This document shows, in pieces, positions 1 to 64,000 of a stretch of 64,000 bases of DNA (position 1 is the stretch's first letter; every line of letters starts with the position of its first letter). The notes under the pieces are model-generated. The model did not search any database. It was given only the letters and a program-made list of their open reading frames with translations, and was not told where the DNA came from. The stretch is from Hymenobacter sp. BT188 (GTDB lineage Bacteria; Bacteroidota; Bacteroidia; Cytophagales; Hymenobacteraceae): positions 62,001-126,000 of the forward strand of contig NZ_JACSCW010000001.1 of assembly GCF_014333585.1 (NCBI RefSeq). Reading direction: 5' to 3'. Position numbers and translations under genes: made by a program.

Positions 1-333
1 CTCAAAGCCATTGAACTGGTCTGGACGCCGGGCATTATTTACTCTACCCTGGGTGCCTTAGTAGTCATGACGCTCTATGATTTGGCGCGTTTCCGTTTTG
101 TGCCGCTGTGGCGTCGCACCTTGTGGCACTATGACCATCTGTGGAAGATGATCAGTGCTTATTTTGCTCTGGTATCGGCATTCACCGGCACGGTGCTGCC
201 GCAGTACAAGCCGTATAGCCAGTTTGGGCCGTCGGTGGTAGGAGTGATGCTGGTGCTGAGCTTTGGGCTGTACTATGCGTTGCGCCCGGCCGCTTCCAAG
301 CATGGATTACTTACCCCTAAGCGCCCCGCCTGA
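1..333 (+). CDS. Partial membrane protein (5' end outside window), unrecognised
   Basis: The frame is open from base 1 to a TGA at 331-333, so this is the C-terminal part (about 110 residues) of a longer protein. The visible part holds about three hydrophobic segments separated by short basic loops (for example RFRFVPLWRR) and ends in a basic tail. It reads as a polytopic inner-membrane protein. I do not recognise the family. It lies just upstream of a LytS-type kinase in the same direction, so it could be co-transcribed with it, by analogy with the membrane proteins next to the second kinase at 4-6.4 kb. Confidence 0.6.
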   Translation, partial: LKAIELVWTPGIIYSTLGALVVMTLYDLARFRFVPLWRRTLWHYDHLWKMISAYFALVSAFTGTVLPQYKPYSQFGPSVVGVMLVLSFGLYYALRPAASKHGLLTPKRPA

Positions 334-401
334 CCTTGTCTACTAGCCCGTATCTTGCCAGCGCTACCACGCCTACTGAGCTTGGTTCTCCCGTCCTCAC
401 T

Positions 402-1466
402 ATGCCCGTACATGCCCCCACAATGCCCCCCAGACAAGCCACACGGGCCTGGCTGCGCATATTGCTGACGCTACTGTTGCTTTCCTGCACTATCAGCCTA
501 CTTACCTGTCTCGATTGCCTGGATAACCCCCGAGAGCTGGCTATAAACTTCGTGTTGACGGCCGTGTACACCACAGGGCTGTGGCTGGCCAACGGCTACT
601 CCGTGGATTGGCTTGATCGGTACGTGAGCTGGAAGCAGGCGCCCGCTAAGCGGCTGGCCCTTACGTTGCTCGTGTCGCTGGGGGGCTCTTTGGTGGTGAT
701 TGTGCTGGTGCGGCTGGGGTATATCCTGTATCGAGGCCGCAATCCAGCGTTGCTGTTCTCACCCCAATACGTTGATGGCTACTTGTTTCCGCTGGTCATC
801 ACGGCCCTGATTTCCATGTTCATGCATAGCCGGTCTTTCCTGCTGGGCTGGCGCGAGGCCGTGGTTCAAACCGAGCGTTTACAGAAGGAAATGGCGCAGG
901 CCGAAGCCGAAACACTCCGCCAGCAGCTTGATCCGCACTTTATGTTCAATGCCCTGAATGCCCTCACTTCGCTGGTAGAAGAGGAGCCACAACTGGCAGT
1001 GCGCTTCATTCGGCAATTGTCGCAGGTGTACCGCTATGTGCTTGATGCCCGCGGACGGGAGGTGGTGCCGCTCACCGACGAGCTGGAGTTTGCCCAGGCT
1101 TATCTGTTTTTGCAGCGCATTCGCTACGGCGAAGCCTTGCAGGCCGAACTACCTGACCCCAGCAGTGTACCGTCTCAGCTGATGGTGCCGCCGCTGAGCC
1201 TACAGTTGCTGTTAGAAAATGCACTGAAGCACAACATTGCGCTCCAACAGCAACCGCTGCATATCCGCTTCGAGCTAAACTTGCCCGCCCGCCAGCTAAC
1301 TGTGCGTAACACACTACGGCCACGTCGCCTTAGCCCCGAAGAAACCAGCGGCCTTGGCCTGCGCAACCTGCAGGCTCGCTACGCTTTTCTGACCAAGCAG
1401 TCTCTGCTTATTCAGCCGACTGCCAATGAATTTGTCGTAACACTGCCGCTGCTTGAAATAGGCTAA
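402..1466 (+). CDS. LytS-family sensor histidine kinase
   Basis: Membrane sensor kinase of the LytS/YehU type (His_kinase, PF06580). The N-terminal half has about four hydrophobic segments. A short coiled stretch follows, then the H-box QQLDPHFMFNALNAL with the phospho-accepting His at about residue 179, and an ATPase part with LLENALKHN as N-box and GLGLRNLQARY as G-box. The expected partner is the LytTR regulator at 1755, in the same direction. The frame is open back to a TTG at 336, but the ATG codons at 402 and 423 give a more usual start just before the first membrane segment; I prefer 402. The stimulus cannot be read from the sequence. Confidence 0.85.
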   Translation: MPVHAPTMPPRQATRAWLRILLTLLLLSCTISLLTCLDCLDNPRELAINFVLTAVYTTGLWLANGYSVDWLDRYVSWKQAPAKRLALTLLVSLGGSLVVIVLVRLGYILYRGRNPALLFSPQYVDGYLFPLVITALISMFMHSRSFLLGWREAVVQTERLQKEMAQAEAETLRQQLDPHFMFNALNALTSLVEEEPQLAVRFIRQLSQVYRYVLDARGREVVPLTDELEFAQAYLFLQRIRYGEALQAELPDPSSVPSQLMVPPLSLQLLLENALKHNIALQQQPLHIRFELNLPARQLTVRNTLRPRRLSPEETSGLGLRNLQARYAFLTKQSLLIQPTANEFVVTLPLLEIG

Positions 1467-1532
1467 TTAGGAATAGAGATGCGTAGTTTCATCTCTCGCT
1501 CAGCAATACTTATTCGTCCTAATCTAGTCCAC

Positions 1533-1619
1533 CTGTCATCCTGAGCTGGCGAAAGACCTTGTGCCAGTTGAACGATTTGTTCTCGCGTGAGAAGGTCCTT
1601 TGCCAGCTCAGGATGACAG
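1533..1619. repeat. Long intergenic inverted repeat (TGTCATCCTGAGC type)
   Basis: Arms at 1533-1560 and 1592-1619 are complementary over 28 bases with very few mismatches. The outer ends read CTGTCATCCTGAGCTGG and its complement; the loop is about 31 bases. It lies between the kinase and the regulator. The repeat at 25928-26008 starts with the same TGTCATCCT and also contains AAGGACC-like sequence, so the two look like members of one dispersed family. It contains no gene. Confidence 0.75.
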
Positions 1620-1754
1620 ACAAACAAGATGACAGACAAAGTGGAAGATTGAAGAATAGATGATAAGCAACGCCCACGACGAATAGACGTGAATACGCGT
1701 CTTTATATATAGTAGAAAAAGCCCCCCAGAACAGCCGAAATCACTTTATAACAA

Positions 1755-2552
1755 ATGTCGACTCTGCCTGCGCTTCGTGCCCTTATCATTGAAGATGAAC
1801 CCTTAGCTGCCCGGCGCCTGACGGAGCTGTTGCGTCGGCAGCAGCCGGTGGTAGAAGTGATAAGCACCGCCGAATCGGTGGCGGCAGCCAAGGTGCTGCT
1901 CGATACGCTCCGGCCCGCGCCCGACGTGCTCTTTTTGGATATTCATTTGGCCGATGGCCTGAGTTTCGAGCTGTTTGAGCAGACTACGGTGCCATGTCCG
2001 GTTATTTTCACTACCGCCTACGACCAGTATGCCATTCGAGCTTTCAAGGTGAACAGCGTGGATTATCTGCTCAAACCCATCGATACCGGAGAGTTGGAAG
2101 TAGCTGTGCAGAAGCTGCGCGAGCGGCGCGGCAGCACCCAAGCGGCTACCCCTACGGCCTTCGATCCAGCTTTGCTGGCGCAGGTATTACAGCAAATGCA
2201 AACCCGACCCAGTTACAAAGAGCAATTTGTGGTGCGCGTAGGCGAGCATCTAAAAACTATTGCCACAGAGCAGATAGCCTACTTTTTTAGCCTCGAAAAA
2301 GCCACTCTGCTCCAGACCCGCGAAAACCGCCGGTTTGTGGTGGACTACACGCTGGAGCAGTTGGAAAGCCTGCTCGATCCGCGCCAATTCTTTCGCCTCA
2401 ACCGCACGTACCTCGCCCAAGCTAGCGCCATTCAGGATATTATTCACTACACCAATTCTCGCCTCCAAACCGTGCTTCAGCACTGCCCTGAGGGCCCCGT
2501 GCTGGTAAGTCGAGAGCGGGTGCCGGCTTTCAAAGCCTGGCTGGATAGATAG
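1755..2552 (+). CDS. LytTR-family response regulator
   Basis: DNA-binding response regulator, 265 residues. The receiver domain (about 8-125) has the acidic pair in IIEDEP, the phospho-acceptor Asp62 in LFLDIHLADG, and Lys107 in YLLKPID. The C-terminal LytTR domain (about 160-265) shows FVVRVGEHL and FFRLNRTYL. It is probably phosphorylated by the kinase ending at 1466. The 288 bases between them hold an inverted repeat and an AAAAAGCCCCCCAG element 28 bases before the start, so it may be transcribed separately. It is clearly related to the regulator on the opposite strand (2590-3381), sharing YTLEQLESLLDPR and FFRLNR. Confidence 0.9.
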   Translation: MSTLPALRALIIEDEPLAARRLTELLRRQQPVVEVISTAESVAAAKVLLDTLRPAPDVLFLDIHLADGLSFELFEQTTVPCPVIFTTAYDQYAIRAFKVNSVDYLLKPIDTGELEVAVQKLRERRGSTQAATPTAFDPALLAQVLQQMQTRPSYKEQFVVRVGEHLKTIATEQIAYFFSLEKATLLQTRENRRFVVDYTLEQLESLLDPRQFFRLNRTYLAQASAIQDIIHYTNSRLQTVLQHCPEGPVLVSRERVPAFKAWLDR

Positions 2553-2589
2553 AAAATTTGCCCCCCAAACCAGTTTTAGGTTGATAAAA

Positions 2590-3381
2590 TCAGCCTTCTA
2601 GCCATTGCTTAAATACACTGGCTTTCTCCCGGCTCACTACCACTTCATCCGTTGGACTGGGGGCCAAATCCAGCTTTAGCTTGCCGTTGAAATGCGGGTG
2701 CAAGCGCTGCACGGCCTGTAAATGAGTCACAAACTGCCGGTTAAGACGAAAAAAATGCCGCGGGTCGAGCAGGCTTTCCAACTGCTCCAGCGTATAGTCC
2801 ACCACAAACCGGCGGCCGTCCAGCGCCACGAGCGTCGTGACTTCATTACGGCTCTGAAACCAAGCTATTTGCCCCGCCGGTAGCGGCAATAGTTGCTCGC
2901 CGCTGCGCACCAGAAAGCGCGATTTATAGGGCTGATTGGGGAGGGGCAGGCTGTCGAGCAGGCGCTCCAGGCGCTGGGCGGTATCGGGTGGGGGCGAGGT
3001 GGCCGGTGCCCGCCATTGCTCCAGCTTCGTGAGGGCGGCCTCCAACTCGGCCAGCTTGATAGGCTTTAGCAAATAGTCGATGCTGTTCGTCTTGAAAGCC
3101 CGGATGGCGTAAGCGTCGTAGGCGGTGGTGAAGATGACTGGACTGCGCACCACCGTACGCTCAAACAGCCCGAAGCTGAGCCCATCGGCCAAGTGAATAT
3201 CAGCCAGAATAAGGTCGGGGGGCAAATTTGACTTCAGCCACGCCAACCCTGCCATCACGCTATCCAGCACCGCTACAACCTTAGCCTCTGGCGCCGCCTG
3301 ATGCAGTAACCGCTGGAGGCGCTCCGCTGCTGGGTACTCATCTTCGAGCACTAAAACGGTCATGGATAACTTGAGGGCCAT
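2590..3381 (-). CDS. LytTR-family response regulator (second copy)
   Basis: Response regulator of 263 residues. Receiver: acidic residues in LVLEDEYPAAERL, phospho-acceptor Asp61 in LILADIHLADG, Lys in YLLKPIK. The C-terminal LytTR domain carries FLVRSGEQL and FFRLNRQFV. It is the last gene of a leftward group (ABA4-like, membrane protein, kinase, DoxX-like, regulator), 5 bases after the DoxX-like gene. ATG codons at 3381 and 3363 are both possible; the second gives MTVLVLEDE, a typical receiver start. Its stop lies 37 bases from the stop of the convergent regulator, and the gap contains one TTTGCCCCCCA element. Confidence 0.9.
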   Translation of the reverse strand: MALKLSMTVLVLEDEYPAAERLQRLLHQAAPEAKVVAVLDSVMAGLAWLKSNLPPDLILADIHLADGLSFGLFERTVVRSPVIFTTAYDAYAIRAFKTNSIDYLLKPIKLAELEAALTKLEQWRAPATSPPPDTAQRLERLLDSLPLPNQPYKSRFLVRSGEQLLPLPAGQIAWFQSRNEVTTLVALDGRRFVVDYTLEQLESLLDPRHFFRLNRQFVTHLQAVQRLHPHFNGKLKLDLAPSPTDEVVVSREKASVFKQWLEG

Positions 3382-3386
3382 CTAGA

Positions 3387-3908
3387 TTAATGGAATAGAT
3401 AATTGAGGGGATAGGGGATAAAATAGGTCTCTTGGGGAAATACAGCGAGATATAAAGGCAGAGCTAAGGCAAAGTACCACGTCCAGGCAATAAAAAACAG
3501 TTGGAGCGGAATACGGAACCAGAGGTAGCGCGGGCCTAGCCCATCCAAGGTGCCAGTCTGGTAATTCAAATGGCGTTGAGCCGCGATGATGTTGCCGGGC
3601 AAAATCAGGACGAAAAAGGCGATAAGTAGCCAAGCCGTGACTGGGCGCAACGCTGGAAGTAGCAACCCCACTGCCGCCGCGATTTCCAGTACGCCAGTAG
3701 CTAGTATCCATGCTTTTTTGGCAGGCAGAAAGTCCGGCAGCATTTGCATCATACCTTTTGTAAAGGCAAAATGCGCCACTCCTGTAAACAGCAGCATGGC
3801 GGCCATCGCTCCGTTGCCGGCGAAGACAAAATTTGCGCTGCCATCCAGGAAATACGTGCTGCCAGCCAGCAGACCGAACATGGTGAGCAACACAAATAAT
3901 GGTTTCAT
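3387..3908 (-). CDS. DoxX-like membrane protein
   Basis: A 173-residue integral membrane protein with about four helices. The segment around FTKGMMQMLPDFLPAKK followed by GVLEIAAAVGLLLP is the usual DoxX/DoxD-like pattern: a small four-helix protein of unclear biochemical role, often linked to redox or quinone-related functions. It sits between the kinase (30 bases upstream) and the regulator (5 bases downstream) of one operon, so its expression is probably tied to that signalling pair. No catalytic residues can be identified. Confidence 0.75.
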   Translation of the reverse strand: MKPLFVLLTMFGLLAGSTYFLDGSANFVFAGNGAMAAMLLFTGVAHFAFTKGMMQMLPDFLPAKKAWILATGVLEIAAAVGLLLPALRPVTAWLLIAFFVLILPGNIIAAQRHLNYQTGTLDGLGPRYLWFRIPLQLFFIAWTWYFALALPLYLAVFPQETYFIPYPLNYLFH

Positions 3909-3938
3909 ACCGATAGCTGTAAAGAAGAAAGCGCTGCC

Positions 3939-4967
3939 TCAACGAGGCCCCAGCAGCGGCAGCCGCACCCGAAACCGATGATTTTCAGTGCTGATTTCTA
4001 CTGGCTGGGAGGCATGCAGCAGCTCGTAGCGGTGCTGCACATTGCGCAAGCCCGTACCGGTGCAACGCACGAGCCCCGCCAGCCTTGGGCGCAGGATATT
4101 TTCCACCGTGAAGTATCCGGTAACTGGATCGGCAGTGAGGCGAAGCTCCAGCGGGTGTTCGCGCGAGGCGACATTGTGCTTGAGCGCATTTTCCACCAGC
4201 AGCTGCACGCTCAGGGGAGCTACATGCCAATCGAGCGCCGCTGGTGGAATATCATGCTCAACCCGTAGGTTATCGCGAAAACGGACTTTTTGCAGAGCCA
4301 CATAGGTATCCACAAAAGCCAGTTCCTCCGCCAGCGACACCGTTACTTTTTCGCGGCTGAGCAGCACGTAGCGGTATACATCGGCTAGCTGTTCCACAAA
4401 CTCTTGGGCGGCCGTATTGCCGGGCTCAATGAGGGCAGAAAGCGTGTTGAGTGAGTTGAACAAAAAGTGCGGATCGAGCTGGTTTTGCAGGGCCTCAAGC
4501 TGGCTTTGCACCCCGGCTTGGGTAAGCTGCTCGGCATGGCGCACATTCTGCTCCCACTTCTGAAAAAAATGGTGACTTTCGTACACAAGCAGCACCACCG
4601 AAGTAGGCACCAGATTCAGCAGCACTTGCACAAAAATCCGCTCGGCACTTAGCACCCCAAATATTTCGGTGGGCAGTAAAAGTGTGAGCCCAACGGTGAT
4701 GGTAACGGTAGCCAAACTGGCGTAGAGCAGGCAAGCGGCAGCCAACCACCAGATGCGCACCGATGTTTGACGCACATCAGGAAAACGGCGAATAAGCCAT
4801 TGCCAGATAGCGCGGGTTCCCAGCCAAATGGTAAGTGTGTAAACAAGCGAAATCGGCCAGCTGACCAGGAACACCGGAACAGACCGAAAAGCATAATCGG
4901 CCTCGGGAAGCAGCATGAGCACGCTTACAATCGGGATTCCAAACAGCAGCAACTGACGGTCTTGCAT
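3939..4967 (-). CDS. LytS-family sensor histidine kinase (second copy)
   Basis: About four N-terminal membrane segments are followed by the His_kinase H-box LQNQLDPHFLFNSLNTLSAL, LLVENALKHNVAS (N-box) and GTGLRNVQHRYELL (G-box). It resembles the kinase at 402-1466 in length and layout. I chose the ATG at 4967 (MQDRQLLLFG), which directly precedes the first membrane helix; the frame extends to a GTG at 5018 with a proline-rich leader. The kinase and LytTR regulator genes are split by the DoxX-like gene, but all lie on one strand with short gaps. Confidence 0.87.
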   Translation of the reverse strand: MQDRQLLLFGIPIVSVLMLLPEADYAFRSVPVFLVSWPISLVYTLTIWLGTRAIWQWLIRRFPDVRQTSVRIWWLAAACLLYASLATVTITVGLTLLLPTEIFGVLSAERIFVQVLLNLVPTSVVLLVYESHHFFQKWEQNVRHAEQLTQAGVQSQLEALQNQLDPHFLFNSLNTLSALIEPGNTAAQEFVEQLADVYRYVLLSREKVTVSLAEELAFVDTYVALQKVRFRDNLRVEHDIPPAALDWHVAPLSVQLLVENALKHNVASREHPLELRLTADPVTGYFTVENILRPRLAGLVRCTGTGLRNVQHRYELLHASQPVEISTENHRFRVRLPLLGPR

Positions 4968-5024
4968 GGTGGGTGGCGTGGGTTTTGGCCCCCGTGGGGC
5001 TAGCGGCAACTTACGCACTTTCCC

Positions 5025-5903
5025 TTACTGCGAAAGCAGGGGCAGACCGCTCAGCGCCCGCCAGTACAGCAGCGCCACCCCACTGGCGTAGAGCGCCGCG
5101 AAAGCAAAAATCCCTGTTGTTTGAGCGCCAGAGCGCCAATTGGGCATTGTGCGAGCCAGCAGCCAACCGGCCAGGGGAAGCGCCTGCAAGGCGTGCAAAC
5201 CCAGGAAATGGGCGGCGCGCAAATCGCCGGCGCGGGTGCTCCAGCCCAGCACGGGCAAGCCGGCACCACCATCGGGGGCGCCTACAGTATGACCATTCTG
5301 ACTAATCATGGCTCCCCCGATGGCACTTCCCAGCAGAAACAATAGGAGCCCCAGCCGCATGCCCCACACGTACCCAGCCGAGCCGAAAGGCCGGTGGCGC
5401 AGCATCAGGTACAAGGCCCACACCAGCAGTAGGGTATTAATGGCGATAAACAAGCCCATGGCGGCAAATACCAGCGCATCGAATACGGAGCTGTTGTTGA
5501 AATGTGAAGTAGTACCACGAGCAGCCTGTAGGAAGATTGCCGCAATTTCGACCGTCATGCTGAGGGCTATGCCCCAGCTTATAAAGCGTACCGACCGTTG
5601 CGCGGGGGCCGGCAAATCGGCCAGCAGCCAGCCTAGCGTCCACAAATAAATAAGGTTGGAAAGCGCGAACTTGAGGGGCTTAAACCAGGCGTTGAGGCCC
5701 GTCACAACGCGCTCATCAAACGGCACCAGCGCCAAGGCTACCAAGGCCAAACCCGCACTCAGCCACCCCGCCCACGAAAGCACTGGGTTGCAACGGTGCA
5801 GAATAATTAGCCATTCGCGCAAGTCTTGGCCCGAACCAAGGAGCACCGGACGGCGGGGAGAAAAGGAAGCGGAACTGCCGGAAGCGAAGAGGAGCGTTTT
5901 CAT
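5025..5903 (-). CDS. Polytopic membrane protein, unrecognised
   Basis: About 292 residues from an ATG at 5903 (MKTLLFASG). The frame opens 46 codons earlier, but those overlap the preceding gene's end. The protein has about seven or eight hydrophobic helices, polar loops including RGTTSHFNNSS, and a conserved-looking FLGLHALQALP near the C-terminus whose His could bind a cofactor; this is only a guess. It starts 2 bases after the stop of the ABA4-like gene, so the two are almost certainly co-transcribed, and the kinase gene follows. No family name is offered. Confidence 0.7.
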   Translation of the reverse strand: MKTLLFASGSSASFSPRRPVLLGSGQDLREWLIILHRCNPVLSWAGWLSAGLALVALALVPFDERVVTGLNAWFKPLKFALSNLIYLWTLGWLLADLPAPAQRSVRFISWGIALSMTVEIAAIFLQAARGTTSHFNNSSVFDALVFAAMGLFIAINTLLLVWALYLMLRHRPFGSAGYVWGMRLGLLLFLLGSAIGGAMISQNGHTVGAPDGGAGLPVLGWSTRAGDLRAAHFLGLHALQALPLAGWLLARTMPNWRSGAQTTGIFAFAALYASGVALLYWRALSGLPLLSQ

Positions 5904-5905
5904 GC

Positions 5906-6388
5906 CTATGACGAATAAGATGAACGAACAGAATCCAGCGTTTTGGCAGGGCAGGGGGGCAAATTCAGCGGGTAAAAGCGGCGCGCGATGGCGTACAGTA
6001 GCAGTCCTACCGGCCCAAGCAAAAAGGTGAATACCAGACACGGAATCAGCAGTAAGTGCGGCACCCCGCGGCGGTGCGCATCACGCGCCGACCACGCGCC
6101 CACGGCCAAATCGAAGCAGAGGTAATGCACCCAGCCTGCCAGCAGCGCCCACGGATCCTGGAACAGCAGCGCCACCTCGGCCAGCGAAGAAAAGCCCCCC
6201 ACGCTGCCCTGCGGACCAGCATAATGCACTCCAATTACTACCGCGTAAACTACAGCCAAGCCCAGCGACAACGCCCCGCTGAGCACCAGCCGACGCGTGA
6301 CCACCCAGCGTGGTGCTATCAGCAGCAAGACCCACCCCAGCATGGCTACGGTGTTGGCAAAGGAGAACAGTGCGGTGGGCGTGAGCAT
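5906..6388 (-). CDS. ABA4-like (DUF4281) membrane protein
   Basis: A 160-residue four-helix membrane protein. VHYLCFDLAVGAWSARDAH followed by GVPHLLLIPCLVFTFLLGPVGLLLY is the diagnostic pattern of the ABA4-like family (DUF4281). Plant ABA4 acts in neoxanthin formation; bacterial members are generally uncharacterised. It is the first gene of the leftward operon that also contains an unrecognised membrane protein, a LytS-type kinase, a DoxX-like protein and a LytTR regulator. A role in carotenoid or membrane-lipid modification would be an inference from the name-giving member only. Confidence 0.8.
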   Translation of the reverse strand: MLTPTALFSFANTVAMLGWVLLLIAPRWVVTRRLVLSGALSLGLAVVYAVVIGVHYAGPQGSVGGFSSLAEVALLFQDPWALLAGWVHYLCFDLAVGAWSARDAHRRGVPHLLLIPCLVFTFLLGPVGLLLYAIARRFYPLNLPPCPAKTLDSVRSSYSS

Positions 6389-6701
6389 AGCAGAGAGCTT
6401 TGTTTCAACTAAACTACTCCTGATTTCTACCGCAGAAAACCCTTATCCAAGCGAAACCGAACCCGCGCTGGGTGAACCGACAATATTCTGCGGTGAACCG
6501 TTGCCGTAGCCTGGAGCGAATACAAGAAACTCAGCTGGGGGGCTTTTTTACTGGCCGGCTTCTACGTTGCTGCTTCCCATCGACCGATAACCCACAGGTA
6601 ATACCTGCGTTGAATTAAAGTACTCCGGAGCGAGCTGGCTTGTCAGGCCGGCTATTCTTCCACTCACGTATTTCTGTCTGGTGGTCGCGTACTTTTAGCC
6701 T
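6389..6701. other. Intergenic region without a recognised gene
   Basis: This 313-base region separates the divergent ABA4-like operon (leftward) and a rightward gene, so it should hold both promoters. It contains a 9-base inverted pair (ACCGCAGAA at 6429-6437, TTCTGCGGT at 6486-6494), two GGTGAACCG copies near 6471 and 6492, and a single GGGGGGCTTTTTT element at 6537. I cannot assign promoter boxes with confidence. Confidence 0.4.
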
Positions 6702-7403
6702 GTGAATAAGCTCGTACTCCTGCTGCTCCTGTTGCTGAAATCGGCAATTGCCACGCACGCGGCCAGCGTAACGGTTGCGGCCGTGGTGCCCGACAGCGTG
6801 TTTGTACGGCAAACCCACCGCCGCCCGGTGTTTCAGTTCGACCAGCGCTTCTCGCTGCTCAATGGCAAGGTGGTTGGGATCAATGGGTTGAAAGGCGGCA
6901 TCGAATTTAATGGGCGTCTGCGGGCCGGTCTGGGCGTGTACCTGCTCAGCGGCGGCGTGCCTACCGATGCTCCTTTGCCCCCCGATTTGCCCCCCAACAC
7001 CCGCGACGAGCTGCGTTTTCGCTACCTCGTAGGCTATGGCGAATATGTGCTCATCGGCAACCCGCGCTGGGAACTGAGCACACCCGTACAGATTGGAATG
7101 GGCAAGTTTTACTCCCGCTATGAACTCCCCAACGGCGAAGTACGCCGCTCACCCAAAGACCAGATTTATATCCTGGAGCCTTCCATCGCCAGCCATTATC
7201 GGGTGTTTAAGTGGCTAGGCCTGGGCGGGGGTGCTGGCTACCGTCAGATGCTATTTATCAACGACAAGCTGGAAGATGAACTGAGCGGCGTCATCTTCTA
7301 TGGTCGGGTGAAGCTATTTTTGGGCGATTTGTACAAGATAACACGGGGCCGGCAGAAGCTGTTTTCGCAGGATGGGCTGCGGTCAGAGGACTGGCAGGAG
7401 TAG
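6702..7403 (+). CDS. Secreted or outer-membrane beta-barrel-like protein, unrecognised
   Basis: A 233-residue protein starting at a GTG. An N-terminal signal peptide (MNKLVLLLLLLLKSAIATHA) is followed by alternating short strands rich in Gly and aromatic residues (FNGRLRAGLGVYLLSGG, WLGLGGGAGYRQMLF, FYGRVKLFLG). This pattern suits a small outer-membrane beta-barrel. It stands alone between two leftward operons and is followed by a long inverted repeat. I do not recognise a named family. Confidence 0.65.
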   Translation: MNKLVLLLLLLLKSAIATHAASVTVAAVVPDSVFVRQTHRRPVFQFDQRFSLLNGKVVGINGLKGGIEFNGRLRAGLGVYLLSGGVPTDAPLPPDLPPNTRDELRFRYLVGYGEYVLIGNPRWELSTPVQIGMGKFYSRYELPNGEVRRSPKDQIYILEPSIASHYRVFKWLGLGGGAGYRQMLFINDKLEDELSGVIFYGRVKLFLGDLYKITRGRQKLFSQDGLRSEDWQE

Positions 7404-7422
7404 AGTAATTTCTAGCTGCCTC

Positions 7423-7549
7423 AACCCCTAGCCCCTTCTCCTAGGGGAGAAGGGGAACTAGTTCTAAAAACTAGTATTCAAGTGCTGGCTAATTTTCTAG
7501 ATAACTAAAGGTTAGTTCCCCTTCTCCCCTAGGAGAAGGGCTAGGGGTT
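7423..7549. repeat. Long intergenic inverted repeat (CCCTAGCCCCTTCTCC type)
   Basis: Arms at 7423-7460 (beginning AACCCCTAGCCCCTTCTCCT) and 7513-7549 are complementary except for one missing base, with a loop of about 52 bases. Each arm contains its own short palindrome around CTCCTAGGGGAG. The element fills the space between the convergent barrel-like gene and menE and could form a very stable hairpin at both transcript ends. Its sequence differs from the other long repeats in the window. Confidence 0.75.
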
Positions 7550-7567
7550 TAGGCCAATCGTTGAAAG

Positions 7568-8683
7568 TCAATAGGACAGTGCTTTCACAGTGCCGCGCCG
7601 ATCCAGCTTGCCGGAGGCTGTTGTTTTGAACTGGGGCACAAACACCAACTCCCGCGGCCGCTCATAGCGACCCAGACGCTCGGTAAGCAGCGCTAGCAGC
7701 TGCTCACTCTGCGTGGCTGATAAAGGCTCGCCTTCCAGAAAAGCCGTTACCTGCTCCCCCAGGCGTTCATCGGGCCGAGCGGCTACGAAGGTGCGTCTGG
7801 GGGGCAAATTGAGTTCAGCTAGGGCCACTTCCAGCACCAGTTCCACTTTTTCGGCCTGCACCTTCACCCCCCCGGAGTTAATGACAAAGTCGGCGCGCCC
7901 CAGCCACTCAAAGGCGTGCTCTGCGGGCAGTAGGCGCACGTGGTCATTGGTTACGATGAGCTGATCGTTGGTGACGTCGGCGCGCACGGTGAGGCAGCCG
8001 CGTTCGTCCTGCTCCACATGAATGCCGGGCAGCACTTTGTAATACGGCGAAGCATCCGGGCCATTTAAGCGGCGCAGCGCTATATGTGACGCGGTTTCGG
8101 TCATGCCGTAGGTGTGATACACAGGCACCGTGAGGGTTTGGGCAGCTTGCGTCAACCCGCTTTCCACGGCCGCACCGCCAACTAGAATGGCCCTCATGGT
8201 ATTCAGCCGCGCTGCGTGTCCGTTTTCCAGCACGGTGCGCAGCTGCAAAGGCACGAACGAAGCAAAGTCAAACGCTGCCTCAGCCGGCATTAACGCTAGT
8301 GGGTCGGCGTGAGGCTCCACGATGGTCAGGTGCAGATTCAGCTCCAAGCCGCGCACCAGCATCATCAGTCCACCCACGTACTCGCAGTTCAGGCACACCA
8401 ACATACGGTCGCCGGGCCCCAGGTCGAAATAGTCGCCAGTGCGGCGGGCACTAGCCGCGAGCTGCTGCCGCCGCAGTGTTATCCGCTGCGGCTCACCCGT
8501 AGAGCCAGAAGTCTGGAGGCCAAATTCCATCGCTCCATTCAGCCACTGCCGACAGAAATCCAGCACCTTGGCCTCGTAGCCATTCAGCTCGACGGGCGTA
8601 GTGGCCGGATACTGCTTAATGTCAGCGTAGCGAAATTCGCGACCGTTAAGTAGGAGGGAATCGGGGATTAAGGCAGTGGTCAT
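7568..8683 (-). CDS. menE: o-Succinylbenzoate-CoA ligase
   Basis: Acyl-adenylate-forming enzyme of 371 residues; MenE activates o-succinylbenzoate to its CoA ester in menaquinone synthesis. Motifs: LQTSGSTGEPQRITLRR (nucleotide-binding loop), VYHTYGMTETASHIALR (adenylate motif), and GRADFVINSGGVKVQAEKVE (hinge region), with a C-terminal Lys in TASGKLDRRG. It is shorter than the E. coli enzyme. The assignment to MenE rather than another AMP ligase relies partly on menB, menD and an isochorismate synthase 7.4 kb away on the same strand. The start ATG at 8683 gives MTTALIPDSLLLNG. Confidence 0.85.
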   Translation of the reverse strand: MTTALIPDSLLLNGREFRYADIKQYPATTPVELNGYEAKVLDFCRQWLNGAMEFGLQTSGSTGEPQRITLRRQQLAASARRTGDYFDLGPGDRMLVCLNCEYVGGLMMLVRGLELNLHLTIVEPHADPLALMPAEAAFDFASFVPLQLRTVLENGHAARLNTMRAILVGGAAVESGLTQAAQTLTVPVYHTYGMTETASHIALRRLNGPDASPYYKVLPGIHVEQDERGCLTVRADVTNDQLIVTNDHVRLLPAEHAFEWLGRADFVINSGGVKVQAEKVELVLEVALAELNLPPRRTFVAARPDERLGEQVTAFLEGEPLSATQSEQLLALLTERLGRYERPRELVFVPQFKTTASGKLDRRGTVKALSY

Positions 8684-8764
8684 GGTGTAAAACTACTGGG
8701 GTGAGTGCAGACGGCACTCACCCCAGTTTTATTTAGCAGAATAATGCACGAGTGTCGGGCGTCT

Positions 8765-10522
8765 TTAACCCTGCTTCTTTTTAGCTTTTTCCTGTTGCTG
8801 CTGAATAAATCGGTCGGTCATCTTTTCCAGAATCGACAGCGTAACAGTTCCGTTGGAAAGCACCATGTCGTGGAAGGCGCGTACGTCAAAGTCTTCTTTC
8901 AACGCTACCTCAGCTTTTTGGCGCATTTCTTTGATCTTCAACTCTCCCATTTTGTAGGCCAGCGCCTGCCCAGGCCACAAAATGTAGCGATTGACTTCGG
9001 TGTTCACTTCGTGCAGCGACAGAGCCGTGTTATCGGCCAGATACGCCACGGCCTGATCCCTAGTCCAGCCTTTCGAGTGAATACCTACATCAATCACCAG
9101 GCGACAGGCCCGCCACATTTCATAGGTCAGCCGGCCAAACAGGCTGTATGGGTCCTTGTAGAAACCCATTTCGTGTCCCAAATACTCGCTGTATAATCCC
9201 CAGCCTTCGCCAAAGGCATTGATGTAGTTATTTCTGCGGAATTCGGGCAAAGTGGTCAACTCCTGCGTCAAGGCATTCTGTAAATGGTGACCTGGCACCG
9301 CTTCGTGCAAGGTCAGCGACTCAAGGGTGTACAGCGTGCGGTTCGGTAGATTAGACGTGTTTACCCAATATTCCCCGGCCCGGGTACTGCTGATGGGTGC
9401 ACCCGAATATCGCCCTGCGGTATAATTAGGGGCTAAATGTTCTGGTACGGGCACTACCGTAAATGGCTGGCGGGGCAGCTTGCCAAAGAGCGAAGGCAAT
9501 TTGCCCTCCACGGTTTTCGCAATAAAAGCAGCATCCTTCAATAAGGCATTCGCTGTTTTCGGTTGGAACTGCGGGTCAGTGCGCAAAAAGGTGGTGAATT
9601 CTTTGAAGTTACCTTTAAATTTTACGTCGCGGATAACATTATCCATTTCGCCTCTTATCCGCGCTACCTCCTTTATGCCAAGCTGATACACTTGCTCCGA
9701 AGTGAGATTGGTGGTGGTGAAGTGCCGCACCCGGTCCTCGTAATAGGCCCGACCATTAGGAAACCCCGAAGCGCCGAGCGTGGGACGAGCTTTGGGTAAA
9801 TATTCCTGATCAAAAAACGTCTTTATCTTCTGGTAACTGCCAACTACATCCTTGCTAATAACGGCCTTTGCAGAGGTTTGTAATGCGGCCCAATCCGCCT
9901 CAGAAATGGAAGCTGGTTTTTTCGCAAACGGCTTCCAAAACACCGATTGCTCAGCCGTTGGCACTATATGCTGAGTGTAGCTGGTTTCATAGCCATTGAG
10001 TACTTCTCTGGGCTGCGTAATGCCTTGGGCAATGCCCTGTCGCATCAATTGTAAGTTCTCATCAACGAAGCGCGGAATGTCTTTTAATAAAATAAGGTAC
10101 TGCTCAGCGTCTTTTTTTGAATTAATAATAGCTTTTCCTCTCGAGGCCAATGTAGCGTGAAAACCAGCATCGGTTTGGATGGGGTTTAAGTAGGATTTGA
10201 ATTGATATTCGGCCAATTCATCTAGTACATCATGGCTCAATAATTCCAGGTTAATCTGGTCATCAAACGACAGTGCTTTTTTATTAATCGCCTTCAGCTG
10301 TGCGTCGATCTTTTTGTAGAAAAGTCCTTTGGCTACATAGCTGCTTTCTGTTCGGGAGCGCAACACCTGGTTGCTGCTGCTGTCGCGCTTCCATGCCTGC
10401 TTCTCGAAATCCTTGATTGCCGCCAAGGCGGCAGCTATATCTTTCTGGACGGGCTGTTGTTGGGCGCGAAGACCACCCGCAACGAGCAGGAGGGAGAAAG
10501 TGAAGAGTACCGGAACTCGCAT
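8765..10522 (-). CDS. DUF885 family protein (putative secreted metallopeptidase-like)
   Basis: About 585 residues with a signal peptide (MRVPVLFTFSLLLVAGG, cleavage near LRAQ). It belongs to the DUF885 family; the C-terminal half has LHEAVPGHHLQ, in which the H-E-x(4)-H arrangement resembles a zinc site, and further on GEGWGLYSEYL. Peptidase activity is suspected for the family but not established from sequence. The ATG at 10522 is preferred over an in-frame TTG two codons upstream. It follows other leftward genes between menE and menB and has no evident link to menaquinone synthesis. Confidence 0.85.
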   Translation of the reverse strand: MRVPVLFTFSLLLVAGGLRAQQQPVQKDIAAALAAIKDFEKQAWKRDSSSNQVLRSRTESSYVAKGLFYKKIDAQLKAINKKALSFDDQINLELLSHDVLDELAEYQFKSYLNPIQTDAGFHATLASRGKAIINSKKDAEQYLILLKDIPRFVDENLQLMRQGIAQGITQPREVLNGYETSYTQHIVPTAEQSVFWKPFAKKPASISEADWAALQTSAKAVISKDVVGSYQKIKTFFDQEYLPKARPTLGASGFPNGRAYYEDRVRHFTTTNLTSEQVYQLGIKEVARIRGEMDNVIRDVKFKGNFKEFTTFLRTDPQFQPKTANALLKDAAFIAKTVEGKLPSLFGKLPRQPFTVVPVPEHLAPNYTAGRYSGAPISSTRAGEYWVNTSNLPNRTLYTLESLTLHEAVPGHHLQNALTQELTTLPEFRRNNYINAFGEGWGLYSEYLGHEMGFYKDPYSLFGRLTYEMWRACRLVIDVGIHSKGWTRDQAVAYLADNTALSLHEVNTEVNRYILWPGQALAYKMGELKIKEMRQKAEVALKEDFDVRAFHDMVLSNGTVTLSILEKMTDRFIQQQQEKAKKKQG

Positions 10523-10579
10523 AAGCAAACTGTTAGGGATGAGTCTTGCAGTGGGTAAGCAAGGACCGTAAATGTAGAG

Positions 10580-11029
10580 CTACCGGATCAGCCACCGCTG
10601 ATACGTTTTGGCCGAGGGCGCCATCACTACGCAGAGCGTCAGCAATAAACACCCAAAGAATAGCAAATCAATGGGGCTTCTGGTAATTGTGTAGGTAATT
10701 AGAGGTGGCAAGCCTGCCAGGCCTAATAAGCTGTTGCGCAAAAACACACGGCTCTTGTACAGCCGCAGATTCTCAACCGCTGGCCGGCGCAGGTTCGGCT
10801 TGATCTGGGACGAAACCAGGTAGACGAGCACACCAACCAACAGCAATAAGCCCCCCAGTAGTAGGAGCGCGGGCCACGTGGCAAGCTGCGGGTTAACGGC
10901 TCCCGAGCCGGCGGTTCGACGGCTGGCAGCCAATACCAGTGCAGCCATTACTGCCGCCTGTATAGAATAGTGCAGCCAGTGCATGCGCCGAATTCGCCGG
11001 ATAGCTTCGTCGTATGTGGGGTCTGCCAT
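10580..11029 (-). CDS. Small membrane protein, unrecognised
   Basis: About 149 residues from an ATG at 11029 (MADPTYDEAIRRIRR); an in-frame GTG lies four codons upstream. A basic amphipathic start is followed by four hydrophobic helices in two pairs with a basic loop (KPNLRRPAVENLRLYKSR) between them. No family recognised. Codon use matches the neighbours. Confidence 0.6.
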   Translation of the reverse strand: MADPTYDEAIRRIRRMHWLHYSIQAAVMAALVLAASRRTAGSGAVNPQLATWPALLLLGGLLLLVGVLVYLVSSQIKPNLRRPAVENLRLYKSRVFLRNSLLGLAGLPPLITYTITRSPIDLLFFGCLLLTLCVVMAPSAKTYQRWLIR

Positions 11030-11124
11030 GCCTTCGGCCACGTAGCAAGCTTCTGGATATATAAGCGGGTTATGGTAGCTCTGTTTAGGCCAAAGTAGCA
11101 GCCGACCTCGTTGGTCAACGCTGG

Positions 11125-11487
11125 TTACTTGGCTTTAACAGGCTCCGGCAGTAATTTAAAATAGGTGGCTACGAAACGGTTATTTACCACTTCACCTTGT
11201 ACTTCTGCCTTTCTGATGGCGCTACAAAACCCGTCTTTGGCATGAGCATCGCCGTGCGAATCGATGTTTGTTCCATCAACAAAATACGCTTTGCCATCAA
11301 TCTTAACAGCCAAATCACATTCCTTGCCTTGCAGCCCTAGCTTGCACTGCCCACATGAAGCGTCTACTATCATCACCTTTTTGGCCTTGTTGGGCGAGGC
11401 GGCCACGCCAGCAGCTTTGGTAGTCTGAGCATTTGCAATGCATACTGCGAAAAAGCCAAAAACGATTAGCATTAATAAAGACTTCAT
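11125..11487 (-). CDS. DUF6370 family protein
   Basis: A 120-residue secreted protein with a signal peptide (MKSLLMLIVFGFFAVCIANA). The mature part has VDASCGQCKLGLQGKECDL, with three Cys suggesting a metal or disulfide site, then KAYFVDGTNIDSHGDAHAKDG and a basic FCSAIRKAEVQGE. This is the DUF6370 pattern as I remember it. Function unknown; the spaced Cys and His residues suggest metal binding, which is inference. It stands alone. Confidence 0.75.
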   Translation of the reverse strand: MKSLLMLIVFGFFAVCIANAQTTKAAGVAASPNKAKKVMIVDASCGQCKLGLQGKECDLAVKIDGKAYFVDGTNIDSHGDAHAKDGFCSAIRKAEVQGEVVNNRFVATYFKLLPEPVKAK

Positions 11488-11626
11488 TGGGCTGTTGGTT
11501 ATGGATGGACGGGTATCGGCGACAAAGTTGCCAAGTGTAAATAACGAAAAAAACTACCTGCTCTAGTAAGAATAGGTAGGTAAGTGGTAGGCAAAATCTG
11601 CGGCCGTGCATAGGTTATTTCATGGG

Positions 11627-13167
11627 TCAATCTAAAGGAACCCACCCGGCACTTTGTAAGACTTGAATCAACTGCTGATCGTCGGTAGACATAGGCCGAA
11701 GCCAGATGCCAACCCGGTCGCGATTCCAATAACGTCCTTGGTCGTTGCCGGGCTCGGCAAATGTATAACGGTACAGCACGGCCCGAATGTAGCGCGGCGG
11801 CTGATTAGGGAAAGGGTTGCTCGCAAATAGACTTACCGCCCTAGGTCGTTGTGCAGGAGTTTCCAGATCAAATTCACCGTCCAAGGATACTCGGCGGGAG
11901 AGGACATAGAGGCAAACCACATTTGCCAGTCTAGTCGCAGCTGATAGGGGGCAATTTGGGGCGGACGCTGATCCAGAGCCACGGGCAGGCCTTTGTAGAT
12001 ATAGGGTTTCCAGTTGGCTTGGTCGCTGGAGTTCTCGTCCATTGTTCCTTCAAATACCACATTTAGCCGCTCCCGCCCCACCGTTCCAAACGCTCCGTAG
12101 GTATTAACGAGGCCCAGCGGGTCGAAGGAAGTGTTCATAATCTGTCCCGGCGACGCGATGTTTAAAGCAGGCTGAATGCTTAGAATAGCAACAACAGATG
12201 TTACAACCCAAGCCGTAGTCAGCATAGGCTTGGATACCTCAGCGCGGGCAGCAGCAATTTCTGCCTTCTGAACGAGCACACGGGGCAGAAGCTTCGCCCA
12301 GAAGCCATCATCCAAACAAGCCAAAGCCGGCACGATTGTCAGCCAGTTTAGAAACGAGAGGTTGCCGCTGAGGATGATGTTGAGCTGAAATACGATAATC
12401 ACGACCCCCGCGATGTGGCGTGCTACCCGAGGCCAGAACACGAAGAAGGGCGCCACAATCTCGGCCAGCCAGTTAAACCAGACACCAAGTTGCAGCACAG
12501 GTTGTGGTAGAAAATGAAACCACCGGCTCAGCGGGCCGGGAATAGGCTGGGTTTCGAAATGATAGTAAAGAGCAGTGCTGTTACGCCATATCTCATCCCC
12601 GCGAAGTTTTATCAGTCCGGCTCCTAACATGATGCGGAATGCCAGCCACCGGAACAAAACGATAATGGGCATAGGGGGCGCGTACCGAGGAAAGGGCCGC
12701 AGATTGAGCAGCGGGCAGAGGAAGATAGCGAGGAAGCCGGTCTCGGTAACCTGAATTTCCCAGCCGTACCCGTACCATTCTTGCCCAACATGCACGAAGG
12801 ACATGTAAAGAAGCCAAAGTACCGCTAGCAGCAAGGCATTGGCGTAGCCAGCCACCACCACGCAGGAAAGTACAAACCCAATCCACGCTACCGTTAGCAG
12901 AGCCCCATCTGAATGCCAGAGCCAGAATAAGGACGGTAGCCGTAGGAAGCCTGCTGTATTTGACCCAAGCGCCTCACTCACCCGCTCCAAATACAGCCCG
13001 ACCGGGAGCAGTCCGTTAGAGCCAATCAGCGGAATAATCTGGTTGATTGCCACGAGGAAGGCCACGGCATACAGCGCTCCTAGCAGGCGCAGCAGAACAA
13101 AGCGGGTGAGCCAGTAGGAGGGAGGACTATCTGGGGCACGCGTAGCACTTTGAGATTCGCTAGCCAT
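11627..13167 (-). pseudogene. Lipase maturation factor family protein, frameshifted
   Basis: The main frame (11833-13167, 444 residues) is a multi-helix membrane protein of the lipase maturation factor family (PF06762-like), with SNGLLPV, VGQEWYGYGWEIQVTETGF and FRIMLGAGLIKLRGDE. It stops abruptly after WKLLHNDLGR. The next frame continues with PRAVSLFASNPFPNQPPRY and ends after AGWVPLD at 11627, which is the expected family C-terminus. One C missing near 11843-11847 would account for this; adding it would give a protein of about 514 residues. It could be a true mutation or a sequencing error in a C run. Whether the truncated product works is unknown. Confidence 0.8.
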
Positions 13168-13326
13168 GTCGTTTCACTTCCGTTCGTTTGTTACCGATGG
13201 AAGCTTAATACGGCTGCTGTTTTGCGTTTGGCGGCTAGTGACGGGTCATAAATGCTTATAAATTGCCCCCCGTGTTGGTAACAGTTCTACAAATCTTAGC
13301 TGGTTTAGACTAACTCTACAGAGTAA

Positions 13327-14070
13327 CTATCTCACTGCATTTTGGTGCTGTGCAAGCACATAGCCATTTACAGGGCTGTTTATGCCCTTCAGGGTAAGGG
13401 CCTTCTTTTGCGCATCGGGAAATTGCTCTTTTACCTGACTGAATACCTCTTCCGTGACCATAATTTCACCTATGCCGGCAGCTCCCTGCAGCCTTGACGT
13501 TAAGTTTACTACCGGGCCTATGGCGGTAAAATCCTTGTAAGTGGTTCCTACTTCCCCCACGTAAGATTCTCCTGTATGAATTCCGATGCCCACACCAAGG
13601 GTTTGGATGTCACTTAAGCCAATCTCCTCTTTCATGTGCTTACAGTCTTTTTGCAGTTGTACAGCGGCGCTGACTGCATTTTGTACATGGTCTTTCCTGA
13701 TCAGTGGGAAATTGAAAATGGCAAGCACCGCATCGCCGATGAACTTGTTGACAACCCCATCTTTTTCCCATACTGCTGCTGAGCATCGGTCGTAAAACTG
13801 GTGTAACAATTCATTCAGCTTTTCAGCTTCTATTTGCTGCGACAAATCCGTGTACCCTCGAATATCAGCGAAGAGAATGGTGGTGGAAACAGGGACCTGT
13901 TTATGCTTCATGATCTTGGCAAAATTGCTCTCGCAGAATGTGCACATATTTGGGTGCATCTTACTTCTCTTAATGCCAAATGTTCTGAAGAAGGCTGAGA
14001 ATGGGCCGCGTATGGCAGTCGGCATATGCATATGCTCCCAGCATCCTTGGCAAATTTGTGTCTCTTTCAT
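13327..14070 (-). CDS. Class III adenylate/guanylate cyclase
   Basis: About 247 residues. The N-terminus carries two Cys pairs (CQGCWEHMHMP and MCTFCESNF) that could bind metal. The class III cyclase domain covers the rest: metal-binding Asp residues in ILFADIRGYTDLS and KFIGDAVLAIF, a substrate Lys just before that Gly-Asp, Asp in YKDFTAIG, and the Asn and Arg of VVNLTSRLQ. All canonical catalytic positions appear present, so it should be active. The Lys/Asp pair fits ATP as substrate. The ATG at 14070 is preferred to a TTG ten codons upstream. The DNA is AT-richer than the men genes on either side. Confidence 0.87.
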   Translation of the reverse strand: MKETQICQGCWEHMHMPTAIRGPFSAFFRTFGIKRSKMHPNMCTFCESNFAKIMKHKQVPVSTTILFADIRGYTDLSQQIEAEKLNELLHQFYDRCSAAVWEKDGVVNKFIGDAVLAIFNFPLIRKDHVQNAVSAAVQLQKDCKHMKEEIGLSDIQTLGVGIGIHTGESYVGEVGTTYKDFTAIGPVVNLTSRLQGAAGIGEIMVTEEVFSQVKEQFPDAQKKALTLKGINSPVNGYVLAQHQNAVR

Positions 14071-14305
14071 TTTGCTCTTGAAGTCCCTTGTAAACTTCAA
14101 ATTTAATATAGTATTATATCAGTTAATATTTACACGTTTCTAACAATTTCTTGCTTGCTCGTTGATAGTGTAAGTATGTAACTCGGCCCTACTTTTATAG
14201 TAGCTTTAGTTTGGTATAGTGATGAGTTATAAGCTCGAACTAGAATTTGGGCCTAGTGCGGTACATGGGTAAGGTGGCCGTGAAGTAACTTTACTTAACA
14301 AGTAC

Positions 14306-15850
14306 TTACTTTTTCTTTTCCCTGATATAATACGCCTGGATTCGGGGTACTTGGTCGGGTGTGAGGGTGAAGCTTACTTCTAGATTCTTCTTTTCTCCCT
14401 CTAGCAGGAAGCTACCCCGTAACCCGTTTTGTGGTATTAACTCTCCAACTCGCACAATCTTACCAGCCTGCTCAAAAAGTGTAGTTGCTTCTTGGCGCAA
14501 TGAAGAAGTGAAGTAATCTAAAAAGAAATTCTCTGCGAAAATACCGCTCGCTTCAGCCTCGTTCCAAGATGGTAGTAACTTCACTAGCTGATCCTTACGC
14601 TCATTCAATACGCTAGAAGGACGAAGCTGGCGTGGCTTCAGGTTAGCTAGCGTCGCGAGCGTGTCTAGCATCCGGATCATGATGCGGGTAGTGGGTGCGT
14701 ATGTAACGTTTGCAAAGCACGCTACCCCAATACCATAATCGGGCAAAATGGCCCAGTTGCTACCGAAGCCCGGTAGCCCACCGCTATGCCCAACTGTCAC
14801 GCGGTTCTCACAATCCTTGCTCCATCGTATGCCGTAGCCATATGCCGTAACCTGCGGACAAGCGCGCCCAGATGGGTATGTGTATTGGGCGTTCTGGCCA
14901 ATCAAATTCGATGGGGTCTGAATTTCCCGTAGCGAGCTTCTTTTCACGGGGCCTTTATCTGTTGCGCTAGAAGCTGGCCAAGCCGATTGATAGAAGGCCA
15001 TGTATTTGCCAAAGTCTTCCATAGTCGTTATTAGGCCGCCCATTGCCCCGCCAGCACCATCATGTAGCATAGGCTGCTCTACCCATTGTTCCTCCAGCCA
15101 ACGGTATCCATGCGCTAATTGGGTAGGAGGCACTTTGGCGTAGTCCCAGTATGTGTGCGTCATGCCCAAAGGCTTCAATATATTTTCGTTTATATACTGT
15201 TGGTAAGGCTTACCTGAGACTTTCTTGATAATGTATCCCAGGGTAAAAAACCCTAGATTACTGTATTCATAGGTTACTCCCGGATTGTTTGAGTAGCTGA
15301 GCCCATTGTTAATAAAGTCAACCAGTTGCGCATCGCTCATAGCAAGCTGACGGTCGCCCCAGGGGTTATCTTCCGGCAAGCCCGCTGCATGCGTAAGCAG
15401 GTGCCGAATGGTTGCTACCGGAGCGTCAGCAGTCGGGAAGTGCTGTTTTTTAAAACCGGGTACGTAGCGCGACACGGGGTCATCAAGGCGGAGCTTCCCA
15501 GCGTCACGCAGCTTAAGAATCGCCATAGCGGTGAAGCTCTTAGTCATGGAAGCAATCCGAAAAGCTGATTGCGGAGTAGCGAGGATTTTCTGGTCAATAT
15601 TGGTATAACCGGTACCACCTGATGCAAGTAGCTGTCCATCAACCATCACCCCGTACACAAAGCCCGGTGCATGTATAGCAGTAGCATATCTTTTATACAT
15701 CCCGTCGAGCACGGGCAGTGCTCTCCGAATCTTCGCCATCCGGGCTGTATCGGCAAAAACAGGCTCAGGGTAGGTGATGGACGTGGGTTTTAGCTGTGCA
15801 AATGCGTTCAAAGAGAACAACATAAGCAGAAGAACAGAAGGGCTGCGCAT
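14306..15850 (-). CDS. Serine hydrolase, beta-lactamase / class C type
   Basis: A 514-residue exported protein with a signal peptide (MRSPSVLLLMLFSLNAFA). It has the class C serine motifs: SMTK with the nucleophilic Ser, YSN in TYEYSNLGFFTLGYI, and HSGG in VTVGHSGGLPGFG. A C-terminal extension of about 120 residues follows the catalytic domain. Such proteins are D-aminopeptidases, esterases or carboxypeptidases more often than true beta-lactamases; the substrate is not predictable. AT-richer than the neighbours, like the cyclase next to it. Confidence 0.85.
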   Translation of the reverse strand: MRSPSVLLLMLFSLNAFAQLKPTSITYPEPVFADTARMAKIRRALPVLDGMYKRYATAIHAPGFVYGVMVDGQLLASGGTGYTNIDQKILATPQSAFRIASMTKSFTAMAILKLRDAGKLRLDDPVSRYVPGFKKQHFPTADAPVATIRHLLTHAAGLPEDNPWGDRQLAMSDAQLVDFINNGLSYSNNPGVTYEYSNLGFFTLGYIIKKVSGKPYQQYINENILKPLGMTHTYWDYAKVPPTQLAHGYRWLEEQWVEQPMLHDGAGGAMGGLITTMEDFGKYMAFYQSAWPASSATDKGPVKRSSLREIQTPSNLIGQNAQYTYPSGRACPQVTAYGYGIRWSKDCENRVTVGHSGGLPGFGSNWAILPDYGIGVACFANVTYAPTTRIMIRMLDTLATLANLKPRQLRPSSVLNERKDQLVKLLPSWNEAEASGIFAENFFLDYFTSSLRQEATTLFEQAGKIVRVGELIPQNGLRGSFLLEGEKKNLEVSFTLTPDQVPRIQAYYIREKKK

Positions 15851-15999
15851 AGAGTGGGTTAAGCGATAAATATAGATTATTTCGAATAAAATACTCCCAT
15901 CTATTACCTATTTCGTCCTAATAATTAAGTATAAAATTCAATGATGGCGTGATAAGCTGCAAAAGCGTCAAGGCCAATCCATCGTATATCAGTGTAAAT

Positions 16000-16031
16000 A
16001 AAAAGCCCGTACCATGTGGTACGGGCTTTTT
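16000..16031 (-). terminator. Rho-independent terminator after menB
   Basis: AAAAAGCCCGTACC, a loop TGT-like centre, and GGTACGGGCTTTTT form a perfect hairpin flanked by A and T runs, so it can act in both directions. It lies 20 bases past the menB stop on the minus strand. Confidence 0.85.
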
Positions 16032-16051
16032 CCTTAGTGACTATTCAGCAG

Positions 16052-16870
16052 TTACGGAAACTTAGGATACTTGTCGAAGTCAGGCTTGCGCTTCTCGACG
16101 AAGGCGTTGCGGCCTTCTTTGGCTTCTTCGCTCAAGTAATAGAGCAGTGTTGCGTTACCAGCCAGTTCTTGAATACCGGCCTGTCCGTCGAGCTCGGCGT
16201 TGAAGCTGGATTTGAGCATACGCAACGCTAGGGGGCTTTTTTCGAGGATTTTGCGGCACCAAGCAACGGTCGTTTCTTCAAGCTTTTCCAGCGGCACTAC
16301 TTTGTTTACGAGGCCCATGTCGAGGGCTTCCTGCGCGTCGTACTGGTCGCAGAGAAACCAGATTTCACGGGCTTTTTTCTGGCCTACTACTCGAGCTAGG
16401 TAGCTAGCGCCAAAGCCACCATCGAACGAGCCTACTTTGGGGCCGGTCTGGCCGAAGCGGGCGTTTTCAGCGGCAATAGTCAGGTCGCAGACGACGTGGA
16501 GTACGTGGCCACCCCCGATGGCCCAGCCGGCCACCATGGCGATAACAGGCTTGGGAATGGAGCGAATTTGCTTCTGCAAATCGAGCACGTTGAGGCGGGG
16601 CACAGTGTCTTCGCCCACGTAACCGCCGTGACCGCGCACGCTTTGGTCGCCGCCCGAGCAGAAGGCTTTACCGCCTTCGCCAGTCAGAATGATCACACCA
16701 ATATCAGTGCGGTTGCGGCAGATGTCCATGGCCTCAATCATTTCCTGCACTGTGAGCGGCGTGAAGGCATTATGCACCTGCGGGCGATTGATGCTGATTT
16801 TGGCGATGCCCTCGTGAAAAGTGAAGAGAATTTCGCGGAATTCCTTGATGGGAGTCCAGGTAATGGCCAT
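16052..16870 (-). CDS. menB: 1,4-Dihydroxy-2-naphthoyl-CoA synthase
   Basis: A crotonase-fold enzyme of 272 residues that cyclises o-succinylbenzoyl-CoA to DHNA-CoA in menaquinone synthesis. Diagnostic stretches: [59 protein letters not shown], and the C-terminal [13 protein letters not shown]. Length and ends match MenB, leaving little doubt. It lies 17 bases downstream of menD on the same strand and is the last gene before a strong terminator. Confidence 0.96.
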
Positions 16871-16887
16871 AGGGAAGGTGGGTTATT

Positions 16888-18756
16888 CTAATAGAAGGAG
16901 GTTCTGACAGAAGTACGGTAATGCTCAAAAAAGGCCGCGTTGGTGGCGCTGTCGGTGGTAATTTCCAGCAGCGCTGCGCCGCCTTCGGGTGCAAAGAAAA
17001 CCGGTAAAGCCGATTCTAGTTCGGTGAAGGTGTTAGCTGTGAAGTAGCGCAACCCAAAATCACGCGCTGTATTCTCGGCGGTGAGGGCTTGATGGGTTTC
17101 GAAAAACTCCTCTAGCTCTGGCTGTTGGCGCGGCCCATCAATAAGCCGAAAAATGCCTCCCGCGTGATTATTGAACAGCACAATGCGCAAGTTCGGCAGC
17201 GGATAATTGTGCCAGAGCGCGTTGCGGTCGTAGAAAAAAGCAACATCGCCGGTGAGCAGCACCACCGGTCGCGTAGGCTGCGCTAAGGCCGTGCCCACGG
17301 CGGTGGAGGTGCAGCCATCGATACCACTGGTGCCACGGTTGGCAAATACCTCCGCAGTTTGGTTGGCTAAGCCCAAAATATTGGCGTAGCGCACGGCCAT
17401 GCTATTGGCGAGGTGCAGAGCATTGCCTTTGGGAAGAAGCTGTAGGGTGTTATGAAACACCGTAAACTCATTGAAAGGCTGGTCTGGGGTAGTAAAAAAA
17501 TCAGCCAAAAAGCCATTCGCCCACCGCTCAGCCCGCTGCCAATGTGATGCGTAAGAAGCATCGGCCGCACCAGCATCTTCGCCTTCCGATGTGTTGGCGT
17601 GTGTCGGGATTCGTAATGGCACGGGTGCGGGAGCAACTCGGGTAGCATCCGCCACAGCCGTAAGCCTATTGGCTTTAGCCCCTGTTAATTCTGAGTTAAT
17701 AAATGGCTGTTTATTAAGCAGAAGCAACTGCTGGAAAAAAGCAGTCGGCTCCAGCCGAATAATGCGCGTCAGGGATTTAAAGGTGTCGGCGACGGGGCCG
17801 GCGGCTTGCACATGCCAGTGCTGCTGGGGGGCAAATTCGCGCAGGTACAGCTTCAGCGCTTTAGAGATAAGCGACTGGCCAAACGTAATCAGCACCTCAG
17901 GTCGCAGGTCGGCTTTGAGTTCAGCATCAGGCACAGCCAAAAAAACATCCTGATGTCCCACCGGCACAGCACCCGAAACCTCAGATTTGACCCCCGCTGG
18001 CTGATGCAGATTCGCAATCACATCGCCTACTACCGGCACCTGATAAGCCGCCGCAAACGCCCAAAGACTTTGCACCAACTGCTCATCAAAAACATGCTGG
18101 CCAGCCACCACGAGCACCCGCGAAGTCTGGCGTAGGGCTTGGGCTAAGTCGGCCAGCTCGCTGGGGGGCAAAGTTGGCTGGCCTGCCTGCTCTCGGATTA
18201 TTTTGACTTCCTCAAACCGCAGCTTCTGACCAGCTTTCGGATAAAAAGGTTCGCGCAGAGGAATATTTACCTGCACTGGCCCAGCCGGAAACTGCTGAGC
18301 CATATTAATTGCCTCCGACACAATACGAGCCGAATGCCACTTAGCATCGGCGTGGCTGGTATCAGCGGGAAACGTGAATGTGCCTTTGGCGTGCGCACCA
18401 TAGAGGTCAGTTTGACGAATCGTCTGGCCGTCGAGCTGGTCAATCCACTCCGGGGGGCGGTCGGCAGTGAAAATAACGAGCGGAATTTGCTGAAAATAAG
18501 CTTCGGCCACGGCCGGCGCGTAGTTCAGGCCCGCCGTGCCGGACGTGCACACCAACGCCACGGCCCGCCGCTGACTTTGCGCCAGTCCCAGCCCGATAAA
18601 GGCAGCCGCTCGCTCGTCTGGCACCGTGCGCACCCGAATCTGCGGGTGGCGGGCAAAGGCAATCGTCAGAGGCGCACACCGCGAGCCCGGCGACAGCACC
18701 ACATCTGTAATGCCGTGGCGAGCACAAATTTCCGCGATGTTATAAACTGCCTGCAT
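16888..18756 (-). CDS. menD: SEPHCHC synthase
   Basis: A thiamine diphosphate enzyme of 622 residues that joins isochorismate and 2-oxoglutarate. N-terminal ITDVVLSPGSRCAPLTIAFA and ALVCTSGTAGLNYAPAVAEA are typical MenD motifs; the C-terminal cofactor-binding region has NRGTSGIDGCTSTAVG and LLTGDVAFFYDRNALW. It is somewhat longer than the E. coli protein (556), with a low-complexity stretch between the middle and C-terminal domains (PLRIPTHANTSEGEDAGAAD). It sits between the isochorismate synthase (130 bases upstream) and menB. Confidence 0.95.
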   Translation of the reverse strand: MQAVYNIAEICARHGITDVVLSPGSRCAPLTIAFARHPQIRVRTVPDERAAAFIGLGLAQSQRRAVALVCTSGTAGLNYAPAVAEAYFQQIPLVIFTADRPPEWIDQLDGQTIRQTDLYGAHAKGTFTFPADTSHADAKWHSARIVSEAINMAQQFPAGPVQVNIPLREPFYPKAGQKLRFEEVKIIREQAGQPTLPPSELADLAQALRQTSRVLVVAGQHVFDEQLVQSLWAFAAAYQVPVVGDVIANLHQPAGVKSEVSGAVPVGHQDVFLAVPDAELKADLRPEVLITFGQSLISKALKLYLREFAPQQHWHVQAAGPVADTFKSLTRIIRLEPTAFFQQLLLLNKQPFINSELTGAKANRLTAVADATRVAPAPVPLRIPTHANTSEGEDAGAADASYASHWQRAERWANGFLADFFTTPDQPFNEFTVFHNTLQLLPKGNALHLANSMAVRYANILGLANQTAEVFANRGTSGIDGCTSTAVGTALAQPTRPVVLLTGDVAFFYDRNALWHNYPLPNLRIVLFNNHAGGIFRLIDGPRQQPELEEFFETHQALTAENTARDFGLRYFTANTFTELESALPVFFAPEGGAALLEITTDSATNAAFFEHYRTSVRTSFY

Positions 18757-18886
18757 GCTTTTGAGTGAGAATTAACTGGAAAGCTAGACTAAGAAAAAGG
18801 CAGTTATGCTTCGCTGCCGCTCGGCCTGATCACCTTTTAGCATAGCTCGCTCTGTATTGTATTTGGACTGATGTGTTTCCAGAAGT

Positions 18887-20131
18887 TTATCTATCTAAAA
18901 CTGCTCCGGCGGTCTGGAGTTTAAGCTCGGTTTCCTCCCACTCGCGTTCCGGGTCGGAATCGATGGTGAGGCCAGTGCCAGCGTACAATATCGCTTCGGT
19001 GGGGCGGAGCTGCATGCAGCGCAGATTCACAAACAAGCGTGCGACGCCCGCTTGCGGCAGATTTACTGGGCCCAGAAATCCGCTGTAATATGCTCGGTCG
19101 TAGCCTTCGTATTGCTGCAAAAAGTCGAGAGCAGCTTGCCGGGGCATGCCGCCTACTGCCGACGTGGGATGAAGCAGGCGAAGCATGTCGGTGCCTAAAG
19201 ATGGGAACGGCACCTGCCGCAAATGCACGGCAAAATCGGTACGCAGGTGCAGTAATTCGCCCGCTACCACGGTGCGGGGGCCAATTTCGTCGTACTCGCG
19301 GAGGCGCAATTGCTTGAAGCAGCTCACTATATAGCGGGCCACCAACGCCTGCTCCTCTATTTCCTTCTGCCGCCAAATGGCCTTTTGGGGCGTTAGACCC
19401 GGCGTGAGTGGTTGGGTGCCAGCCAGCGCCATCGTCCGAAAGGTGCCCTCTGGCGTAACCTCAGCCAATACCTCAGGTGTAGCGCCCAGCCAGGTGCCCG
19501 CGCCCGGTGCACTTACCAGCGACACAAACGCCTGCGGATACCTGGCTTGTAAATCCTCAAAAGCTTGCAACGGATCAAAGCCGGGAGGCAAAAGTTGGCG
19601 CGTTGCCCGCGACGATACCACTTTCTGGACTTCGCCCTGCTCAATAGCCGCCACACCACGCCGTACCAATGCAGTATACTCGGCCAGGGAAGCCGTGGCA
19701 GGTGCCGGTTGCGGACTTTGGTGCCAAACCAACGAAGAGGTGTCCGGAGTGGCGTGCAGAAACTGCCGTAGCTCAGCCAAGCGGAAGTCGGCAACACCTG
19801 TTTTATTAACCCAAAATACTCCTGATTGCCCACTATCGAAGAATACGTTGGCAGGCAGAAATAAGGCTGGGTTATGGTCGGAGTCGCGGAAGGGGAAGAA
19901 AGCGAAGCCTGCCGGGGCGCTTGCTTCGAGGTTGGGGGGCAAACCAGTAAGCGCTTCTTCCCACGAAAAGCTTAGGCAAAGTTGGGCATGAGTTGCCCCC
20001 GGTAGCCGCCACAAGGCTACCGGCAAATCTGCCTGGAGAGCAAACGCCACTAGCTGCCGCAACTGCTCCATGGGCGCTAGCTGCTCACCGCCGGGGTACG
20101 GTACTAACGTTGGCCGGGGGCGCTGACTCAT
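18887..20131 (-). CDS. menF: Isochorismate synthase
   Basis: Chorismate-binding enzyme of 414 residues making isochorismate, the first dedicated menaquinone step. The conserved C-terminal domain shows GATPEVLAEVTPEGTFRTMA, LAGTQPLTPGLTP, LLHPTSAVGGMPRQAALDFL and YYSGFLGPVNL. Context (menD downstream, thioesterase upstream) favours a menaquinone role over a siderophore role; the symbol entC would be the alternative. Its ATG overlaps the stop of the thioesterase gene in an ATGA, indicating translational coupling. Confidence 0.9.
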   Translation of the reverse strand: MSQRPRPTLVPYPGGEQLAPMEQLRQLVAFALQADLPVALWRLPGATHAQLCLSFSWEEALTGLPPNLEASAPAGFAFFPFRDSDHNPALFLPANVFFDSGQSGVFWVNKTGVADFRLAELRQFLHATPDTSSLVWHQSPQPAPATASLAEYTALVRRGVAAIEQGEVQKVVSSRATRQLLPPGFDPLQAFEDLQARYPQAFVSLVSAPGAGTWLGATPEVLAEVTPEGTFRTMALAGTQPLTPGLTPQKAIWRQKEIEEQALVARYIVSCFKQLRLREYDEIGPRTVVAGELLHLRTDFAVHLRQVPFPSLGTDMLRLLHPTSAVGGMPRQAALDFLQQYEGYDRAYYSGFLGPVNLPQAGVARLFVNLRCMQLRPTEAILYAGTGLTIDSDPEREWEETELKLQTAGAVLDR

Positions 20132-20571
20132 GCGGCCTTACCCTCTTTTGGGGGCAAATCAATGACGGCCATCGTGATGCGACTAACGCAAACCAGCGCC
20201 TCCGTTTCCTCATGCGTAATGCGAATTTCCCATACCTGCGTAGTGCGCCCCACATGCAGGGCTACCGCCCGGCCAACCACATAACCCGAGCGAACTCCTT
20301 TCAGATGATTGGCGTTGATTTCTAGACCTACACAGGCTTTTTTGGTTCTGTCGACCTGCAGAGCGGCGCCTATGCTGCCTAAGGTCTCGGCCAGCGCCAC
20401 GGAAGCGCCGCCGTGCAACAGGCCCATGGGCTGGTGCGTACGGTGATCAACGGGCATGCGGCCAACCAGCAGTTTATCACCGATTTCGGTCAGCTCCATG
20501 CCGAGGTGTTCGCCCATTGTATTGCGGCACCAAGCATTGAGCTGCGCGAGGGTAGGGGCGGGTGGTATCAT
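20128..20571 (-). CDS. Hotdog-fold thioesterase, probably DHNA-CoA hydrolase
   Basis: A PaaI/YdiI-like hotdog protein of 147 residues. MGLLHGGASVALAETLGS is the active-site region with a catalytic Glu, and NANHLKGVRSGYVVGRAV is the second conserved part. YdiI-type enzymes hydrolyse 1,4-dihydroxy-2-naphthoyl-CoA, the step after MenB. Its place as first gene of the menF-menD-menB group, coupled to menF by a 4-base overlap, supports that role (MenI). Activity on other acyl-CoAs cannot be excluded. Confidence 0.85.
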   Translation of the reverse strand: MIPPAPTLAQLNAWCRNTMGEHLGMELTEIGDKLLVGRMPVDHRTHQPMGLLHGGASVALAETLGSIGAALQVDRTKKACVGLEINANHLKGVRSGYVVGRAVALHVGRTTQVWEIRITHEETEALVCVSRITMAVIDLPPKEGKAA

Positions 20572-20650
20572 AGAGGAAAATGAAAAAATCGGGGTCAGCG
20601 GCCTGAAAAACCAGTACTTTCGGACCCGTCACAACAAAGCTAGGGGTAAA

Positions 20651-21265
20651 GTGAGCGTCAAAAAAATATACCTCATTCGGCACGGGCAAACCGATTTCAA
20701 CGTGCAAGGTATCGTGCAGGGCAGTGGCGTCGACTCTTCCCTGAACGCAGCCGGCCACGAACAGGCGAGCCGTTTCTTCGCTGCTTATAAACATTTGGCG
20801 TTCGATAAAGTCTACACCTCCACGCTGCAGCGCACCCAGCAGTCGGTGCAGGGCTTCTTGGATTTGGGCTTGCCGCACGAGGCGCATCCGGGCCTGAACG
20901 AGATTAGCTGGGGTCTGCGTGAGGGAACCCGCATCACTCCTCAGGAAGATGCTGAATATCAGAGGGTGCTGGATCAGTGGGCCAGGGGCGAAACGCACGC
21001 CCGGCTTATGGGCGGTGAAAGCCCTGATGAAGTAGCCGCCCGCCAACGAGCTTTTATCGATTTGATAATCAGCCGTCCCGAGGAAGAAACCATACTAGTG
21101 TGCATGCACGGCCGGGCCATGCGGGTGCTGTTGTGCCAGCTGCTCAACTACAACTTAAGCCATATGGATGCCTTTGAACATCGCAACCTGTGTTTGTACC
21201 GACTGCATTACACGGGCTCTATGTTTTCGGTGCGAAGTTTTTTAGATACAGCGCATTTAACGTAA
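20651..21265 (+). CDS. Histidine phosphatase family protein
   Basis: A phosphoglycerate mutase-like phosphatase of about 204 residues. The GTG at 20651 gives MSVKKIYLIRHGQTDFN, with the catalytic RHG motif at the usual distance from the start; the frame runs further upstream, but that part overlaps the divergent thioesterase gene. The second catalytic region is ILVCMHGRAMRVLLCQLL. The substrate is not evident. The 79 bases between it and the divergent thioesterase gene should contain both promoters. Confidence 0.9.
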   Translation: MSVKKIYLIRHGQTDFNVQGIVQGSGVDSSLNAAGHEQASRFFAAYKHLAFDKVYTSTLQRTQQSVQGFLDLGLPHEAHPGLNEISWGLREGTRITPQEDAEYQRVLDQWARGETHARLMGGESPDEVAARQRAFIDLIISRPEEETILVCMHGRAMRVLLCQLLNYNLSHMDAFEHRNLCLYRLHYTGSMFSVRSFLDTAHLT

Positions 21266-21418
21266 CACCCAAAGTGGTTTGCTGCGTTAACACAACTACC
21301 CTTTCTAGTACTGAAAGCGACTTTTACTCTTTAGCCTACGCCCATCCTGCGTTTAGCATTTGCCAGCGCAGATTTTCAGGCTAATTTTGACCCTTCACAA
21401 CCCAAGCCCAAAAAGCAG

Positions 21419-23167
21419 ATGGCCGAAATCATAAAAATGCCCAAAATGAGCGACACGATGACCGAGGGGGTTATCGCGGCTTGGCTCAAAAAGGTAGGCG
21501 ATAAAGTGAAGTCCGGGGATATCCTGGCCGAAGTGGAAACCGACAAAGCCACGATGGAGCTGGAAAACTATGAGGACGGCACCCTGCTCTACATTGGCCC
21601 CAAAGAAAAAGATTCTGTGCCCGTAGATGGGGTATTGGCTATTGTAGGCAAAGAGGGCGAAGATATCTCAGCCCTGCTGGTCGGCATCAGCGGAGGTAGC
21701 GCCGCCGCTGCACCTGCTCCCGAAGCGCCAAAGGCTGAACCCGCGCCTGTTGCGGAAGCACCCAAAGCGGCTCCTGCACCGACTTCAGCACCTGCTGCTC
21801 CGGCCGCCGCGCCGCAAGCTGCTGCGCCAGCCGCCGCTGGGAACGGTAAAAAAGCCACCGTTGTGCGCATGCCCAAAATGAGCGACACAATGACCGAAGG
21901 CGTCATTGCTGGCTGGCTCAAGAAGGTAGGCGACAAAGTGAAATCAGGTGATGTGCTGGCCGAAGTGGAAACCGATAAGGCGACCATGGAGCTGGAGAAT
22001 TACGAAGATGGCACCCTGCTGTACATCGGCCCAAAAGATGGTGAGTCCGTAGCTGTTGATGGCGTACTGGCTATCATCGGGGAGGAAGGCGCCGACATTG
22101 AAGCCTTGCTGGGGGGCAAATCTGGTGGCGCTGCTGCGCCAGCCATAGCACCTGCTGCTGCTCCCGCCGCTGAAGCTGCCGCCCCTGCATCGGCAACTAC
22201 TTCAGCTCCGGCCGAAGCTGCCGCTCTAAGTGGGGGCCGCGTGCTGGCCTCGCCGCTGGCTAAGCGCATCGCTCAGGAAAAAGGCATCGACATCAGCCAA
22301 GTAAAAGGCTCCGGCGACAATGGCCGCATCGTGCAGCGCGACGTGGAGAACTTTCAGCCCGGCGCTGCTCCTGCCGCTAAGCCCGCTGCCGCACCGCTAC
22401 CGGAATACATCGCGCCTGTTGAAGCGCCCAAAGCCGCACCAGCGTCAGCTGCTCCGGCGGCTGCACCTACCAGCGCTCAGCCCGAAGGCACTTACACCGA
22501 TACTCCCGTTTCGCAAATGCGCCGCGTGATTGCGCGCCGCCTCGCCGAAAGCAAGTTCTCGGCTCCGCATTTCTATCTGACGATGGAAATCACCATGGAC
22601 CGCGCCATGGAAGTTCGGACCCAGCTCAACGCTTTGTCGCCGGTGAAGCTGTCGTTCAACGACCTCGTAATTAAGGCTGCCGCCGTGGCGCTGAAGCAGC
22701 ACCCAACCATTAATTCCTCATGGCTCGGCGACAAGATTCGTCAGAATCATATGGTCAATATTGGCGTGGCTGTAGCCGTGGACGAAGGCTTGCTGGTGCC
22801 CGTGGTGCGCAATGCCGACGGCAAAGGGCTGTCTGCCATTGCTACTGAGGTGAAAGAGCTGGCCGGTAAAGCCAAGAGCAAGAAGCTGCAGCCGGCCGAG
22901 TGGGAGGGCAGCACCTTCACTATCTCGAATCTGGGCATGTTCGGCATCGATGAATTCACGGCCATCATTAACCCACCCGATGCCTGTATTCTGGCTGTGG
23001 GGGGCATTAAGCAGACTGCCGTCGTAAAAGACGGTCAGCTGGCCGTGGGCAACATCATGAAAGTGACCCTGAGCTGCGACCACCGCGTGGTAGACGGAGC
23101 CTCGGGCGCCGCCTTCCTCCAGACCTTGAAAGCTCTGCTGGAAGATCCCATGCGCATGCTGATCTAA
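21419..23167 (+). CDS. Pyruvate dehydrogenase E2, dihydrolipoamide acetyltransferase
   Basis: A 582-residue 2-oxoacid dehydrogenase E2. Two nearly identical lipoyl domains (about 1-80 and 145-225) each carry ETDKATMELENYEDG with the lipoylated Lys. Ala/Pro-rich linkers separate them from a peripheral subunit-binding domain (LASPLAKRIAQEKGIDISQV), then the catalytic domain with the active site SCDHRVVDGASGAAFL. The duplicated lipoyl domain and MRRVIARRLAESK point to the pyruvate rather than the 2-oxoglutarate complex. E1 and E3 genes are not next to it. A clear terminator follows. Confidence 0.93.
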   Translation: MAEIIKMPKMSDTMTEGVIAAWLKKVGDKVKSGDILAEVETDKATMELENYEDGTLLYIGPKEKDSVPVDGVLAIVGKEGEDISALLVGISGGSAAAAPAPEAPKAEPAPVAEAPKAAPAPTSAPAAPAAAPQAAAPAAAGNGKKATVVRMPKMSDTMTEGVIAGWLKKVGDKVKSGDVLAEVETDKATMELENYEDGTLLYIGPKDGESVAVDGVLAIIGEEGADIEALLGGKSGGAAAPAIAPAAAPAAEAAAPASATTSAPAEAAALSGGRVLASPLAKRIAQEKGIDISQVKGSGDNGRIVQRDVENFQPGAAPAAKPAAAPLPEYIAPVEAPKAAPASAAPAAAPTSAQPEGTYTDTPVSQMRRVIARRLAESKFSAPHFYLTMEITMDRAMEVRTQLNALSPVKLSFNDLVIKAAAVALKQHPTINSSWLGDKIRQNHMVNIGVAVAVDEGLLVPVVRNADGKGLSAIATEVKELAGKAKSKKLQPAEWEGSTFTISNLGMFGIDEFTAIINPPDACILAVGGIKQTAVVKDGQLAVGNIMKVTLSCDHRVVDGASGAAFLQTLKALLEDPMRMLI

Positions 23168-23192
23168 CCGTCGAATTACTATTTGAGCTTCG

Positions 23193-23222
23193 AAAAGCCA
23201 GCCCGGGAGGGCTGGCTTTTTT
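23193..23222 (+). terminator. Rho-independent terminator after E2 gene
   Basis: AAAAGCCAGCCC and GGGCTGGCTTTTTT form a hairpin with a very short loop and a T run, starting 26 bases after the stop codon. Confidence 0.88.
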
Positions 23223-23309
23223 ATTTATTCGCTTAATTGTGAAAACAATATATGTTTCCGTCCTGCTCCACCTAGCTCCAAGCATCCATTCACTTTTCTT
23301 TTTAAAGCA

Positions 23310-25904
23310 ATGAAACAGCTAGTACCAATTACAATCATGTGCCTGACAAGTGTCATGGCCATGGGGCAAGATCAAAACCTGACGGGGCAAGTGCTGGATG
23401 TGGCGGGCCGGCCGGTAGTAGGGGCTACGGTGCTGGAAAAAGGCACCAACAACGGTACGGGCACCGACGGCAGCGGCCGATTCACGCTGCGTGCTCGTTC
23501 CCAGTCGCCCACGCTGGTCATCAGTTCCATCGGATTTGCCCCCCAGGAGGTGAGTGCGGGCGCCGGGCCCATAAGTGTGCGGCTCGCGGAATCTACCACC
23601 AGCCTGGATGCGGTGCAGGTGGTTGGCTCGCGCAGCCAGAACCGCTCCGTCACCGATTCGCCCTCGCCGGTTGATATAATTGATATCCGAGAAGTGACGA
23701 CCAAAACTGGGCAGCTTGATGTAAACCAGTTGCTACAGTTTGTGGCGCCTTCTTTCAACTCCAACCGCCAGACAGGCTCCGACGGCGCCGACCACGTCGA
23801 TCCGGCGACATTGCGCGGCCTCGGCCCCGACCAAACGCTGGTGCTAGTGAACGGTAAGCGCCAGCATCAGTCGGCGCTGGTCAACTTGTTCGGCTCGCGC
23901 GGCCGGGGCAATACGGGCACCGACCTGAACGTCATTCCGGCCGCTTCTATTCAGCGAATCGAGATTCTGCGCGATGGCGCCGCGGCCCAGTACGGCTCCG
24001 ACGCCATTGCCGGCGTGATCAATATTGTACTGAAGAACAGCGTGGATGAGCTGACGGTAAGCGCCAACTACGGCGCCTACGACGCGAAATACCGCTTCGA
24101 CGACGAGACGTTTGATGGCGGCAACTTCAACGCCAACGTCAACTACGGTATCGGAGTGGGTAGCAAGGGCGGTTTTGTCAATGCTACCCTCGACTACAAC
24201 AAGCGCGAGCACACCCAGCGCGCCAACGTACCCTCGTCCGCCGATGGCATAGCCCGCCGCGAGTATGGCGACCCAGAAGTGTCGAATGCGGCAGCTTACC
24301 TCAACGCTAAGTTTCCGCTTAGCGATAAAGCCCACATCTACACGTTTGGCGGCATGAACAAGCGCAAAGGCGACGCCTACGCCTGGACGCGCTTCCCCGA
24401 CGATGACCGCAACGTACCCGCTATCTACCCCAACGGCTTCGACCCGATTATCACCAGCGACATTATAGATGGCTCGGCGGTGGTAGGCGCGCGGGTTTTG
24501 GTAGGCGAATGGGATCTGGACCTAAGCAACAACTTCGGCTCCAACCGCTTTGAGTACGGCTTGCGCAACACGCTCAATGCCACACTAGGCGCGAGTTCGC
24601 CTACTAGTTTTGATGCGGGGGGCTTTCAGCTCCAGCAGAACGTGGTGGGCCTAAGCGCCACGCGCAACTACAAAACGGTGCTGCAAGGCTTTAACCTGGC
24701 AGCTGGGGCCGAGTATCGGCGCGAGTGGTATTCGCTTTTTGCCGGCGAAGAAGCCTCTTATCGCAACTATGACCCCAACTCCGGCGTGGCAGGCGGCTCG
24801 CAGGGCTTCCCCGGCTATCAGCCCAGCGACGCCATCAAGGCTGACCGCGACAATGTGGGCGTGTACGTTGATGCTGAATTGAACGTGACGCAACGCTGGC
24901 TGCTGGCCGCCGCTCTGCGGTACGAGAACTACAGCGACTTCGGCAGCACCCTCAACTACAAAGCTGCCACGCGCTACAACCTGACCGAGTTTCTGACCTT
25001 GCGTGGCACGTTCAGTACGGGTTTCCGGGCGCCTTCACTGGCTCAGATTAACTTTAACTCCACGTTCACCAACTTCATTGGCGGCGAGGCCGTGGAAGTG
25101 CTATTGGCTCGCAACAACAACCCCGTCACCCAGAAGCTGGGCATTCCGAGTCTGAAGCAGGAAACCTCCACCAGCGCCAACATCGGATTGACTAGCCGAA
25201 TAGGTTCGTCGCTGAGCCTGACGCTGGATGGCTACTATATCAAAGTCAACGACCGGGTGGTGCTTACCAGTCAGTTTGCGGCCCGCATTCCCGACCCTAA
25301 TGATGAGAATAACACCATTCTAGACCCCGTGATTGGGGCCGACCTGGAAGCGGCGCGCGTAGGCCAGGCGCAGTTCTTTGCCAATGCCGCTTCTACTTCT
25401 TCGCTGGGCCTCGATGCCGTACTTAGCCACACGCTTACGCTGAGTGGCAGCCGCCTGAATTCCACGCTAGCCGCTAACTTCAACCGTCTGCGCATCGACC
25501 GGGTGACGACTTCGGGCCGATTGGCTGGGCGCGAAGATGAGTTTTTTGGTCCCCGCGAGCAGGCATTCGTGAAGGCGTCAGCGCCACCGTCTAAGATCAA
25601 CCTCACGTTTGATTACCAGCTGGGCCGATTTGGGGCGCTCCTGCGCTTCGTGCGCTTTGCCGAGATTGAGTTGATTGGTTACGATGATGAGGCTCAGGTG
25701 TACAAGCCCCGCACGACCACCGATCTATCCTTTAGCTACGCCCTCACCGACCATTTACAGTTCTCCGTGGGTAGCTCCAACTTGTTTGATGTGTACCCCA
25801 ACCGCTTCGACCCGCAGCTCACCGAAACCGGTGGCGCTTGGGACCCGGTGCAAATGGGTTCGAACGGCCGGTTTTACTTTGCTAAATTGCAGGCCCGTTT
25901 CTAA
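23310..25904 (+). CDS. TonB-dependent receptor with CarboxypepD_reg-like N-terminus
   Basis: An 864-residue outer-membrane transporter. A signal peptide (cleavage near AMGQ) precedes a carboxypeptidase-regulatory-like domain (about 22-100, QVLDVAGRPVVGATVLEKG). Next comes the plug domain, ending with IEILRDGAAAQYGSDAIAGVINIVLK, then a barrel of many strands, ending in the usual aromatic residue (FAKLQARF). No SusD partner gene follows, so this is more like a siderophore, cobalamin or metal receptor than a SusCD glycan system; the ligand is unknown. An inverted repeat lies just downstream. Confidence 0.9.
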   Translation: MKQLVPITIMCLTSVMAMGQDQNLTGQVLDVAGRPVVGATVLEKGTNNGTGTDGSGRFTLRARSQSPTLVISSIGFAPQEVSAGAGPISVRLAESTTSLDAVQVVGSRSQNRSVTDSPSPVDIIDIREVTTKTGQLDVNQLLQFVAPSFNSNRQTGSDGADHVDPATLRGLGPDQTLVLVNGKRQHQSALVNLFGSRGRGNTGTDLNVIPAASIQRIEILRDGAAAQYGSDAIAGVINIVLKNSVDELTVSANYGAYDAKYRFDDETFDGGNFNANVNYGIGVGSKGGFVNATLDYNKREHTQRANVPSSADGIARREYGDPEVSNAAAYLNAKFPLSDKAHIYTFGGMNKRKGDAYAWTRFPDDDRNVPAIYPNGFDPIITSDIIDGSAVVGARVLVGEWDLDLSNNFGSNRFEYGLRNTLNATLGASSPTSFDAGGFQLQQNVVGLSATRNYKTVLQGFNLAAGAEYRREWYSLFAGEEASYRNYDPNSGVAGGSQGFPGYQPSDAIKADRDNVGVYVDAELNVTQRWLLAAALRYENYSDFGSTLNYKAATRYNLTEFLTLRGTFSTGFRAPSLAQINFNSTFTNFIGGEAVEVLLARNNNPVTQKLGIPSLKQETSTSANIGLTSRIGSSLSLTLDGYYIKVNDRVVLTSQFAARIPDPNDENNTILDPVIGADLEAARVGQAQFFANAASTSSLGLDAVLSHTLTLSGSRLNSTLAANFNRLRIDRVTTSGRLAGREDEFFGPREQAFVKASAPPSKINLTFDYQLGRFGALLRFVRFAEIELIGYDDEAQVYKPRTTTDLSFSYALTDHLQFSVGSSNLFDVYPNRFDPQLTETGGAWDPVQMGSNGRFYFAKLQARF

Positions 25905-25927
25905 GCAGGTGCCAGCCAATAATCATC

Positions 25928-26008
25928 TGTCATCCTACGAAGGAAGGACCTCGCCCAGTTGGAACACATCATTCCAACTGGGCAAGGTCCTTCCTTCGTA
26001 GGATGACA
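25928..26008. repeat. Long intergenic inverted repeat (TGTCATCCTACGAAGG type)
   Basis: Arms at 25928-25964 and 25972-26008 are complementary over 37 bases with one or two differences; the loop is only about 7 bases. The outer ends (TGTCATCCT...AGGATGACA) match those of the repeat at 1533-1619. It lies between the receptor and hslV and might also end the receptor transcript. Confidence 0.8.
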
Positions 26009-26051
26009 AGTGTTTTTCTGACAGCTGCCAATTACTAATTCTCACCCAAGT

Positions 26052-26588
26052 ATGAAAATAAGATCAACTACTGTCCTGGGATTGCGCCACAATGGGCAGA
26101 TTGCCGTGGGCGCCGACGGACAGGCTACCATGGACAAGCACGTGGCCAAGAGCAACGTGCGTAAAATTCGGAAGCTGCACGATGGCAAAGTAGTGACCGG
26201 GTTTGCCGGCTCCACGGCTGATGCCTTTATGCTGCTCGATAAGTTTGAGGAAAAGCTAGGCAGCTATAATGGCCAGCTGCGCCGCGCCGCCATTGAGCTC
26301 GCCAAAGAGTGGCGCAAAGATCAGTATTTGCGCAAGCTGGAAGCCATGATGGTGGTAGCCGACAAAGACGAGCTGCTCATCGTGGCCGGCACCGGCGACG
26401 TGCTGGAACCTGATTTCGACGTAGCTGCTATTGGCTCGGGCGCTATGTATGCTCAAGCTGCCGCACTGGCTCTGAAGAAGCACGCCCCCCACCTCACGGC
26501 CCGCCAGATGGTGGAAGATGCCCTGCACATTGCGGCCGATATCTGCATCTACACCAACCATAACCTCATGATTGAGGAGCCTAGCTAA
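26052..26588 (+). CDS. hslV: ATP-dependent protease subunit HslV
   Basis: A proteasome-like peptidase of 178 residues. The start MKIRSTTVLG places a Thr-Thr after a five-residue leader; removal of the leader would expose the catalytic Thr. GADGQATMDKHVAKSNVRKIRKL and VVTGFAGSTADAFMLLDKFEEKL match HslV closely, and GSGAMYAQAAALAL is in the C-terminal half. HslV needs the unfoldase HslU, which is not adjacent and is presumably elsewhere in the genome. Confidence 0.94.
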   Translation: MKIRSTTVLGLRHNGQIAVGADGQATMDKHVAKSNVRKIRKLHDGKVVTGFAGSTADAFMLLDKFEEKLGSYNGQLRRAAIELAKEWRKDQYLRKLEAMMVVADKDELLIVAGTGDVLEPDFDVAAIGSGAMYAQAAALALKKHAPHLTARQMVEDALHIAADICIYTNHNLMIEEPS

Positions 26589-26726
26589 GGCTCTTTTTGA
26601 TAAGTAACCCAGGTCAAATTGGGCGCTGTTTATATTTTTTGCTATAAACAGGGCTCAATGAACGATTCTGAGCTGCTAATTGATTGTACACCACGACCCA
26701 CCACTACTACATAGAACAACGATTCG

Positions 26727-27698
26727 ATGAACGTAACGAACTTCCTCAAGCACCACTATCGCCACTTCAACGCCGCTGCGCTGATTGATGCCGCTGAAGG
26801 CTACAACAAGCATCTCGCGGAAGGTGGCAAAATGATGATTACGTTGGCTGGTGCCATGAGCACAGCCGAAATGGGCATCCAACTGGCTGAGCTGATTCGC
26901 CAGGACAAGGTGCAAATCATCAGCTGCACGGGTGCCAACTTGGAAGAGGATATCTTCAACCTCGTAGCCCACGATTTCTACGAGCGGGTGCCTAACTACC
27001 GCGACCTGACGGCGGCCGACGAGCAAGCCCTCCTAGAGCGCCACATGAACCGCGTAACCGATACTTGCATTCCGGAAGAGGAGGCAATGCGCCGCCTTGA
27101 GCACTCAGTATTGAAGTTCTGGGAGCAAGCCGACAAGGCTGGTGAGCAGTACTTCCCGCACGAGTTCTTCTACCAAATCCTGAAGTCGGGCGAGCTGGAG
27201 CAGTACTACCAGATTGATCCTAAAGACTCCTGGATGCTGGCTGCGGCCGAGAAAAACCTGCCGATTATCTGCCCCGGTTGGGAAGATTCTACGCTGGGCA
27301 ACATCTTCGCGGGCCACGTTATTTCGGGCGATGTGAAGAATGTGCACACCGTGCGCACGGGCATCGAGTACATGATTTACCTGGCCGAGTGGTACACCAA
27401 GCAAGCTACCGACGAAAGCAAAGTAGGCTTCTTCCAGATTGGTGGCGGTATTGCCGGCGACTTCCCGATCTGCGTGGTGCCGATGCTGCACCAGGATTTG
27501 GGCCGTACCAGCGTGCCGCTGTGGGGCTATTTCTGCCAGATTTCGGACTCTACTACTTCCTACGGTTCGTACTCCGGTGCTGTACCCAACGAGAAAATCA
27601 CGTGGGGCAAGCTGGGCCAAGACACGCCTAAGTTCATTATCGAGTCGGATGCCACGATTGTGGCGCCGCTGATCTTTGCCATAGTATTAGGGCAATAA
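26727..27698 (+). CDS. Deoxyhypusine synthase-like protein
   Basis: A 323-residue member of the deoxyhypusine synthase family. It has the NAD-binding pattern (MITLAGAMSTAEMGI, ISCTGANLEED), GGGIAGDFPICVVPML, and NEKITWGKLG, in which the Lys aligns with the catalytic Lys of the eukaryotic enzyme as I recall it. Bacteria have no eIF5A, so the substrate is not eIF5A; some bacterial family members have been linked to homospermidine formation. No polyamine genes are adjacent. A strong terminator follows. Confidence 0.88.
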   Translation: MNVTNFLKHHYRHFNAAALIDAAEGYNKHLAEGGKMMITLAGAMSTAEMGIQLAELIRQDKVQIISCTGANLEEDIFNLVAHDFYERVPNYRDLTAADEQALLERHMNRVTDTCIPEEEAMRRLEHSVLKFWEQADKAGEQYFPHEFFYQILKSGELEQYYQIDPKDSWMLAAAEKNLPIICPGWEDSTLGNIFAGHVISGDVKNVHTVRTGIEYMIYLAEWYTKQATDESKVGFFQIGGGIAGDFPICVVPMLHQDLGRTSVPLWGYFCQISDSTTSYGSYSGAVPNEKITWGKLGQDTPKFIIESDATIVAPLIFAIVLGQ

Positions 27699-27718
27699 TT
27701 GCGGTTCGCTTTAATGAG

Positions 27719-27755
27719 AAAAAAGCCCCCCAGAAGTTTTCTGGGGGGCTTTTTC
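27719..27755. terminator. Bidirectional terminator built from paired G6C motifs
   Basis: AAAAAAGCCCCCCAGAA and TTCTGGGGGGCTTTTT form a hairpin with A and T runs on both sides. It lies between the convergent deoxyhypusine synthase-like and OmpA genes and can serve both. Confidence 0.9.
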
Positions 27756-27772
27756 TTTAACCTTGCATCAGG

Positions 27773-29155
27773 TTACTTTTTGGTCACGCGCACATCTACC
27801 CGGCGGTTCTGGGCGCGGCCTTCGGGGGTGTCGTTCGTGGCGATGGGGTGCTCCTGACCGTAGCCTTCGGCGGCTACGCGACCGGCATCGATGCCGTTAT
27901 CCATCAGAGCTTTGCGGGCGGCGTTGGCGCGGTCGGCGCTGAGCGTCAGGTTCATATCAGCCTTACCCTTGTTATCGGTGTAGCCGCCCAGCTTAATAGC
28001 TGCATTGGGAAAAGCTTTCAGAATCGCCGCCGCGTTTTTCAGCTGCGCCTGCGATTCGGCTGTGAGTGCCGATTTGCCGGTGGTAAAATATACGCGGTCC
28101 AGGCTCATCCAACCCTGGGTTTTATCATCGCTGACGGTCTGTTTTGGGTCGTTCAGGAAATTATACAACCGTGACTCAAAGGAATTGCTTCCTACGTTCA
28201 GCACCGTGCCATCGGGTAGCTTAATTTCAGTGTTGGCACCCGTATCGTAGATGTAGTTGCCGCTGGCCTCGTCGTAGCGACCGGTAGGGGCCGCAAGGGG
28301 AGCGGCGGCTACGGTGGCCGTATCGGCTACCATATCGGTGGTGGCTGGCGCGGCTGCTTCGGGCTCCTTATCACAGCCGCGCACGAAGAAGAATGCTGCT
28401 GCTAGTGCTAAAAGGCCTAACAATATCCATGGCCACCGATCCGGGGAATCGGTGTCGGTTTCCACGCCACGGGCCGTGTTGCGGGCGGCGTCGCCGGTGC
28501 GGTGGGCAGCGGCCGAAACGGTATTGCCAAGGTTGTGGGTAGCGGAACTGGCTGCGCTGCTCACACTAGCCGCTGCCCCACCCAGGCCCAGGCCGGCAAG
28601 CATGCTGCTTATGTTGCCGGGCAGGCTGCCCAGAGCACCCATAATGCTACCGCGCTGACTGCTCAAATAATTACCAAAACCGGTGGGATCCAAGTTATTG
28701 TCGGCTGCGTGCTTGCCCAGTAGGCCTAGTATCACTGGCGTAGCCATGCCCATCAGGCTGCTGGTGGTGGAGTTGCGCACGCCGGCCTGCTGACTGATGC
28801 CATCCACGGCGGAAGTGTAATTGCTGCCAAATACGGAGCGCAGCATTTCGGCCCCCTTGTTTAGCAGGCCGCCATCGGAGGCGGTTGCGGTAGTACTGGA
28901 ACTGCCCATGCCGCCCACCATGCTGCCCGGACTACCAAGAATACCGCTGCTGTACGCCTGACGGGATAAATCAAATAGCTCGGCATTGCCGCCGGGCTGT
29001 TGGGAGCGGGCAAATAATCCACCTAATACCAAGGGCACAACACTGCGTAAGGCTTTGCCAACACTACTTTCGTTTTCGCCGAGGGCAGTGCTGGTCTGGC
29101 GTACTGTGTCGCCGCTGAGGTAACTCTGAACAAGCTCTAATATGTTCTGGCTCAT
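27773..29155 (-). CDS. DUF937 / OmpA-family protein
   Basis: A 460-residue protein. The N-terminal half (about 1-205) is a DUF937-type region, rich in Gly and Ser, with SVVPLVLGGLFARSQ and MGMATPVILGLLGKHAADN. A single membrane helix (WPWILLGLLALAAAFFFV, about 240-258) follows, then an acidic Ala/Thr-rich linker. The C-terminal OmpA domain (about 345-460) contains YFTTGKSALTAESQAQL, GYTDNKGKADMNLTLSADRA and PEGRAQNRRVDVRV, the peptidoglycan-binding signature. It is probably anchored in the inner membrane with the OmpA domain in the periplasm. Confidence 0.88.
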   Translation of the reverse strand: MSQNILELVQSYLSGDTVRQTSTALGENESSVGKALRSVVPLVLGGLFARSQQPGGNAELFDLSRQAYSSGILGSPGSMVGGMGSSSTTATASDGGLLNKGAEMLRSVFGSNYTSAVDGISQQAGVRNSTTSSLMGMATPVILGLLGKHAADNNLDPTGFGNYLSSQRGSIMGALGSLPGNISSMLAGLGLGGAAASVSSAASSATHNLGNTVSAAAHRTGDAARNTARGVETDTDSPDRWPWILLGLLALAAAFFFVRGCDKEPEAAAPATTDMVADTATVAAAPLAAPTGRYDEASGNYIYDTGANTEIKLPDGTVLNVGSNSFESRLYNFLNDPKQTVSDDKTQGWMSLDRVYFTTGKSALTAESQAQLKNAAAILKAFPNAAIKLGGYTDNKGKADMNLTLSADRANAARKALMDNGIDAGRVAAEGYGQEHPIATNDTPEGRAQNRRVDVRVTKK

Positions 29156-29315
29156 ACAAATAGGGAGTTGAATGGAGAGAATATAGTTTCATACGAATTC
29201 GTGCTATTACGGTCTAAATTAATATACACATTTTAATTTATAATATAATTTTTCGCAGTTTAAATATAGGCTTTGGGCACTAATTAGTAGCAAGTGTAGA
29301 GTTGATCAATAGCAT

Positions 29316-29351
29316 AAAAAAGCCCCCCAACCGGCTGATTGGGGGGCTTTA
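29316..29351. terminator. Bidirectional hairpin built from paired G6C motifs
   Basis: AAAAAAGCCCCCCAA and TTGGGGGGCTTTA pair with a 10-base loop. On the minus strand it follows the stop of the small membrane protein gene at 29372, so it probably ends that leftward transcript. The 160 bases to its left are AT-rich and lead into the OmpA gene. Confidence 0.82.
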
Positions 29352-29371
29352 TTAATTATTCAAATGGAAAA

Positions 29372-29833
29372 CTAAAGCCTAAACAGCGGCCGCTCAGGGT
29401 TCCAGATACCCCACGGAATCATGAGTAGTACCAGCAACAGCGCCACGGTAAACCAGATGAACGCCTTTTTGTGCTTGGATACCGGATTGATGGCCTTTTT
29501 AGAGATGGAGCGACCCACCTGGGCAAAAATGACGGCCAAAACCATCGTGACAATGTGCTCTACGCCCCAGAAGCGCAACTCGGGGTTTTTCATGGCGGCG
29601 CCCATGCTTTGGGTGGCGGCCTTCGCTACCGGGCTCAGGCCGAAATACAGAATCAGGCCCAGCAGCAGCTGTAGGTGCATGGAGCCGACAAAGGCCGCGC
29701 CCATACCATTATCGGCGCCGAGATAAGGGCGACGATTTTGCCAGCCCACAAAGGCCCGGTACACAGCAATCAGCCCAAAAATAATCACCAGCCAGCGCGA
29801 CCAAGAGTGCAGCGCAAGTACGATATCATACAT
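29372..29833 (-). CDS. Small four-helix membrane protein (cytochrome b561-like appearance)
   Basis: About 153 residues from an ATG at 29833 (MYDIVLALHSWSRW); the frame extends upstream, but those codons look non-coding. There are four hydrophobic helices with His residues near helix starts (LHSWSRW, SMHLQLLLGL, GVEHIVTMVLA), an arrangement that could bind heme. Relatives in Bacteroidota are sometimes called cytochrome B, without experimental basis known to me. It is probably the last gene of a short leftward group with the LigT-like and DinB-like genes. Confidence 0.7.
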   Translation of the reverse strand: MYDIVLALHSWSRWLVIIFGLIAVYRAFVGWQNRRPYLGADNGMGAAFVGSMHLQLLLGLILYFGLSPVAKAATQSMGAAMKNPELRFWGVEHIVTMVLAVIFAQVGRSISKKAINPVSKHKKAFIWFTVALLLVLLMIPWGIWNPERPLFRL

Positions 29834-29945
29834 AGGAGAAAGGAAAAGTGAGGCGGTAAAGGTCGGCAGTGGGAACGAAAATGCCACGCTGGGGGGCAAA
29901 ATGTTGGCTATGGCCCTTTTGTTGACAGTGGCTAAGAGGAAAAAG

Positions 29946-30512
29946 CTAAAAAAGCAGAGGTGCTTTCTCATTTTTATGCCCTTCAAAGCTGAAGACTTTT
30001 TCCTGCACAAACTGCTCGCCTTCCTGCCGCAGAATAGTGATGTTGTTAATGTTTAGCCGCAGGTTAAAGGTCTGCTCGTTAAGGTGTTGCAGCACCGGGC
30101 CGAGTAGATCTGGTGAGGTGTCGTGCAGGGCTAGGGAAATATGTGGCATCCAGCAGTCGGGGCCGCTGAACTTGTCGGTGCGCAGGCAAAGCGGCGCGGT
30201 GGCATTCACGATGCGCATGTGCAGCTGGTTGAGCGCATCGGAGCGCAGTACCGGAATATAGATAACCGGATTCGGGCCCGGAAATACCCCCAGTCCCGTG
30301 GTAAAGGCCGGAAATGGCTTGGTGGTGCGAGCGACATCGCGCAGCACGGCCTTGAGCAACGACAGCTTGCGCACCCCCGCCAGCTGATAGGTGATGTGCG
30401 GGTCGGCGGTGGCCTGCACGTCGTCGAGGCCAAATTGCGTTTCCAGCTCCTTTATGATGCGGTTGATGCGTGCCGCGTTAGGCGGACTGAGCAGCGTGGT
30501 TATTGCGAGCAT
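29946..30512 (-). CDS. 2'-5' RNA ligase family (LigT-like) protein
   Basis: A 188-residue 2H phosphoesterase-superfamily protein. The two His-containing motifs are PHITY (about residue 43) and PHISLAL (about 124), each followed by hydrophobic strands, at the usual spacing. Members act on cyclic phosphates or 2'-5' RNA linkages; the substrate here is unknown. It begins 5 bases after the stop of the DinB-like gene, so the two form an operon. Confidence 0.83.
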   Translation of the reverse strand: MLAITTLLSPPNAARINRIIKELETQFGLDDVQATADPHITYQLAGVRKLSLLKAVLRDVARTTKPFPAFTTGLGVFPGPNPVIYIPVLRSDALNQLHMRIVNATAPLCLRTDKFSGPDCWMPHISLALHDTSPDLLGPVLQHLNEQTFNLRLNINNITILRQEGEQFVQEKVFSFEGHKNEKAPLLF

Positions 30513-30517
30513 AGCCC

Positions 30518-31102
30518 CTAAACTATAGAATTGGGGTTAGGGTTGGCACGTTGCTGCACTTGTTGGGTAAAGTTTTCGCTTTGGCCCCGTGGTACACTCA
30601 AATTTTGCCAGTCAGCGCCCCGCAGCAGTTTGCCCAGTTGCACGAGTTGTCCCACGTGGTAGCTGTAGTGAGCTACCTGTCGCTCCAAGGCCGCTAGCGC
30701 GGTGTGCGCTTCCCCCCGAATCGTAACCGTGCGCAGCAAGTCATCGGGCTGCAACGAGTTTAACAAGTCAAACAGAATGCGCCAAGCCGTTTCCCATTGC
30801 TTCCGCAAAGCCGGTACATATGTCTCGGCGGGGGCATTGGGCTCCTCAAACTCCGGGTCGCGGCGACGGTCGGGCTTTTCGCCGTCAGTGGTCAGGAAGT
30901 CGGTGAAGCGGGAGCGGAGGTTGCCGACCATGTGCTGCACAATAACGGCCGCACTATTAGCACCCGGCGCGGGAGTATACAACCATTCGGTGGGCTGAAT
31001 CTGAGCCAACGCCCGATCAGCCAACGTTTTATACTGAACAAAGATGTGGCGCAGATTGGCCAAAACAGCTTGGCCCAGCGTATCATTCGGCGGCATTGAC
31101 AT
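30518..31102 (-). CDS. DinB-like (DUF1572-type) protein
   Basis: A 194-residue four-helix protein of the DinB/YfiT superfamily. The metal-site His residues are visible in VIVQHMVGNLRSRF and in HYSYHVGQLVQLGK. Bacterial members are often thiol- or stress-related enzymes; the specific activity here is not known. First gene of the leftward pair with the LigT-like protein. The start could be the ATG at 31102 or the one two codons later. Confidence 0.8.
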   Translation of the reverse strand: MSMPPNDTLGQAVLANLRHIFVQYKTLADRALAQIQPTEWLYTPAPGANSAAVIVQHMVGNLRSRFTDFLTTDGEKPDRRRDPEFEEPNAPAETYVPALRKQWETAWRILFDLLNSLQPDDLLRTVTIRGEAHTALAALERQVAHYSYHVGQLVQLGKLLRGADWQNLSVPRGQSENFTQQVQQRANPNPNSIV

Positions 31103-31141
31103 AGCGCTAGCAACAAGAGTTTAACAAGTACTAGATTACAA

Positions 31142-31181
31142 AAAAGGCTGCCCAAATGCACGGGCAGCCTCTTCGTTTTTT
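31142..31181 (-). terminator. Terminator-like hairpin after the beta-propeller lipoprotein gene
   Basis: AGGCTGCCC and GGGCAGCCT pair around an 8-base loop, with an A run on the left that becomes a T run on the minus strand, and T-rich sequence on the right. It follows the leftward gene ending at 31210. Confidence 0.8.
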
Positions 31182-31209
31182 GCTGATAGCGCAGCTGTAT
31201 TTTGCCGGT

Positions 31210-32232
31210 TTAGAACCGAACCTTATTGATGCTAAAGTCGGATACCGGTGGATTTTGCCCCCCAAACAGCGCACTCAGGTAAGCATAGAGTACATACGTT
31301 TCGTTGCCGCGGCGCGTGAGGGTCGTTGGAAAGACGTTGCCGGTGGCAAAATTGCCCCCCACGGTAGCTGAAGCGAAGTTATCCGACGAGTTCAGCCGAA
31401 ATACCGTGCTTTGGCTGTTGGATACGACCAGCAGCGTACGGTTGTCTTGCAGTAGAATGCCGTCGGCACCTACCAAGCTCTGAGCGCTGGCTACCGGGCT
31501 GAACGCAACGGGGTTACTCAGCGGCACTTTGTACACGACGCCTTGCGTCGATTGAGCAACCAGCAGATAGCCGTCGGGATGATAGGCAATACCATTCAGG
31601 CCAAACGCGCCGGCTGGGGCTGCCAACTGGCTGCTCTCCAGAAATACAGAGGGATTGCCCTGTAAGTCAACCTTATAAATAATGGGTGAGAAACTGTCTG
31701 TGACGTAAGCATTGCCCTGGGCATCGATGGCAATATCGTTGGCAAAATGGCCCTGGCCTGGCCGCAAGGCACCCAGATTAACAAAGTTGGCAAGCTGGCC
31801 ATTATCGGCGTTGAAAATAGCTAAGGCCGCCAACCGACCGGCGGTGGCGGAGGTAGAACGGGTGGTGTTGGCACCCGGATCGGAGACGGCCGCCAAGAGC
31901 CGCTTGCGGCCCGCGTCGAGGTGGAGGCCGATGGTAGAAACCAGCCGGGCATCATCGGTAAAGACGCGGTAGTTGCCATTGTCCTGCACCTGCCCGATGG
32001 CGCCGCGCGTCAGGGAGCTGACGAAGAAACGATTGGTTTTGTCGTTGTACTGCACGCCTTCGGGGTACAGCGCGGGCTGAGTGAAAGTGATGGTGTTTGG
32101 CCCGACAGGGGCGGGGAGCGCACCAGTATCTTCGGAGCAGGAAGAAGCTACGCTCAGTAAGCCACCAAGCAGCAAAGTAGAAAAGGCGCGCCCACTGAAA
32201 CGGGAAGCGCGGGAGGAGAAAGAGTAGAACAT
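31210..32232 (-). CDS. Lipoprotein with SMP-30/gluconolactonase-like beta-propeller
   Basis: About 340 residues. The ATG at 32232 (MFYSFSSRASR) is preferred because it gives a lipoprotein signal peptide with a Cys after LLSVASS; the longer frame has an implausible leader. The mature protein has repeated blade-like segments: GVQYNDKTNRFFVSSLTRGAIGQ, NDIAIDAQGNAYVTDSFSPIIYKV, LNGIAYHPDGYLLVAQSTQGVVYKV, typical of the SMP-30/NHL type. Any enzymatic activity is uncertain. Confidence 0.8.
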   Translation of the reverse strand: MFYSFSSRASRFSGRAFSTLLLGGLLSVASSCSEDTGALPAPVGPNTITFTQPALYPEGVQYNDKTNRFFVSSLTRGAIGQVQDNGNYRVFTDDARLVSTIGLHLDAGRKRLLAAVSDPGANTTRSTSATAGRLAALAIFNADNGQLANFVNLGALRPGQGHFANDIAIDAQGNAYVTDSFSPIIYKVDLQGNPSVFLESSQLAAPAGAFGLNGIAYHPDGYLLVAQSTQGVVYKVPLSNPVAFSPVASAQSLVGADGILLQDNRTLLVVSNSQSTVFRLNSSDNFASATVGGNFATGNVFPTTLTRRGNETYVLYAYLSALFGGQNPPVSDFSINKVRF

Positions 32233-32426
32233 AATTGGTGGATAGGTAAGCTGGAACATAGATGCTAAACCAGCAGTACCCGTTGTTGGAAACTGGCAGG
32301 GGACTTTTATTCGTTGAACGGAGCTTAATCTCCGCCGAAATGCCCCCTGTAGTCCGTGATTGCGCCAGTCCACCTCCAACTATCAGGTCACTGCGGTGTT
32401 ATTTCATCCTATGATACCCTCATCTT

Positions 32427-32585
32427 ATGCTACCGGCCAAACTCACCAAAGGCAACCTGCCCACAAAGATCTGCGCCACCTGCGGACGCCCTTTTGAGTA
32501 TCGGAAGAAGTGGCGCAACTGCTGGGATGAAGTGAAATATTGTGGTGAGAAGTGCCAGCGCTCCAAGCCGCCCACTTTGAAATAG
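32427..32585 (+). CDS. DUF2256 family protein
   Basis: A 52-residue protein. It starts MLPAKLTKGNLPTKICATCG, followed by RPFEYRKKWRNCWDEVKYC and GEKCQRS. The four Cys (two C-x(2-3)-C pairs) with WDEVKYC are the DUF2256 signature, a small zinc-ribbon-like family of unknown function, often near photolyase-type genes elsewhere. No such gene is adjacent here. It is on the plus strand between two leftward genes, with its own terminator 9 bases after the stop. Confidence 0.88.
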   Translation: MLPAKLTKGNLPTKICATCGRPFEYRKKWRNCWDEVKYCGEKCQRSKPPTLK

Positions 32586-32593
32586 TTTCAAAC

Positions 32594-32627
32594 AAAAAGG
32601 TCCAGTTCTGAAGAACTGGACCTTTTT
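32594..32627. terminator. Bidirectional terminator after DUF2256 gene
   Basis: AAAAAGGTCCAGTTCT and AGAACTGGACCTTTTT form a perfect hairpin with a 2-base loop and A/T runs. It serves the DUF2256 gene and the convergent protease gene ending at 32654. Confidence 0.9.
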
Positions 32628-32653
32628 AGAAGGTAAATCGGAACGGAAAAGCG

Positions 32654-35395
32654 CTAGTGTGTCAGCACCACGCGGCCGCTGTGATTTTTAGCACCGGCCC
32701 GCAGCTTAAACAAGTAAGTGCCAGCTGGCAGATTCGTGCCATCAAAGGAGTGCTCGTGCCAACCCGCAGCTTCTTGGCTATTAACTACGGTTGTCACTTT
32801 GCGGCCCATCATGTCAAATACTTCCAAGCTTACAGCACCTGCTTCGCTCAGGTTGTAACTGAAGCGAGTGCGGTCGGAGAAGGGGTTTGGGGCGGCCAAT
32901 ACTAGGTCGCGCTGAGCGAGTTGGGCATTAGAGGTAGCACTTTGGCTAGCAACGGCATCAAGCGGAGCTGAATTCCATTGGTCGTGAGTACGCGTCACGA
33001 TGACTGCAAAGTCGGCACGCTTCACTTTCTGCAATGGCTTAAATGTAGCGTGCAACTTAGGCAGCAGATCATAAGGCCCTTGCGTAACAGTGTAGAAGGC
33101 ATTAATGATGTTCATATCCAAAGCCACCTGCACATAGCCAGCCAAGCCGGCCGGAATCTGGGCAGCGTCGTCGATTGGAATACGCTTGCCATCAACCTCT
33201 ACAGTTACTGAACTTGGTACCTGTTGGGCTTTGTTTTGCAAACCTAAGCTTTGCACTAGAGAGTAAGCCAAGCTGGCGCGAGTAACGGCGGCCGATGGGC
33301 CAAATACCCCCGCCGACAAAGGCTGCATCACACCATTTTGTACCTGCACACGGTCGCGTAGGGCCGCACCCGTAGCCGTTACCGATTCGGCAAGCAGCCG
33401 ATCAGTGGCGCTTACGTCGCCAAAGGAAACGGCACCGCTCAAAGGCAGAAACTGACGCACGGCTTGGCCCATTAGCAAATAATCTGCTAGCTGAATGCGA
33501 CTTAAGTCCTGATCTGGCTTGAAGCCATTAGATAAGCCATCCATCAGACGCTTGCCAATGGCCATTTGAATAGAAGCTTCTGCTGGGTGGCCTACTACGT
33601 CGGTAAGACCAGTACTACCAGCCGCTTGATTTAAAGCAATGGTGCCATTCACCGTTTCGGGTAGAGCTAGCCCCTGCAAGCCTTCGAGGCGCACAGTCCA
33701 GGTGCCAGACTCAGGACCAGCAACGGCAACTGCGCGGCCGGGGCTAGTCGCAAACAATACAGAAATGCCCGAAGCATAACGCTTACCGGTAGGAGAGAGT
33801 AATACTAGGTTTACAGGGTTACCGGTTTCACCCAACAAGCCCGATACTTTGCAGCTTACCTCCAGCGACGAGGTGCCAGGAGCCACAGCGAAGGTGCTGG
33901 TATTCGTGGCGGCAGTCAGTGGGTTGAAGTTGATGGTGAAGTTCGAATTAGCCACGTTGGTATTCACGCTGCTGTTGAAAGTACGCGTGGCATTCACTGT
34001 GCCACCGTAGCCTGCCTGCCGGAAAGCCCGATCCACAGCTGCATAAGCGTTAGCCATGCCCCGACCTACTTCCCATGATTCGCGGTTGGGTAAGTTGGTA
34101 GCTGTTTGCTCCAGAATGGTTTTTACTTCCAGCGGGGTCAGATTAGGATTAGCATCCAGCATCAGAGCCACAATACCGGCTACGTGCGGAGCAGCCATCG
34201 ACGTACCCGTCAGGTGAGTGTAAAACGGTACGTGAGCGGGTTCCATATTTTCTACATCTTGCTGCGTGCTGAGTACGCCGATAGGAGAAATAGCACGCGT
34301 CGAAATGATGTCTGTGCCAGGAGCCGTTACCGTAGGCTCATCGCGCCACGAGAAACTCTTGCCATCCATAGTGAAGCTGCCGCCCATACCCTTCCGACCA
34401 CGAGAAGAAGAAGGCGCCAGCACGCCGGCCTTATCTGAGTTGCCTACTGCAATTACCCAGGGGGCTTTTTTGTAATTACCCGTAATGGTACCTGAGCCTG
34501 CGCCCGAGTTACCAGCCGAGAACACAACCACGATGTTGCGATCCACGCAGCGTTTAGTAGCAATGTTGATTGGATCAGCAGGGTTTGGCTCGGTGCCAAT
34601 GTCTGAGGTAGTACCAAACGAGTTGGTAATAACACGAATGTTATACTGAAACTGGTTTACCAAGGCGTAATCGAAAGCGCCCACCACATCCAGAATAAAT
34701 AGGCCCGCGCCCGTGCCGTAACCAATGAGGTCGGCACCCGGCGCAACCCCAGCATACTTTCCATTGGAAGCTGCGCCCGTAGCACCCACAATACCAGCTA
34801 CGTGCGTTCCGTGCCCGCCGCTCTGGTCAGTATTGGGTATATTCTCTACATAGGTAATAGGTAGCATGGCATCCTGAGCGTTCAGGTTGGTAGTGCCCAA
34901 CACGTTCTGCTTCAGGTTCTTGCCCAGTGTCATGTCGGGATGCGTTCCGTCCACGCCGCTGTCGTTGATTACTACACCTATACCCTTGCCAGATACGGGC
35001 AAACCGCCATTACGCTGGGTAAAAGACGATTCTAATCGTACCCGCTGGGCGCCGGTCAGAGCAGTGGCACCGTCGTTGTCGCGGACAAGGGAGCGATTCA
35101 GATAAACGGATACCACGCTGGGGTCTGCAGCCAACCGATCAATCTGAGCCTGGGTGGCTAGCACGCCAGCTACGGGTAATGCCTTTAGCGTCACACCTTG
35201 GCTGATGCCCAAGGTGCTCAACAATTGCAAGTTAGCCGCCGTTGGGGCACCTCCACCTTTAAAGGTCACAACGACTTGTTGAACACCAGTAGTGGTGGCC
35301 AAGGCCGATTTGAGGTGAGAATCAATAAAAGCTTGAGCGAGTACAGCCCCGGTGCTGCCCATCCAGAGCAACAAACCGAGTAAAGTTTTCTTCAT
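32654..35395 (-). CDS. Secreted subtilisin-like protease with SLH-like repeats and T9SS sorting domain
   Basis: A 913-residue exported S8 peptidase. Signal peptide (MKKTLLGLLLWMGSTGAVLA), propeptide (about 35-120), catalytic domain with Asp in VVINDSGVDGTHPDM, His in GGHGTHVAGIVG and Ser in GTSMAAPHVAGIVALML. A proprotein-convertase-like beta domain follows (SLEVSCKVSGLLGETG). Next come three repeats resembling S-layer homology domains (about 605-835): GFKPDQDLSRIQLADYLL, VFGPSAAVTRASLAYSLVQ, TFKPLQKVKRADFAVIV. The C-terminus (about 840-913) is a T9SS sorting domain: APNPFSDRTRFSYNL, FDMMGRKVTT, LPAGTYLFKL. It is probably secreted or surface-bound. The DNA lacks the GGGGGGC motif common elsewhere. 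Confidence 0.9.
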   Translation of the reverse strand: MKKTLLGLLLWMGSTGAVLAQAFIDSHLKSALATTTGVQQVVVTFKGGGAPTAANLQLLSTLGISQGVTLKALPVAGVLATQAQIDRLAADPSVVSVYLNRSLVRDNDGATALTGAQRVRLESSFTQRNGGLPVSGKGIGVVINDSGVDGTHPDMTLGKNLKQNVLGTTNLNAQDAMLPITYVENIPNTDQSGGHGTHVAGIVGATGAASNGKYAGVAPGADLIGYGTGAGLFILDVVGAFDYALVNQFQYNIRVITNSFGTTSDIGTEPNPADPINIATKRCVDRNIVVVFSAGNSGAGSGTITGNYKKAPWVIAVGNSDKAGVLAPSSSRGRKGMGGSFTMDGKSFSWRDEPTVTAPGTDIISTRAISPIGVLSTQQDVENMEPAHVPFYTHLTGTSMAAPHVAGIVALMLDANPNLTPLEVKTILEQTATNLPNRESWEVGRGMANAYAAVDRAFRQAGYGGTVNATRTFNSSVNTNVANSNFTINFNPLTAATNTSTFAVAPGTSSLEVSCKVSGLLGETGNPVNLVLLSPTGKRYASGISVLFATSPGRAVAVAGPESGTWTVRLEGLQGLALPETVNGTIALNQAAGSTGLTDVVGHPAEASIQMAIGKRLMDGLSNGFKPDQDLSRIQLADYLLMGQAVRQFLPLSGAVSFGDVSATDRLLAESVTATGAALRDRVQVQNGVMQPLSAGVFGPSAAVTRASLAYSLVQSLGLQNKAQQVPSSVTVEVDGKRIPIDDAAQIPAGLAGYVQVALDMNIINAFYTVTQGPYDLLPKLHATFKPLQKVKRADFAVIVTRTHDQWNSAPLDAVASQSATSNAQLAQRDLVLAAPNPFSDRTRFSYNLSEAGAVSLEVFDMMGRKVTTVVNSQEAAGWHEHSFDGTNLPAGTYLFKLRAGAKNHSGRVVLTH

Positions 35396-35947
35396 GCGTA
35401 GCTGGTAAAGTGGTTTGGGGAGAAATCAGAGCCACCTACGGAAGTTTTTGAAATTCAGATTCTTTAGATAACCCGAACTCCTTGATAACAAGTATGAATG
35501 CATACTATAATTGCCTATAATATTGTATTATATACAGATAGGTCATGGGTTAGTATTATTATATTTTGTTTTTTATATAAATAACTATGTAAAAAATATT
35601 ATGTTGAATTTTAATTAGTTACATATCTAAAAACGAGTGCATTTCTGTCATTATTTGCATGTTAAATAAGTGTATAAAATATATTTCTGTACTAGAAAAA
35701 AAGTTTAAAAATAAGTTCACTATACCACAGAAATCTTTCTTTAACCTTGTTGCTAATCGTGATTTGATAGAGATAAGTAGCTATGAGTAAAGACGAATCA
35801 GTCCTCGCAAGACAACCAAACACAGGGATTTACAGCTTAGGGAAATGTTTAAAATTCTGCCTCGTTAGTAGCTGTTAATAAAGCCCAATCCGTAGGTAAA
35901 TTCATTCTTTAATAAAGAATCGGGTTACATAAGTACATTCTTATACT
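35396..35947. other. AT-rich intergenic region without a recognised gene
   Basis: A 552-base, strongly AT-rich region between the divergent protease and MFS transporter genes. No frame encodes a plausible protein. It holds a perfect 17-base palindrome, ATTCTTTAATAAAGAAT, at 35904-35920, 28 bases before the transporter start, which could be an operator. It must contain the promoters of both genes. Confidence 0.5.
35904..35920. promoter_or_regulatory. 17-base palindrome upstream of MFS gene
   Basis: ATTCTTT-AAT-AAAGAAT reads the same on both strands. Its place 28 bases before the transporter start suits a repressor-binding site, but it could be a chance palindrome in AT-rich DNA. Confidence 0.3.
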
Positions 35948-37228
35948 TTGAAAAATAACCGCCGCGCCGTGGCGCTTTTGTTTACGGCCAACGCTATTTC
36001 CGGCTTCGCCCAAGGCATCACGATGCTGGCGGTGCCCTGGTTTTTTGCCCGCCAGAATGCGTCCAGCACTTTTAACTTATTGTACGGACTGGTCACGTTT
36101 GCTTCCTTATTCTGGGGCATGTACGCCGGTGCCTTAGTCGACCGTTTCGACCGCAAACGAGTATTCTTGGCGTCGAATATGGTGGAGGGGGCGGTGCTGC
36201 TGGGAGTGGCCAGTTATGGTTTTGCCACGGGCGGCGTGCCGCTGGGGGGCATTTTGCTGGCTTTTACCACCACCGTATTTGGCTACGGCATTCATTACCC
36301 CAACCTCTACGCTTTTGCTCAGGAAATCAGTCTGCCCAAAGACTATCCGCGCATCACTTCCGCCATCGAAATTGTAGGACAAGCTACGTCGGTGGTGAGC
36401 GGTGCGCTGGCGGCGCTGTTGCTGGAAGGATTGCCCGTGGGCCAGACGTATAATTTGTTTGGAGCACAACTAGAACTGCCTTTCTCTCTGGAAGCTTGGC
36501 CCTTACACCAGATATTCCTGCTCGACGGCATTACCTACGCCGTAGCCGTCGGGCTCATTGCGTTTATTCGCCACCAGCCTGTCATTCAGACCCAAGTAGA
36601 GTTGGGCTCGCTCTGGAAGCGCCTGCGCACTGGCGTCACGTATTTGCAGGAACATCGCGCAGTATGGGTGTTCGGCCTGTTTTCCTTCTCGGTGTTTGTG
36701 GGCTTGCTGGTGAGCCTGAACGCGCTGATGCCCTTGTATGTGCACAACCACTTGAAGGCTGGGGCGGCGGTGTTTGGCGCGGCCGAAGTAGCTTACGCGG
36801 TCGGTGCTCTAAGTGCGGGCCTGTTTGTGCGACGGGTATTTCTGCGCCACCCCACGCTGCGCTCCGTTATCGTGCTGATGATGATAGCTGGGGTGAGCTT
36901 TGGCGTAGCTGCGGCCACGCGGTCGGTGGGGTTATTTCTGGCATTCTCGCTGGTTTTAGGCTTCACCAATGCCGGCACGCGCATTCTGCGGGTGAGCTAC
37001 TTGTTTGTGCACGTACCGAATGAGGTAATTGGGCGAGTCAACGGCATTTTCAACGTTGTAAACGTGCTGCTGCGCACAGGTTTTATTTTGCTGTTCTCGC
37101 TGCGCTTTTTCACGCTGGGCTCCAATATAGCTTGGGGCTATGCCTTGCTGGGGGGCTTTATTATGGCCTCGGCGGCTGTGCTGCTGGTGCGCTACCGCGA
37201 GCTGAGCGCTACGCCGGTGCCCGCTTAG
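35948..37228 (+). CDS. MFS transporter
   Basis: A 426-residue major facilitator protein with about 12 helices. The loop after helix 2 has YAGALVDRFDRKRVFL, the MFS signature between helices 2 and 3. The second half has AEVAYAVGALSAGLFVRR. Overall it resembles the MFS_3/EntS-like exporters. The start is a TTG at 35948 (MKNNRRAVALLFTANAI); no upstream ATG exists, and the next Met falls inside helix 1. The substrate is unknown. A GGGGGGCTTTT element follows the stop. Confidence 0.87.
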   Translation: MKNNRRAVALLFTANAISGFAQGITMLAVPWFFARQNASSTFNLLYGLVTFASLFWGMYAGALVDRFDRKRVFLASNMVEGAVLLGVASYGFATGGVPLGGILLAFTTTVFGYGIHYPNLYAFAQEISLPKDYPRITSAIEIVGQATSVVSGALAALLLEGLPVGQTYNLFGAQLELPFSLEAWPLHQIFLLDGITYAVAVGLIAFIRHQPVIQTQVELGSLWKRLRTGVTYLQEHRAVWVFGLFSFSVFVGLLVSLNALMPLYVHNHLKAGAAVFGAAEVAYAVGALSAGLFVRRVFLRHPTLRSVIVLMMIAGVSFGVAAATRSVGLFLAFSLVLGFTNAGTRILRVSYLFVHVPNEVIGRVNGIFNVVNVLLRTGFILLFSLRFFTLGSNIAWGYALLGGFIMASAAVLLVRYRELSATPVPA

Positions 37229-37341
37229 CCGTGGGCCTACGTGGGGGGCTTTTCTGGAGGTCAGCAGCAAAAGGCGCATAAAATTGTTAAGGCACCATTG
37301 GTCGCCCCATCCGACCTTTGTATTTCCTTTCTGCCTGCCTT

Positions 37342-38220
37342 ATGCCGCTTACCCAGGGTGCCCGCTACATGCTGCTCTCCACGCTGTTTTTCGCCCTCAT
37401 GAATGTGTGCGTAAAGCTGCTGCCCCATTTGCCCGCGCTCGAAATTATTTTGTTTCGGTCGGTTATCTCCATTGTTATCAGCTACATAACGCTTCGAGTG
37501 CTAAATATCCGTCCTTGGGGTTCCAACCATTTCTTTCTCATTGCGCGGGGCGTTACCGGCGCGCTTTCCCTTATTCTCTACTTCTTTACTCTTCAGAATA
37601 TGCCGTTGGCCACGGCCGTTACGCTGCAGTATTTGGCTCCCATATTCACTACAGTATTGGGCATTTTCATTGTAAAAGAGAAAGTCAAAGCGTGGCAGTG
37701 GGCATTTTTCCTGCTGTCCTTCACCGGGGTTTTAGTAGTTGAGGGGGTTGATACGCGCGTGAATCCGCTGTACTTGATGCTTGGTATTGCTTCGGCCGTT
37801 TTCTCGGGGTTTTCCTACAACTCTATTCGCCGCTTGAAGGGCCGGGAGCATCCCTTGGTCGTGGTGTTTTACTTCCCAATGGTGGCTTTGCCAATTGCCG
37901 CTATCTATTGCATGTTCCATTGGGTAACACCGCATGGCTTCGACTGGCTGTGGCTAATCCTCGCGGGGATATTCGCACAAGGCGCCCAAGTATGCATGAC
38001 CAAAGCCTACCAAGCCGAAAAGCTCTCTAATGTAGCCAACCTAAACTACATAGGTATTCTGTATGCGTTGGGCTTAGGATTTGTCTTTTTTGGCGAAGCG
38101 TTCCGTCCTGAGGTATACTTAGGTATGAGCCTGGTGCTACTAGGTGTAGTGCTGAATACTTGGTATGTGCGGCGCCATCGTGTCGTGCCGGTAGCTCCGG
38201 TAGCAGAACCTGTAGTCTAA
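37342..38220 (+). CDS. EamA/DMT-family transporter
   Basis: About 292 residues, ten hydrophobic helices in two EamA repeats: LSTLFFALMNVCVKLL near the start of repeat 1, and GIASAVFSGFSYNSIRRL near the start of repeat 2. NMPLATAVTLQYLAPIFTTVLG and LSNVANLNYIGILYALGLGF are the conserved fourth-helix regions. The ATG at 37342 is preferred to a TTG at 37318. Such proteins export or import small metabolites; specificity is not predictable. Confidence 0.88.
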   Translation: MPLTQGARYMLLSTLFFALMNVCVKLLPHLPALEIILFRSVISIVISYITLRVLNIRPWGSNHFFLIARGVTGALSLILYFFTLQNMPLATAVTLQYLAPIFTTVLGIFIVKEKVKAWQWAFFLLSFTGVLVVEGVDTRVNPLYLMLGIASAVFSGFSYNSIRRLKGREHPLVVVFYFPMVALPIAAIYCMFHWVTPHGFDWLWLILAGIFAQGAQVCMTKAYQAEKLSNVANLNYIGILYALGLGFVFFGEAFRPEVYLGMSLVLLGVVLNTWYVRRHRVVPVAPVAEPVV

Positions 38221-38451
38221 AGCCTGCTGGGGGGCTTTTTCAGGCTGCTCAACCTGAAAGCTCAGGTAAGTACGCCAACAAGCTTCATCATTTTCAGGCC
38301 CGAGACCCACCATGTGGGCAGCGCTTTGGCCTTGCGGATTAAACTTCTCCACCCACTCTCCATACCGGGTGTTGTAGAATCATTCTGTGGTTACTCTAAC
38401 GGGCTCAGTTTCGTACTCAACACTAGCTTTTCTACTAAAGGTACAGTCGAG
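38140..38451 (-). pseudogene. Possible decayed gene fragment, unrecognised
   Basis: On the minus strand, a frame open from 38451 downwards reads ASVEYETEPVRVTTE, then a TGA at about 38388-38390, then FYNTRYGEWVEKFNPQG and SAAHMVGLGPENDEACWRTY, followed by a tail that runs into the end of the transporter gene. The composition (two Trp, varied residues, no simple repeats) looks like real protein, but there is an internal stop, no start, and upstream sequence is AT-rich. I read it as the remnant of a truncated gene. I do not know the family. A GCCCCCCAG element lies inside it. Confidence 0.3.
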
Positions 38452-38646
38452 CTATTAATAGCACAATTATCTGATAGCATAGCTGTTGTAGAGCACTAGC
38501 TACGACCAGAAATGACTGACTTTTTCTTGCGTAAAGTACAATTATGCTAAAAATAATATAGTAAAATAACGCAATAAATACTTATTTAGATGATATAAAT
38601 ACGGGTTGTTGCATTTTGTGAAATATAACTAGTACCTTAATTACGT

Positions 38647-39438
38647 ATGGAGATAATCAACAATTTTCACCACTTAATACAAATAGTTATGTCGCATATT
38701 TCTCACAAAAGCTCTGAAGCAGAAAATGCTCAGGAGGAAGTAATGGTGCCCTTGCAACGCCGGGCGTTTCTGCGCTACTCTGGTGCCGGTGTGGCCCTGA
38801 GCGGACTGGTATTGGCTGGCTGTACCGACGACCGTTTGAATGACATATTCAAACAGGTTGACCGGAATAGCGGCGTAGTGAATGTAGGCAGTGGTGATGT
38901 TGGTATTTTGAACTATGCGTACGCACTCGAGCAATTGGAGGCGGCTTTCTACGCTAAAGTGACGCAGGAGCAGTTTTATCTGAACGCTACCCGTGCCGAA
39001 AGAATTATTCTGAAGGACCTGGCAGATCACGAAAAAATTCACTCCGATTTCCTGTATGCCGCTATCAAGGCCGCGGGGGCCATTCCGATCAAAAAGCTGA
39101 CTCCCGATTTCTCGTCCGTCAACTTCGCTAGCCGGGCTAGTGTCCTGGGTACCGCCAAAGCATTTGAAGATCTGGGTGTAGCAGCCTATAACGGCGCTGG
39201 AAAGCTGATTAGCAATCCAGCGTATTTGACGATTGCCGGTAAAATTGTGTCGGTAGAAGCACGCCACGCGGCCCTTATCCGCGACCTGTTGCAGAATGGC
39301 ACCTTCGTAGGACCTGACGTAGTAGATCCGACCACTGGTTTGGAAAAATCGAAGTCGCCTGCTGAGGTAGCTGCCATTGCCAATACCTTCTTGGCTCAAG
39401 GCTCTAAAATCGACGTCAGCAGCCTGCCTAGGGACTAA
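38647..39438 (+). CDS. Ferritin-like domain protein (lipoprotein-like)
   Basis: A 263-residue protein. A twin-Arg-like N-terminus (PLQRRAFLRYSGAGVALSG) leads to a Cys in LAGC, so it is probably exported and possibly lipid-anchored. The body is a ferritin-like helical bundle with metal-ligand candidates in YALEQLEAAFYAKV, LADHEKIHSDFLY and SVEARHAALIRDLL. Such proteins are often described as desiccation-related, without firm function. The start could also be the ATG at 38689. It is followed after 47 bases by a related ferritin-like gene. Confidence 0.83.
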   Translation: MEIINNFHHLIQIVMSHISHKSSEAENAQEEVMVPLQRRAFLRYSGAGVALSGLVLAGCTDDRLNDIFKQVDRNSGVVNVGSGDVGILNYAYALEQLEAAFYAKVTQEQFYLNATRAERIILKDLADHEKIHSDFLYAAIKAAGAIPIKKLTPDFSSVNFASRASVLGTAKAFEDLGVAAYNGAGKLISNPAYLTIAGKIVSVEARHAALIRDLLQNGTFVGPDVVDPTTGLEKSKSPAEVAAIANTFLAQGSKIDVSSLPRD

Positions 39439-39485
39439 GCTGCGTCTGCCATATCCATTCCTTCTATCGCCAAAAAATCTTACCC

Positions 39486-40412
39486 ATGAATATTCTCAAA
39501 ATCATTACCGAAATCGAGAAAGTAGATCCAGAAGTCTACGAGCGTCTCGATCAGCGCCGCCAGATGTTTAAGCATTTTGCTGGATTTGGCAAAAAGCTCG
39601 CTGTGGCCGCCGTACCGCTGGCTATGGGTGCCATGTTCCAGAAGGCCTACGGCCAAACAGGGGGGCTTAGCCGGCAAATTATCGACGTACTGAACTTTGC
39701 TCTGCGCCTGGAATACTTGGAGTTTTACTTCTACGAAAATGGTCTAGATTTCTCGGGTAGGACCGGATCGGCTCTGAACTCTGGCCTCACCGGGCAGAAC
39801 CGGGCCGATATTGTCAAGATTTACAACGACGAGCGTGCCCACGTCAACTTCCTGCGCTCAGTGTTGGGGAGTGCGGCAATTCCCGATCTTACCCGGGACT
39901 CGTTTGACTTTACAGGTTCTAAAGGTGGCACCCGCGCGGCCCTGTTCCCCGATGTATTCAGCAATGTTGGTACTTTCCTGGCAGTAGCCCAAGCTCTTGA
40001 AGATACGGGCGTACGCGCTTACAAAGGGGGCGCTCCGTTGCTCATCAGCAACAACACAATATTGGAAGCTGCATTAAATATTCACTCAGTAGAGGCTCGC
40101 CACGCTTCCCACTTGCGTACTATGCGCCGTGGCGGGCCACAGGCTGAGCCAGGTGATCCAAGCAACGCGGGAAGTACCCCTCAAAGCTGGATTTCAGGTA
40201 ACGATAACGGTGGTCCGGCACCTGCCGCCACTGCTGCTGTTTATGGCGCAGGCAACCCTGCTAGCTTATATCCTAGCGAAGCTAATGTTATCCAAGGTGG
40301 CCTGAACGTTCAAAATATCAGCCAGGTATCGCCAAACGAAGCTTCTGAAGCTTTCGACGAGCCACTGGATATGGGAACGGTGCTTGCCATTGCTGGCAAT
40401 TTTACCAGATAA
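39486..40412 (+). CDS. Ferritin-like domain protein
   Basis: A 308-residue protein, partner of the preceding gene. An amphipathic N-terminal part (MNILKIITEIEKVDPEVYER) is followed by a hydrophobic stretch (KLAVAAVPLAMGAMF). The ferritin-like helices show FALRLEYLEFYFYENG, YNDERAHVNFLRSVLG, AQALEDTGVRAYKGG and NIHSVEARHASHLRT, with Glu and His at positions that could bind two metals. The C-terminal 80 residues are low-complexity. Tandem arrangement and a shared terminator suggest one operon; the two products may form a complex. Confidence 0.83.
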   Translation: MNILKIITEIEKVDPEVYERLDQRRQMFKHFAGFGKKLAVAAVPLAMGAMFQKAYGQTGGLSRQIIDVLNFALRLEYLEFYFYENGLDFSGRTGSALNSGLTGQNRADIVKIYNDERAHVNFLRSVLGSAAIPDLTRDSFDFTGSKGGTRAALFPDVFSNVGTFLAVAQALEDTGVRAYKGGAPLLISNNTILEAALNIHSVEARHASHLRTMRRGGPQAEPGDPSNAGSTPQSWISGNDNGGPAPAATAAVYGAGNPASLYPSEANVIQGGLNVQNISQVSPNEASEAFDEPLDMGTVLAIAGNFTR

Positions 40413-40439
40413 GCGAAAATTCATTCCGCTTAACGTATT

Positions 40440-40467
40440 AAAGGACAGCCCTATGGGCTGTCCTTTT
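40440..40467 (+). terminator. Rho-independent terminator after ferritin-like pair
   Basis: AAAGGACAGCCC and GGGCTGTCCTTTTTT pair around a three-base loop, with a T run, 27 bases after the stop. Confidence 0.88.
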
Positions 40468-40588
40468 TTGTTTTAACTACACCAGATTCTAGTGCAACCA
40501 TGCAGTATTTCAGCGGCCTGTAAAGCCACGGAGCAACCTTATTGCCCCAGTTTCTATCTACCTTGACGAAGATTGAATTATCCGCCCG

Positions 40589-43243
40589 ATGCGCTCCTAT
40601 CTATTTTTTGCTTTAGTCTTATGCAAGGCTGTCCTGTTTACTACATTCAGCGGATACGCCGGTATCATCCGGGGCCGGGTGACGGACGCACAGGGAACAG
40701 CGCTGGCCTACGCCAACGTAGCGGTGCGCACCACCTCCACCAGCACTGCCGCTAACGAGCAGGGCGATTATCAGCTAAAATTGCCCCCTGGTCGCTACGA
40801 ATTGGTGTTTCAGTACGTGGGCTACAAGCCCCGCATCGAAGCCGTGCAGGTAGCCGGCGGCGACACGCTCACGGTGCTGAATGTGAGTCTGCAAACGGAA
40901 ACCTACAACGTAGGGGAGGTGCTGGTGCGCTCCACCGACCGCGACCCGGCCTACGCGCTGGTGCAGCACGCTATTCAGTGGCGGCGCTACCACCGCTCGG
41001 AAATAGCTGCGTTTTCAGCTCGCACTTATATCAAAGCCATCATTCGTTTGACCGATGTGCCCGGCAAGATTCTGGGTATTATCAAAACGGACCCTAGCTT
41101 GAAGCCAGGCGTGGTGTATTTGTCAGAATCGGTTTCGGAGCTGTCATTTCGCCAGCCGGGCCAGATTCGGGAGCGCATGATTTCCTCGCGGGTAAGCGGC
41201 AGCAGCAAGGGCTTCAGCTTTAATAGAGCCTCGGGACGGAGCTTCAATTTCTATGATAACCTGATTCAATCGGGGTTTTCAGAGCGCGGCTTTGTTTCGC
41301 CTATTGCCCAGAATGCTATGCTCTTTTACCGCTACGAGCTGGTGGGCACCAGTACCCAGGACGGGCGGCAAATCCACAAAATCCGCGTAACGCCGCGCCG
41401 CCGCAACGACCCGGCTTTCACTGGCTTTATCTATCTGGTTGATGGTACCTGGCGGCTTCATAGCCTGGAGCTGAGCCTGAACCAAAATTCGGGAATTGAG
41501 TATGTCGAGAGCATCCGCATCTCCCAGCAGTTTGCGCCCGCACCTGGCCCCTCCGACGTGTGGGTGATGCAGTCGCAGAAGGTGAGTCTGGTGGGGGAGG
41601 GCTTCGGGTTTAAAGGCAATGGCTCCTTCAATGCTATTCTGTCGAACTACCGCGTCACGCCCACCTATCCCAACCGCCCCGACGAGAAAGTAGTTGCCGC
41701 TGCGCCTGTAGCCCCCGACGCCACGTCTGCGCCCGTGGGTCGCGAAACAGTAGCCGAGGTTAAGAAGCAGCGCCCCGATTTGGGGGGCATTTCTCGCCAG
41801 CTGCGCAAGCAAACCAAGCTGGCTGATCAGCAGCTGGAGCAGCAAGCCCGCGAAGTCGGTGTTGAGCCATTAGCTAAAGGCGAAGTAATGCGGGTAGAAG
41901 AGGGTGCTAACGAGCGCGACTCCAGCTACTGGGCCCAGATCCGCCCCATTCCGCTCACGGACGAAGAAGCGCGCGACTATCAGGTAAAAGACAGCTCGGA
42001 AGTCATCAAAAAGTCGCGGCCCTACCAGGATTCCCTGGACCGCAAACGCAACGAGATTGAGCCGACGGAGGTGCTCCTAACTGGCTACGAGTACACCAAC
42101 TCTTTTCGGCGGCGCACGGTGCGCGTAGAGCCCATCTTTAATATTCTGCAATACAGCACTGTAGAGGGCACCATTGTGAATGCAGAGGCCACTTACACCC
42201 AGCGTTTCGAAGACCGGCGCAACTACTCCTTCACGCCGACGTTGCGTTATGGTTTCGCGGCCAAACTGTTTAGCCCAAGCCTGTCGGGGGGCTATACTTA
42301 CAAGCCGCTTTCGTTTAGCCGCATAGGGTTTGTGGTGGGCCGTACGATCGAGAATTTCGACCCAGCCAGCCAGCTTACGCCCTTCATCAATACGCAGTAC
42401 ACCCTGCTGCGCAATACCAACTACGCCAAATATTACCAGCGCGATGGGGGCGAAATTAACTTCCGCACCGAACTGGTTAACGGCCTCACCCTGCGTACCG
42501 CTCTGGGCTATGCCGACCGCCGCGAGCTGCAAAACGCCACCATAAAAACCATCGTGGATGTGCCCGGCCGAGCTTTCACGCCCAATGACCCCATAAACGA
42601 GGAATTGCCCGGCGGCACTAGCTTCGGCCGCAACCAGTCGCTAACGGCTTACGCTGAGCTGCTCTGGCAGCCGGGGCAGCAGTACATTATCCGACCAACC
42701 GGCAAATTCAACCTGGGCTCTAAATACCCGACTTTCCGGCTGGGACTGCGTCAGAGCTTCGGAGGTGTGCTTGGGTCAGATGTGCGCTACTCGCGCCTGG
42801 AAGGCGGTTTGCGTAAAACGCTGGAATTGGGCCTATTTGGCGAAAGCAATTTCGACGTGACGGTGGGGGGCTTTTTGGGTCGCCCTCAACTCTCTTTTAT
42901 GGACTACCGCCACTTCGCCGGCAACCAAACCATTTTCGCCGCCGACTTCAGCCAGTTCCAGCTGCTCGACTACTACAACTTCAGCACGCGCCGCAGCTAC
43001 ATCGAAGGCCACTACAACCACCATTTCAACGGCTTCTTCCTGAACAAAGTACCGCTGCTGCGCCGCCTGAAATGGCAGGAAGTAGCTTCGCTGAATTACC
43101 TGCGTACGCCCAACGTGGGGCACTATGTGGAGCTGGGCGCGGGCATCGAGCACATTTTCAAAATCTTCCGGGTAGATGTGTATACCGCCCTGCGCTCGGG
43201 TGAGAAGCTGGATACAGGCATTCGCATCGGGGCTGGTTTTTAG
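40589..43243 (+). CDS. DUF5686 protein with CarboxypepD_reg-like N-terminus
   Basis: An 884-residue outer-membrane protein. Signal peptide, then a carboxypeptidase-regulatory-like domain (about 25-112, RGRVTDAQGTALAYANVAV), then the DUF5686 region from about 125 (YALVQHAIQWRRYHRSEI, ISSRVSGSSKGFSFNRASG). The C-terminal third consists of barrel-like strands. A basic and Gln-rich linker lies at about 395-430. Common in Bacteroidota; function unknown, perhaps assembly or transport at the outer membrane. TACCTTG at 40559-40565, about 24 bases before the start, resembles the Bacteroidota -7 box. Confidence 0.9.
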   Translation: MRSYLFFALVLCKAVLFTTFSGYAGIIRGRVTDAQGTALAYANVAVRTTSTSTAANEQGDYQLKLPPGRYELVFQYVGYKPRIEAVQVAGGDTLTVLNVSLQTETYNVGEVLVRSTDRDPAYALVQHAIQWRRYHRSEIAAFSARTYIKAIIRLTDVPGKILGIIKTDPSLKPGVVYLSESVSELSFRQPGQIRERMISSRVSGSSKGFSFNRASGRSFNFYDNLIQSGFSERGFVSPIAQNAMLFYRYELVGTSTQDGRQIHKIRVTPRRRNDPAFTGFIYLVDGTWRLHSLELSLNQNSGIEYVESIRISQQFAPAPGPSDVWVMQSQKVSLVGEGFGFKGNGSFNAILSNYRVTPTYPNRPDEKVVAAAPVAPDATSAPVGRETVAEVKKQRPDLGGISRQLRKQTKLADQQLEQQAREVGVEPLAKGEVMRVEEGANERDSSYWAQIRPIPLTDEEARDYQVKDSSEVIKKSRPYQDSLDRKRNEIEPTEVLLTGYEYTNSFRRRTVRVEPIFNILQYSTVEGTIVNAEATYTQRFEDRRNYSFTPTLRYGFAAKLFSPSLSGGYTYKPLSFSRIGFVVGRTIENFDPASQLTPFINTQYTLLRNTNYAKYYQRDGGEINFRTELVNGLTLRTALGYADRRELQNATIKTIVDVPGRAFTPNDPINEELPGGTSFGRNQSLTAYAELLWQPGQQYIIRPTGKFNLGSKYPTFRLGLRQSFGGVLGSDVRYSRLEGGLRKTLELGLFGESNFDVTVGGFLGRPQLSFMDYRHFAGNQTIFAADFSQFQLLDYYNFSTRRSYIEGHYNHHFNGFFLNKVPLLRRLKWQEVASLNYLRTPNVGHYVELGAGIEHIFKIFRVDVYTALRSGEKLDTGIRIGAGF

Positions 43244-43268
43244 AGCCTTCATGTTATTAAGCTCCGCC

Positions 43269-43286
43269 TCTGCATGACGTTCTGAA
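43269..43286 (+). repeat. Solo arm related to the 57.8 kb inverted repeat
   Basis: CTCTGCATGACGTTCTGAA matches the outer end of the right arm at about 57847-57863. No complementary left arm is present, so it looks like a remnant of that repeat family. Confidence 0.45.
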
Positions 43287-43375
43287 ATTTATAGCATGAC
43301 AATTCCCCCTTTTCCACCTACGCTCCGCTAGCTACACACGCCAACTCATCTTATCTTGACAAGAAAAAAGAGAAG

Positions 43376-45004
43376 ATGAACCGAAGAGTATTTCTGCGTA
43401 ACAGCAGCTTAGCTGGCGTTGCCCTTTCCACCCTCTCCCTCAACGCCTGCACCACCGATTCCACATCTGCCAAAACCGCCGCTGCCACTGCCGCTGATAC
43501 CGACGATACCTTTGCCCTTAATGAAATCACGGTAACGGAGCTGCAAGAAAAAATGAATGCGGGCCAGTACACTTCCCGCAGCATCACCGAGCTGTACTTG
43601 CGCCGCATTGCGGGCATGGACAAAAAAGGCCCCCAACTGCGCTCAATTATTGAGCTAAACCCCGATGCGCTCAGCATTGCGGAGGAGATGGATAAAGAGC
43701 GCCGGGCCGGCAAAGTGCGCGGCCCGCTGCACGGTATTCCCGTTCTCATCAAGGACAACATCAACTCTGCCGATCAGATGCAGACCACCGCCGGCTCGTT
43801 GGCGCTGGCCGGCAACAAAGCCTCGCAGGATGCCTTTATTGTCAAGAAGCTGCGCGAAGCTGGCGCAGTGCTGCTGGGCAAAACCAATCTGAGCGAGTGG
43901 GCCAACTTCCGCTCCACGCGCTCTACCAGTGGTTGGAGCAGTCGTGGGGGGCAAACGAAGAACGCCTACATCCTTGACCGCACACCCAGCGGGTCCAGTT
44001 CCGGCTCCGGCACTGCCGTGGCGGCCAACTTCTGCGCCCTGGCCATCGGCACCGAAACGGATGGCTCTATTGTGTCGCCGGCCTCGTGCAATGGGCTGGT
44101 CGGCTTCAAACCCACGGTGGGCCTGCTCAGCCGCACTGGCATCATTCCCATCTCCGCCACCCAGGACACCGCCGGCCCCATGACGCGCACCGTCCGCGAC
44201 GCGGCCATCCTGCTCTCCGCCCTCGCCGGCCCCGATCCCGCCGACCCCATTACCCAGCAAAGCGCCGGCAAAACGGCTTCCGACTACACCAAATTCCTGT
44301 TTCCGCAGGCGCTGGGGGGCAAAATTATCGGCGTGGAGAAGTCCCATTTGGAAGGCAGCTCCGACGCTATTCCGCTATTCAAAAAAGCCATTGAGCTACT
44401 CAAGGCCCAGGGCGCGACCATCGTGGAAGTGGACGTGCTCAAGCAAATCAACCCCTTGGGCGAGGCCGAGTACGATGTGCTGCTCTACGAGTTCAAGGAC
44501 GGCGTAAATAAGTACCTAGCCACGGCCAATGCTAAGGTGAAAACTCTGGCCGACGTTATTGCCTTTAACAAGCAAAACGAGCCCAAGGCTATGCCCTTCT
44601 TCAAGCAGGAAATTCTGGAAGCCTCCGAGAAGCTAGGCGACCTGAGCACTCCTAAATACTTGGAAGCCCGCCGCAAATCGTACGCTGGCGCCCGTCAGGT
44701 TCTTAGCTCTACGCTGCGCAACAACAGGCTCGCCGCCATCATCGGTATTACCAACAGTCCCGCCCCCGCCATCGACCTGATCAACGGTGACTCCTGGCCC
44801 GGCCCCGGCTTCTCGTCGCCCGCCGCTATGGCAGGCTACCCGCACATTACGGTGCCCATGGGCCAGGCGCACGGCCTGCCGGTGGGCTTGTCCTTCGTCG
44901 GGCCGGCGTACGGGGAAGCGGGTTTATTGAGCGTAGCCTACGCCTACGAGCAAGCCTCGAAGCAGCGCAAGGCACCGGAGTTTCGGGGGCCTTTTGTGGG
45001 GTAG
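43376..45004 (+). CDS. Amidase family protein, exported
   Basis: A 542-residue amidase-signature enzyme. The N-terminus ([20 protein letters not shown], then a Cys) indicates Tat-like export and perhaps a lipid anchor. The Ser-cisSer-Lys triad is visible: Lys in [11 protein letters not shown], Ser in [14 protein letters not shown], nucleophile Ser in [20 protein letters not shown]. The C-terminal part has [19 protein letters not shown]. It is similar in layout to other secreted amidases; the substrate is unknown. TATCTTG at 43352, 18 bases before the start, may be part of its promoter. Confidence 0.9.
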
Positions 45005-45051
45005 AGAAAATACATGTTATATACAGTCGCTGCTTACGCCGAGTAACTGCG

Positions 45052-45918
45052 ATGAATGTAGAATTTGAGCAATATTATTTAATGGTTCAGACCCCCAACG
45101 TTAGTCAAGAGCTTTACGAATCATATTCCTCGTATCTAGAACGGGTAATTGTGTTGAAAGGGATGCTGTACCATGTAAGCAATATCTTTAAGCGAGACTT
45201 AAGTATGACTGAATCATGGCAAAATGATTCGACTAATATTTTATCAGCTAGCTCATTAGTTATAGGTGACTTAACAGGGCCTGATGATAATGGATGGAAA
45301 CTATATTACCACACAGGAAAAAACTATGTAGCTCGGCTGAATTCATATGAAATTGAATTAAAAAATTACGAGGAAAGGGAAGCAAATTATTCTGTTATAC
45401 AGGCCTACGAATCGTTTACAACATATTTCAAGGATATGTTGGCCGTGTATTTTTATCTATCCAAGGTGAATACAGATTTACTAAAGTCAATTAGTATAAA
45501 TGCGTCATCACAAGAATATAAAAATGCAATTAGGGAAAATAATTTTGGTAGAGCTAATAAAGAGTTATTCAAGGAGGCTAGAAATATTTCTGATAATTTC
45601 AAAAATGGAGAAGTTATCAACGGATCGGGTCTAAATTTATTCGATTGGTATCAGTCTCTGTCAGTAGTGAGAGATGCTATAGTCCATAGTCAAGGTATGG
45701 TAAAGTTAAAATATTTTGAAAAACTTACTGATAATCAAAAGAAAATACTGCACAGGTATTTTTGTGACAAAAATTGCGCTGATGACCTCATAAATGTAAA
45801 TTTAAAGGTCGATTCAGCTAATATGATATTAGAGAGATTAGCGGAGTTCGCCTTCTTCATTTTCAAAAGCCTGTCTATTGAAGTTGGTAAGGAATGGAGA
45901 GTTATGAAAGGCCAGTAA
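45052..45918 (+). CDS. Orphan protein with HEPN-like RX4H motif, AT-rich
   Basis: A 288-residue, mostly helical, cytoplasmic-looking protein without signal or membrane segment. I cannot assign a named family. The C-terminal third has SVVRDAIVHSQGMVKLKY: R-x4-H followed by a Gly, in a helix-turn setting typical of HEPN domains, where this motif forms the RNase active site. The middle contains a long polar helix (EIELKNYEEREANYSVIQAY). The DNA is far more AT-rich than the amidase and ABC-F genes beside it and lacks the GGGGGGC motif, so it was probably acquired. HEPN proteins often act in phage defence or toxin-antitoxin pairs; no partner gene is next to it, so a defence role is only a hypothesis. 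Confidence 0.65.
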   Translation: MNVEFEQYYLMVQTPNVSQELYESYSSYLERVIVLKGMLYHVSNIFKRDLSMTESWQNDSTNILSASSLVIGDLTGPDDNGWKLYYHTGKNYVARLNSYEIELKNYEEREANYSVIQAYESFTTYFKDMLAVYFYLSKVNTDLLKSISINASSQEYKNAIRENNFGRANKELFKEARNISDNFKNGEVINGSGLNLFDWYQSLSVVRDAIVHSQGMVKLKYFEKLTDNQKKILHRYFCDKNCADDLINVNLKVDSANMILERLAEFAFFIFKSLSIEVGKEWRVMKGQ

Positions 45919-45943
45919 CTATTATACCCTCCTCTCAAATCCT

Positions 45944-45951
45944 TACCTTTG
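45944..45951 (+). promoter_or_regulatory. Possible Bacteroidota -7 box upstream of ABC-F gene
   Basis: TACCTTTG fits the Bacteroidota -7 consensus TAnnTTTG exactly and lies 20 bases before the ABC-F start codon. I see no clear TTG at the expected -33 distance, so confidence is limited. Confidence 0.4.
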
Positions 45952-45971
45952 CAGCTTCATAGCAAAGTAGG

Positions 45972-47882
45972 ATGATTTCCATTAACGACTTAGACTTCCA
46001 TTTTGGCTCGCGTACGCTCTACGACAAGGCCAGTCTCCACATAAAGCCCAAAGACAAAATCGGCCTGATTGGGCTGAATGGAACGGGCAAATCCACGCTG
46101 CTGCGCATTCTGGTGGGCGAGTACAAGCCCGACGGTGGTAGCATTCAAATGGGTAAAGAAGTGTCGTTGGGCTTCCTGAATCAGGATTTGCTCAGCTACG
46201 ACACCCACGAGAGCATCCTCAACGTGGCCATGCAGGCCTTTGAGGAAGCCCTGAACGTGCAGAAGAAAATTGACCAGATTCTGGTCGAGTTTGAGAGTAA
46301 CTACCACGACGACCTCGTACAGAAGCTCGCCGATTTGCAGGAGCGCTTCGAGGCCCTGGGCGGCTACACCATGCAGGCCGAGGCCGAAGAGATTCTGGAA
46401 GGTCTGGGCTTCACAACCGAGGAGCTCCAGCGTCCGCTCAAAACCTTCAGCGGTGGCTGGCGGATGCGGGTAATGCTGGCCAAAATCCTGCTCCAGAAAC
46501 CCTCGCTGCTCCTGCTCGACGAGCCGACCAACCACTTGGACCTTCCCAGTATCAAGTGGATTGAGAACTACCTGGCCGACTACGAAGGCGCCGTTATCAT
46601 CGTATCCCACGACCGTGAGTTCCTAGACCGTACCACCAACACGACGGTGGAAGTGACGGGGGGCAAATTGGTGCAATACGCCGGTAACTACACCTATTAC
46701 CTAGAGGAAAAGGAAGAGCGCAACGCTATCCAAAAAGGCGCTTTCGAGAACCAGCAGGCCCAAATTAGGCAGGCTGAGAAGTTTATTGAGCGTTTCAAAG
46801 CCAAAGCATCCAAGGCCAAGCAGGCCCAAAGCCGCGTGAAGATGCTCGATAAGCTGGAGCGCATCGACGACGTAGCCAACGACGCGGCCCGCGTGAACAT
46901 CAAGTTCAATTTCACGGTGCAGCCCGGCCGCCACATCCTGCGCATGGAGCACGTGGGCAAGAAGTACGGCGACAAACTCATCTTCCGCGACACGAACCTG
47001 CATATCGAGCGCGGCGACAAAATTGCGCTCGTCGGGGCCAATGGTAAAGGGAAGTCCACGCTCATGCGCCTGGTAGCAGGGCAGGAGCCGCCTTCCAACG
47101 GCAACCACCAGCTCGGCCACAACGTGATTATGTCATTCTACGCTCAGCACCAGCTGGAAAGCCTGAACGTGAACAACGAGATTTTGCAGGAGATGAACGA
47201 GGCTGGCTCCAAGCGCAACGAGATGGAGCTACGCTCCGTGCTGGGTTCCTTCCTCTTCACCGGCGAGCAGGTGTACAAGAAGATTAAGGTGCTCTCAGGA
47301 GGCGAAAAAAGTCGCGTGGCCCTGGCTAAGACGCTCATCTCGGAAGCTAACTTCCTCCTGCTTGACGAGCCGACCAACCACCTGGACATGCAGTCAGTGA
47401 ACATCCTGATTCAGGCCCTGGAGCAGTACGAAGGCACTTACATCGTCATCAGCCACGACCGTTTCTTCGTGGAGAATGTGGCCAACAAGATCTGGTTTAT
47501 CGAGGATTACCAGCTCAAGGAATACCCCGGTACCTACTCCGAGTTTGAGCAGTGGCAGGAAGACCGCGACAAAGCCGCCAAAAAAGCAGCCCTAAGCGCA
47601 CCCGCGCCCTCTACCAAAGCCGCAGTTAATCAAAAATCTGCGCCCGCTAAAGCCGAGCCGGCCAAATCAACCAGCAACGGCAGCGCCAAAAGCAGCCGAG
47701 AGCTACAGGAAGTAGAAAGCCGCATCACCATCCTGGAAAAAGAGTTGGCTCAATACGAAGCCCAACTCGCCGACCCCGGCATCTACAGCAACGCCGCCCA
47801 ACTAAAAGACGCCACGCTGAAATTTGAGCAAGTACAGAAAGAGCTGACTGCTCAGACGAAGCGTTGGGAAGAATTGGTTTGA
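45972..47882 (+). CDS. ABC-F family ATPase
   Basis: A 636-residue soluble protein with two ABC domains and no membrane segments. Domain 1: Walker A GLNGTGKSTLL, signature TFSGGWRMRV, Walker B LLLLDEPTNHLD. Domain 2: Walker A GANGKGKSTLM, signature VLSGGEKSRV, Walker B LLLDEPTNHLD. The interdomain linker is rich in Lys and Arg (FKAKASKAKQAQSRVKML), and a C-terminal coiled coil follows an Ala/Lys-rich stretch. ABC-F proteins act on ribosomes (translation factors or antibiotic-resistance proteins); this looks like a housekeeping Uup/YheS-like member rather than a resistance variant, though this cannot be decided here. Confidence 0.93.
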   Translation: MISINDLDFHFGSRTLYDKASLHIKPKDKIGLIGLNGTGKSTLLRILVGEYKPDGGSIQMGKEVSLGFLNQDLLSYDTHESILNVAMQAFEEALNVQKKIDQILVEFESNYHDDLVQKLADLQERFEALGGYTMQAEAEEILEGLGFTTEELQRPLKTFSGGWRMRVMLAKILLQKPSLLLLDEPTNHLDLPSIKWIENYLADYEGAVIIVSHDREFLDRTTNTTVEVTGGKLVQYAGNYTYYLEEKEERNAIQKGAFENQQAQIRQAEKFIERFKAKASKAKQAQSRVKMLDKLERIDDVANDAARVNIKFNFTVQPGRHILRMEHVGKKYGDKLIFRDTNLHIERGDKIALVGANGKGKSTLMRLVAGQEPPSNGNHQLGHNVIMSFYAQHQLESLNVNNEILQEMNEAGSKRNEMELRSVLGSFLFTGEQVYKKIKVLSGGEKSRVALAKTLISEANFLLLDEPTNHLDMQSVNILIQALEQYEGTYIVISHDRFFVENVANKIWFIEDYQLKEYPGTYSEFEQWQEDRDKAAKKAALSAPAPSTKAAVNQKSAPAKAEPAKSTSNGSAKSSRELQEVESRITILEKELAQYEAQLADPGIYSNAAQLKDATLKFEQVQKELTAQTKRWEELV

Positions 47883-47912
47883 GAAAATATTAAGCAATTT
47901 CTCAGATAAGCG

Positions 47913-47947
47913 AAAAAGCCCCCCGGAAATATTTCCGGGGGGCTTTC
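47913..47947 (+). terminator. Terminator built from paired G6C motifs
   Basis: AAAAAGCCCCCCGGAAA and TTTCCGGGGGGCTTTCT form a long hairpin with a two-base loop, 30 bases after the ABC-F stop. It marks the left side of the AT-rich block that follows. Confidence 0.88.
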
Positions 47948-48173
47948 TAATTAGTAACGTTTAAGTATTTGCGAAGGCAGGGAGTTCATTGATTGTCCTG
48001 CCCGGTACAAATGCCTAGTTGAAAATATGATGTTGAAGTTAAGAACTAAAGCTGAAAATTAAACGTCGTGCCCGAACCGCTGCTAATGCTTGCACATAGC
48101 TGATGGTCCATTGTCTAGCCCTGCTTTTGCAAATAATTTTGTTGGATGCAGCCTTGTTGTCACAACTCATATA

Positions 48174-49148
48174 TTACTTCAGGAATTCCCATATTAGATT
48201 TTCTGTTTCAACCGGATTTGAAATAAAGACATAATGATTTGCCCCTTTTATTTCTTTCGTTACTCCATTTCTTACTTCTTTTTCAAACAATGCAATTTGC
48301 TCTCTGGCAAGGTTGCCAAACATGGTGTAACAGATATCAGCTTTCTTTTTATTTAAAGAATCAAGTGAATTATAAAATGGAATAACTGTGTGGATTGAGC
48401 CGGCAATTGAGTAAATAGCCAAGGCGGGACAACTTATACTTGTATAATTTGGCCGTTCAATACCTGATATAATTTTTCCCTGTATTTCACCAGGCGTTAC
48501 ATCTTTCTGATATTTACCGTCTTTTGAAAATACCATGGTACTTTTCATTTCATCATCAGGCATAGAAACCCCTGTGGTTTTTTTCGCAAATACTTTTAAA
48601 TTTTCAAATGAAGAAGAATCATTTGCAGTTGGAATTGGGGAAGCTGGAGCATAAGGCATAATGGTAGTTATAATACTACTACGGTCATAAGCTGCATCTA
48701 AATAAACTACTTTAGCTACTTTCTCTGGATAAGTTGATGAAAATTTTGAAATTTCTTCACCAGCAATAGAATGACCAATCAATATTACTTTGTCGAGATT
48801 CAGGGCTTTTGTTACAGCCAAAATATCCATAGCTAAAGTATCAATACGATAGCCATTAGTCGTTTGTTCAGAAGCCCCGAATCCTCTTCTTGTCATAGCG
48901 TAAACATGAAATTTGTCGCAAAATTTTGGAGCAAAATCAATAAACACATGGGCGGAGTTCCCCAAACCTGATAGAAACAGAACTGGTTCTCCAGTGCCAC
49001 CAAAATCTAGTATTTCAATTTTATTGTTTGTACTGCCACTTACAAATTTCGTTTGATAAACCGCTTGGCTTTTTTTATTTGATGTACTGCAAGAGAAAAG
49101 AAAAAAAATAGCTACAATAGTAGCTAAGAATATTTTTAAATGTAGCAT
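48174..49148 (-). CDS. Alpha/beta hydrolase lipoprotein
   Basis: A 324-residue protein with a lipoprotein signal (MLHLKIFLATIVAIFFLFS, then Cys). The hydrolase fold shows the oxyanion region LFLSGLGNSAHVF, nucleophile elbow GHSIAGEE, and a C-terminal His in KGANHYVFIS. The substrate is not predictable. The DNA is markedly AT-rich, unlike the ABC-F gene to its left, and lacks the window's frequent G6C motif. It belongs to an accessory block with the SulP, broken arr and GNAT genes. Confidence 0.83.
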   Translation of the reverse strand: MLHLKIFLATIVAIFFLFSCSTSNKKSQAVYQTKFVSGSTNNKIEILDFGGTGEPVLFLSGLGNSAHVFIDFAPKFCDKFHVYAMTRRGFGASEQTTNGYRIDTLAMDILAVTKALNLDKVILIGHSIAGEEISKFSSTYPEKVAKVVYLDAAYDRSSIITTIMPYAPASPIPTANDSSSFENLKVFAKKTTGVSMPDDEMKSTMVFSKDGKYQKDVTPGEIQGKIISGIERPNYTSISCPALAIYSIAGSIHTVIPFYNSLDSLNKKKADICYTMFGNLAREQIALFEKEVRNGVTKEIKGANHYVFISNPVETENLIWEFLK

Positions 49149-49522
49149 TTAGTAGTTGTTTATGATTAGTGCTAAATGATTTTACAGTTTGCTCGTTGAA
49201 TTTGATGTTGCTCAATAAGGTTGCAGCCAAGATGTAGATACCTGCTATTTATGGGCTGCGTGAATAGCGGGTATTTCTTCTCAGTACGTGAGTAAGTAGC
49301 GGGTAGCATACCAAACAAGCCTGCTATCTGCCCCTGTGGCACTACAGGCCCAAGCTAGCGAGTGAAGAGGCAGGGCGGTTTCGTTGAGCCACATAGATTA
49401 AAATTTTTAAACCAATTTGCCGGCCACCCTCACGGGTACAGCAGATACTTCAGGCGCCGCTGCTTGTACTGGCTAAGCTGCGGATACCGAGAACGGTAGG
49501 ACTTAATTGTTTACATTGATAT
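49149..49522. other. Intergenic region with a possible gene remnant
   Basis: No intact gene. The part from 49370 to 49500 is more GC-rich than its surroundings. On the minus strand, about 49432-49506 encodes SYRSRYPQLSQYKQRRLKYL then LYP and a stop. The basic tail could be the end of a lost gene, for example a transposase, but it is too short to identify. It might mark a past insertion next to the SulP gene. Confidence 0.3.
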
Positions 49523-51091
49523 TTAATCGAGATGAAGCGTATTGTATTCATTAATATGTGTTTTTTCAACAATGATATTCTTTGTTTTTGCATTCGCTTG
49601 GAAATCATCTATCAATTCAAGTACATCATGGGCAACAGCCTTTGATTTTTCAAAATCAATAATCACTTTTGAGTTTTCAGGTATTGCATTCAATGTTTTT
49701 AAAACACTCGCTTTATTGAAAAAAGATACTTCCTCAGCCAGTACAAGATGATGCACTTCGCGTCCGTCTTCCGTTGTTGTCACATCTTTCATGTGGTGGG
49801 AGTTACGATAGCTGTGTCTGAGGGTATAGAAGATGCCAAATAGCAGACCTATCGCGATACCTCTTAGCAAATCTGTAAGCAGGATGGCTATTACTGTAGC
49901 GGTAAACGGCACAAACTGCTCCCAACCCAATTTGTACATCTGTATGAAGAGAGAGGGTTTGGCCAGTTTATAACCTACCATTAATAAAATGGCGGCTAAA
50001 CTTGCGAGCGGTATCATATTCATTATTCCTGCAATTGTTACAGCAGAAATTAGCAGGAATACCCCATGCAGGATGGCTGACATTTTTGTTTTCGCTCCGA
50101 AGTTGATATTGGCAGAGCTGCGCACGATCACCTGGGTAATTGGCAGGCCCCCAATTAAGCCAGATACCACATTTCCGAGCCCCTGGGCTTTTAATTCCCT
50201 GTTAGTTGGAGTAACCCTCTTGTAAGGGTCAAGTTTATCTGTTGCCTCTACGCAAAGCAAAGTTTCGAGGCTGGCCACAATAGCTAATACAATCGCTACC
50301 TTATAAACTTCCAGATTTGTTATCTGCGAAAAATCAGGAAAAGTAAACTGGCTAAAAAACTCGTTTAAATTACCTGCCACAGGTAATTGGACTACTTGGT
50401 CATTTGCAAGGGAAAAGTTAAGAGCTCCGGACTGGTACAAGTAATTAATTACAATGCCTAAAATAACCACTACTATAGGCCCTTGTATTAGTTGAAATAT
50501 TTTATGTTTCTTGCTAAGCACCGCATCCCATAATATAAGTATCGCTAACGATATTGCCGAAATCAATACGGCACCGGGTGTAACATGCTGCAAAGCGTTG
50601 GTCAGTGCAGAAAATGAGTTTTCGCCTCCCGTAGTAGACATAAATGCTAAATCGCCTTCTGCGTCTTTGTCATATCCTAAGGCATGGGGTATTTGCTTGA
50701 TAATTATCAGCAATCCAATGCCTGTGAGCATGCCCTTGATAACAGAGGATGGAAAGTAATAGGCTATAAAGCCGGCTCTGGCAAAACCCATTATTAGCTG
50801 AATAACGCCGGAAATAACAACAGCTAATAAAAATGTTGCCCACGATCCTAGTGAAGCAATAGAGGTTAAAACTATAACCGCAAGTCCGGCAGCGGGGCCG
50901 CTAACACCGAGAGCTGAACCACTTGCTATCCCTACAACAATACCACCGACGATGCCGGCAATGATACCTGCAAATAGAGGTGCGCCGGAGGCAAGCGCAA
51001 TACCGAGACATAAAGGAACGGCTACAAAGAAAACCACAACACTGGCGGGTAGGTCGCTCTTTAATTCTTTGAACATGCTTTTTGCTTCCAT
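49523..51091 (-). CDS. SulP-family anion transporter
   Basis: A 522-residue membrane transporter. MFKELKSDLPASVVVFFVAV followed by PLCLGIALASGAP is the typical start of bacterial SulP (sulfate or bicarbonate) permeases. GVSGPAAGLAVIVLTSI and GLIGGLPITQVIVRSSANIN are core motifs. A C-terminal STAS domain (about 425-522) has KVIIDFEKSKAVAHDVLELI. The anion cannot be decided. No carbonic anhydrase gene is adjacent. The gene is AT-richer than the window average and part of the accessory block. Confidence 0.9.
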   Translation of the reverse strand: MEAKSMFKELKSDLPASVVVFFVAVPLCLGIALASGAPLFAGIIAGIVGGIVVGIASGSALGVSGPAAGLAVIVLTSIASLGSWATFLLAVVISGVIQLIMGFARAGFIAYYFPSSVIKGMLTGIGLLIIIKQIPHALGYDKDAEGDLAFMSTTGGENSFSALTNALQHVTPGAVLISAISLAILILWDAVLSKKHKIFQLIQGPIVVVILGIVINYLYQSGALNFSLANDQVVQLPVAGNLNEFFSQFTFPDFSQITNLEVYKVAIVLAIVASLETLLCVEATDKLDPYKRVTPTNRELKAQGLGNVVSGLIGGLPITQVIVRSSANINFGAKTKMSAILHGVFLLISAVTIAGIMNMIPLASLAAILLMVGYKLAKPSLFIQMYKLGWEQFVPFTATVIAILLTDLLRGIAIGLLFGIFYTLRHSYRNSHHMKDVTTTEDGREVHHLVLAEEVSFFNKASVLKTLNAIPENSKVIIDFEKSKAVAHDVLELIDDFQANAKTKNIIVEKTHINEYNTLHLD

Positions 51092-51263
51092 TTTTTTGCT
51101 GTTTTTCGTTTTTTAAAACTTTAAATTGTGTTACGTGCTGTCGGTCCGCAATAATTATTTCGTGCTCATAAAATTGATGATAGCAGTGCATCAAATGATA
51201 TACTGCAACCCTAATTCGTTGTTTTAGCTATGTGAAGTGACAAGGTGATTTTTGCCTTTCTAC

Positions 51264-51619
51264 TCAATCTTCAATTGCTTCAATACCATGTTGCTTCAGT
51301 TGCTCCAGGTTCTCCTGAGCGGATGCCGAGAGCGGTAGGATTTGGTTGGATTTCTAGGATACTTCTTGTCCGTCAAATTGGGGTCATCTTCAATCGGGCC
51401 GGTCGGCTCCACTATATAAATTCTACCGCGTCCTTCGCCTACGGCCAGTTCCGCAACCCAAATAGCCGCATCCAAGGTGGCGGTCAGATAGACAGAGGCC
51501 GCCTTCTTTCGCTTACCATAGTTTGAAGTAAAGCCGGCCTCGATCAGGTATCCCGGCTTCATATTGGCCTTCGTGCCATGATAGAACGGCTGTGAACTCA
51601 TATCGTGGGTGGGCTCCAT
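51264..51619 (-). pseudogene. arr: Rifampin ADP-ribosyltransferase (arr), internally deleted
   Basis: The frame from 51619 reads FYHGTKANMKPGYLIEAGF, YLTATLDAAIWVAELAVGEG, IYIVEPTGPIEDDPNLTDKK and PTKSYRSRHPL, an unmistakable Arr (NAD-dependent rifamycin ADP-ribosyltransferase). It then runs out of frame and stops at 51296. In another frame directly after this point, ENLEQLKQHGIEAIED followed by TGA (to 51264) matches the usual Arr C-terminal end. About 20 residues between (the VVGE...W.GH segment in known Arr) are missing. A deletion of roughly 60-70 bases, not a multiple of three, explains this. The protein is probably inactive. Confidence 0.85.
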
Positions 51620-51629
51620 AGACTTGATA

Positions 51630-52121
51630 CTAGCTTAATTCAAATTCAACTTCATTGCCATCCAAATCGGCAACTCTTATAAAGCTAAGCCTTTCAAGAA
51701 GCTTGATTGCTTCCGTGTTATGTCGACTTGTTATTGCCCAAATACGATTTAACCCAATAGTATTTAGCCCAAATTCAATGGCCAATAACATTGCCGAAGT
51801 CATATACCCTTGCCCGCGAAATTGAGGTAATAAAACACAGCCAAGCTCGCCTTCTCCTTTGTTAAGTTCCCGATAATATCCACAAGTCCCTACAAATTTA
51901 TTCGTTGATTTATCGGCAATGCCCCAATGAATTGAATTACCGTCAACGTGATTCTTGTTGATTTTGGCTTGCATTTCTGTCACTTCTTGCACTGTTGTGG
52001 CCTGAACAGCATCGTAAAACGAAATTTCGACAAGGTCTTTAATATCCGCTGTTGTGATTTGTCTTAACGAAACTTTGTCGCCTGCAATAGTTGGAAAAAC
52101 GCTGTAGGGTGGCAGTTTCAT
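51630..52121 (-). CDS. GNAT-family N-acetyltransferase
   Basis: About 163 residues from the ATG at 52121 (MKLPPYSVFPTIAGDKVSLR); the frame extends 19 codons upstream into repeat sequence. The RimJ/RimL-like pattern is clear: GDKVSLRQITTADIKDL, WGIADKSTNKFVGTCGYY, the acetyl-CoA loop PQFRGQGYMTSAMLLAIEFG, and RIWAITSRHNTEAIKLLERL. The substrate could be a ribosomal protein or small molecule. The stop lies 10 bases from the start of the broken arr gene. Confidence 0.88.
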   Translation of the reverse strand: MKLPPYSVFPTIAGDKVSLRQITTADIKDLVEISFYDAVQATTVQEVTEMQAKINKNHVDGNSIHWGIADKSTNKFVGTCGYYRELNKGEGELGCVLLPQFRGQGYMTSAMLLAIEFGLNTIGLNRIWAITSRHNTEAIKLLERLSFIRVADLDGNEVEFELS

Positions 52122-52176
52122 TTTAATTAAGTTACTGATAGAACAAGCGCAGCGCGAACGGAAGGACGGCAGAGCC

Positions 52177-52274
52177 AAGCTTCCGCTTCGCGTATCGTAG
52201 CACGACTGGAATTAGCTTTAAAATGCTAAAATAATGCTACGATTGTTGTTCAACGATGCGCGAAGCGGAAGCTT
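52177..52274. repeat. Inverted repeat between GNAT and T9SS plug-type genes
   Basis: AAGCTTCCGCTTCGCG at 52177-52192 is exactly complementary to CGCGAAGCGGAAGCTT at 52259-52274; the sequence just inside is partly complementary too (TATCGTAGCA against TGCTACGAT). The right copy can also fold on itself (GCGAAGC/GCTTCGC). It spans the divergent promoter region and reaches 17 bases from the chosen start of the next gene. Confidence 0.7.
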
Positions 52275-52290
52275 CGCGCTACATTCGCTT

Positions 52291-53619
52291 ATGCGTCGCT
52301 ACCTCTCTCTTCTTCTGCTTGCCACTGCTTGCGTGCCGCTGGGTACGCCCATCACAGACCCTAACGCCGCCCGCTCGCCCGGCCAGCAACGACCCCCGGA
52401 GTACTACGCCGACAAAACCCTGCGCTACCAGGACTTCATCTATTATCCCGATGTAAAGTCGGTGCAGTGCTACGTGGCCACGGGGCAACCTACGGAGGTG
52501 TTTCAGCCGCCGGTGGCACCGTTGCAGGGACAGGGCTTCACGCTGGAGTTTGATTTGCTGGGTAGTAAGTCGGAGCGGCTGACGGCCAAGCTCGTGCACT
52601 GCGATGTGGACTGGAAGCCTTCGGTACTTACCGATATGCAGTTTTTGAACGAGATAAATGAGTTTCTCTTCACCGACTACCGTACCGGTGTGGGTACCAA
52701 AGTGCCCTACTACCACTACCGTTTACGCGTGCCACCGGTCAAAATCAGCGGCAATTACCTACTGGTGGTGCAAAGCGCCGGCCGGGTGCCGCTGCTCACG
52801 CGGCGGCTAATGGTGTACCAGAACGACGTGGAAGTAGATCTGCGCCAGGGCATTCCGGTGGCAGGGGAGGAGCGCTACACCTTGCAGCAGGTAGACTTCG
52901 CCATTCGCTACGGCGCCATGAATCTGGTTAATCCGGCCCAGGAAGTAAAGGTGATTCTGCGCCAGAATTTCCGCTGGGATAACGCCAAAACTAACCTGCG
53001 CCCGACCTTCGTGCGCGACGCTGAGCGCCTGCTCCAATACCAGTATTTCAACTTCGAAAACGCCTTTCCGGGTCTGAGCGAGTTTCGCTTTTTTGATACC
53101 CGCTCCTTGCGCGTGCTGGGTCAGGGCATGGCCAAACTAGACCCCGAGGCCAACCCCCGCGCCGTGCTCCTCACCTTGGAAGGCACCCGCAACGGCCAGG
53201 GCTACACCCAATACGAGGATATAAACGGCCAGCGCGTGTTCGAAAACCGCGAGTTTGGCAACGGCGACTCCAACGCCGACTACGCTAACGTTACGTTTCA
53301 GCTGAAGGCGGAGCAACCCGCCGCGGGGCCCGTTTACATCATTGGCGCCCTCACCGATTGGCAGTTCAAGGACGAATTCAAACTCACTTACGACGCAGAA
53401 AACCAGATATACAGCACAACTGCTTTGCTCAAGCAAGGCTACTACAACTACTATTTCGCCACCCAAACGCCCCAGGGCCCGAACAGTGTACCATGGGAAG
53501 GCAGCCACCAAGAGACGGAAAACCAATATGATCTGCTGGTTTACTACCGTCCGCCCGGCACCCGCGCCGATTTGCTGATCGGCTACCAGACGATAACCGC
53601 AAACGGCCGGCGACCCTGA
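52291..53619 (+). CDS. DUF5103 (type IX secretion plug-type) lipoprotein
   Basis: About 442 residues. The ATG at 52291 gives MRRYLSLLLLATACVPLG, a lipoprotein signal with Cys after LLATA; an ATG 19 codons upstream would add residues encoded by repeat DNA and is less likely. DUF5103 features: YYADKTLRYQDFIYYPDVKS, LVHCDVDWKPSVLTDMQFLN, YYHYRLRVPPVKISGNYLLV and LLKQGYYNYYF. Family members are described as plug proteins of the T9SS translocon. The secreted protease at 32.7-35.4 kb would be a client of such a system. Confidence 0.87.
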   Translation: MRRYLSLLLLATACVPLGTPITDPNAARSPGQQRPPEYYADKTLRYQDFIYYPDVKSVQCYVATGQPTEVFQPPVAPLQGQGFTLEFDLLGSKSERLTAKLVHCDVDWKPSVLTDMQFLNEINEFLFTDYRTGVGTKVPYYHYRLRVPPVKISGNYLLVVQSAGRVPLLTRRLMVYQNDVEVDLRQGIPVAGEERYTLQQVDFAIRYGAMNLVNPAQEVKVILRQNFRWDNAKTNLRPTFVRDAERLLQYQYFNFENAFPGLSEFRFFDTRSLRVLGQGMAKLDPEANPRAVLLTLEGTRNGQGYTQYEDINGQRVFENREFGNGDSNADYANVTFQLKAEQPAAGPVYIIGALTDWQFKDEFKLTYDAENQIYSTTALLKQGYYNYYFATQTPQGPNSVPWEGSHQETENQYDLLVYYRPPGTRADLLIGYQTITANGRRP

Positions 53620-53645
53620 GTAAGACCTTTCTGGTTAGGGGAGTC

Positions 53646-53713
53646 AAAAAAGCCCTCCATCTTATTCCTCTGAAAACATAAGAGTATTCGATGGAGCGCT
53701 GGGGGGCTTTTTT
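53646..53713 (+). terminator. Terminator-like hairpin after DUF5103 gene
   Basis: AAAAAAGCCCTCCATC pairs with GATGGAGCGCTGGGGGGCTTTTTT (with a bulge), giving a stem that ends in a T run. The right arm contains a G6C motif. It starts 27 bases after the stop. Confidence 0.65.
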
Positions 53714-53744
53714 GATGCCGTAAAGTGGGATTCAAGTTTTAGCC

Positions 53745-53837
53745 GGAACGGGGTAGAGACGCATACTTGCGTCTGTCGTTCGCGCCGCATGGGTGTCGTT
53801 CAACGACAAGACGCAGTATCCGTCTCTACCCCGTTCC
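53745..53837. repeat. Long intergenic inverted repeat (GGAACGGGGTAGAGACG type)
   Basis: Arms at 53745-53780 and 53802-53837 pair over about 36 bases with a few mismatches (GGAACGGGGTAGAGACG at the outer ends), around a 21-base loop. This is a further repeat family in an intergenic region. Together with the terminator and about 220 bases of plain sequence it fills the 439-base gap before the first M48 gene. Confidence 0.75.
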
Positions 53838-54058
53838 AACTAAATCAAACAGCTCTTAGAGGCAGCTACAGACATGTTTCGATCCACTAGCCATCTGTAA
53901 TGATAAGCTACATAGGAATATATGGCTGTTATAGTGTATTCCTTAGGATCAACAGCGCAACCATTCAGCTACGTTGTCGTTGCAGGAACACTTCCTAGTG
54001 CTCCGATTTTTCCACGCCTCCAGACCAGCGCTGGGGGGCTTTTTTGCCACCCACTCCT

Positions 54059-55540
54059 ATGAAAAGACCCTTTCTCTTCGCCTGCAACGCAGCGTTTCTG
54101 CTGCTGCTGGCGGCCTGCACGACCAACCCCGTCACAGGCAAAAAGCAAGTCAGCCTGATGTCGGAAAGCCAGGAAGTAGCACTGGGTCAACAGTCCGACC
54201 CACAGGTGCTTGCCCAGTTTGGCTTGGTCGAAAACCCTGCTCTGCAACGCTTTATTCAGGATAAAGGCCAGAAGATGGCCGCAGTCTCGCACCGCCCTGA
54301 ACTGAAGTACGAGTTTAAAGTAGTCGATTCGCCGGTTATTAATGCCTTCGCCGTGCCCGGCGGGTACGTGTACTTTACCCGTGGCATCATGGCCCACTTC
54401 AATAATGAGGCGCAGTTTGCCGGCGTATTGGGCCACGAAATCGGCCACATCACCGCTCGCCACTCGGCCCAGCAGCAAACCAAAGCCACATTCGGACAAT
54501 TGCTGCTTATCGGCGGTATGATTGCCTCGCCCCAGCTGGCCCAATATGGCGAGCAGGCGATGCAGGGCTTGCAGGTGCTATTCCTAAAATTTGGTCGCGA
54601 TGATGAGCGCGAATCCGACCGCCTCGGCGTGGAGTACTCTACTAAAATTGGCTACGACGCCAAGCAAATGGCCGATTTCTTCCTTACGCTTCAGCGCGAA
54701 CAGGAGAAAGCTGGTGCAGGCGCTGAGCCTATTCCTAGTTTCCTCTCTTCCCACCCAAACCCCGAAGACCGCTATAACACGGTAAAGCAACTCGCCGCCG
54801 AAACGCAACAGCAAGTCGGCGCGAGCAACCTAGCCGTAGGCCGCGATTCGTATCTACGTATGATTGAAGGGCTTGTGTATGGCGATGATCCCAAGCAGGG
54901 CTTCGTGGAAAATAGCACCTTTTATCATCCTGAGCTGAAGTTTCAATTCTCGGTTCCGACTGGCTGGAAGCACCAAAACTCCCCCCAGCAGTTTCAGATG
55001 GCTGCCCCCGATGGTAAAGCAATGATGTTGCTGACTCTGGCCCCCGGGGAGTCATTGGAGGCAGCGGCCCAGCAGATGGTGCAGCAGTTCAAGTTGCAGC
55101 CCGTCGAGTCGAAGCAGGTGACGGTGAACAGCTTCCCGGCCATTGCCATCGTGGCGGATCAGGTGGCCGACCAACAGCAGCAACAGCCTCAGCAACAGCA
55201 ACAACAGGCGCCAGCCGTGCGCACGCTGATCTACCTAATTCAGGATGGCAAAACCATATATGCGATGATCGGAGCAAGCAGCGGCCCGGATTTTGCCACG
55301 TACTTCCCGACGTTTAGCAGCTCGATGCAAAACTTCCACCGACTCACCGACGCCGACAAGCTTAACCGCCAGCCTGAACGCGTCCGTATAAAATCGGTAA
55401 CCAGCGCCACCACCTTGTCACAGGCCCTGACCCGCTTCCAGGTACCGAATGACCGTCTGGAAGAAATGGCTATCCTGAATGGCATGCAACTCGACGACCG
55501 TCTGACAGCCGGTACGCTAATCAAAGTGGTGGCAAAATAA
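54059..55540 (+). CDS. M48-family metalloprotease lipoprotein (first of a tandem pair)
   Basis: About 493 residues. The ATG at 54059 gives a lipoprotein signal (MKRPFLFACNAAFLLLLAA, then Cys). The peptidase domain has the zinc motif HEIGHITARH and the third ligand region ESDRLGVEYSTKIGYD. The C-terminal half contains FYHPELKFQFSVPTGWKHQN, a Gln-rich stretch (about 375-390), and an end domain (TTLSQALTRFQVPNDRLEE, then LAGTLIKV-like) resembling those of BepA/LoiP-like peptidases with LysM-like ends. It probably degrades misfolded envelope proteins. A G6C element lies 21 bases before the start. A close paralog follows. Confidence 0.9.
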   Translation: MKRPFLFACNAAFLLLLAACTTNPVTGKKQVSLMSESQEVALGQQSDPQVLAQFGLVENPALQRFIQDKGQKMAAVSHRPELKYEFKVVDSPVINAFAVPGGYVYFTRGIMAHFNNEAQFAGVLGHEIGHITARHSAQQQTKATFGQLLLIGGMIASPQLAQYGEQAMQGLQVLFLKFGRDDERESDRLGVEYSTKIGYDAKQMADFFLTLQREQEKAGAGAEPIPSFLSSHPNPEDRYNTVKQLAAETQQQVGASNLAVGRDSYLRMIEGLVYGDDPKQGFVENSTFYHPELKFQFSVPTGWKHQNSPQQFQMAAPDGKAMMLLTLAPGESLEAAAQQMVQQFKLQPVESKQVTVNSFPAIAIVADQVADQQQQQPQQQQQQAPAVRTLIYLIQDGKTIYAMIGASSGPDFATYFPTFSSSMQNFHRLTDADKLNRQPERVRIKSVTSATTLSQALTRFQVPNDRLEEMAILNGMQLDDRLTAGTLIKVVAK

Positions 55541-55633
55541 TGTATAGCAGTTCTGCCGTTTAGAACAAGGAATATCTGCTTACTTTCTGCCTCTTTCTTA
55601 GTCCGGCGGCCACCTCACTCACTACTCATCTCT

Positions 55634-57064
55634 ATGCAATCCACCCGCTTTCGTCGTTTGAGTGCCGTAGCTTTGCTGACCGCACTCCTGCCTCTCACCA
55701 GCGCCGTCAGCCTGGCTCCAGGCTCTGCCAAAGTACCTGCACCCGTGCAAGGCGCGCAGCCCGATCCGCAGATTGTGGCGCAGTTTGGTTTACTTGATAA
55801 TGCCAAGCTACAAAGCTACATCGATACTAAAGGCATGCAGATGGGCAAGATCTCCGACCGGCCCGCCGATGTTAAGGGCTTTACCATCGTCGACTCGCCA
55901 GTTATAAATGCCTTTGCCACGCCCGATGGCCACGTCTACTTCACGCGTGGTATCATGGCCCACTTCAACAATGAAGCGCAGTTTGCCGGCGTGCTGGGCC
56001 ACGAAATCGGCCACATCACGGCTCGTCACGGCCAGAAGCAGCAAACGCGCTCTACTGTTGCCAGTGGGGCTATTCTGCTGGGCTCTATCTTCTCGAAGCG
56101 CATTGCTTCCATTGCTCAGCCAGCCTCGCAGGTAGTTGGTCTGGGCTTGCTCAAGTATGGCCGCGACGACGAAAATGAATCGGACCAATTAGGCGTGAAG
56201 TATTCCAGCAAAATCGGCTACGACCCGGCCTCCATGGCCGACTTCTTCCTGACCTTGCAGCGTACGGAGCAAAGCAATGGCGCGTCCCCCATTCCTACCT
56301 TTCTCTCCTCACACCCCAACTCCGCCGACCGGTACCAGAACGTGAAAAAGCTGGCCCAGCAGGCCGAGCAGCAAGCTGGTCGCCAGTTGGCCGTTAACCG
56401 CGAGCAGTATCTGCGCCTCATCGAAGGCTTACCCTACGGCGAAGATCCTCGGCAAGGATTCGTTGAAGCTGGGACTTTCTATCACCCCGATCTGAAATTT
56501 AAATTTCCCATTCCCTCAGGCTGGAAGTCACAGAACTCTCCTTCGCAGTTTCAGATGGGTGAGCCAAATGGTAAGGCAATACTGGTGTTACTTCCTGCTC
56601 CCGGCAACTCCCTGGACGCGGCTGCCGAAGCTCTAGTGAAGCAGCTGAGCTTACAATCACCTCAGGCACAGCGCACCACTATCAATAGCTTTCCCGCTAT
56701 TGCCATCCAAGCCGATCAGGTAGGGCAGCAAGGCGTTAGCGCCCGTACGCTCACCTACCTTATCCAGGATGGCCAGACCATCTATGCTCTAGTCGGCCTC
56801 ACGTCGCCCACCGATTTCAATACCTATGCCCCCCAGTTTCAGCGCAGCGCCCAGGGTTTTGCCCGCCTCACCGACGCCAGCAAACTGAACCGCCAGCCCG
56901 AGAAAATCCGCATCAAAACGGCTGCCAAAGCTACCACGCTGGCCCAAGCACTGGCCGCAAACGGTATTCCCGCCGCCCGCCGCGAAGAGCTAGCCATCCT
57001 GAACGGCATGAAGCTAAACGATCCGCTAAGCGCCGGGAGTTTGTATAAGGTGGTGGGCAAGTAA
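55634..57064 (+). CDS. M48-family metalloprotease (second of a tandem pair)
   Basis: A 476-residue paralog of the preceding protein, 93 bases downstream. It has a signal peptide without a lipobox Cys (LLPLTSAVSLAPGSA), so it is probably periplasmic and not lipid-anchored. The active site HEIGHITARH and ESDQLGVKYSSKIGYD are intact. The C-terminal half has FYHPDLKFKFPIPSGWKSQN and the same end domain (TTLAQALAANGIP, AGSLYKVVGK). The Gln-rich insert of the first copy is missing. The pair arose by tandem duplication; different anchoring may separate their targets. Confidence 0.9.
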   Translation: MQSTRFRRLSAVALLTALLPLTSAVSLAPGSAKVPAPVQGAQPDPQIVAQFGLLDNAKLQSYIDTKGMQMGKISDRPADVKGFTIVDSPVINAFATPDGHVYFTRGIMAHFNNEAQFAGVLGHEIGHITARHGQKQQTRSTVASGAILLGSIFSKRIASIAQPASQVVGLGLLKYGRDDENESDQLGVKYSSKIGYDPASMADFFLTLQRTEQSNGASPIPTFLSSHPNSADRYQNVKKLAQQAEQQAGRQLAVNREQYLRLIEGLPYGEDPRQGFVEAGTFYHPDLKFKFPIPSGWKSQNSPSQFQMGEPNGKAILVLLPAPGNSLDAAAEALVKQLSLQSPQAQRTTINSFPAIAIQADQVGQQGVSARTLTYLIQDGQTIYALVGLTSPTDFNTYAPQFQRSAQGFARLTDASKLNRQPEKIRIKTAAKATTLAQALAANGIPAARREELAILNGMKLNDPLSAGSLYKVVGK

Positions 57065-57082
57065 TTACTGACCGTCATAGAT

Positions 57083-57120
57083 AGAGGCTGCCGAAACTCT
57101 GTATAAGCTCGGCAGCCTCT
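57083..57120. terminator. Hairpin between convergent genes
   Basis: AGAGGCTGCCGA (57083-57094) and TCGGCAGCCTCT (57109-57120) are exactly complementary around a 14-base loop. No long T run follows. The right arm overlaps the stop codon of the leftward gene at 57119, so its role for that gene is limited. Confidence 0.6.
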
Positions 57121-57670
57121 ACCAGATAATTCGGGTGCCAAGACTGAGTTGGGTGATTAGTTCAGTATAGGTGTGCGTATATCCCCGTTCCTGGTAAGGC
57201 CCCGTGGCGTTTATTTCGGCTGTAATTAGGTGGCGCTGGAGTAAGGAAAAAGCATATCCAATGCGAATAGCGGGCAATACATTCGTCCTGCGCTCGTCCC
57301 AGTAGGCCCAACTGCTGTCAAACTCGCTATCGACTTGCTGAACCGCGAGCCCCCCGGCTAGAAAAAGCCCCCGGGGGGCTTTTTTACTAGGGCGCAGTTC
57401 AACCAGGACAGCCCCGGTCAGACAATGAAAGTGACCTTTTTCATAATCAGTAGGATCTGTATTAGTAATGCTTCGACGATAGGAGTGGAGATAGCCAGTC
57501 AGACCTATACGGTCGTTAAAATGATAGTCGGTGCCAAGCTGAAATGACGGACCTAAATAATACATTTCTGCGTCGCCGCTGGCATGTAGCCCTACGTATG
57601 GATGCCACTTTTGCTGGGCGCAGACTGGCAGTACGCCAGTTGTTAATAAAGTGAGTAACAGTAATTTCAT
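57119..57670 (-). CDS. Small outer-membrane beta-barrel-like protein, unrecognised
   Basis: About 183 residues from an ATG at 57670 (MKLLLLTLLTTGVLPVCAQ, a signal peptide). The frame begins five codons earlier at a TTG. The mature part alternates strands and turns (YLGPSFQLGTDYHFNDRIGL, HCLTGAVLVELRPSKKAPRG, VLPAIRIGYAF, LSLGTRIIW) and ends in an aromatic residue, fitting a small barrel. A palindromic GCCCCCGGGGGGCTTTTT sequence lies within the coding region at 57366-57383. Confidence 0.65.
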   Translation of the reverse strand: MKLLLLTLLTTGVLPVCAQQKWHPYVGLHASGDAEMYYLGPSFQLGTDYHFNDRIGLTGYLHSYRRSITNTDPTDYEKGHFHCLTGAVLVELRPSKKAPRGLFLAGGLAVQQVDSEFDSSWAYWDERRTNVLPAIRIGYAFSLLQRHLITAEINATGPYQERGYTHTYTELITQLSLGTRIIW

Positions 57671-57762
57671 ACGGTACGATAGCAAATAAAAATGCCCTGG
57701 CCAGTATTTGGTCGGGGCATTTAAGTTACAGAGCCGCCGAAGAAGTTGCAGCTTTTTTGTCT

Positions 57763-57856
57763 GTCATGCAGAGCACAGCGAAGCATCTCGCATGCAGTTA
57801 TCAGAGTTAGTAATTTCACTACCGCTAGCGAGATGCTTCGCTGTGCTCTGCATGAC
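57763..57856. repeat. Long intergenic inverted repeat (GTCATGCAGAGCACAGCG type)
   Basis: Arms at 57763-57791 and 57828-57856 are exactly complementary over 29 bases (GTCATGCAGAGCACAGCGAA at the left), with a 36-base loop. The ends (CTGTCATG...) recall the TGTCATCC ends of the repeats at 1.5 and 25.9 kb. It lies 11 bases past the end of the PhnA-like gene. Confidence 0.8.
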
Positions 57857-57867
57857 GTTCTGAATTG

Positions 57868-58077
57868 CTAAGCTTTCTTCAGAAACTCGGTTTTTAGTAC
57901 CATAGTGCTGCCGCCGGCGCGGCCTTCAATTTCCTGTGGGCTGTTGGTGAGCCGAATATTCTTCACCAGTGTGCCACGCTTTAGTGTTAGCGACGAGCCT
58001 TTTACTTTCAAATCTTTGATGATGGTAACAGAGTCACCTTCGTTTAGTAAGGTACCGTTGCTGTCTTTTACGTCCAT
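57868..58077 (-). CDS. PhnA/YjdM-like domain protein
   Basis: A 69-residue protein matching the C-terminal domain of YjdM/PhnA (alkylphosphonate utilisation protein by name only): [40 protein letters not shown] and [11 protein letters not shown]. The N-terminal zinc ribbon of the full-length protein is absent, as in several short homologs. Function unknown; a phosphonate role is doubtful. Directly before the ATG, the gene strand carries AAAAAAGCCCCCCC, a G6C-type element in an unusual place. Confidence 0.87.
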
Positions 58078-58129
58078 GGGGGGGCTTTTTTGAGGCTATA
58101 AACGTTTAGGTCTTTCTTTTAAAGATAAT

Positions 58130-58157
58130 GGTCCTACGACTTTGGAGTCGCAGGACC
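58130..58157 (-). terminator. Hairpin after ychF
   Basis: GGTCCTACGAC and GTCGCAGGACC pair around a 6-base loop with one mismatch. On the minus strand it follows the ychF stop by about 30 bases and is followed by T-containing sequence. Confidence 0.6.
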
Positions 58158-58187
58158 ACACCCGACAATAGTTATGCAATCTGAGCT

Positions 58188-59285
58188 TTACACGTTGAAG
58201 CGGAAGTGCATGATGTCGCCGTCCTGTACCACGTATTCTTTGCCTTCTACGGCCATTTTGCCGGCTTCTTTGATCTTGGCTTCCGTTTTATAATTCTGAT
58301 AATCGGGGAGCTTGATTACCTCAGCGCGGATGAAGCCCTTTTCGAAGTCGGAGTGGATAACGCCGGCGGCCTGGGGGGCTTTATCGCCGCGGTGAATGGT
58401 CCAGGCGCGTACTTCCTTTACCCCGGCGGTGAAGTAGGTAATCAGGTTGAGCAACTCGTAGCTGGCGCGGATAAGGCGGCTCAAACCAGACTCTTTCAAG
58501 CCATACTCACCTAGGAACATTTCCTTTTCCTCGGGGTCTTCCATCTCGGCAATCTGCGACTCGATGGCGGCCGAAATCGGTACTACTTCAGCGTTTTCGC
58601 TTTTCACATAATCGCGCAAGGCGTCCAGGTGCTTGTTGCCGGTGCGAATAGCAGCTTCATCCACGTTGGCCACGTAGATAACGGGCTTGATGGTCAGCAA
58701 CTGCAAGTCCTCTACGGCTTCCAACTCATCGGCATCAGCTTGAAGCGAGCGGGCGTTTTGACCAGCTTCCAAGTGTGCCTTGAAGCGCTGCAAAGCCGCT
58801 ACTTCCTTCTTAGCCTTCGCATCGCCGGCCTTCGCAGAACGCTCTGATTTAATCAGCTTCTTATCGATGCCTTCCAGATCCTTGAGCTGCAACTCGGTGT
58901 CGATAACCTCCTTGTCGAACACGGGGTCAACGGAGCCGGCTACGTGCACGATATTGGGGTCGTCGAAGCAGCGGACAACGTGAATAATAGCGTCAACCTC
59001 GCGGATATTGGCCAGAAATTTATTGCCCAAACCTTCGCCTTTGCTGGCGCCTTTTACGAGGCCGGCAATGTCAACGAACTCAATAACCGTGGGCAGCACG
59101 CGTTCCGGGCTTACCAACGCTTCAAGTATCTGAAGGCGCTCATCGGGCACGGTGATGATGCCCACGTTCGGCTCGATGGTACAAAAAGGATAGTTGGCCG
59201 ATTCGGCCTTGGCATTCGAGAGAGCGTTGAATAGCGTGGACTTACCCACGTTCGGCAAACCGACGATTCCGCAGCGGAGACCCAT
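58188..59285 (-). CDS. ychF: Redox-regulated ATPase YchF
   Basis: About 365 residues from the ATG at 59285 ([20 protein letters not shown]); the longer frame adds 32 unlikely codons. Obg-type P-loop protein: G1 [10 protein letters not shown]3 [20 protein letters not shown], and NVDE in place of NKxD, which explains ATP preference in YchF. The C-terminal TGS domain has [20 protein letters not shown] and [13 protein letters not shown], the usual YchF end. It binds ribosomes and is linked to oxidative-stress control in other bacteria. Confidence 0.96.
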
Positions 59286-59504
59286 TCTTTTGAAGTTTTG
59301 AGGGATGAATAGTAAGGGATGAACCGGCCCTGGGGGGCAAATTCGAGGGGCAAAGGTACGGGTTGTTCGCTGGGAAAGCACGGTGAGCCAACTATATGCG
59401 CACCAAGACGCTTACCGATAACACAACGGCGCGCTCTGGCCGAAACCAAAGCGCGCCGCGCACTAAGTGAATACCAGAGTAAAAGCTTGTTTCGCTAGGC
59501 TTGC

Positions 59505-59894
59505 TTAGTAAGTGGTGTCGGTGGTATTGCCGTTGTAGGGCTCGTCGTTATAGGCGGGGCGGGGGCGGTCTAGCTCGGCTACCTCTTCCTCCGTCAATAG
59601 CTCTTCGCGCACGTAGTCCACGGCGTCCTGCAGGGCATCCACGAACTTGGCGAAGTCTTCCTTGTAGAGGAAAATCTTGTGCTTCTCATAGGAGAAGGTG
59701 TCATCGTCGCGGAGCTTGCGCTTGCTCTCAGTAATGGTGAGGTAATAATCCTGGCCGCGCGTGGCTTTCACGTCGAAGAAGTACGTGCGTTTACCGGCTT
59801 TAATGCGCTGCGAATAAATTTCTTCCTGATCGTGACGGTCTTCCACGGTTCCTACGGTAAAGTTTACTTGTTGAATAGTTGAATGGCCGACCAA
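59505..59894 (-). CDS. DUF3276 (PUR-type nucleic-acid-binding) protein
   Basis: Up to 129 residues. The conserved part, EEIYSQRIKAGKRTYFFDVK with DYYLTITESKRK and FLYKEDFAKFVDALQDAVDY, is the DUF3276/PUR-alpha-like fold found across Bacteroidota, thought to bind single-stranded nucleic acid. The C-terminal tail is acidic and Asn/Thr-rich. There is no ATG: the frame starts with a TTG at 59894, and a GTG at 59846 gives a more typical length. The start is therefore uncertain. Confidence 0.85.
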   Translation of the reverse strand: MVGHSTIQQVNFTVGTVEDRHDQEEIYSQRIKAGKRTYFFDVKATRGQDYYLTITESKRKLRDDDTFSYEKHKIFLYKEDFAKFVDALQDAVDYVREELLTEEEVAELDRPRPAYNDEPYNGNTTDTTY

Positions 59895-60137
59895 AGTACT
59901 CTTCTCGAATGGGATATAAAAATTTTAATCTTAGGTTTTTGAATGGAAAAGCCCCCCAGAATGGGAGTAGGCTAGGCTGAAAGAAAAATGGTGTGACCGA
60001 CAGAGCAGCGCCCCTATGCCATAGTAATTACAACTCCGGGGCGTACAGGATTGCTTGTGTAATACTGCGGTATGTGGTAGGCTAGCCTATCTTGCGCTCT
60101 TCCTACTCACTTTCATTTGACAGGCAGCACGCAGTTT

Positions 60138-61322
60138 ATGGTAAGATATAGTACGGTATGTGTACTTCTGCTTCTGAGCCACTTTGCTTTAGCCCAGCAA
60201 CGAATAACCGGCAATGTGGTAGATGCCGCTACCGATCGACCTATACCTTACGCCAGCATTACGGTGCTAAACACGCGCCTGGGCACGACCAGCAACGCTG
60301 ATGGGGAGTTTGAGCTAAAGACTGTGCCGCTGCCCGGCAAGGTGGTTGTGTCGCACCTGAGCTACGCCCGCGATACGCTCACTGTGGCGGCGGCGCAGCC
60401 TCTGCAGATTCGGATGCAGCCGGCTTCCGTGCTGCTGGCCGAAGCGCCGGTGGGGGGCTATTTAGAGGAATTGATCAAGAAAGCCTACCGTCAACTAAGG
60501 CAAAGCAATACGCAGAAAACCTATGGTCAGGCATTTTATCGGCAAACGACCCAGCTAGACGGCGACGCGACGAAGGTGCAAGAAATGATCTGGAATACCA
60601 AAACTAGCAGCGCCGGAATGGAGGGAACAACACTAGCTCAGGCGCGCTACGCAAAGAAAAAATCCCTCGTCAGCTTCAAGAATTTCTCCGCCTATACGAA
60701 AACAGTAGTCCTTTTCGACCCTAAAGCCGACAGCGCTGCTTCCAAGTCGTTGCTTGGTCCCAACGTAGCCCGCAACTTCACCCTTAGCTTGGTGGGCGTA
60801 ACCCAAAACGGTCCTCAGCAACTAGTAGAAATTGGCTTCAAGCGTAAGACGGACGACAAACAGAACACGGAGCAGGGTAGCATTATTATCGATGAGACCA
60901 CCCACCAGATTCTGCGGCTGCAACTGGAAACGCCCGGCATGCCCATCAAGTTGAATGCGCCCGGCTACCGCTTTAAGGAACAGACCCTGGCCTTCGAACT
61001 GGTATTTCAACCCGCGCCCGATGGGGCCGTGCTTGAGTATACCAAAGTCAGTATTCGGGCCGCCGTCGACCGGCCGCTCAAGGGCGACCTCCGGATCCAG
61101 ACTTCTTCTTTTACTTATTTCTACGATGGACGGCCTACGCCAACGGGACTAGCGTATGCTCCAGTTAAGAAGGGGGAATCAGACTTGGAAACCATTAAGC
61201 AAACCACTTACGAGCCCGCTTTTTGGCAAAAAAGCTCCGTGGTCAAGCGTACGCCGCTTGAAGAAGGCATAATTAAATCATTTGAGCAGAAAGGAGCGTT
61301 TGGTACGTTATTATCCCATTGA
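60138..61322 (+). CDS. Secreted protein with CarboxypepD_reg-like domain
   Basis: About 394 residues from the ATG at 60138 (signal peptide MVRYSTVCVLLLLSHFALAQ); an in-frame TTG lies seven codons upstream. Residues about 22-100 form a carboxypeptidase-regulatory-like domain (GNVVDAATDRPIPYASITVL). The rest, with LIKKAYRQLRQSNTQKTYGQ and beta-rich segments, resembles the periplasmic part of DUF5686-like proteins but without the barrel. Function unknown. TATCTTG at 60088-60094 may be part of its promoter. The stop lies 50 bases before the start of the DUF58 gene. Confidence 0.78.
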   Translation: MVRYSTVCVLLLLSHFALAQQRITGNVVDAATDRPIPYASITVLNTRLGTTSNADGEFELKTVPLPGKVVVSHLSYARDTLTVAAAQPLQIRMQPASVLLAEAPVGGYLEELIKKAYRQLRQSNTQKTYGQAFYRQTTQLDGDATKVQEMIWNTKTSSAGMEGTTLAQARYAKKKSLVSFKNFSAYTKTVVLFDPKADSAASKSLLGPNVARNFTLSLVGVTQNGPQQLVEIGFKRKTDDKQNTEQGSIIIDETTHQILRLQLETPGMPIKLNAPGYRFKEQTLAFELVFQPAPDGAVLEYTKVSIRAAVDRPLKGDLRIQTSSFTYFYDGRPTPTGLAYAPVKKGESDLETIKQTTYEPAFWQKSSVVKRTPLEEGIIKSFEQKGAFGTLLSH

Positions 61323-61372
61323 GCGCCAGCCCTTCGCTATTCTTAATTCCTGCTTCTACTTACTTCTTTCAT

Positions 61373-62287
61373 ATGGCCCAACCACTTGATTTAGCTGCTG
61401 TCCGCTCGTTCGAGAATCTGGAGTTTCTGGCCCGTCAGCTGGTCGAGGGCTTCATTACGGGTTTGCACCAGTCGCCGTACCACGGTTTTTCGGTGGAGTT
61501 TTCAGAGCATCGCCTCTACAATCCTGGCGAAAGCACCCGCCACCTCGACTGGAAGGTGTTTGCCCGGACGGATAAGCTGTTTGTAAAGCGCTACGAGGAG
61601 GAAACCAACCTGCGCTGTCATCTGCTGCTCGACGTGAGCCCGAGTATGTATTACCCAGCGCCGGGCAATGACAAACTGCGCTTTTCCATCCTGTGCGCCG
61701 CGGCCCTTATCACCTTGCTTCAAAAGCAGCGCGACGCTGTAGGCCTGGTCACCTTCGCCGATCAGGTAGAGCTGCAAACGCCGGTTCGCTCCACCAGCAC
61801 CCATCGCCACACGTTGCTCCTAACACTGCAACAGCTGCTGGAAAGGCCCCCTACGCGCCGCGTTACCGATGTAGCGCATGTTATCCATCAGATTGCCCAG
61901 CAAATTCCGAAGCGTTCCTTGGTGGTGCTCTTTAGTGATATGCTGGGCCGGGCGCCTGAGGAGCAAACTACGATGTTGGCTGCACTGCAACACCTGCGCC
62001 ACCAGCATCATGAGGTATTACTGTTTCACATCATGGACCGCGCCACGGAGTCGGAGTTTGCTTTTGCCGACCGCCCGTATCTGTTTGAGGATATTGAAAC
62101 CGGGGAGCAAATCAAGCTTCAGCCCAATCAGGTGCGCGACCAGTATCGCGCCGCCATGCAGCGCTACGAGCAGGAATTGGCCTTGCGCTGCGGGCAGTAT
62201 AAGATTGATTTCGTGCCGGTTGATATCCGGGAGCCGTTTGATAAGGCGCTCTACGCGTACTTGGTGAAGCGAGGAAAAGTGCGGTAA
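61373..62287 (+). CDS. DUF58 domain-containing protein
   Basis: About 304 residues from the ATG at 61373 (MAQPLDLAAVRSFENLEFLA); the open frame starts earlier but overlaps the preceding gene. DUF58 core: SVEFSEHRLYNPGESTRHLD, WKVFARTDKLFVKRYEEE, and a VWA-like metal site in LLLDVSPSMYY. These proteins usually work with a MoxR-type AAA ATPase; none is adjacent here. A GCCCCCCAG element follows its stop. Confidence 0.9.
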   Translation: MAQPLDLAAVRSFENLEFLARQLVEGFITGLHQSPYHGFSVEFSEHRLYNPGESTRHLDWKVFARTDKLFVKRYEEETNLRCHLLLDVSPSMYYPAPGNDKLRFSILCAAALITLLQKQRDAVGLVTFADQVELQTPVRSTSTHRHTLLLTLQQLLERPPTRRVTDVAHVIHQIAQQIPKRSLVVLFSDMLGRAPEEQTTMLAALQHLRHQHHEVLLFHIMDRATESEFAFADRPYLFEDIETGEQIKLQPNQVRDQYRAAMQRYEQELALRCGQYKIDFVPVDIREPFDKALYAYLVKRGKVR

Positions 62288-62314
62288 AAAAGCCCCCCAG
62301 CAGGCAGAATATGG

Positions 62315-62953
62315 CTACTCTTCTGGTTTTGGGGTGGTTGGCAACGACTGCCATAGGTACTTGCAGGCCAGCGTACGGTAAGGGCGCCAGTCTTCCGCTA
62401 TCTGCGTGATGCGGCGCAGCAGCGGCCGGCCGGTTTCTTCCAGCTGATACATGCGGCGCATGGCGTTTTGCACACCCAAATCACCCTCCGGAAACACGTC
62501 GGGCTGGTCTAGAGCGAACATTTGGATCATTTGCGCCGTCCAGCGACCTACCCCCCGAATGACCGTAAGATGATTCGTAAGCTCTTCCTCATTCAAGCCT
62601 GCAATGAAGGAGTATTCAAGCTTGTCTTGCAGAGAAAACTCAGCGATAGCGCGCAGATAGCCCGCTTTCTGGCGCGATAAGCCAGCGGCGCGCAGCTCAT
62701 CATCGCTCATTAGCACCAGCACACTGGGCTCGGGATAGCCATCGGGCTTAAACAGGGCTTCTACCTTTTTCCAAACGGCAGCAGCAGCTTTGGTCGAAAT
62801 CTGTTGGCTGACAATAGCTTTGATCAGCGCCAGATATATGTCCTCATGCGGCCGGGGCTGAACGGGGCGGCAGCTATCAATAACGGCAGCCAGGATGGGG
62901 TCGCGACGCAGGTGCACTAAAGCGGCTTCCTGGGAAAAGTCATCAGTAAGCAT
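62315..62953 (-). CDS. DNA-3-methyladenine glycosylase (AlkA-type)
   Basis: A 212-residue HhH-GPD superfamily base-excision repair enzyme. The helix-hairpin-helix with Gly-Val-Gly is in LTVIRGVGRWTAQMIQMFAL, and the catalytic Asp in VFPEGDLGVQNAMRR. ALIKAIVSQQISTKAAAAVW is the other conserved segment. It removes alkylated bases; length and layout match the short DNA-3-methyladenine glycosylase 2 family. It is 15 bases downstream of the phosphoesterase gene, likely co-transcribed. Confidence 0.92.
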   Translation of the reverse strand: MLTDDFSQEAALVHLRRDPILAAVIDSCRPVQPRPHEDIYLALIKAIVSQQISTKAAAAVWKKVEALFKPDGYPEPSVLVLMSDDELRAAGLSRQKAGYLRAIAEFSLQDKLEYSFIAGLNEEELTNHLTVIRGVGRWTAQMIQMFALDQPDVFPEGDLGVQNAMRRMYQLEETGRPLLRRITQIAEDWRPYRTLACKYLWQSLPTTPKPEE

Positions 62954-62968
62954 AAAATGAAAGCTGGT

Positions 62969-63628
62969 TTAACGAAAGCTGATGTCGGTGCGGTGCGTAT
63001 CGACGGCTATGTATTCCAGTACTTCGCCGTCGGCGGTCAGCTTTACACCGGTCAGGCAGTTTCCCATATAGGCGCCCGTGTCTAGATATAGTGCCTGATG
63101 CGCCGCATCGAAAGCGGGCCGGCAATCCTGAGTAGGCGTGTGGCCAACTATCTGTAAGCGGCCAATATTGCGCAACGGTCCCCGGCGCCATAATACGCCA
63201 TCTTGGTCGTCTTCATCCAGCGGATTAGGAGTATTAGCTAGGCCCGCGTGGCTCACAAACATAGCTTCGTTTTCCCAGTACAAAGGGCGCTGAGCCAGCC
63301 AGATAAGGTGAGGCAGCTGCAAGTGAGCCTGCACACTATACTGCTCCATGGTTTCACGTCCGCCCCACTCCAGCCAGCTTGGGTATGGGCCCTGGGGGCC
63401 ATAATATTTCAGCATACTAGCTTCGTGGTTGCCTTTCAAAAATACAGTCTGCTTAGGGTGTTTCAGATTGAGAGAAATGGCGGCGGCTACCGTTTCGGGC
63501 GAGAAGTTGCCCCGATCCACGAGGTCGCCCACTTGGATGAGTATTTCCCGGGCCGGGTTCCAGTGCTGCAAGAGCTCCAGAAAAGTGAAATAACAGCCAT
63601 GCACATCACCAACTATAAACAGGTTCAT
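62969..63628 (-). CDS. Metallophosphoesterase (PrpA/ApaH-like)
   Basis: A 219-residue calcineurin-like phosphoesterase. Metal-binding motifs in order: GDVHG (7-11), GDLVDRGNFS (about 33), LKGNHEASML (about 64), SHAGL (about 121) and IVGHTPTQ (about 155). The layout fits serine/threonine protein phosphatases or diadenosine tetraphosphatases of the PPP family. The substrate is unknown. It lies upstream of the glycosylase gene in the same direction. Confidence 0.9.
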   Translation of the reverse strand: MNLFIVGDVHGCYFTFLELLQHWNPAREILIQVGDLVDRGNFSPETVAAAISLNLKHPKQTVFLKGNHEASMLKYYGPQGPYPSWLEWGGRETMEQYSVQAHLQLPHLIWLAQRPLYWENEAMFVSHAGLANTPNPLDEDDQDGVLWRRGPLRNIGRLQIVGHTPTQDCRPAFDAAHQALYLDTGAYMGNCLTGVKLTADGEVLEYIAVDTHRTDISFR

Positions 63629-63749
63629 ACGGAAGCAATCAAGCTAAAAGCCGGAGGACAAAAATAGGCCTCCGTGAGGCCATCCGCATACACGCTGATG
63701 AACCACAGAGGGAGCTTCGCGGAATGGGTGAGCAAAAGTAGCACAAACC

Positions 63750-64000
63750 CTAGTTGTTGTCTTGTTCTTCTGCCGGTACTTCCGAGATACTTAAGCCCAG
63801 GCGTTTTACCAGTGGTCCGATGGTGAGGCCCTGTACGATAATAGAGAAAATAACCACCACATAAGTGATGCCCACAATAAGGTCGCGGGCAGGGCTAGGG
63901 GGCAATGATAGCGCCAGGGCCACAGAAATGCCTCCCCGCAACCCTCCCCAGGTCAGAATCTTGACGGAATGCTGGGTGAAGCTGCGGCGGAGGCGCAGAA
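63750..64000 (-). CDS. CPA1-type sodium/proton antiporter, C-terminal part
   Basis: The frame is open from the window's right edge down to a stop at 63750, giving the last 83 or so residues. KILTWGGLRGGISVALALSL followed by ITYVVVIFSIIVQGLTIGPL is the characteristic end of NhaP-like cation/proton antiporters, with the Arg of GGLRGG in the conserved place. A short acidic tail follows. The rest of the gene lies outside the window. Confidence 0.88.
   Translation of the reverse strand, partial: LRLRRSFTQHSVKILTWGGLRGGISVALALSLPPSPARDLIVGITYVVVIFSIIVQGLTIGPLVKRLGLSISEVPAEEQDNN

Follow-up and report, generated by a model that had tools for sequence, protein, structure and literature searches.

A rare, unnamed family of predicted standalone HEPN ribonucleases in Bacteroidota is a candidate one-gene abortive-infection system

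The window, a stretch of 64,000 nucleotides from Hymenobacter sp. BT188, carries on its forward strand a HEPN-family ORF of 288 amino acids (45052..45918), as given by the ORF list and its translation. Translation may well begin at M11 (45082), the residue at which the aligned Hymenobacter copies start; read in this way, the sequence would encode 278 residues. The flanking ORFs, named from sequence reading alone, are amidase-like before the gene and ABC-F-like after it. The GC content of the gene (33.7%; GC3 33%) is the lowest among the window's 47 ORFs of at least 150 residues, in comparison with 60.4% (GC3 74.9%) for the preceding ORF and 55.3% (GC3 74.5%) for the following one. An earlier note on this DNA had described a lone gene of foreign composition between housekeeping-type genes, and each part of that description was borne out. 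The RDAIVH motif that it had placed in the C-terminal third, followed by SQG, was found there as residues 207-212 and 213-215, respectively. Two further low-GC ORFs lie downstream, at 48174-49148 (34%) and 49523-51091 (42%), and read as hydrolase-like and SulP-transporter-like, respectively; this part of the window may therefore contain more acquired DNA.

The Rx4H motif was present in 17 of the 47 window ORFs of at least 150 residues and in 14% of shuffles of the window protein, while R[NDH]x3H occurred in 4 of the 47 ORFs and in 2% of the shuffles. The Rx4H motif by itself, being no more frequent than chance allows, was rejected as evidence for a HEPN domain, and only its conservation across homologs gives it significance. 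An alignment of 17 intact Bacteroidota homologs, with identities down to 21%, revealed eight positions that are invariant in all 17 sequences (D73, E120, R207, H212, S213, E265, K272, and S275) and three that are nearly so (L69, T88, and G89). Position 208 is H in 15 of the 17; the window protein has D there, and a divergent homolog (L087; motif RNLVVH) has N. This last gene lies between an uncharacterised ORF and one that reads as PIN-like (L087:620-3383). An interrupted 18th copy (L088) retains RHSITHS at the motif site.

The HEPN signature, as described in PMC3710099, consists of Rx4-6H with N, D, or H mostly following the R; in many, but not all, HEPN families another acidic residue is conserved as well, typically within Ex3[KR], and is considered part of the active site. 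All three elements were found in this family: the spaced R and H, the N/D/H after the R, and the upstream acidic residue. The first two lie in RDAIVHS (residues 207-213; 45670..45690, +), which we predict to be the RNase active site. The acidic residue is E120 (45409..45411, +), located in a long helix; some members, but not all, have a basic residue at +4 (for instance, K in L026-L028 and R in L029). The invariance of R207 and H212 thus upheld the conservation of the R and H on which the earlier note had made its HEPN reading depend.

Substitution rates were estimated for three pairs of homologs. Purifying selection was evident in the Pontibacter pair (dN 0.107, dS 0.507, dN/dS 0.21) and between the window gene and G048 (dN 0.311; dS 2.77, which is saturated), and the evidence for it was weak in the youngest pair, G048 and G102 (dN 0.023, dS 0.036, dN/dS 0.64).

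Searches with the window protein gave no meaningful match in Pfam (all families well short of their cut-offs, the best E being 0.11), PADLOC or NCBIfam (no family matched), or PHROGs (only families of unknown function, E 0.044 or weaker), in agreement with the earlier note, which saw no named family. Among PDB sequences, the best match was a thermonuclease at E 0.3. When 16 family members were scanned, HEPN_Apea (PF18739) was the sole Pfam family matched by more than one of them, with four matches, all below its cut-off, and a best E of 0.0037. The best of these, L021 (18.1 bits against a cut-off of 24.4), aligned residues 95-200 with profile positions 2-113 of 136, spanning the long helix through RxxxxH; the window protein had no listed match to this family. 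HEPN_MAE_28990 matched one of the 16, also below cut-off, and no member exceeded the cut-off of any HEPN family of Pfam among the matches listed. The PADLOC and NCBIfam matches of the 16 members were weak and scattered, including MTase_II (best E 0.0019), AbiEi (0.0033), PDC-M02A in two members (0.0058), and RTasHEPN in one (0.037). Profile searches of the PDB gave GpsB at E 0.07 with a 9-row profile and nothing with a 16-row profile.

The family profile was then compared by HHalign with an alignment of 10 ApeA proteins, two from Bacteroidota genomes and eight from plasmid records, all of which share E317, R397, and H402. E120 was placed on E317, and R207 and H212 on R397 and H402. The HEPN part scored 25.3-26.1, at a probability of only 4-8%. 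The reversed control scored 15.6; none of 150 column shuffles and two of 150 shuffles in 12-column blocks reached 25.3, and with the larger alignment none of 100 block shuffles reached 26.1. Known HEPN proteins compared with one another scored 20.2 (ApeA with Tha), 15.6 and 16.3 (ApeA with two MAE_28990 examples), and 15.1 (Tha with one MAE_28990 example), indicating that the family stands closer to ApeA than these proteins do to each other. Kinship with MAE_28990, considered because of the one weak match, was rejected, as the two examples scored 17.3 and 16.6, at shuffle level. The comparison with Tha was negative (profile score 18.8; best BLASTP E of 4.0 for Tha-1), as it is by profile for known HEPN proteins, which also miss each other by this method. 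A scan of viral contigs for ApeA relatives found none. The full sequence signature, together with the HEPN_Apea matches below threshold, supports HEPN membership.

An AlphaFold2 model, built with 16 homologs, reached a pLDDT of 83.0 and a pTM of 0.80. It shows a helix (residues 19-54), a hairpin (63-72/85-95), and helices at 96-137, 153-163, 170-179, 181-189, 196-212, 227-237, and 253-277. Helix 196-212 ends with the R207/H212 motif, and the long helix 96-137 contains E120. From the model and the conservation, we delineated an N-terminal module of residues 19-95 (45106..45336, +), composed of the first helix and the β-hairpin, which carries invariant D73 and near-invariant L69, T88, and G89 and which we propose to be the sensor or control part. 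Residues 96-277 (45337..45882, +) would form the HEPN helical bundle, with helices 96-137, 170-189, 196-212, and 253-277 as its predicted core, an assignment based on the model, the HEPN_Apea matches, and the profile alignment. The long helical N-terminal part that the earlier note had envisaged was thus reduced to one helix, followed by the hairpin, with the putative bundle starting at about residue 96.

The fold expected by the earlier note was recovered in part: the model is a helical bundle in which the motif ends a helix, but none of the solved HEPN structures matched it significantly. Foldseek against the PDB and viral structures returned nothing at E 0.001 or better. In VIA-align, HepS (9oik_A) ranked second (Z 7.0, rmsd 4.2, 140 residues aligned), and with an earlier model it ranked third (Z 6.4, rmsd 4.5, 145 aligned), with Csm6 (4rgp) at Z 4.8. 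We take HepS and Csm6 to be HEPN proteins; their Z values were tied with those of rhodopsins and designed bundles, and these similarities therefore serve as a lead only.

Homologs are rare in the genomes searched. Matches were obtained in 7 of 204 genomes of the genome's own taxonomic family, its own genome included. With its own genome again counted and false matches removed, the order gave 2 of 390 and the phylum 2 of 395, the profile searches having contributed one true homolog to each count (G421 and G671, respectively). The class gave 4 of 395, including its own genome and one broken copy, and added G1186 and the broken copy in G925. Two candidates, G257 in the order search and G590 in the phylum search, were rejected as false by reading of their ORFs, which appear methionyl-tRNA-synthetase-like and GGDEF-like, respectively; a phylum search centred on G590 covered the same phylum again and gave no further homolog. 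A contig scan yielded 13 loci, six of which are the same places as matches from the other searches, in Hymenobacter, Adhaeribacter, Aestuariibaculum, a Flavobacteriaceae bacterium, Joostella, Mesonia, Membranihabitans, two Pontibacter, Flavobacterium, Flavihumibacter, a Bacteroidetes bacterium, and Dyadobacter. Every homolog found belongs to Bacteroidota, the phylum on which the genome searches were centred, the contig scan having used one conserved peptide pattern. No homolog was detected in phage records, or in viral contigs scanned with two conserved peptides, and absence from either pattern-limited contig scan weighs little. The plasmid search gave one match only, at chance level (E 0.9). 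Searches of open-licence papers gave no name for this HEPN family.

The low GC content recurs in other hosts. The homolog of Hymenobacter BT18 has 31.8% GC against 59.2% for its locus, and the Pontibacter homologs have 34-36% against 52-53%. In a tree in which several branches are long or weak, a Saprospiraceae copy falls among those of Flavobacteriaceae, and the Pontibacter copies lie far from copies of the same family. The gene is rare, patchy in occurrence, and AT-rich, and the occurrence of AT-rich homologs in GC-rich hosts, together with the placement in the tree, fits horizontal spread.

The neighbourhoods of the homologs were compared by clustering ORFs of at least 70 residues from 16 loci, and the closest neighbours by blastp (E 1e-3) of ORFs of at least 25 residues within 1.2 kb of 17 homologs. 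The sole cluster common to all 16 loci was the HEPN homolog itself. Within 1.2 kb, similarity was confined to Hymenobacter and to Pontibacter, each with itself; clusters crossing genera comprised ABC ATPases of Hymenobacter and Pontibacter, and a 416-461-residue ORF shared by Hymenobacter and L022, several kilobases away. No neighbour is common to the loci in general, hence no general partner gene of the kind expected beside a toxin-antitoxin gene was detected in these 16-17 loci, in support of the earlier note's single-gene reading. An acidic ORF of 75-95 residues, about 70% identical between L020:8836-9063 and L010:6251-6538 and convergent to the homologs, lies 5 bp from the homolog in the former and ~2.9 kb away in the latter, and had no match in the other loci compared. 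It is possibly an accessory or partner of the sub-branch formed by the sister homologs of Adhaeribacter (L020) and G146 (L010). In Adhaeribacter (L020:7156-8831), the homolog overlaps a preceding ORF that reads as agmatine-deiminase-like by 4 bases, downstream of GmrSD.

In the three Hymenobacter carriers, the HEPN gene lies immediately upstream of the one that reads as ABC-F-like. According to PMC3710099, HEPN is combined with an ABC ATPase in PrrC and RloC. A partnership with the ABC-F-like gene was rejected, because that gene is near-universal in the genus (59 of 61 genomes, against three matched by the HEPN protein) and does not accompany the homologs in other genera. At 29 other loci of the ABC-F-like gene, the HEPN gene was found at none, and the amidase-like gene lay within the 1.5-kb flank at six. 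The closest of these, in G071, has flanks of 91-93% DNA identity, between which window positions 45006-45943 are replaced by ~800 bp (L058:675-1472) holding an unrelated 194-residue ORF that reads as lipoprotein-like. L009 has an ORF of similar appearance close to its HEPN gene. The slot thus seems to exchange small genes.

Defence genes were looked for around 12 loci outside Hymenobacter, a set that leaves out L027 as a near copy of L026. Restriction or Lamassu genes lay within 7 kb, or just over, at four of the 12: LmuB (E 1.6e-118) with a CTD7 protein at L010, GmrSD at L020, HsdR and HsdS at L030, and, in Joostella (L023:7992-10453), an Mrr-type restriction nuclease 35 bp downstream of the homolog on the same strand, with which it possibly forms a two-gene operon. 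At the other eight loci and at the window locus, no defence gene was identified, Pfam having been applied to 10 of 130 neighbours, and the surroundings of the window gene do not form a defence island. The Aestuariibaculum, Pontibacter, and window copies sit among genes that read as ordinary. At L028, a gene of the phage-integrase family lies directly upstream of the homolog. In Dyadobacter, the ORF immediately upstream of the homolog (L031:6713-7969) reads as a tyrosine recombinase, with no Pfam match at E 0.001.

At a PADLOC threshold of E 1e-10, 130 models were matched among 130 neighbour ORFs and 11 among 129 ORFs of random regions, a comparison that counts models rather than genes, since a single restriction protein can match a large number of them. 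Details of the neighbour matches were taken from the best 25 of the 130 models. No restriction or Lamassu model was among the 11 control models, some of which carry defence names (mad2, mad3, mad8, AriA, MzaA, and PycTM). The control is small, consisting of 10 of 12 random regions, taken from three of the genomes that carry the tested loci, with L055 and L056 omitted before searching on account of their size.

In line with the essential point of the earlier note, these observations suggest that the homologs probably constitute a Bacteroidota family of standalone HEPN endoribonucleases that has no name yet and whose likeliest role is that of a one-gene abortive-infection system. An anti-phage role is probable on circumstantial grounds, namely the patchy occurrence, the foreign composition, and the presence of restriction or Lamassu genes in the vicinity of 4 of the 12 non-Hymenobacter homologs. 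Alternatively, the protein might be a HEPN toxin from a toxin-antitoxin pair, or an RNase of the stress response, with a partner that is small, non-adjacent, or of another kind, and with no main anti-phage role. HEPN domains are common in toxin-antitoxin systems, as stated in PMC3710099, and the convergent 75-95-residue ORF near the L010 and L020 homologs could be such a partner. We consider this explanation unlikely, since that ORF stands at very different distances from the two homologs and is unmatched in the other loci compared, similarity among the ORFs within 1.2 kb of the 17 homologs stays inside Hymenobacter and inside Pontibacter, and the genes flanking the window copy belong to the host.

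A role in RNA processing or binding, of a housekeeping or regulatory kind, for a HEPN-fold protein that is rare by mere happenstance would agree with the ordinary surroundings of the window, Aestuariibaculum, and Pontibacter copies. The very patchy distribution (7/204, 2/390, 2/395, and 4/395 genomes) and the AT-rich genes in GC-rich hosts speak against it, and it appears less probable again. The least probable explanation in our judgment is that the protein has a helical fold other than HEPN, with the R and H put to some different use. It is consistent with the lack of a significant match to any solved HEPN structure and of any score over a Pfam HEPN cut-off; on the other hand, the full signature of E, R, N/D/H, and H is conserved in 17/17 homologs and aligns with invariant ApeA residues, and HEPN_Apea alone among Pfam families matches more than one member.

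Taking the family as abortive-infection ribonucleases, we propose the following mechanism. The HEPN protein would be inactive at rest, probably as a dimer, under the control of the N-terminal helix and the conserved β-hairpin. A product of infection, which might be a structural protein of the phage as in the case of Tha, would be sensed, whereupon the R207/H212 pairs at the dimer cleft would cut RNA without metal. Translation would then stop, and the cell would die or go dormant before phage release. We suggest, more tentatively, that the conserved β-hairpin (D73; L69, T88, and G89) might be specialised to detect a component of the phage, or one of the host that infection has altered, and might directly activate the attached HEPN RNase, an architecture that would be distinct from those of ApeA, Tha, and HepS and so far confined to Bacteroidota.

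If the preferred interpretation is true, the family would add an unnamed one-gene HEPN effector that was missed by the Pfam, NCBIfam, and PADLOC models used, and the conserved hairpin would offer a concrete place to seek the trigger. Since profile comparison hardly links even the known HEPN proteins to each other, families of this sort readily escape notice, and tests of conservation of the kind applied here provide a way to find them.

Three known HEPN systems are informative for comparison. HepS, from the Gifsy-1 prophage, has been solved bound to a phage tail tip, according to its PDB title (9oik; chain of 218 residues). Its VIA-align ranks of 2 and 3 for the two models of the window protein correspond to Z values within helical-bundle noise, and no sequence match to it was obtained in the PDB search (E ≤ 10).

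ApeA, the anti-phage HEPN protein represented by HEPN_Apea, resembles the family in its HEPN domain, whose invariant E, R, and H are the counterparts of E120, R207, and H212 in the alignment, whereas the family falls below the Pfam cut-off. The N-terminal parts differ. The two Bacteroidota ApeA-family proteins are 460 and 476 residues in length with a long N-terminal part, whereas members of the window family have ~250-290 residues with a helix and a hairpin. The N-terminal part of ApeA is mostly β, as described in PMC3710099; this domain (ApeA-NTD1) spans ~300 residues, while the window protein has only ~95 residues before the bundle in the model.

A system of like overall plan is Tha-1, encoded by gp03 of the Staphylococcus phage 80alpha. 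In PMC11087260, it is described as a 301-residue single-gene system with a C-terminal HEPN motif, RNSIMH, that degrades RNA when a phage minor tail protein is present and whose protection is abolished by a change of H270. Like the window protein, Tha-1 is the product of one gene, of comparable length (301 vs 288 residues), with a C-terminal R-polar-x3-H motif (RNSIMH vs RDAIVH) and an N-terminal part without a named domain. Tha-1 is borne on a prophage and paired with the inhibitor Ith, whereas the window family is mostly chromosomal and lacks a general partner. One-gene abortive-infection HEPN systems are of a kind already known, and the window family, unnamed and rare, is a good candidate for a further one.
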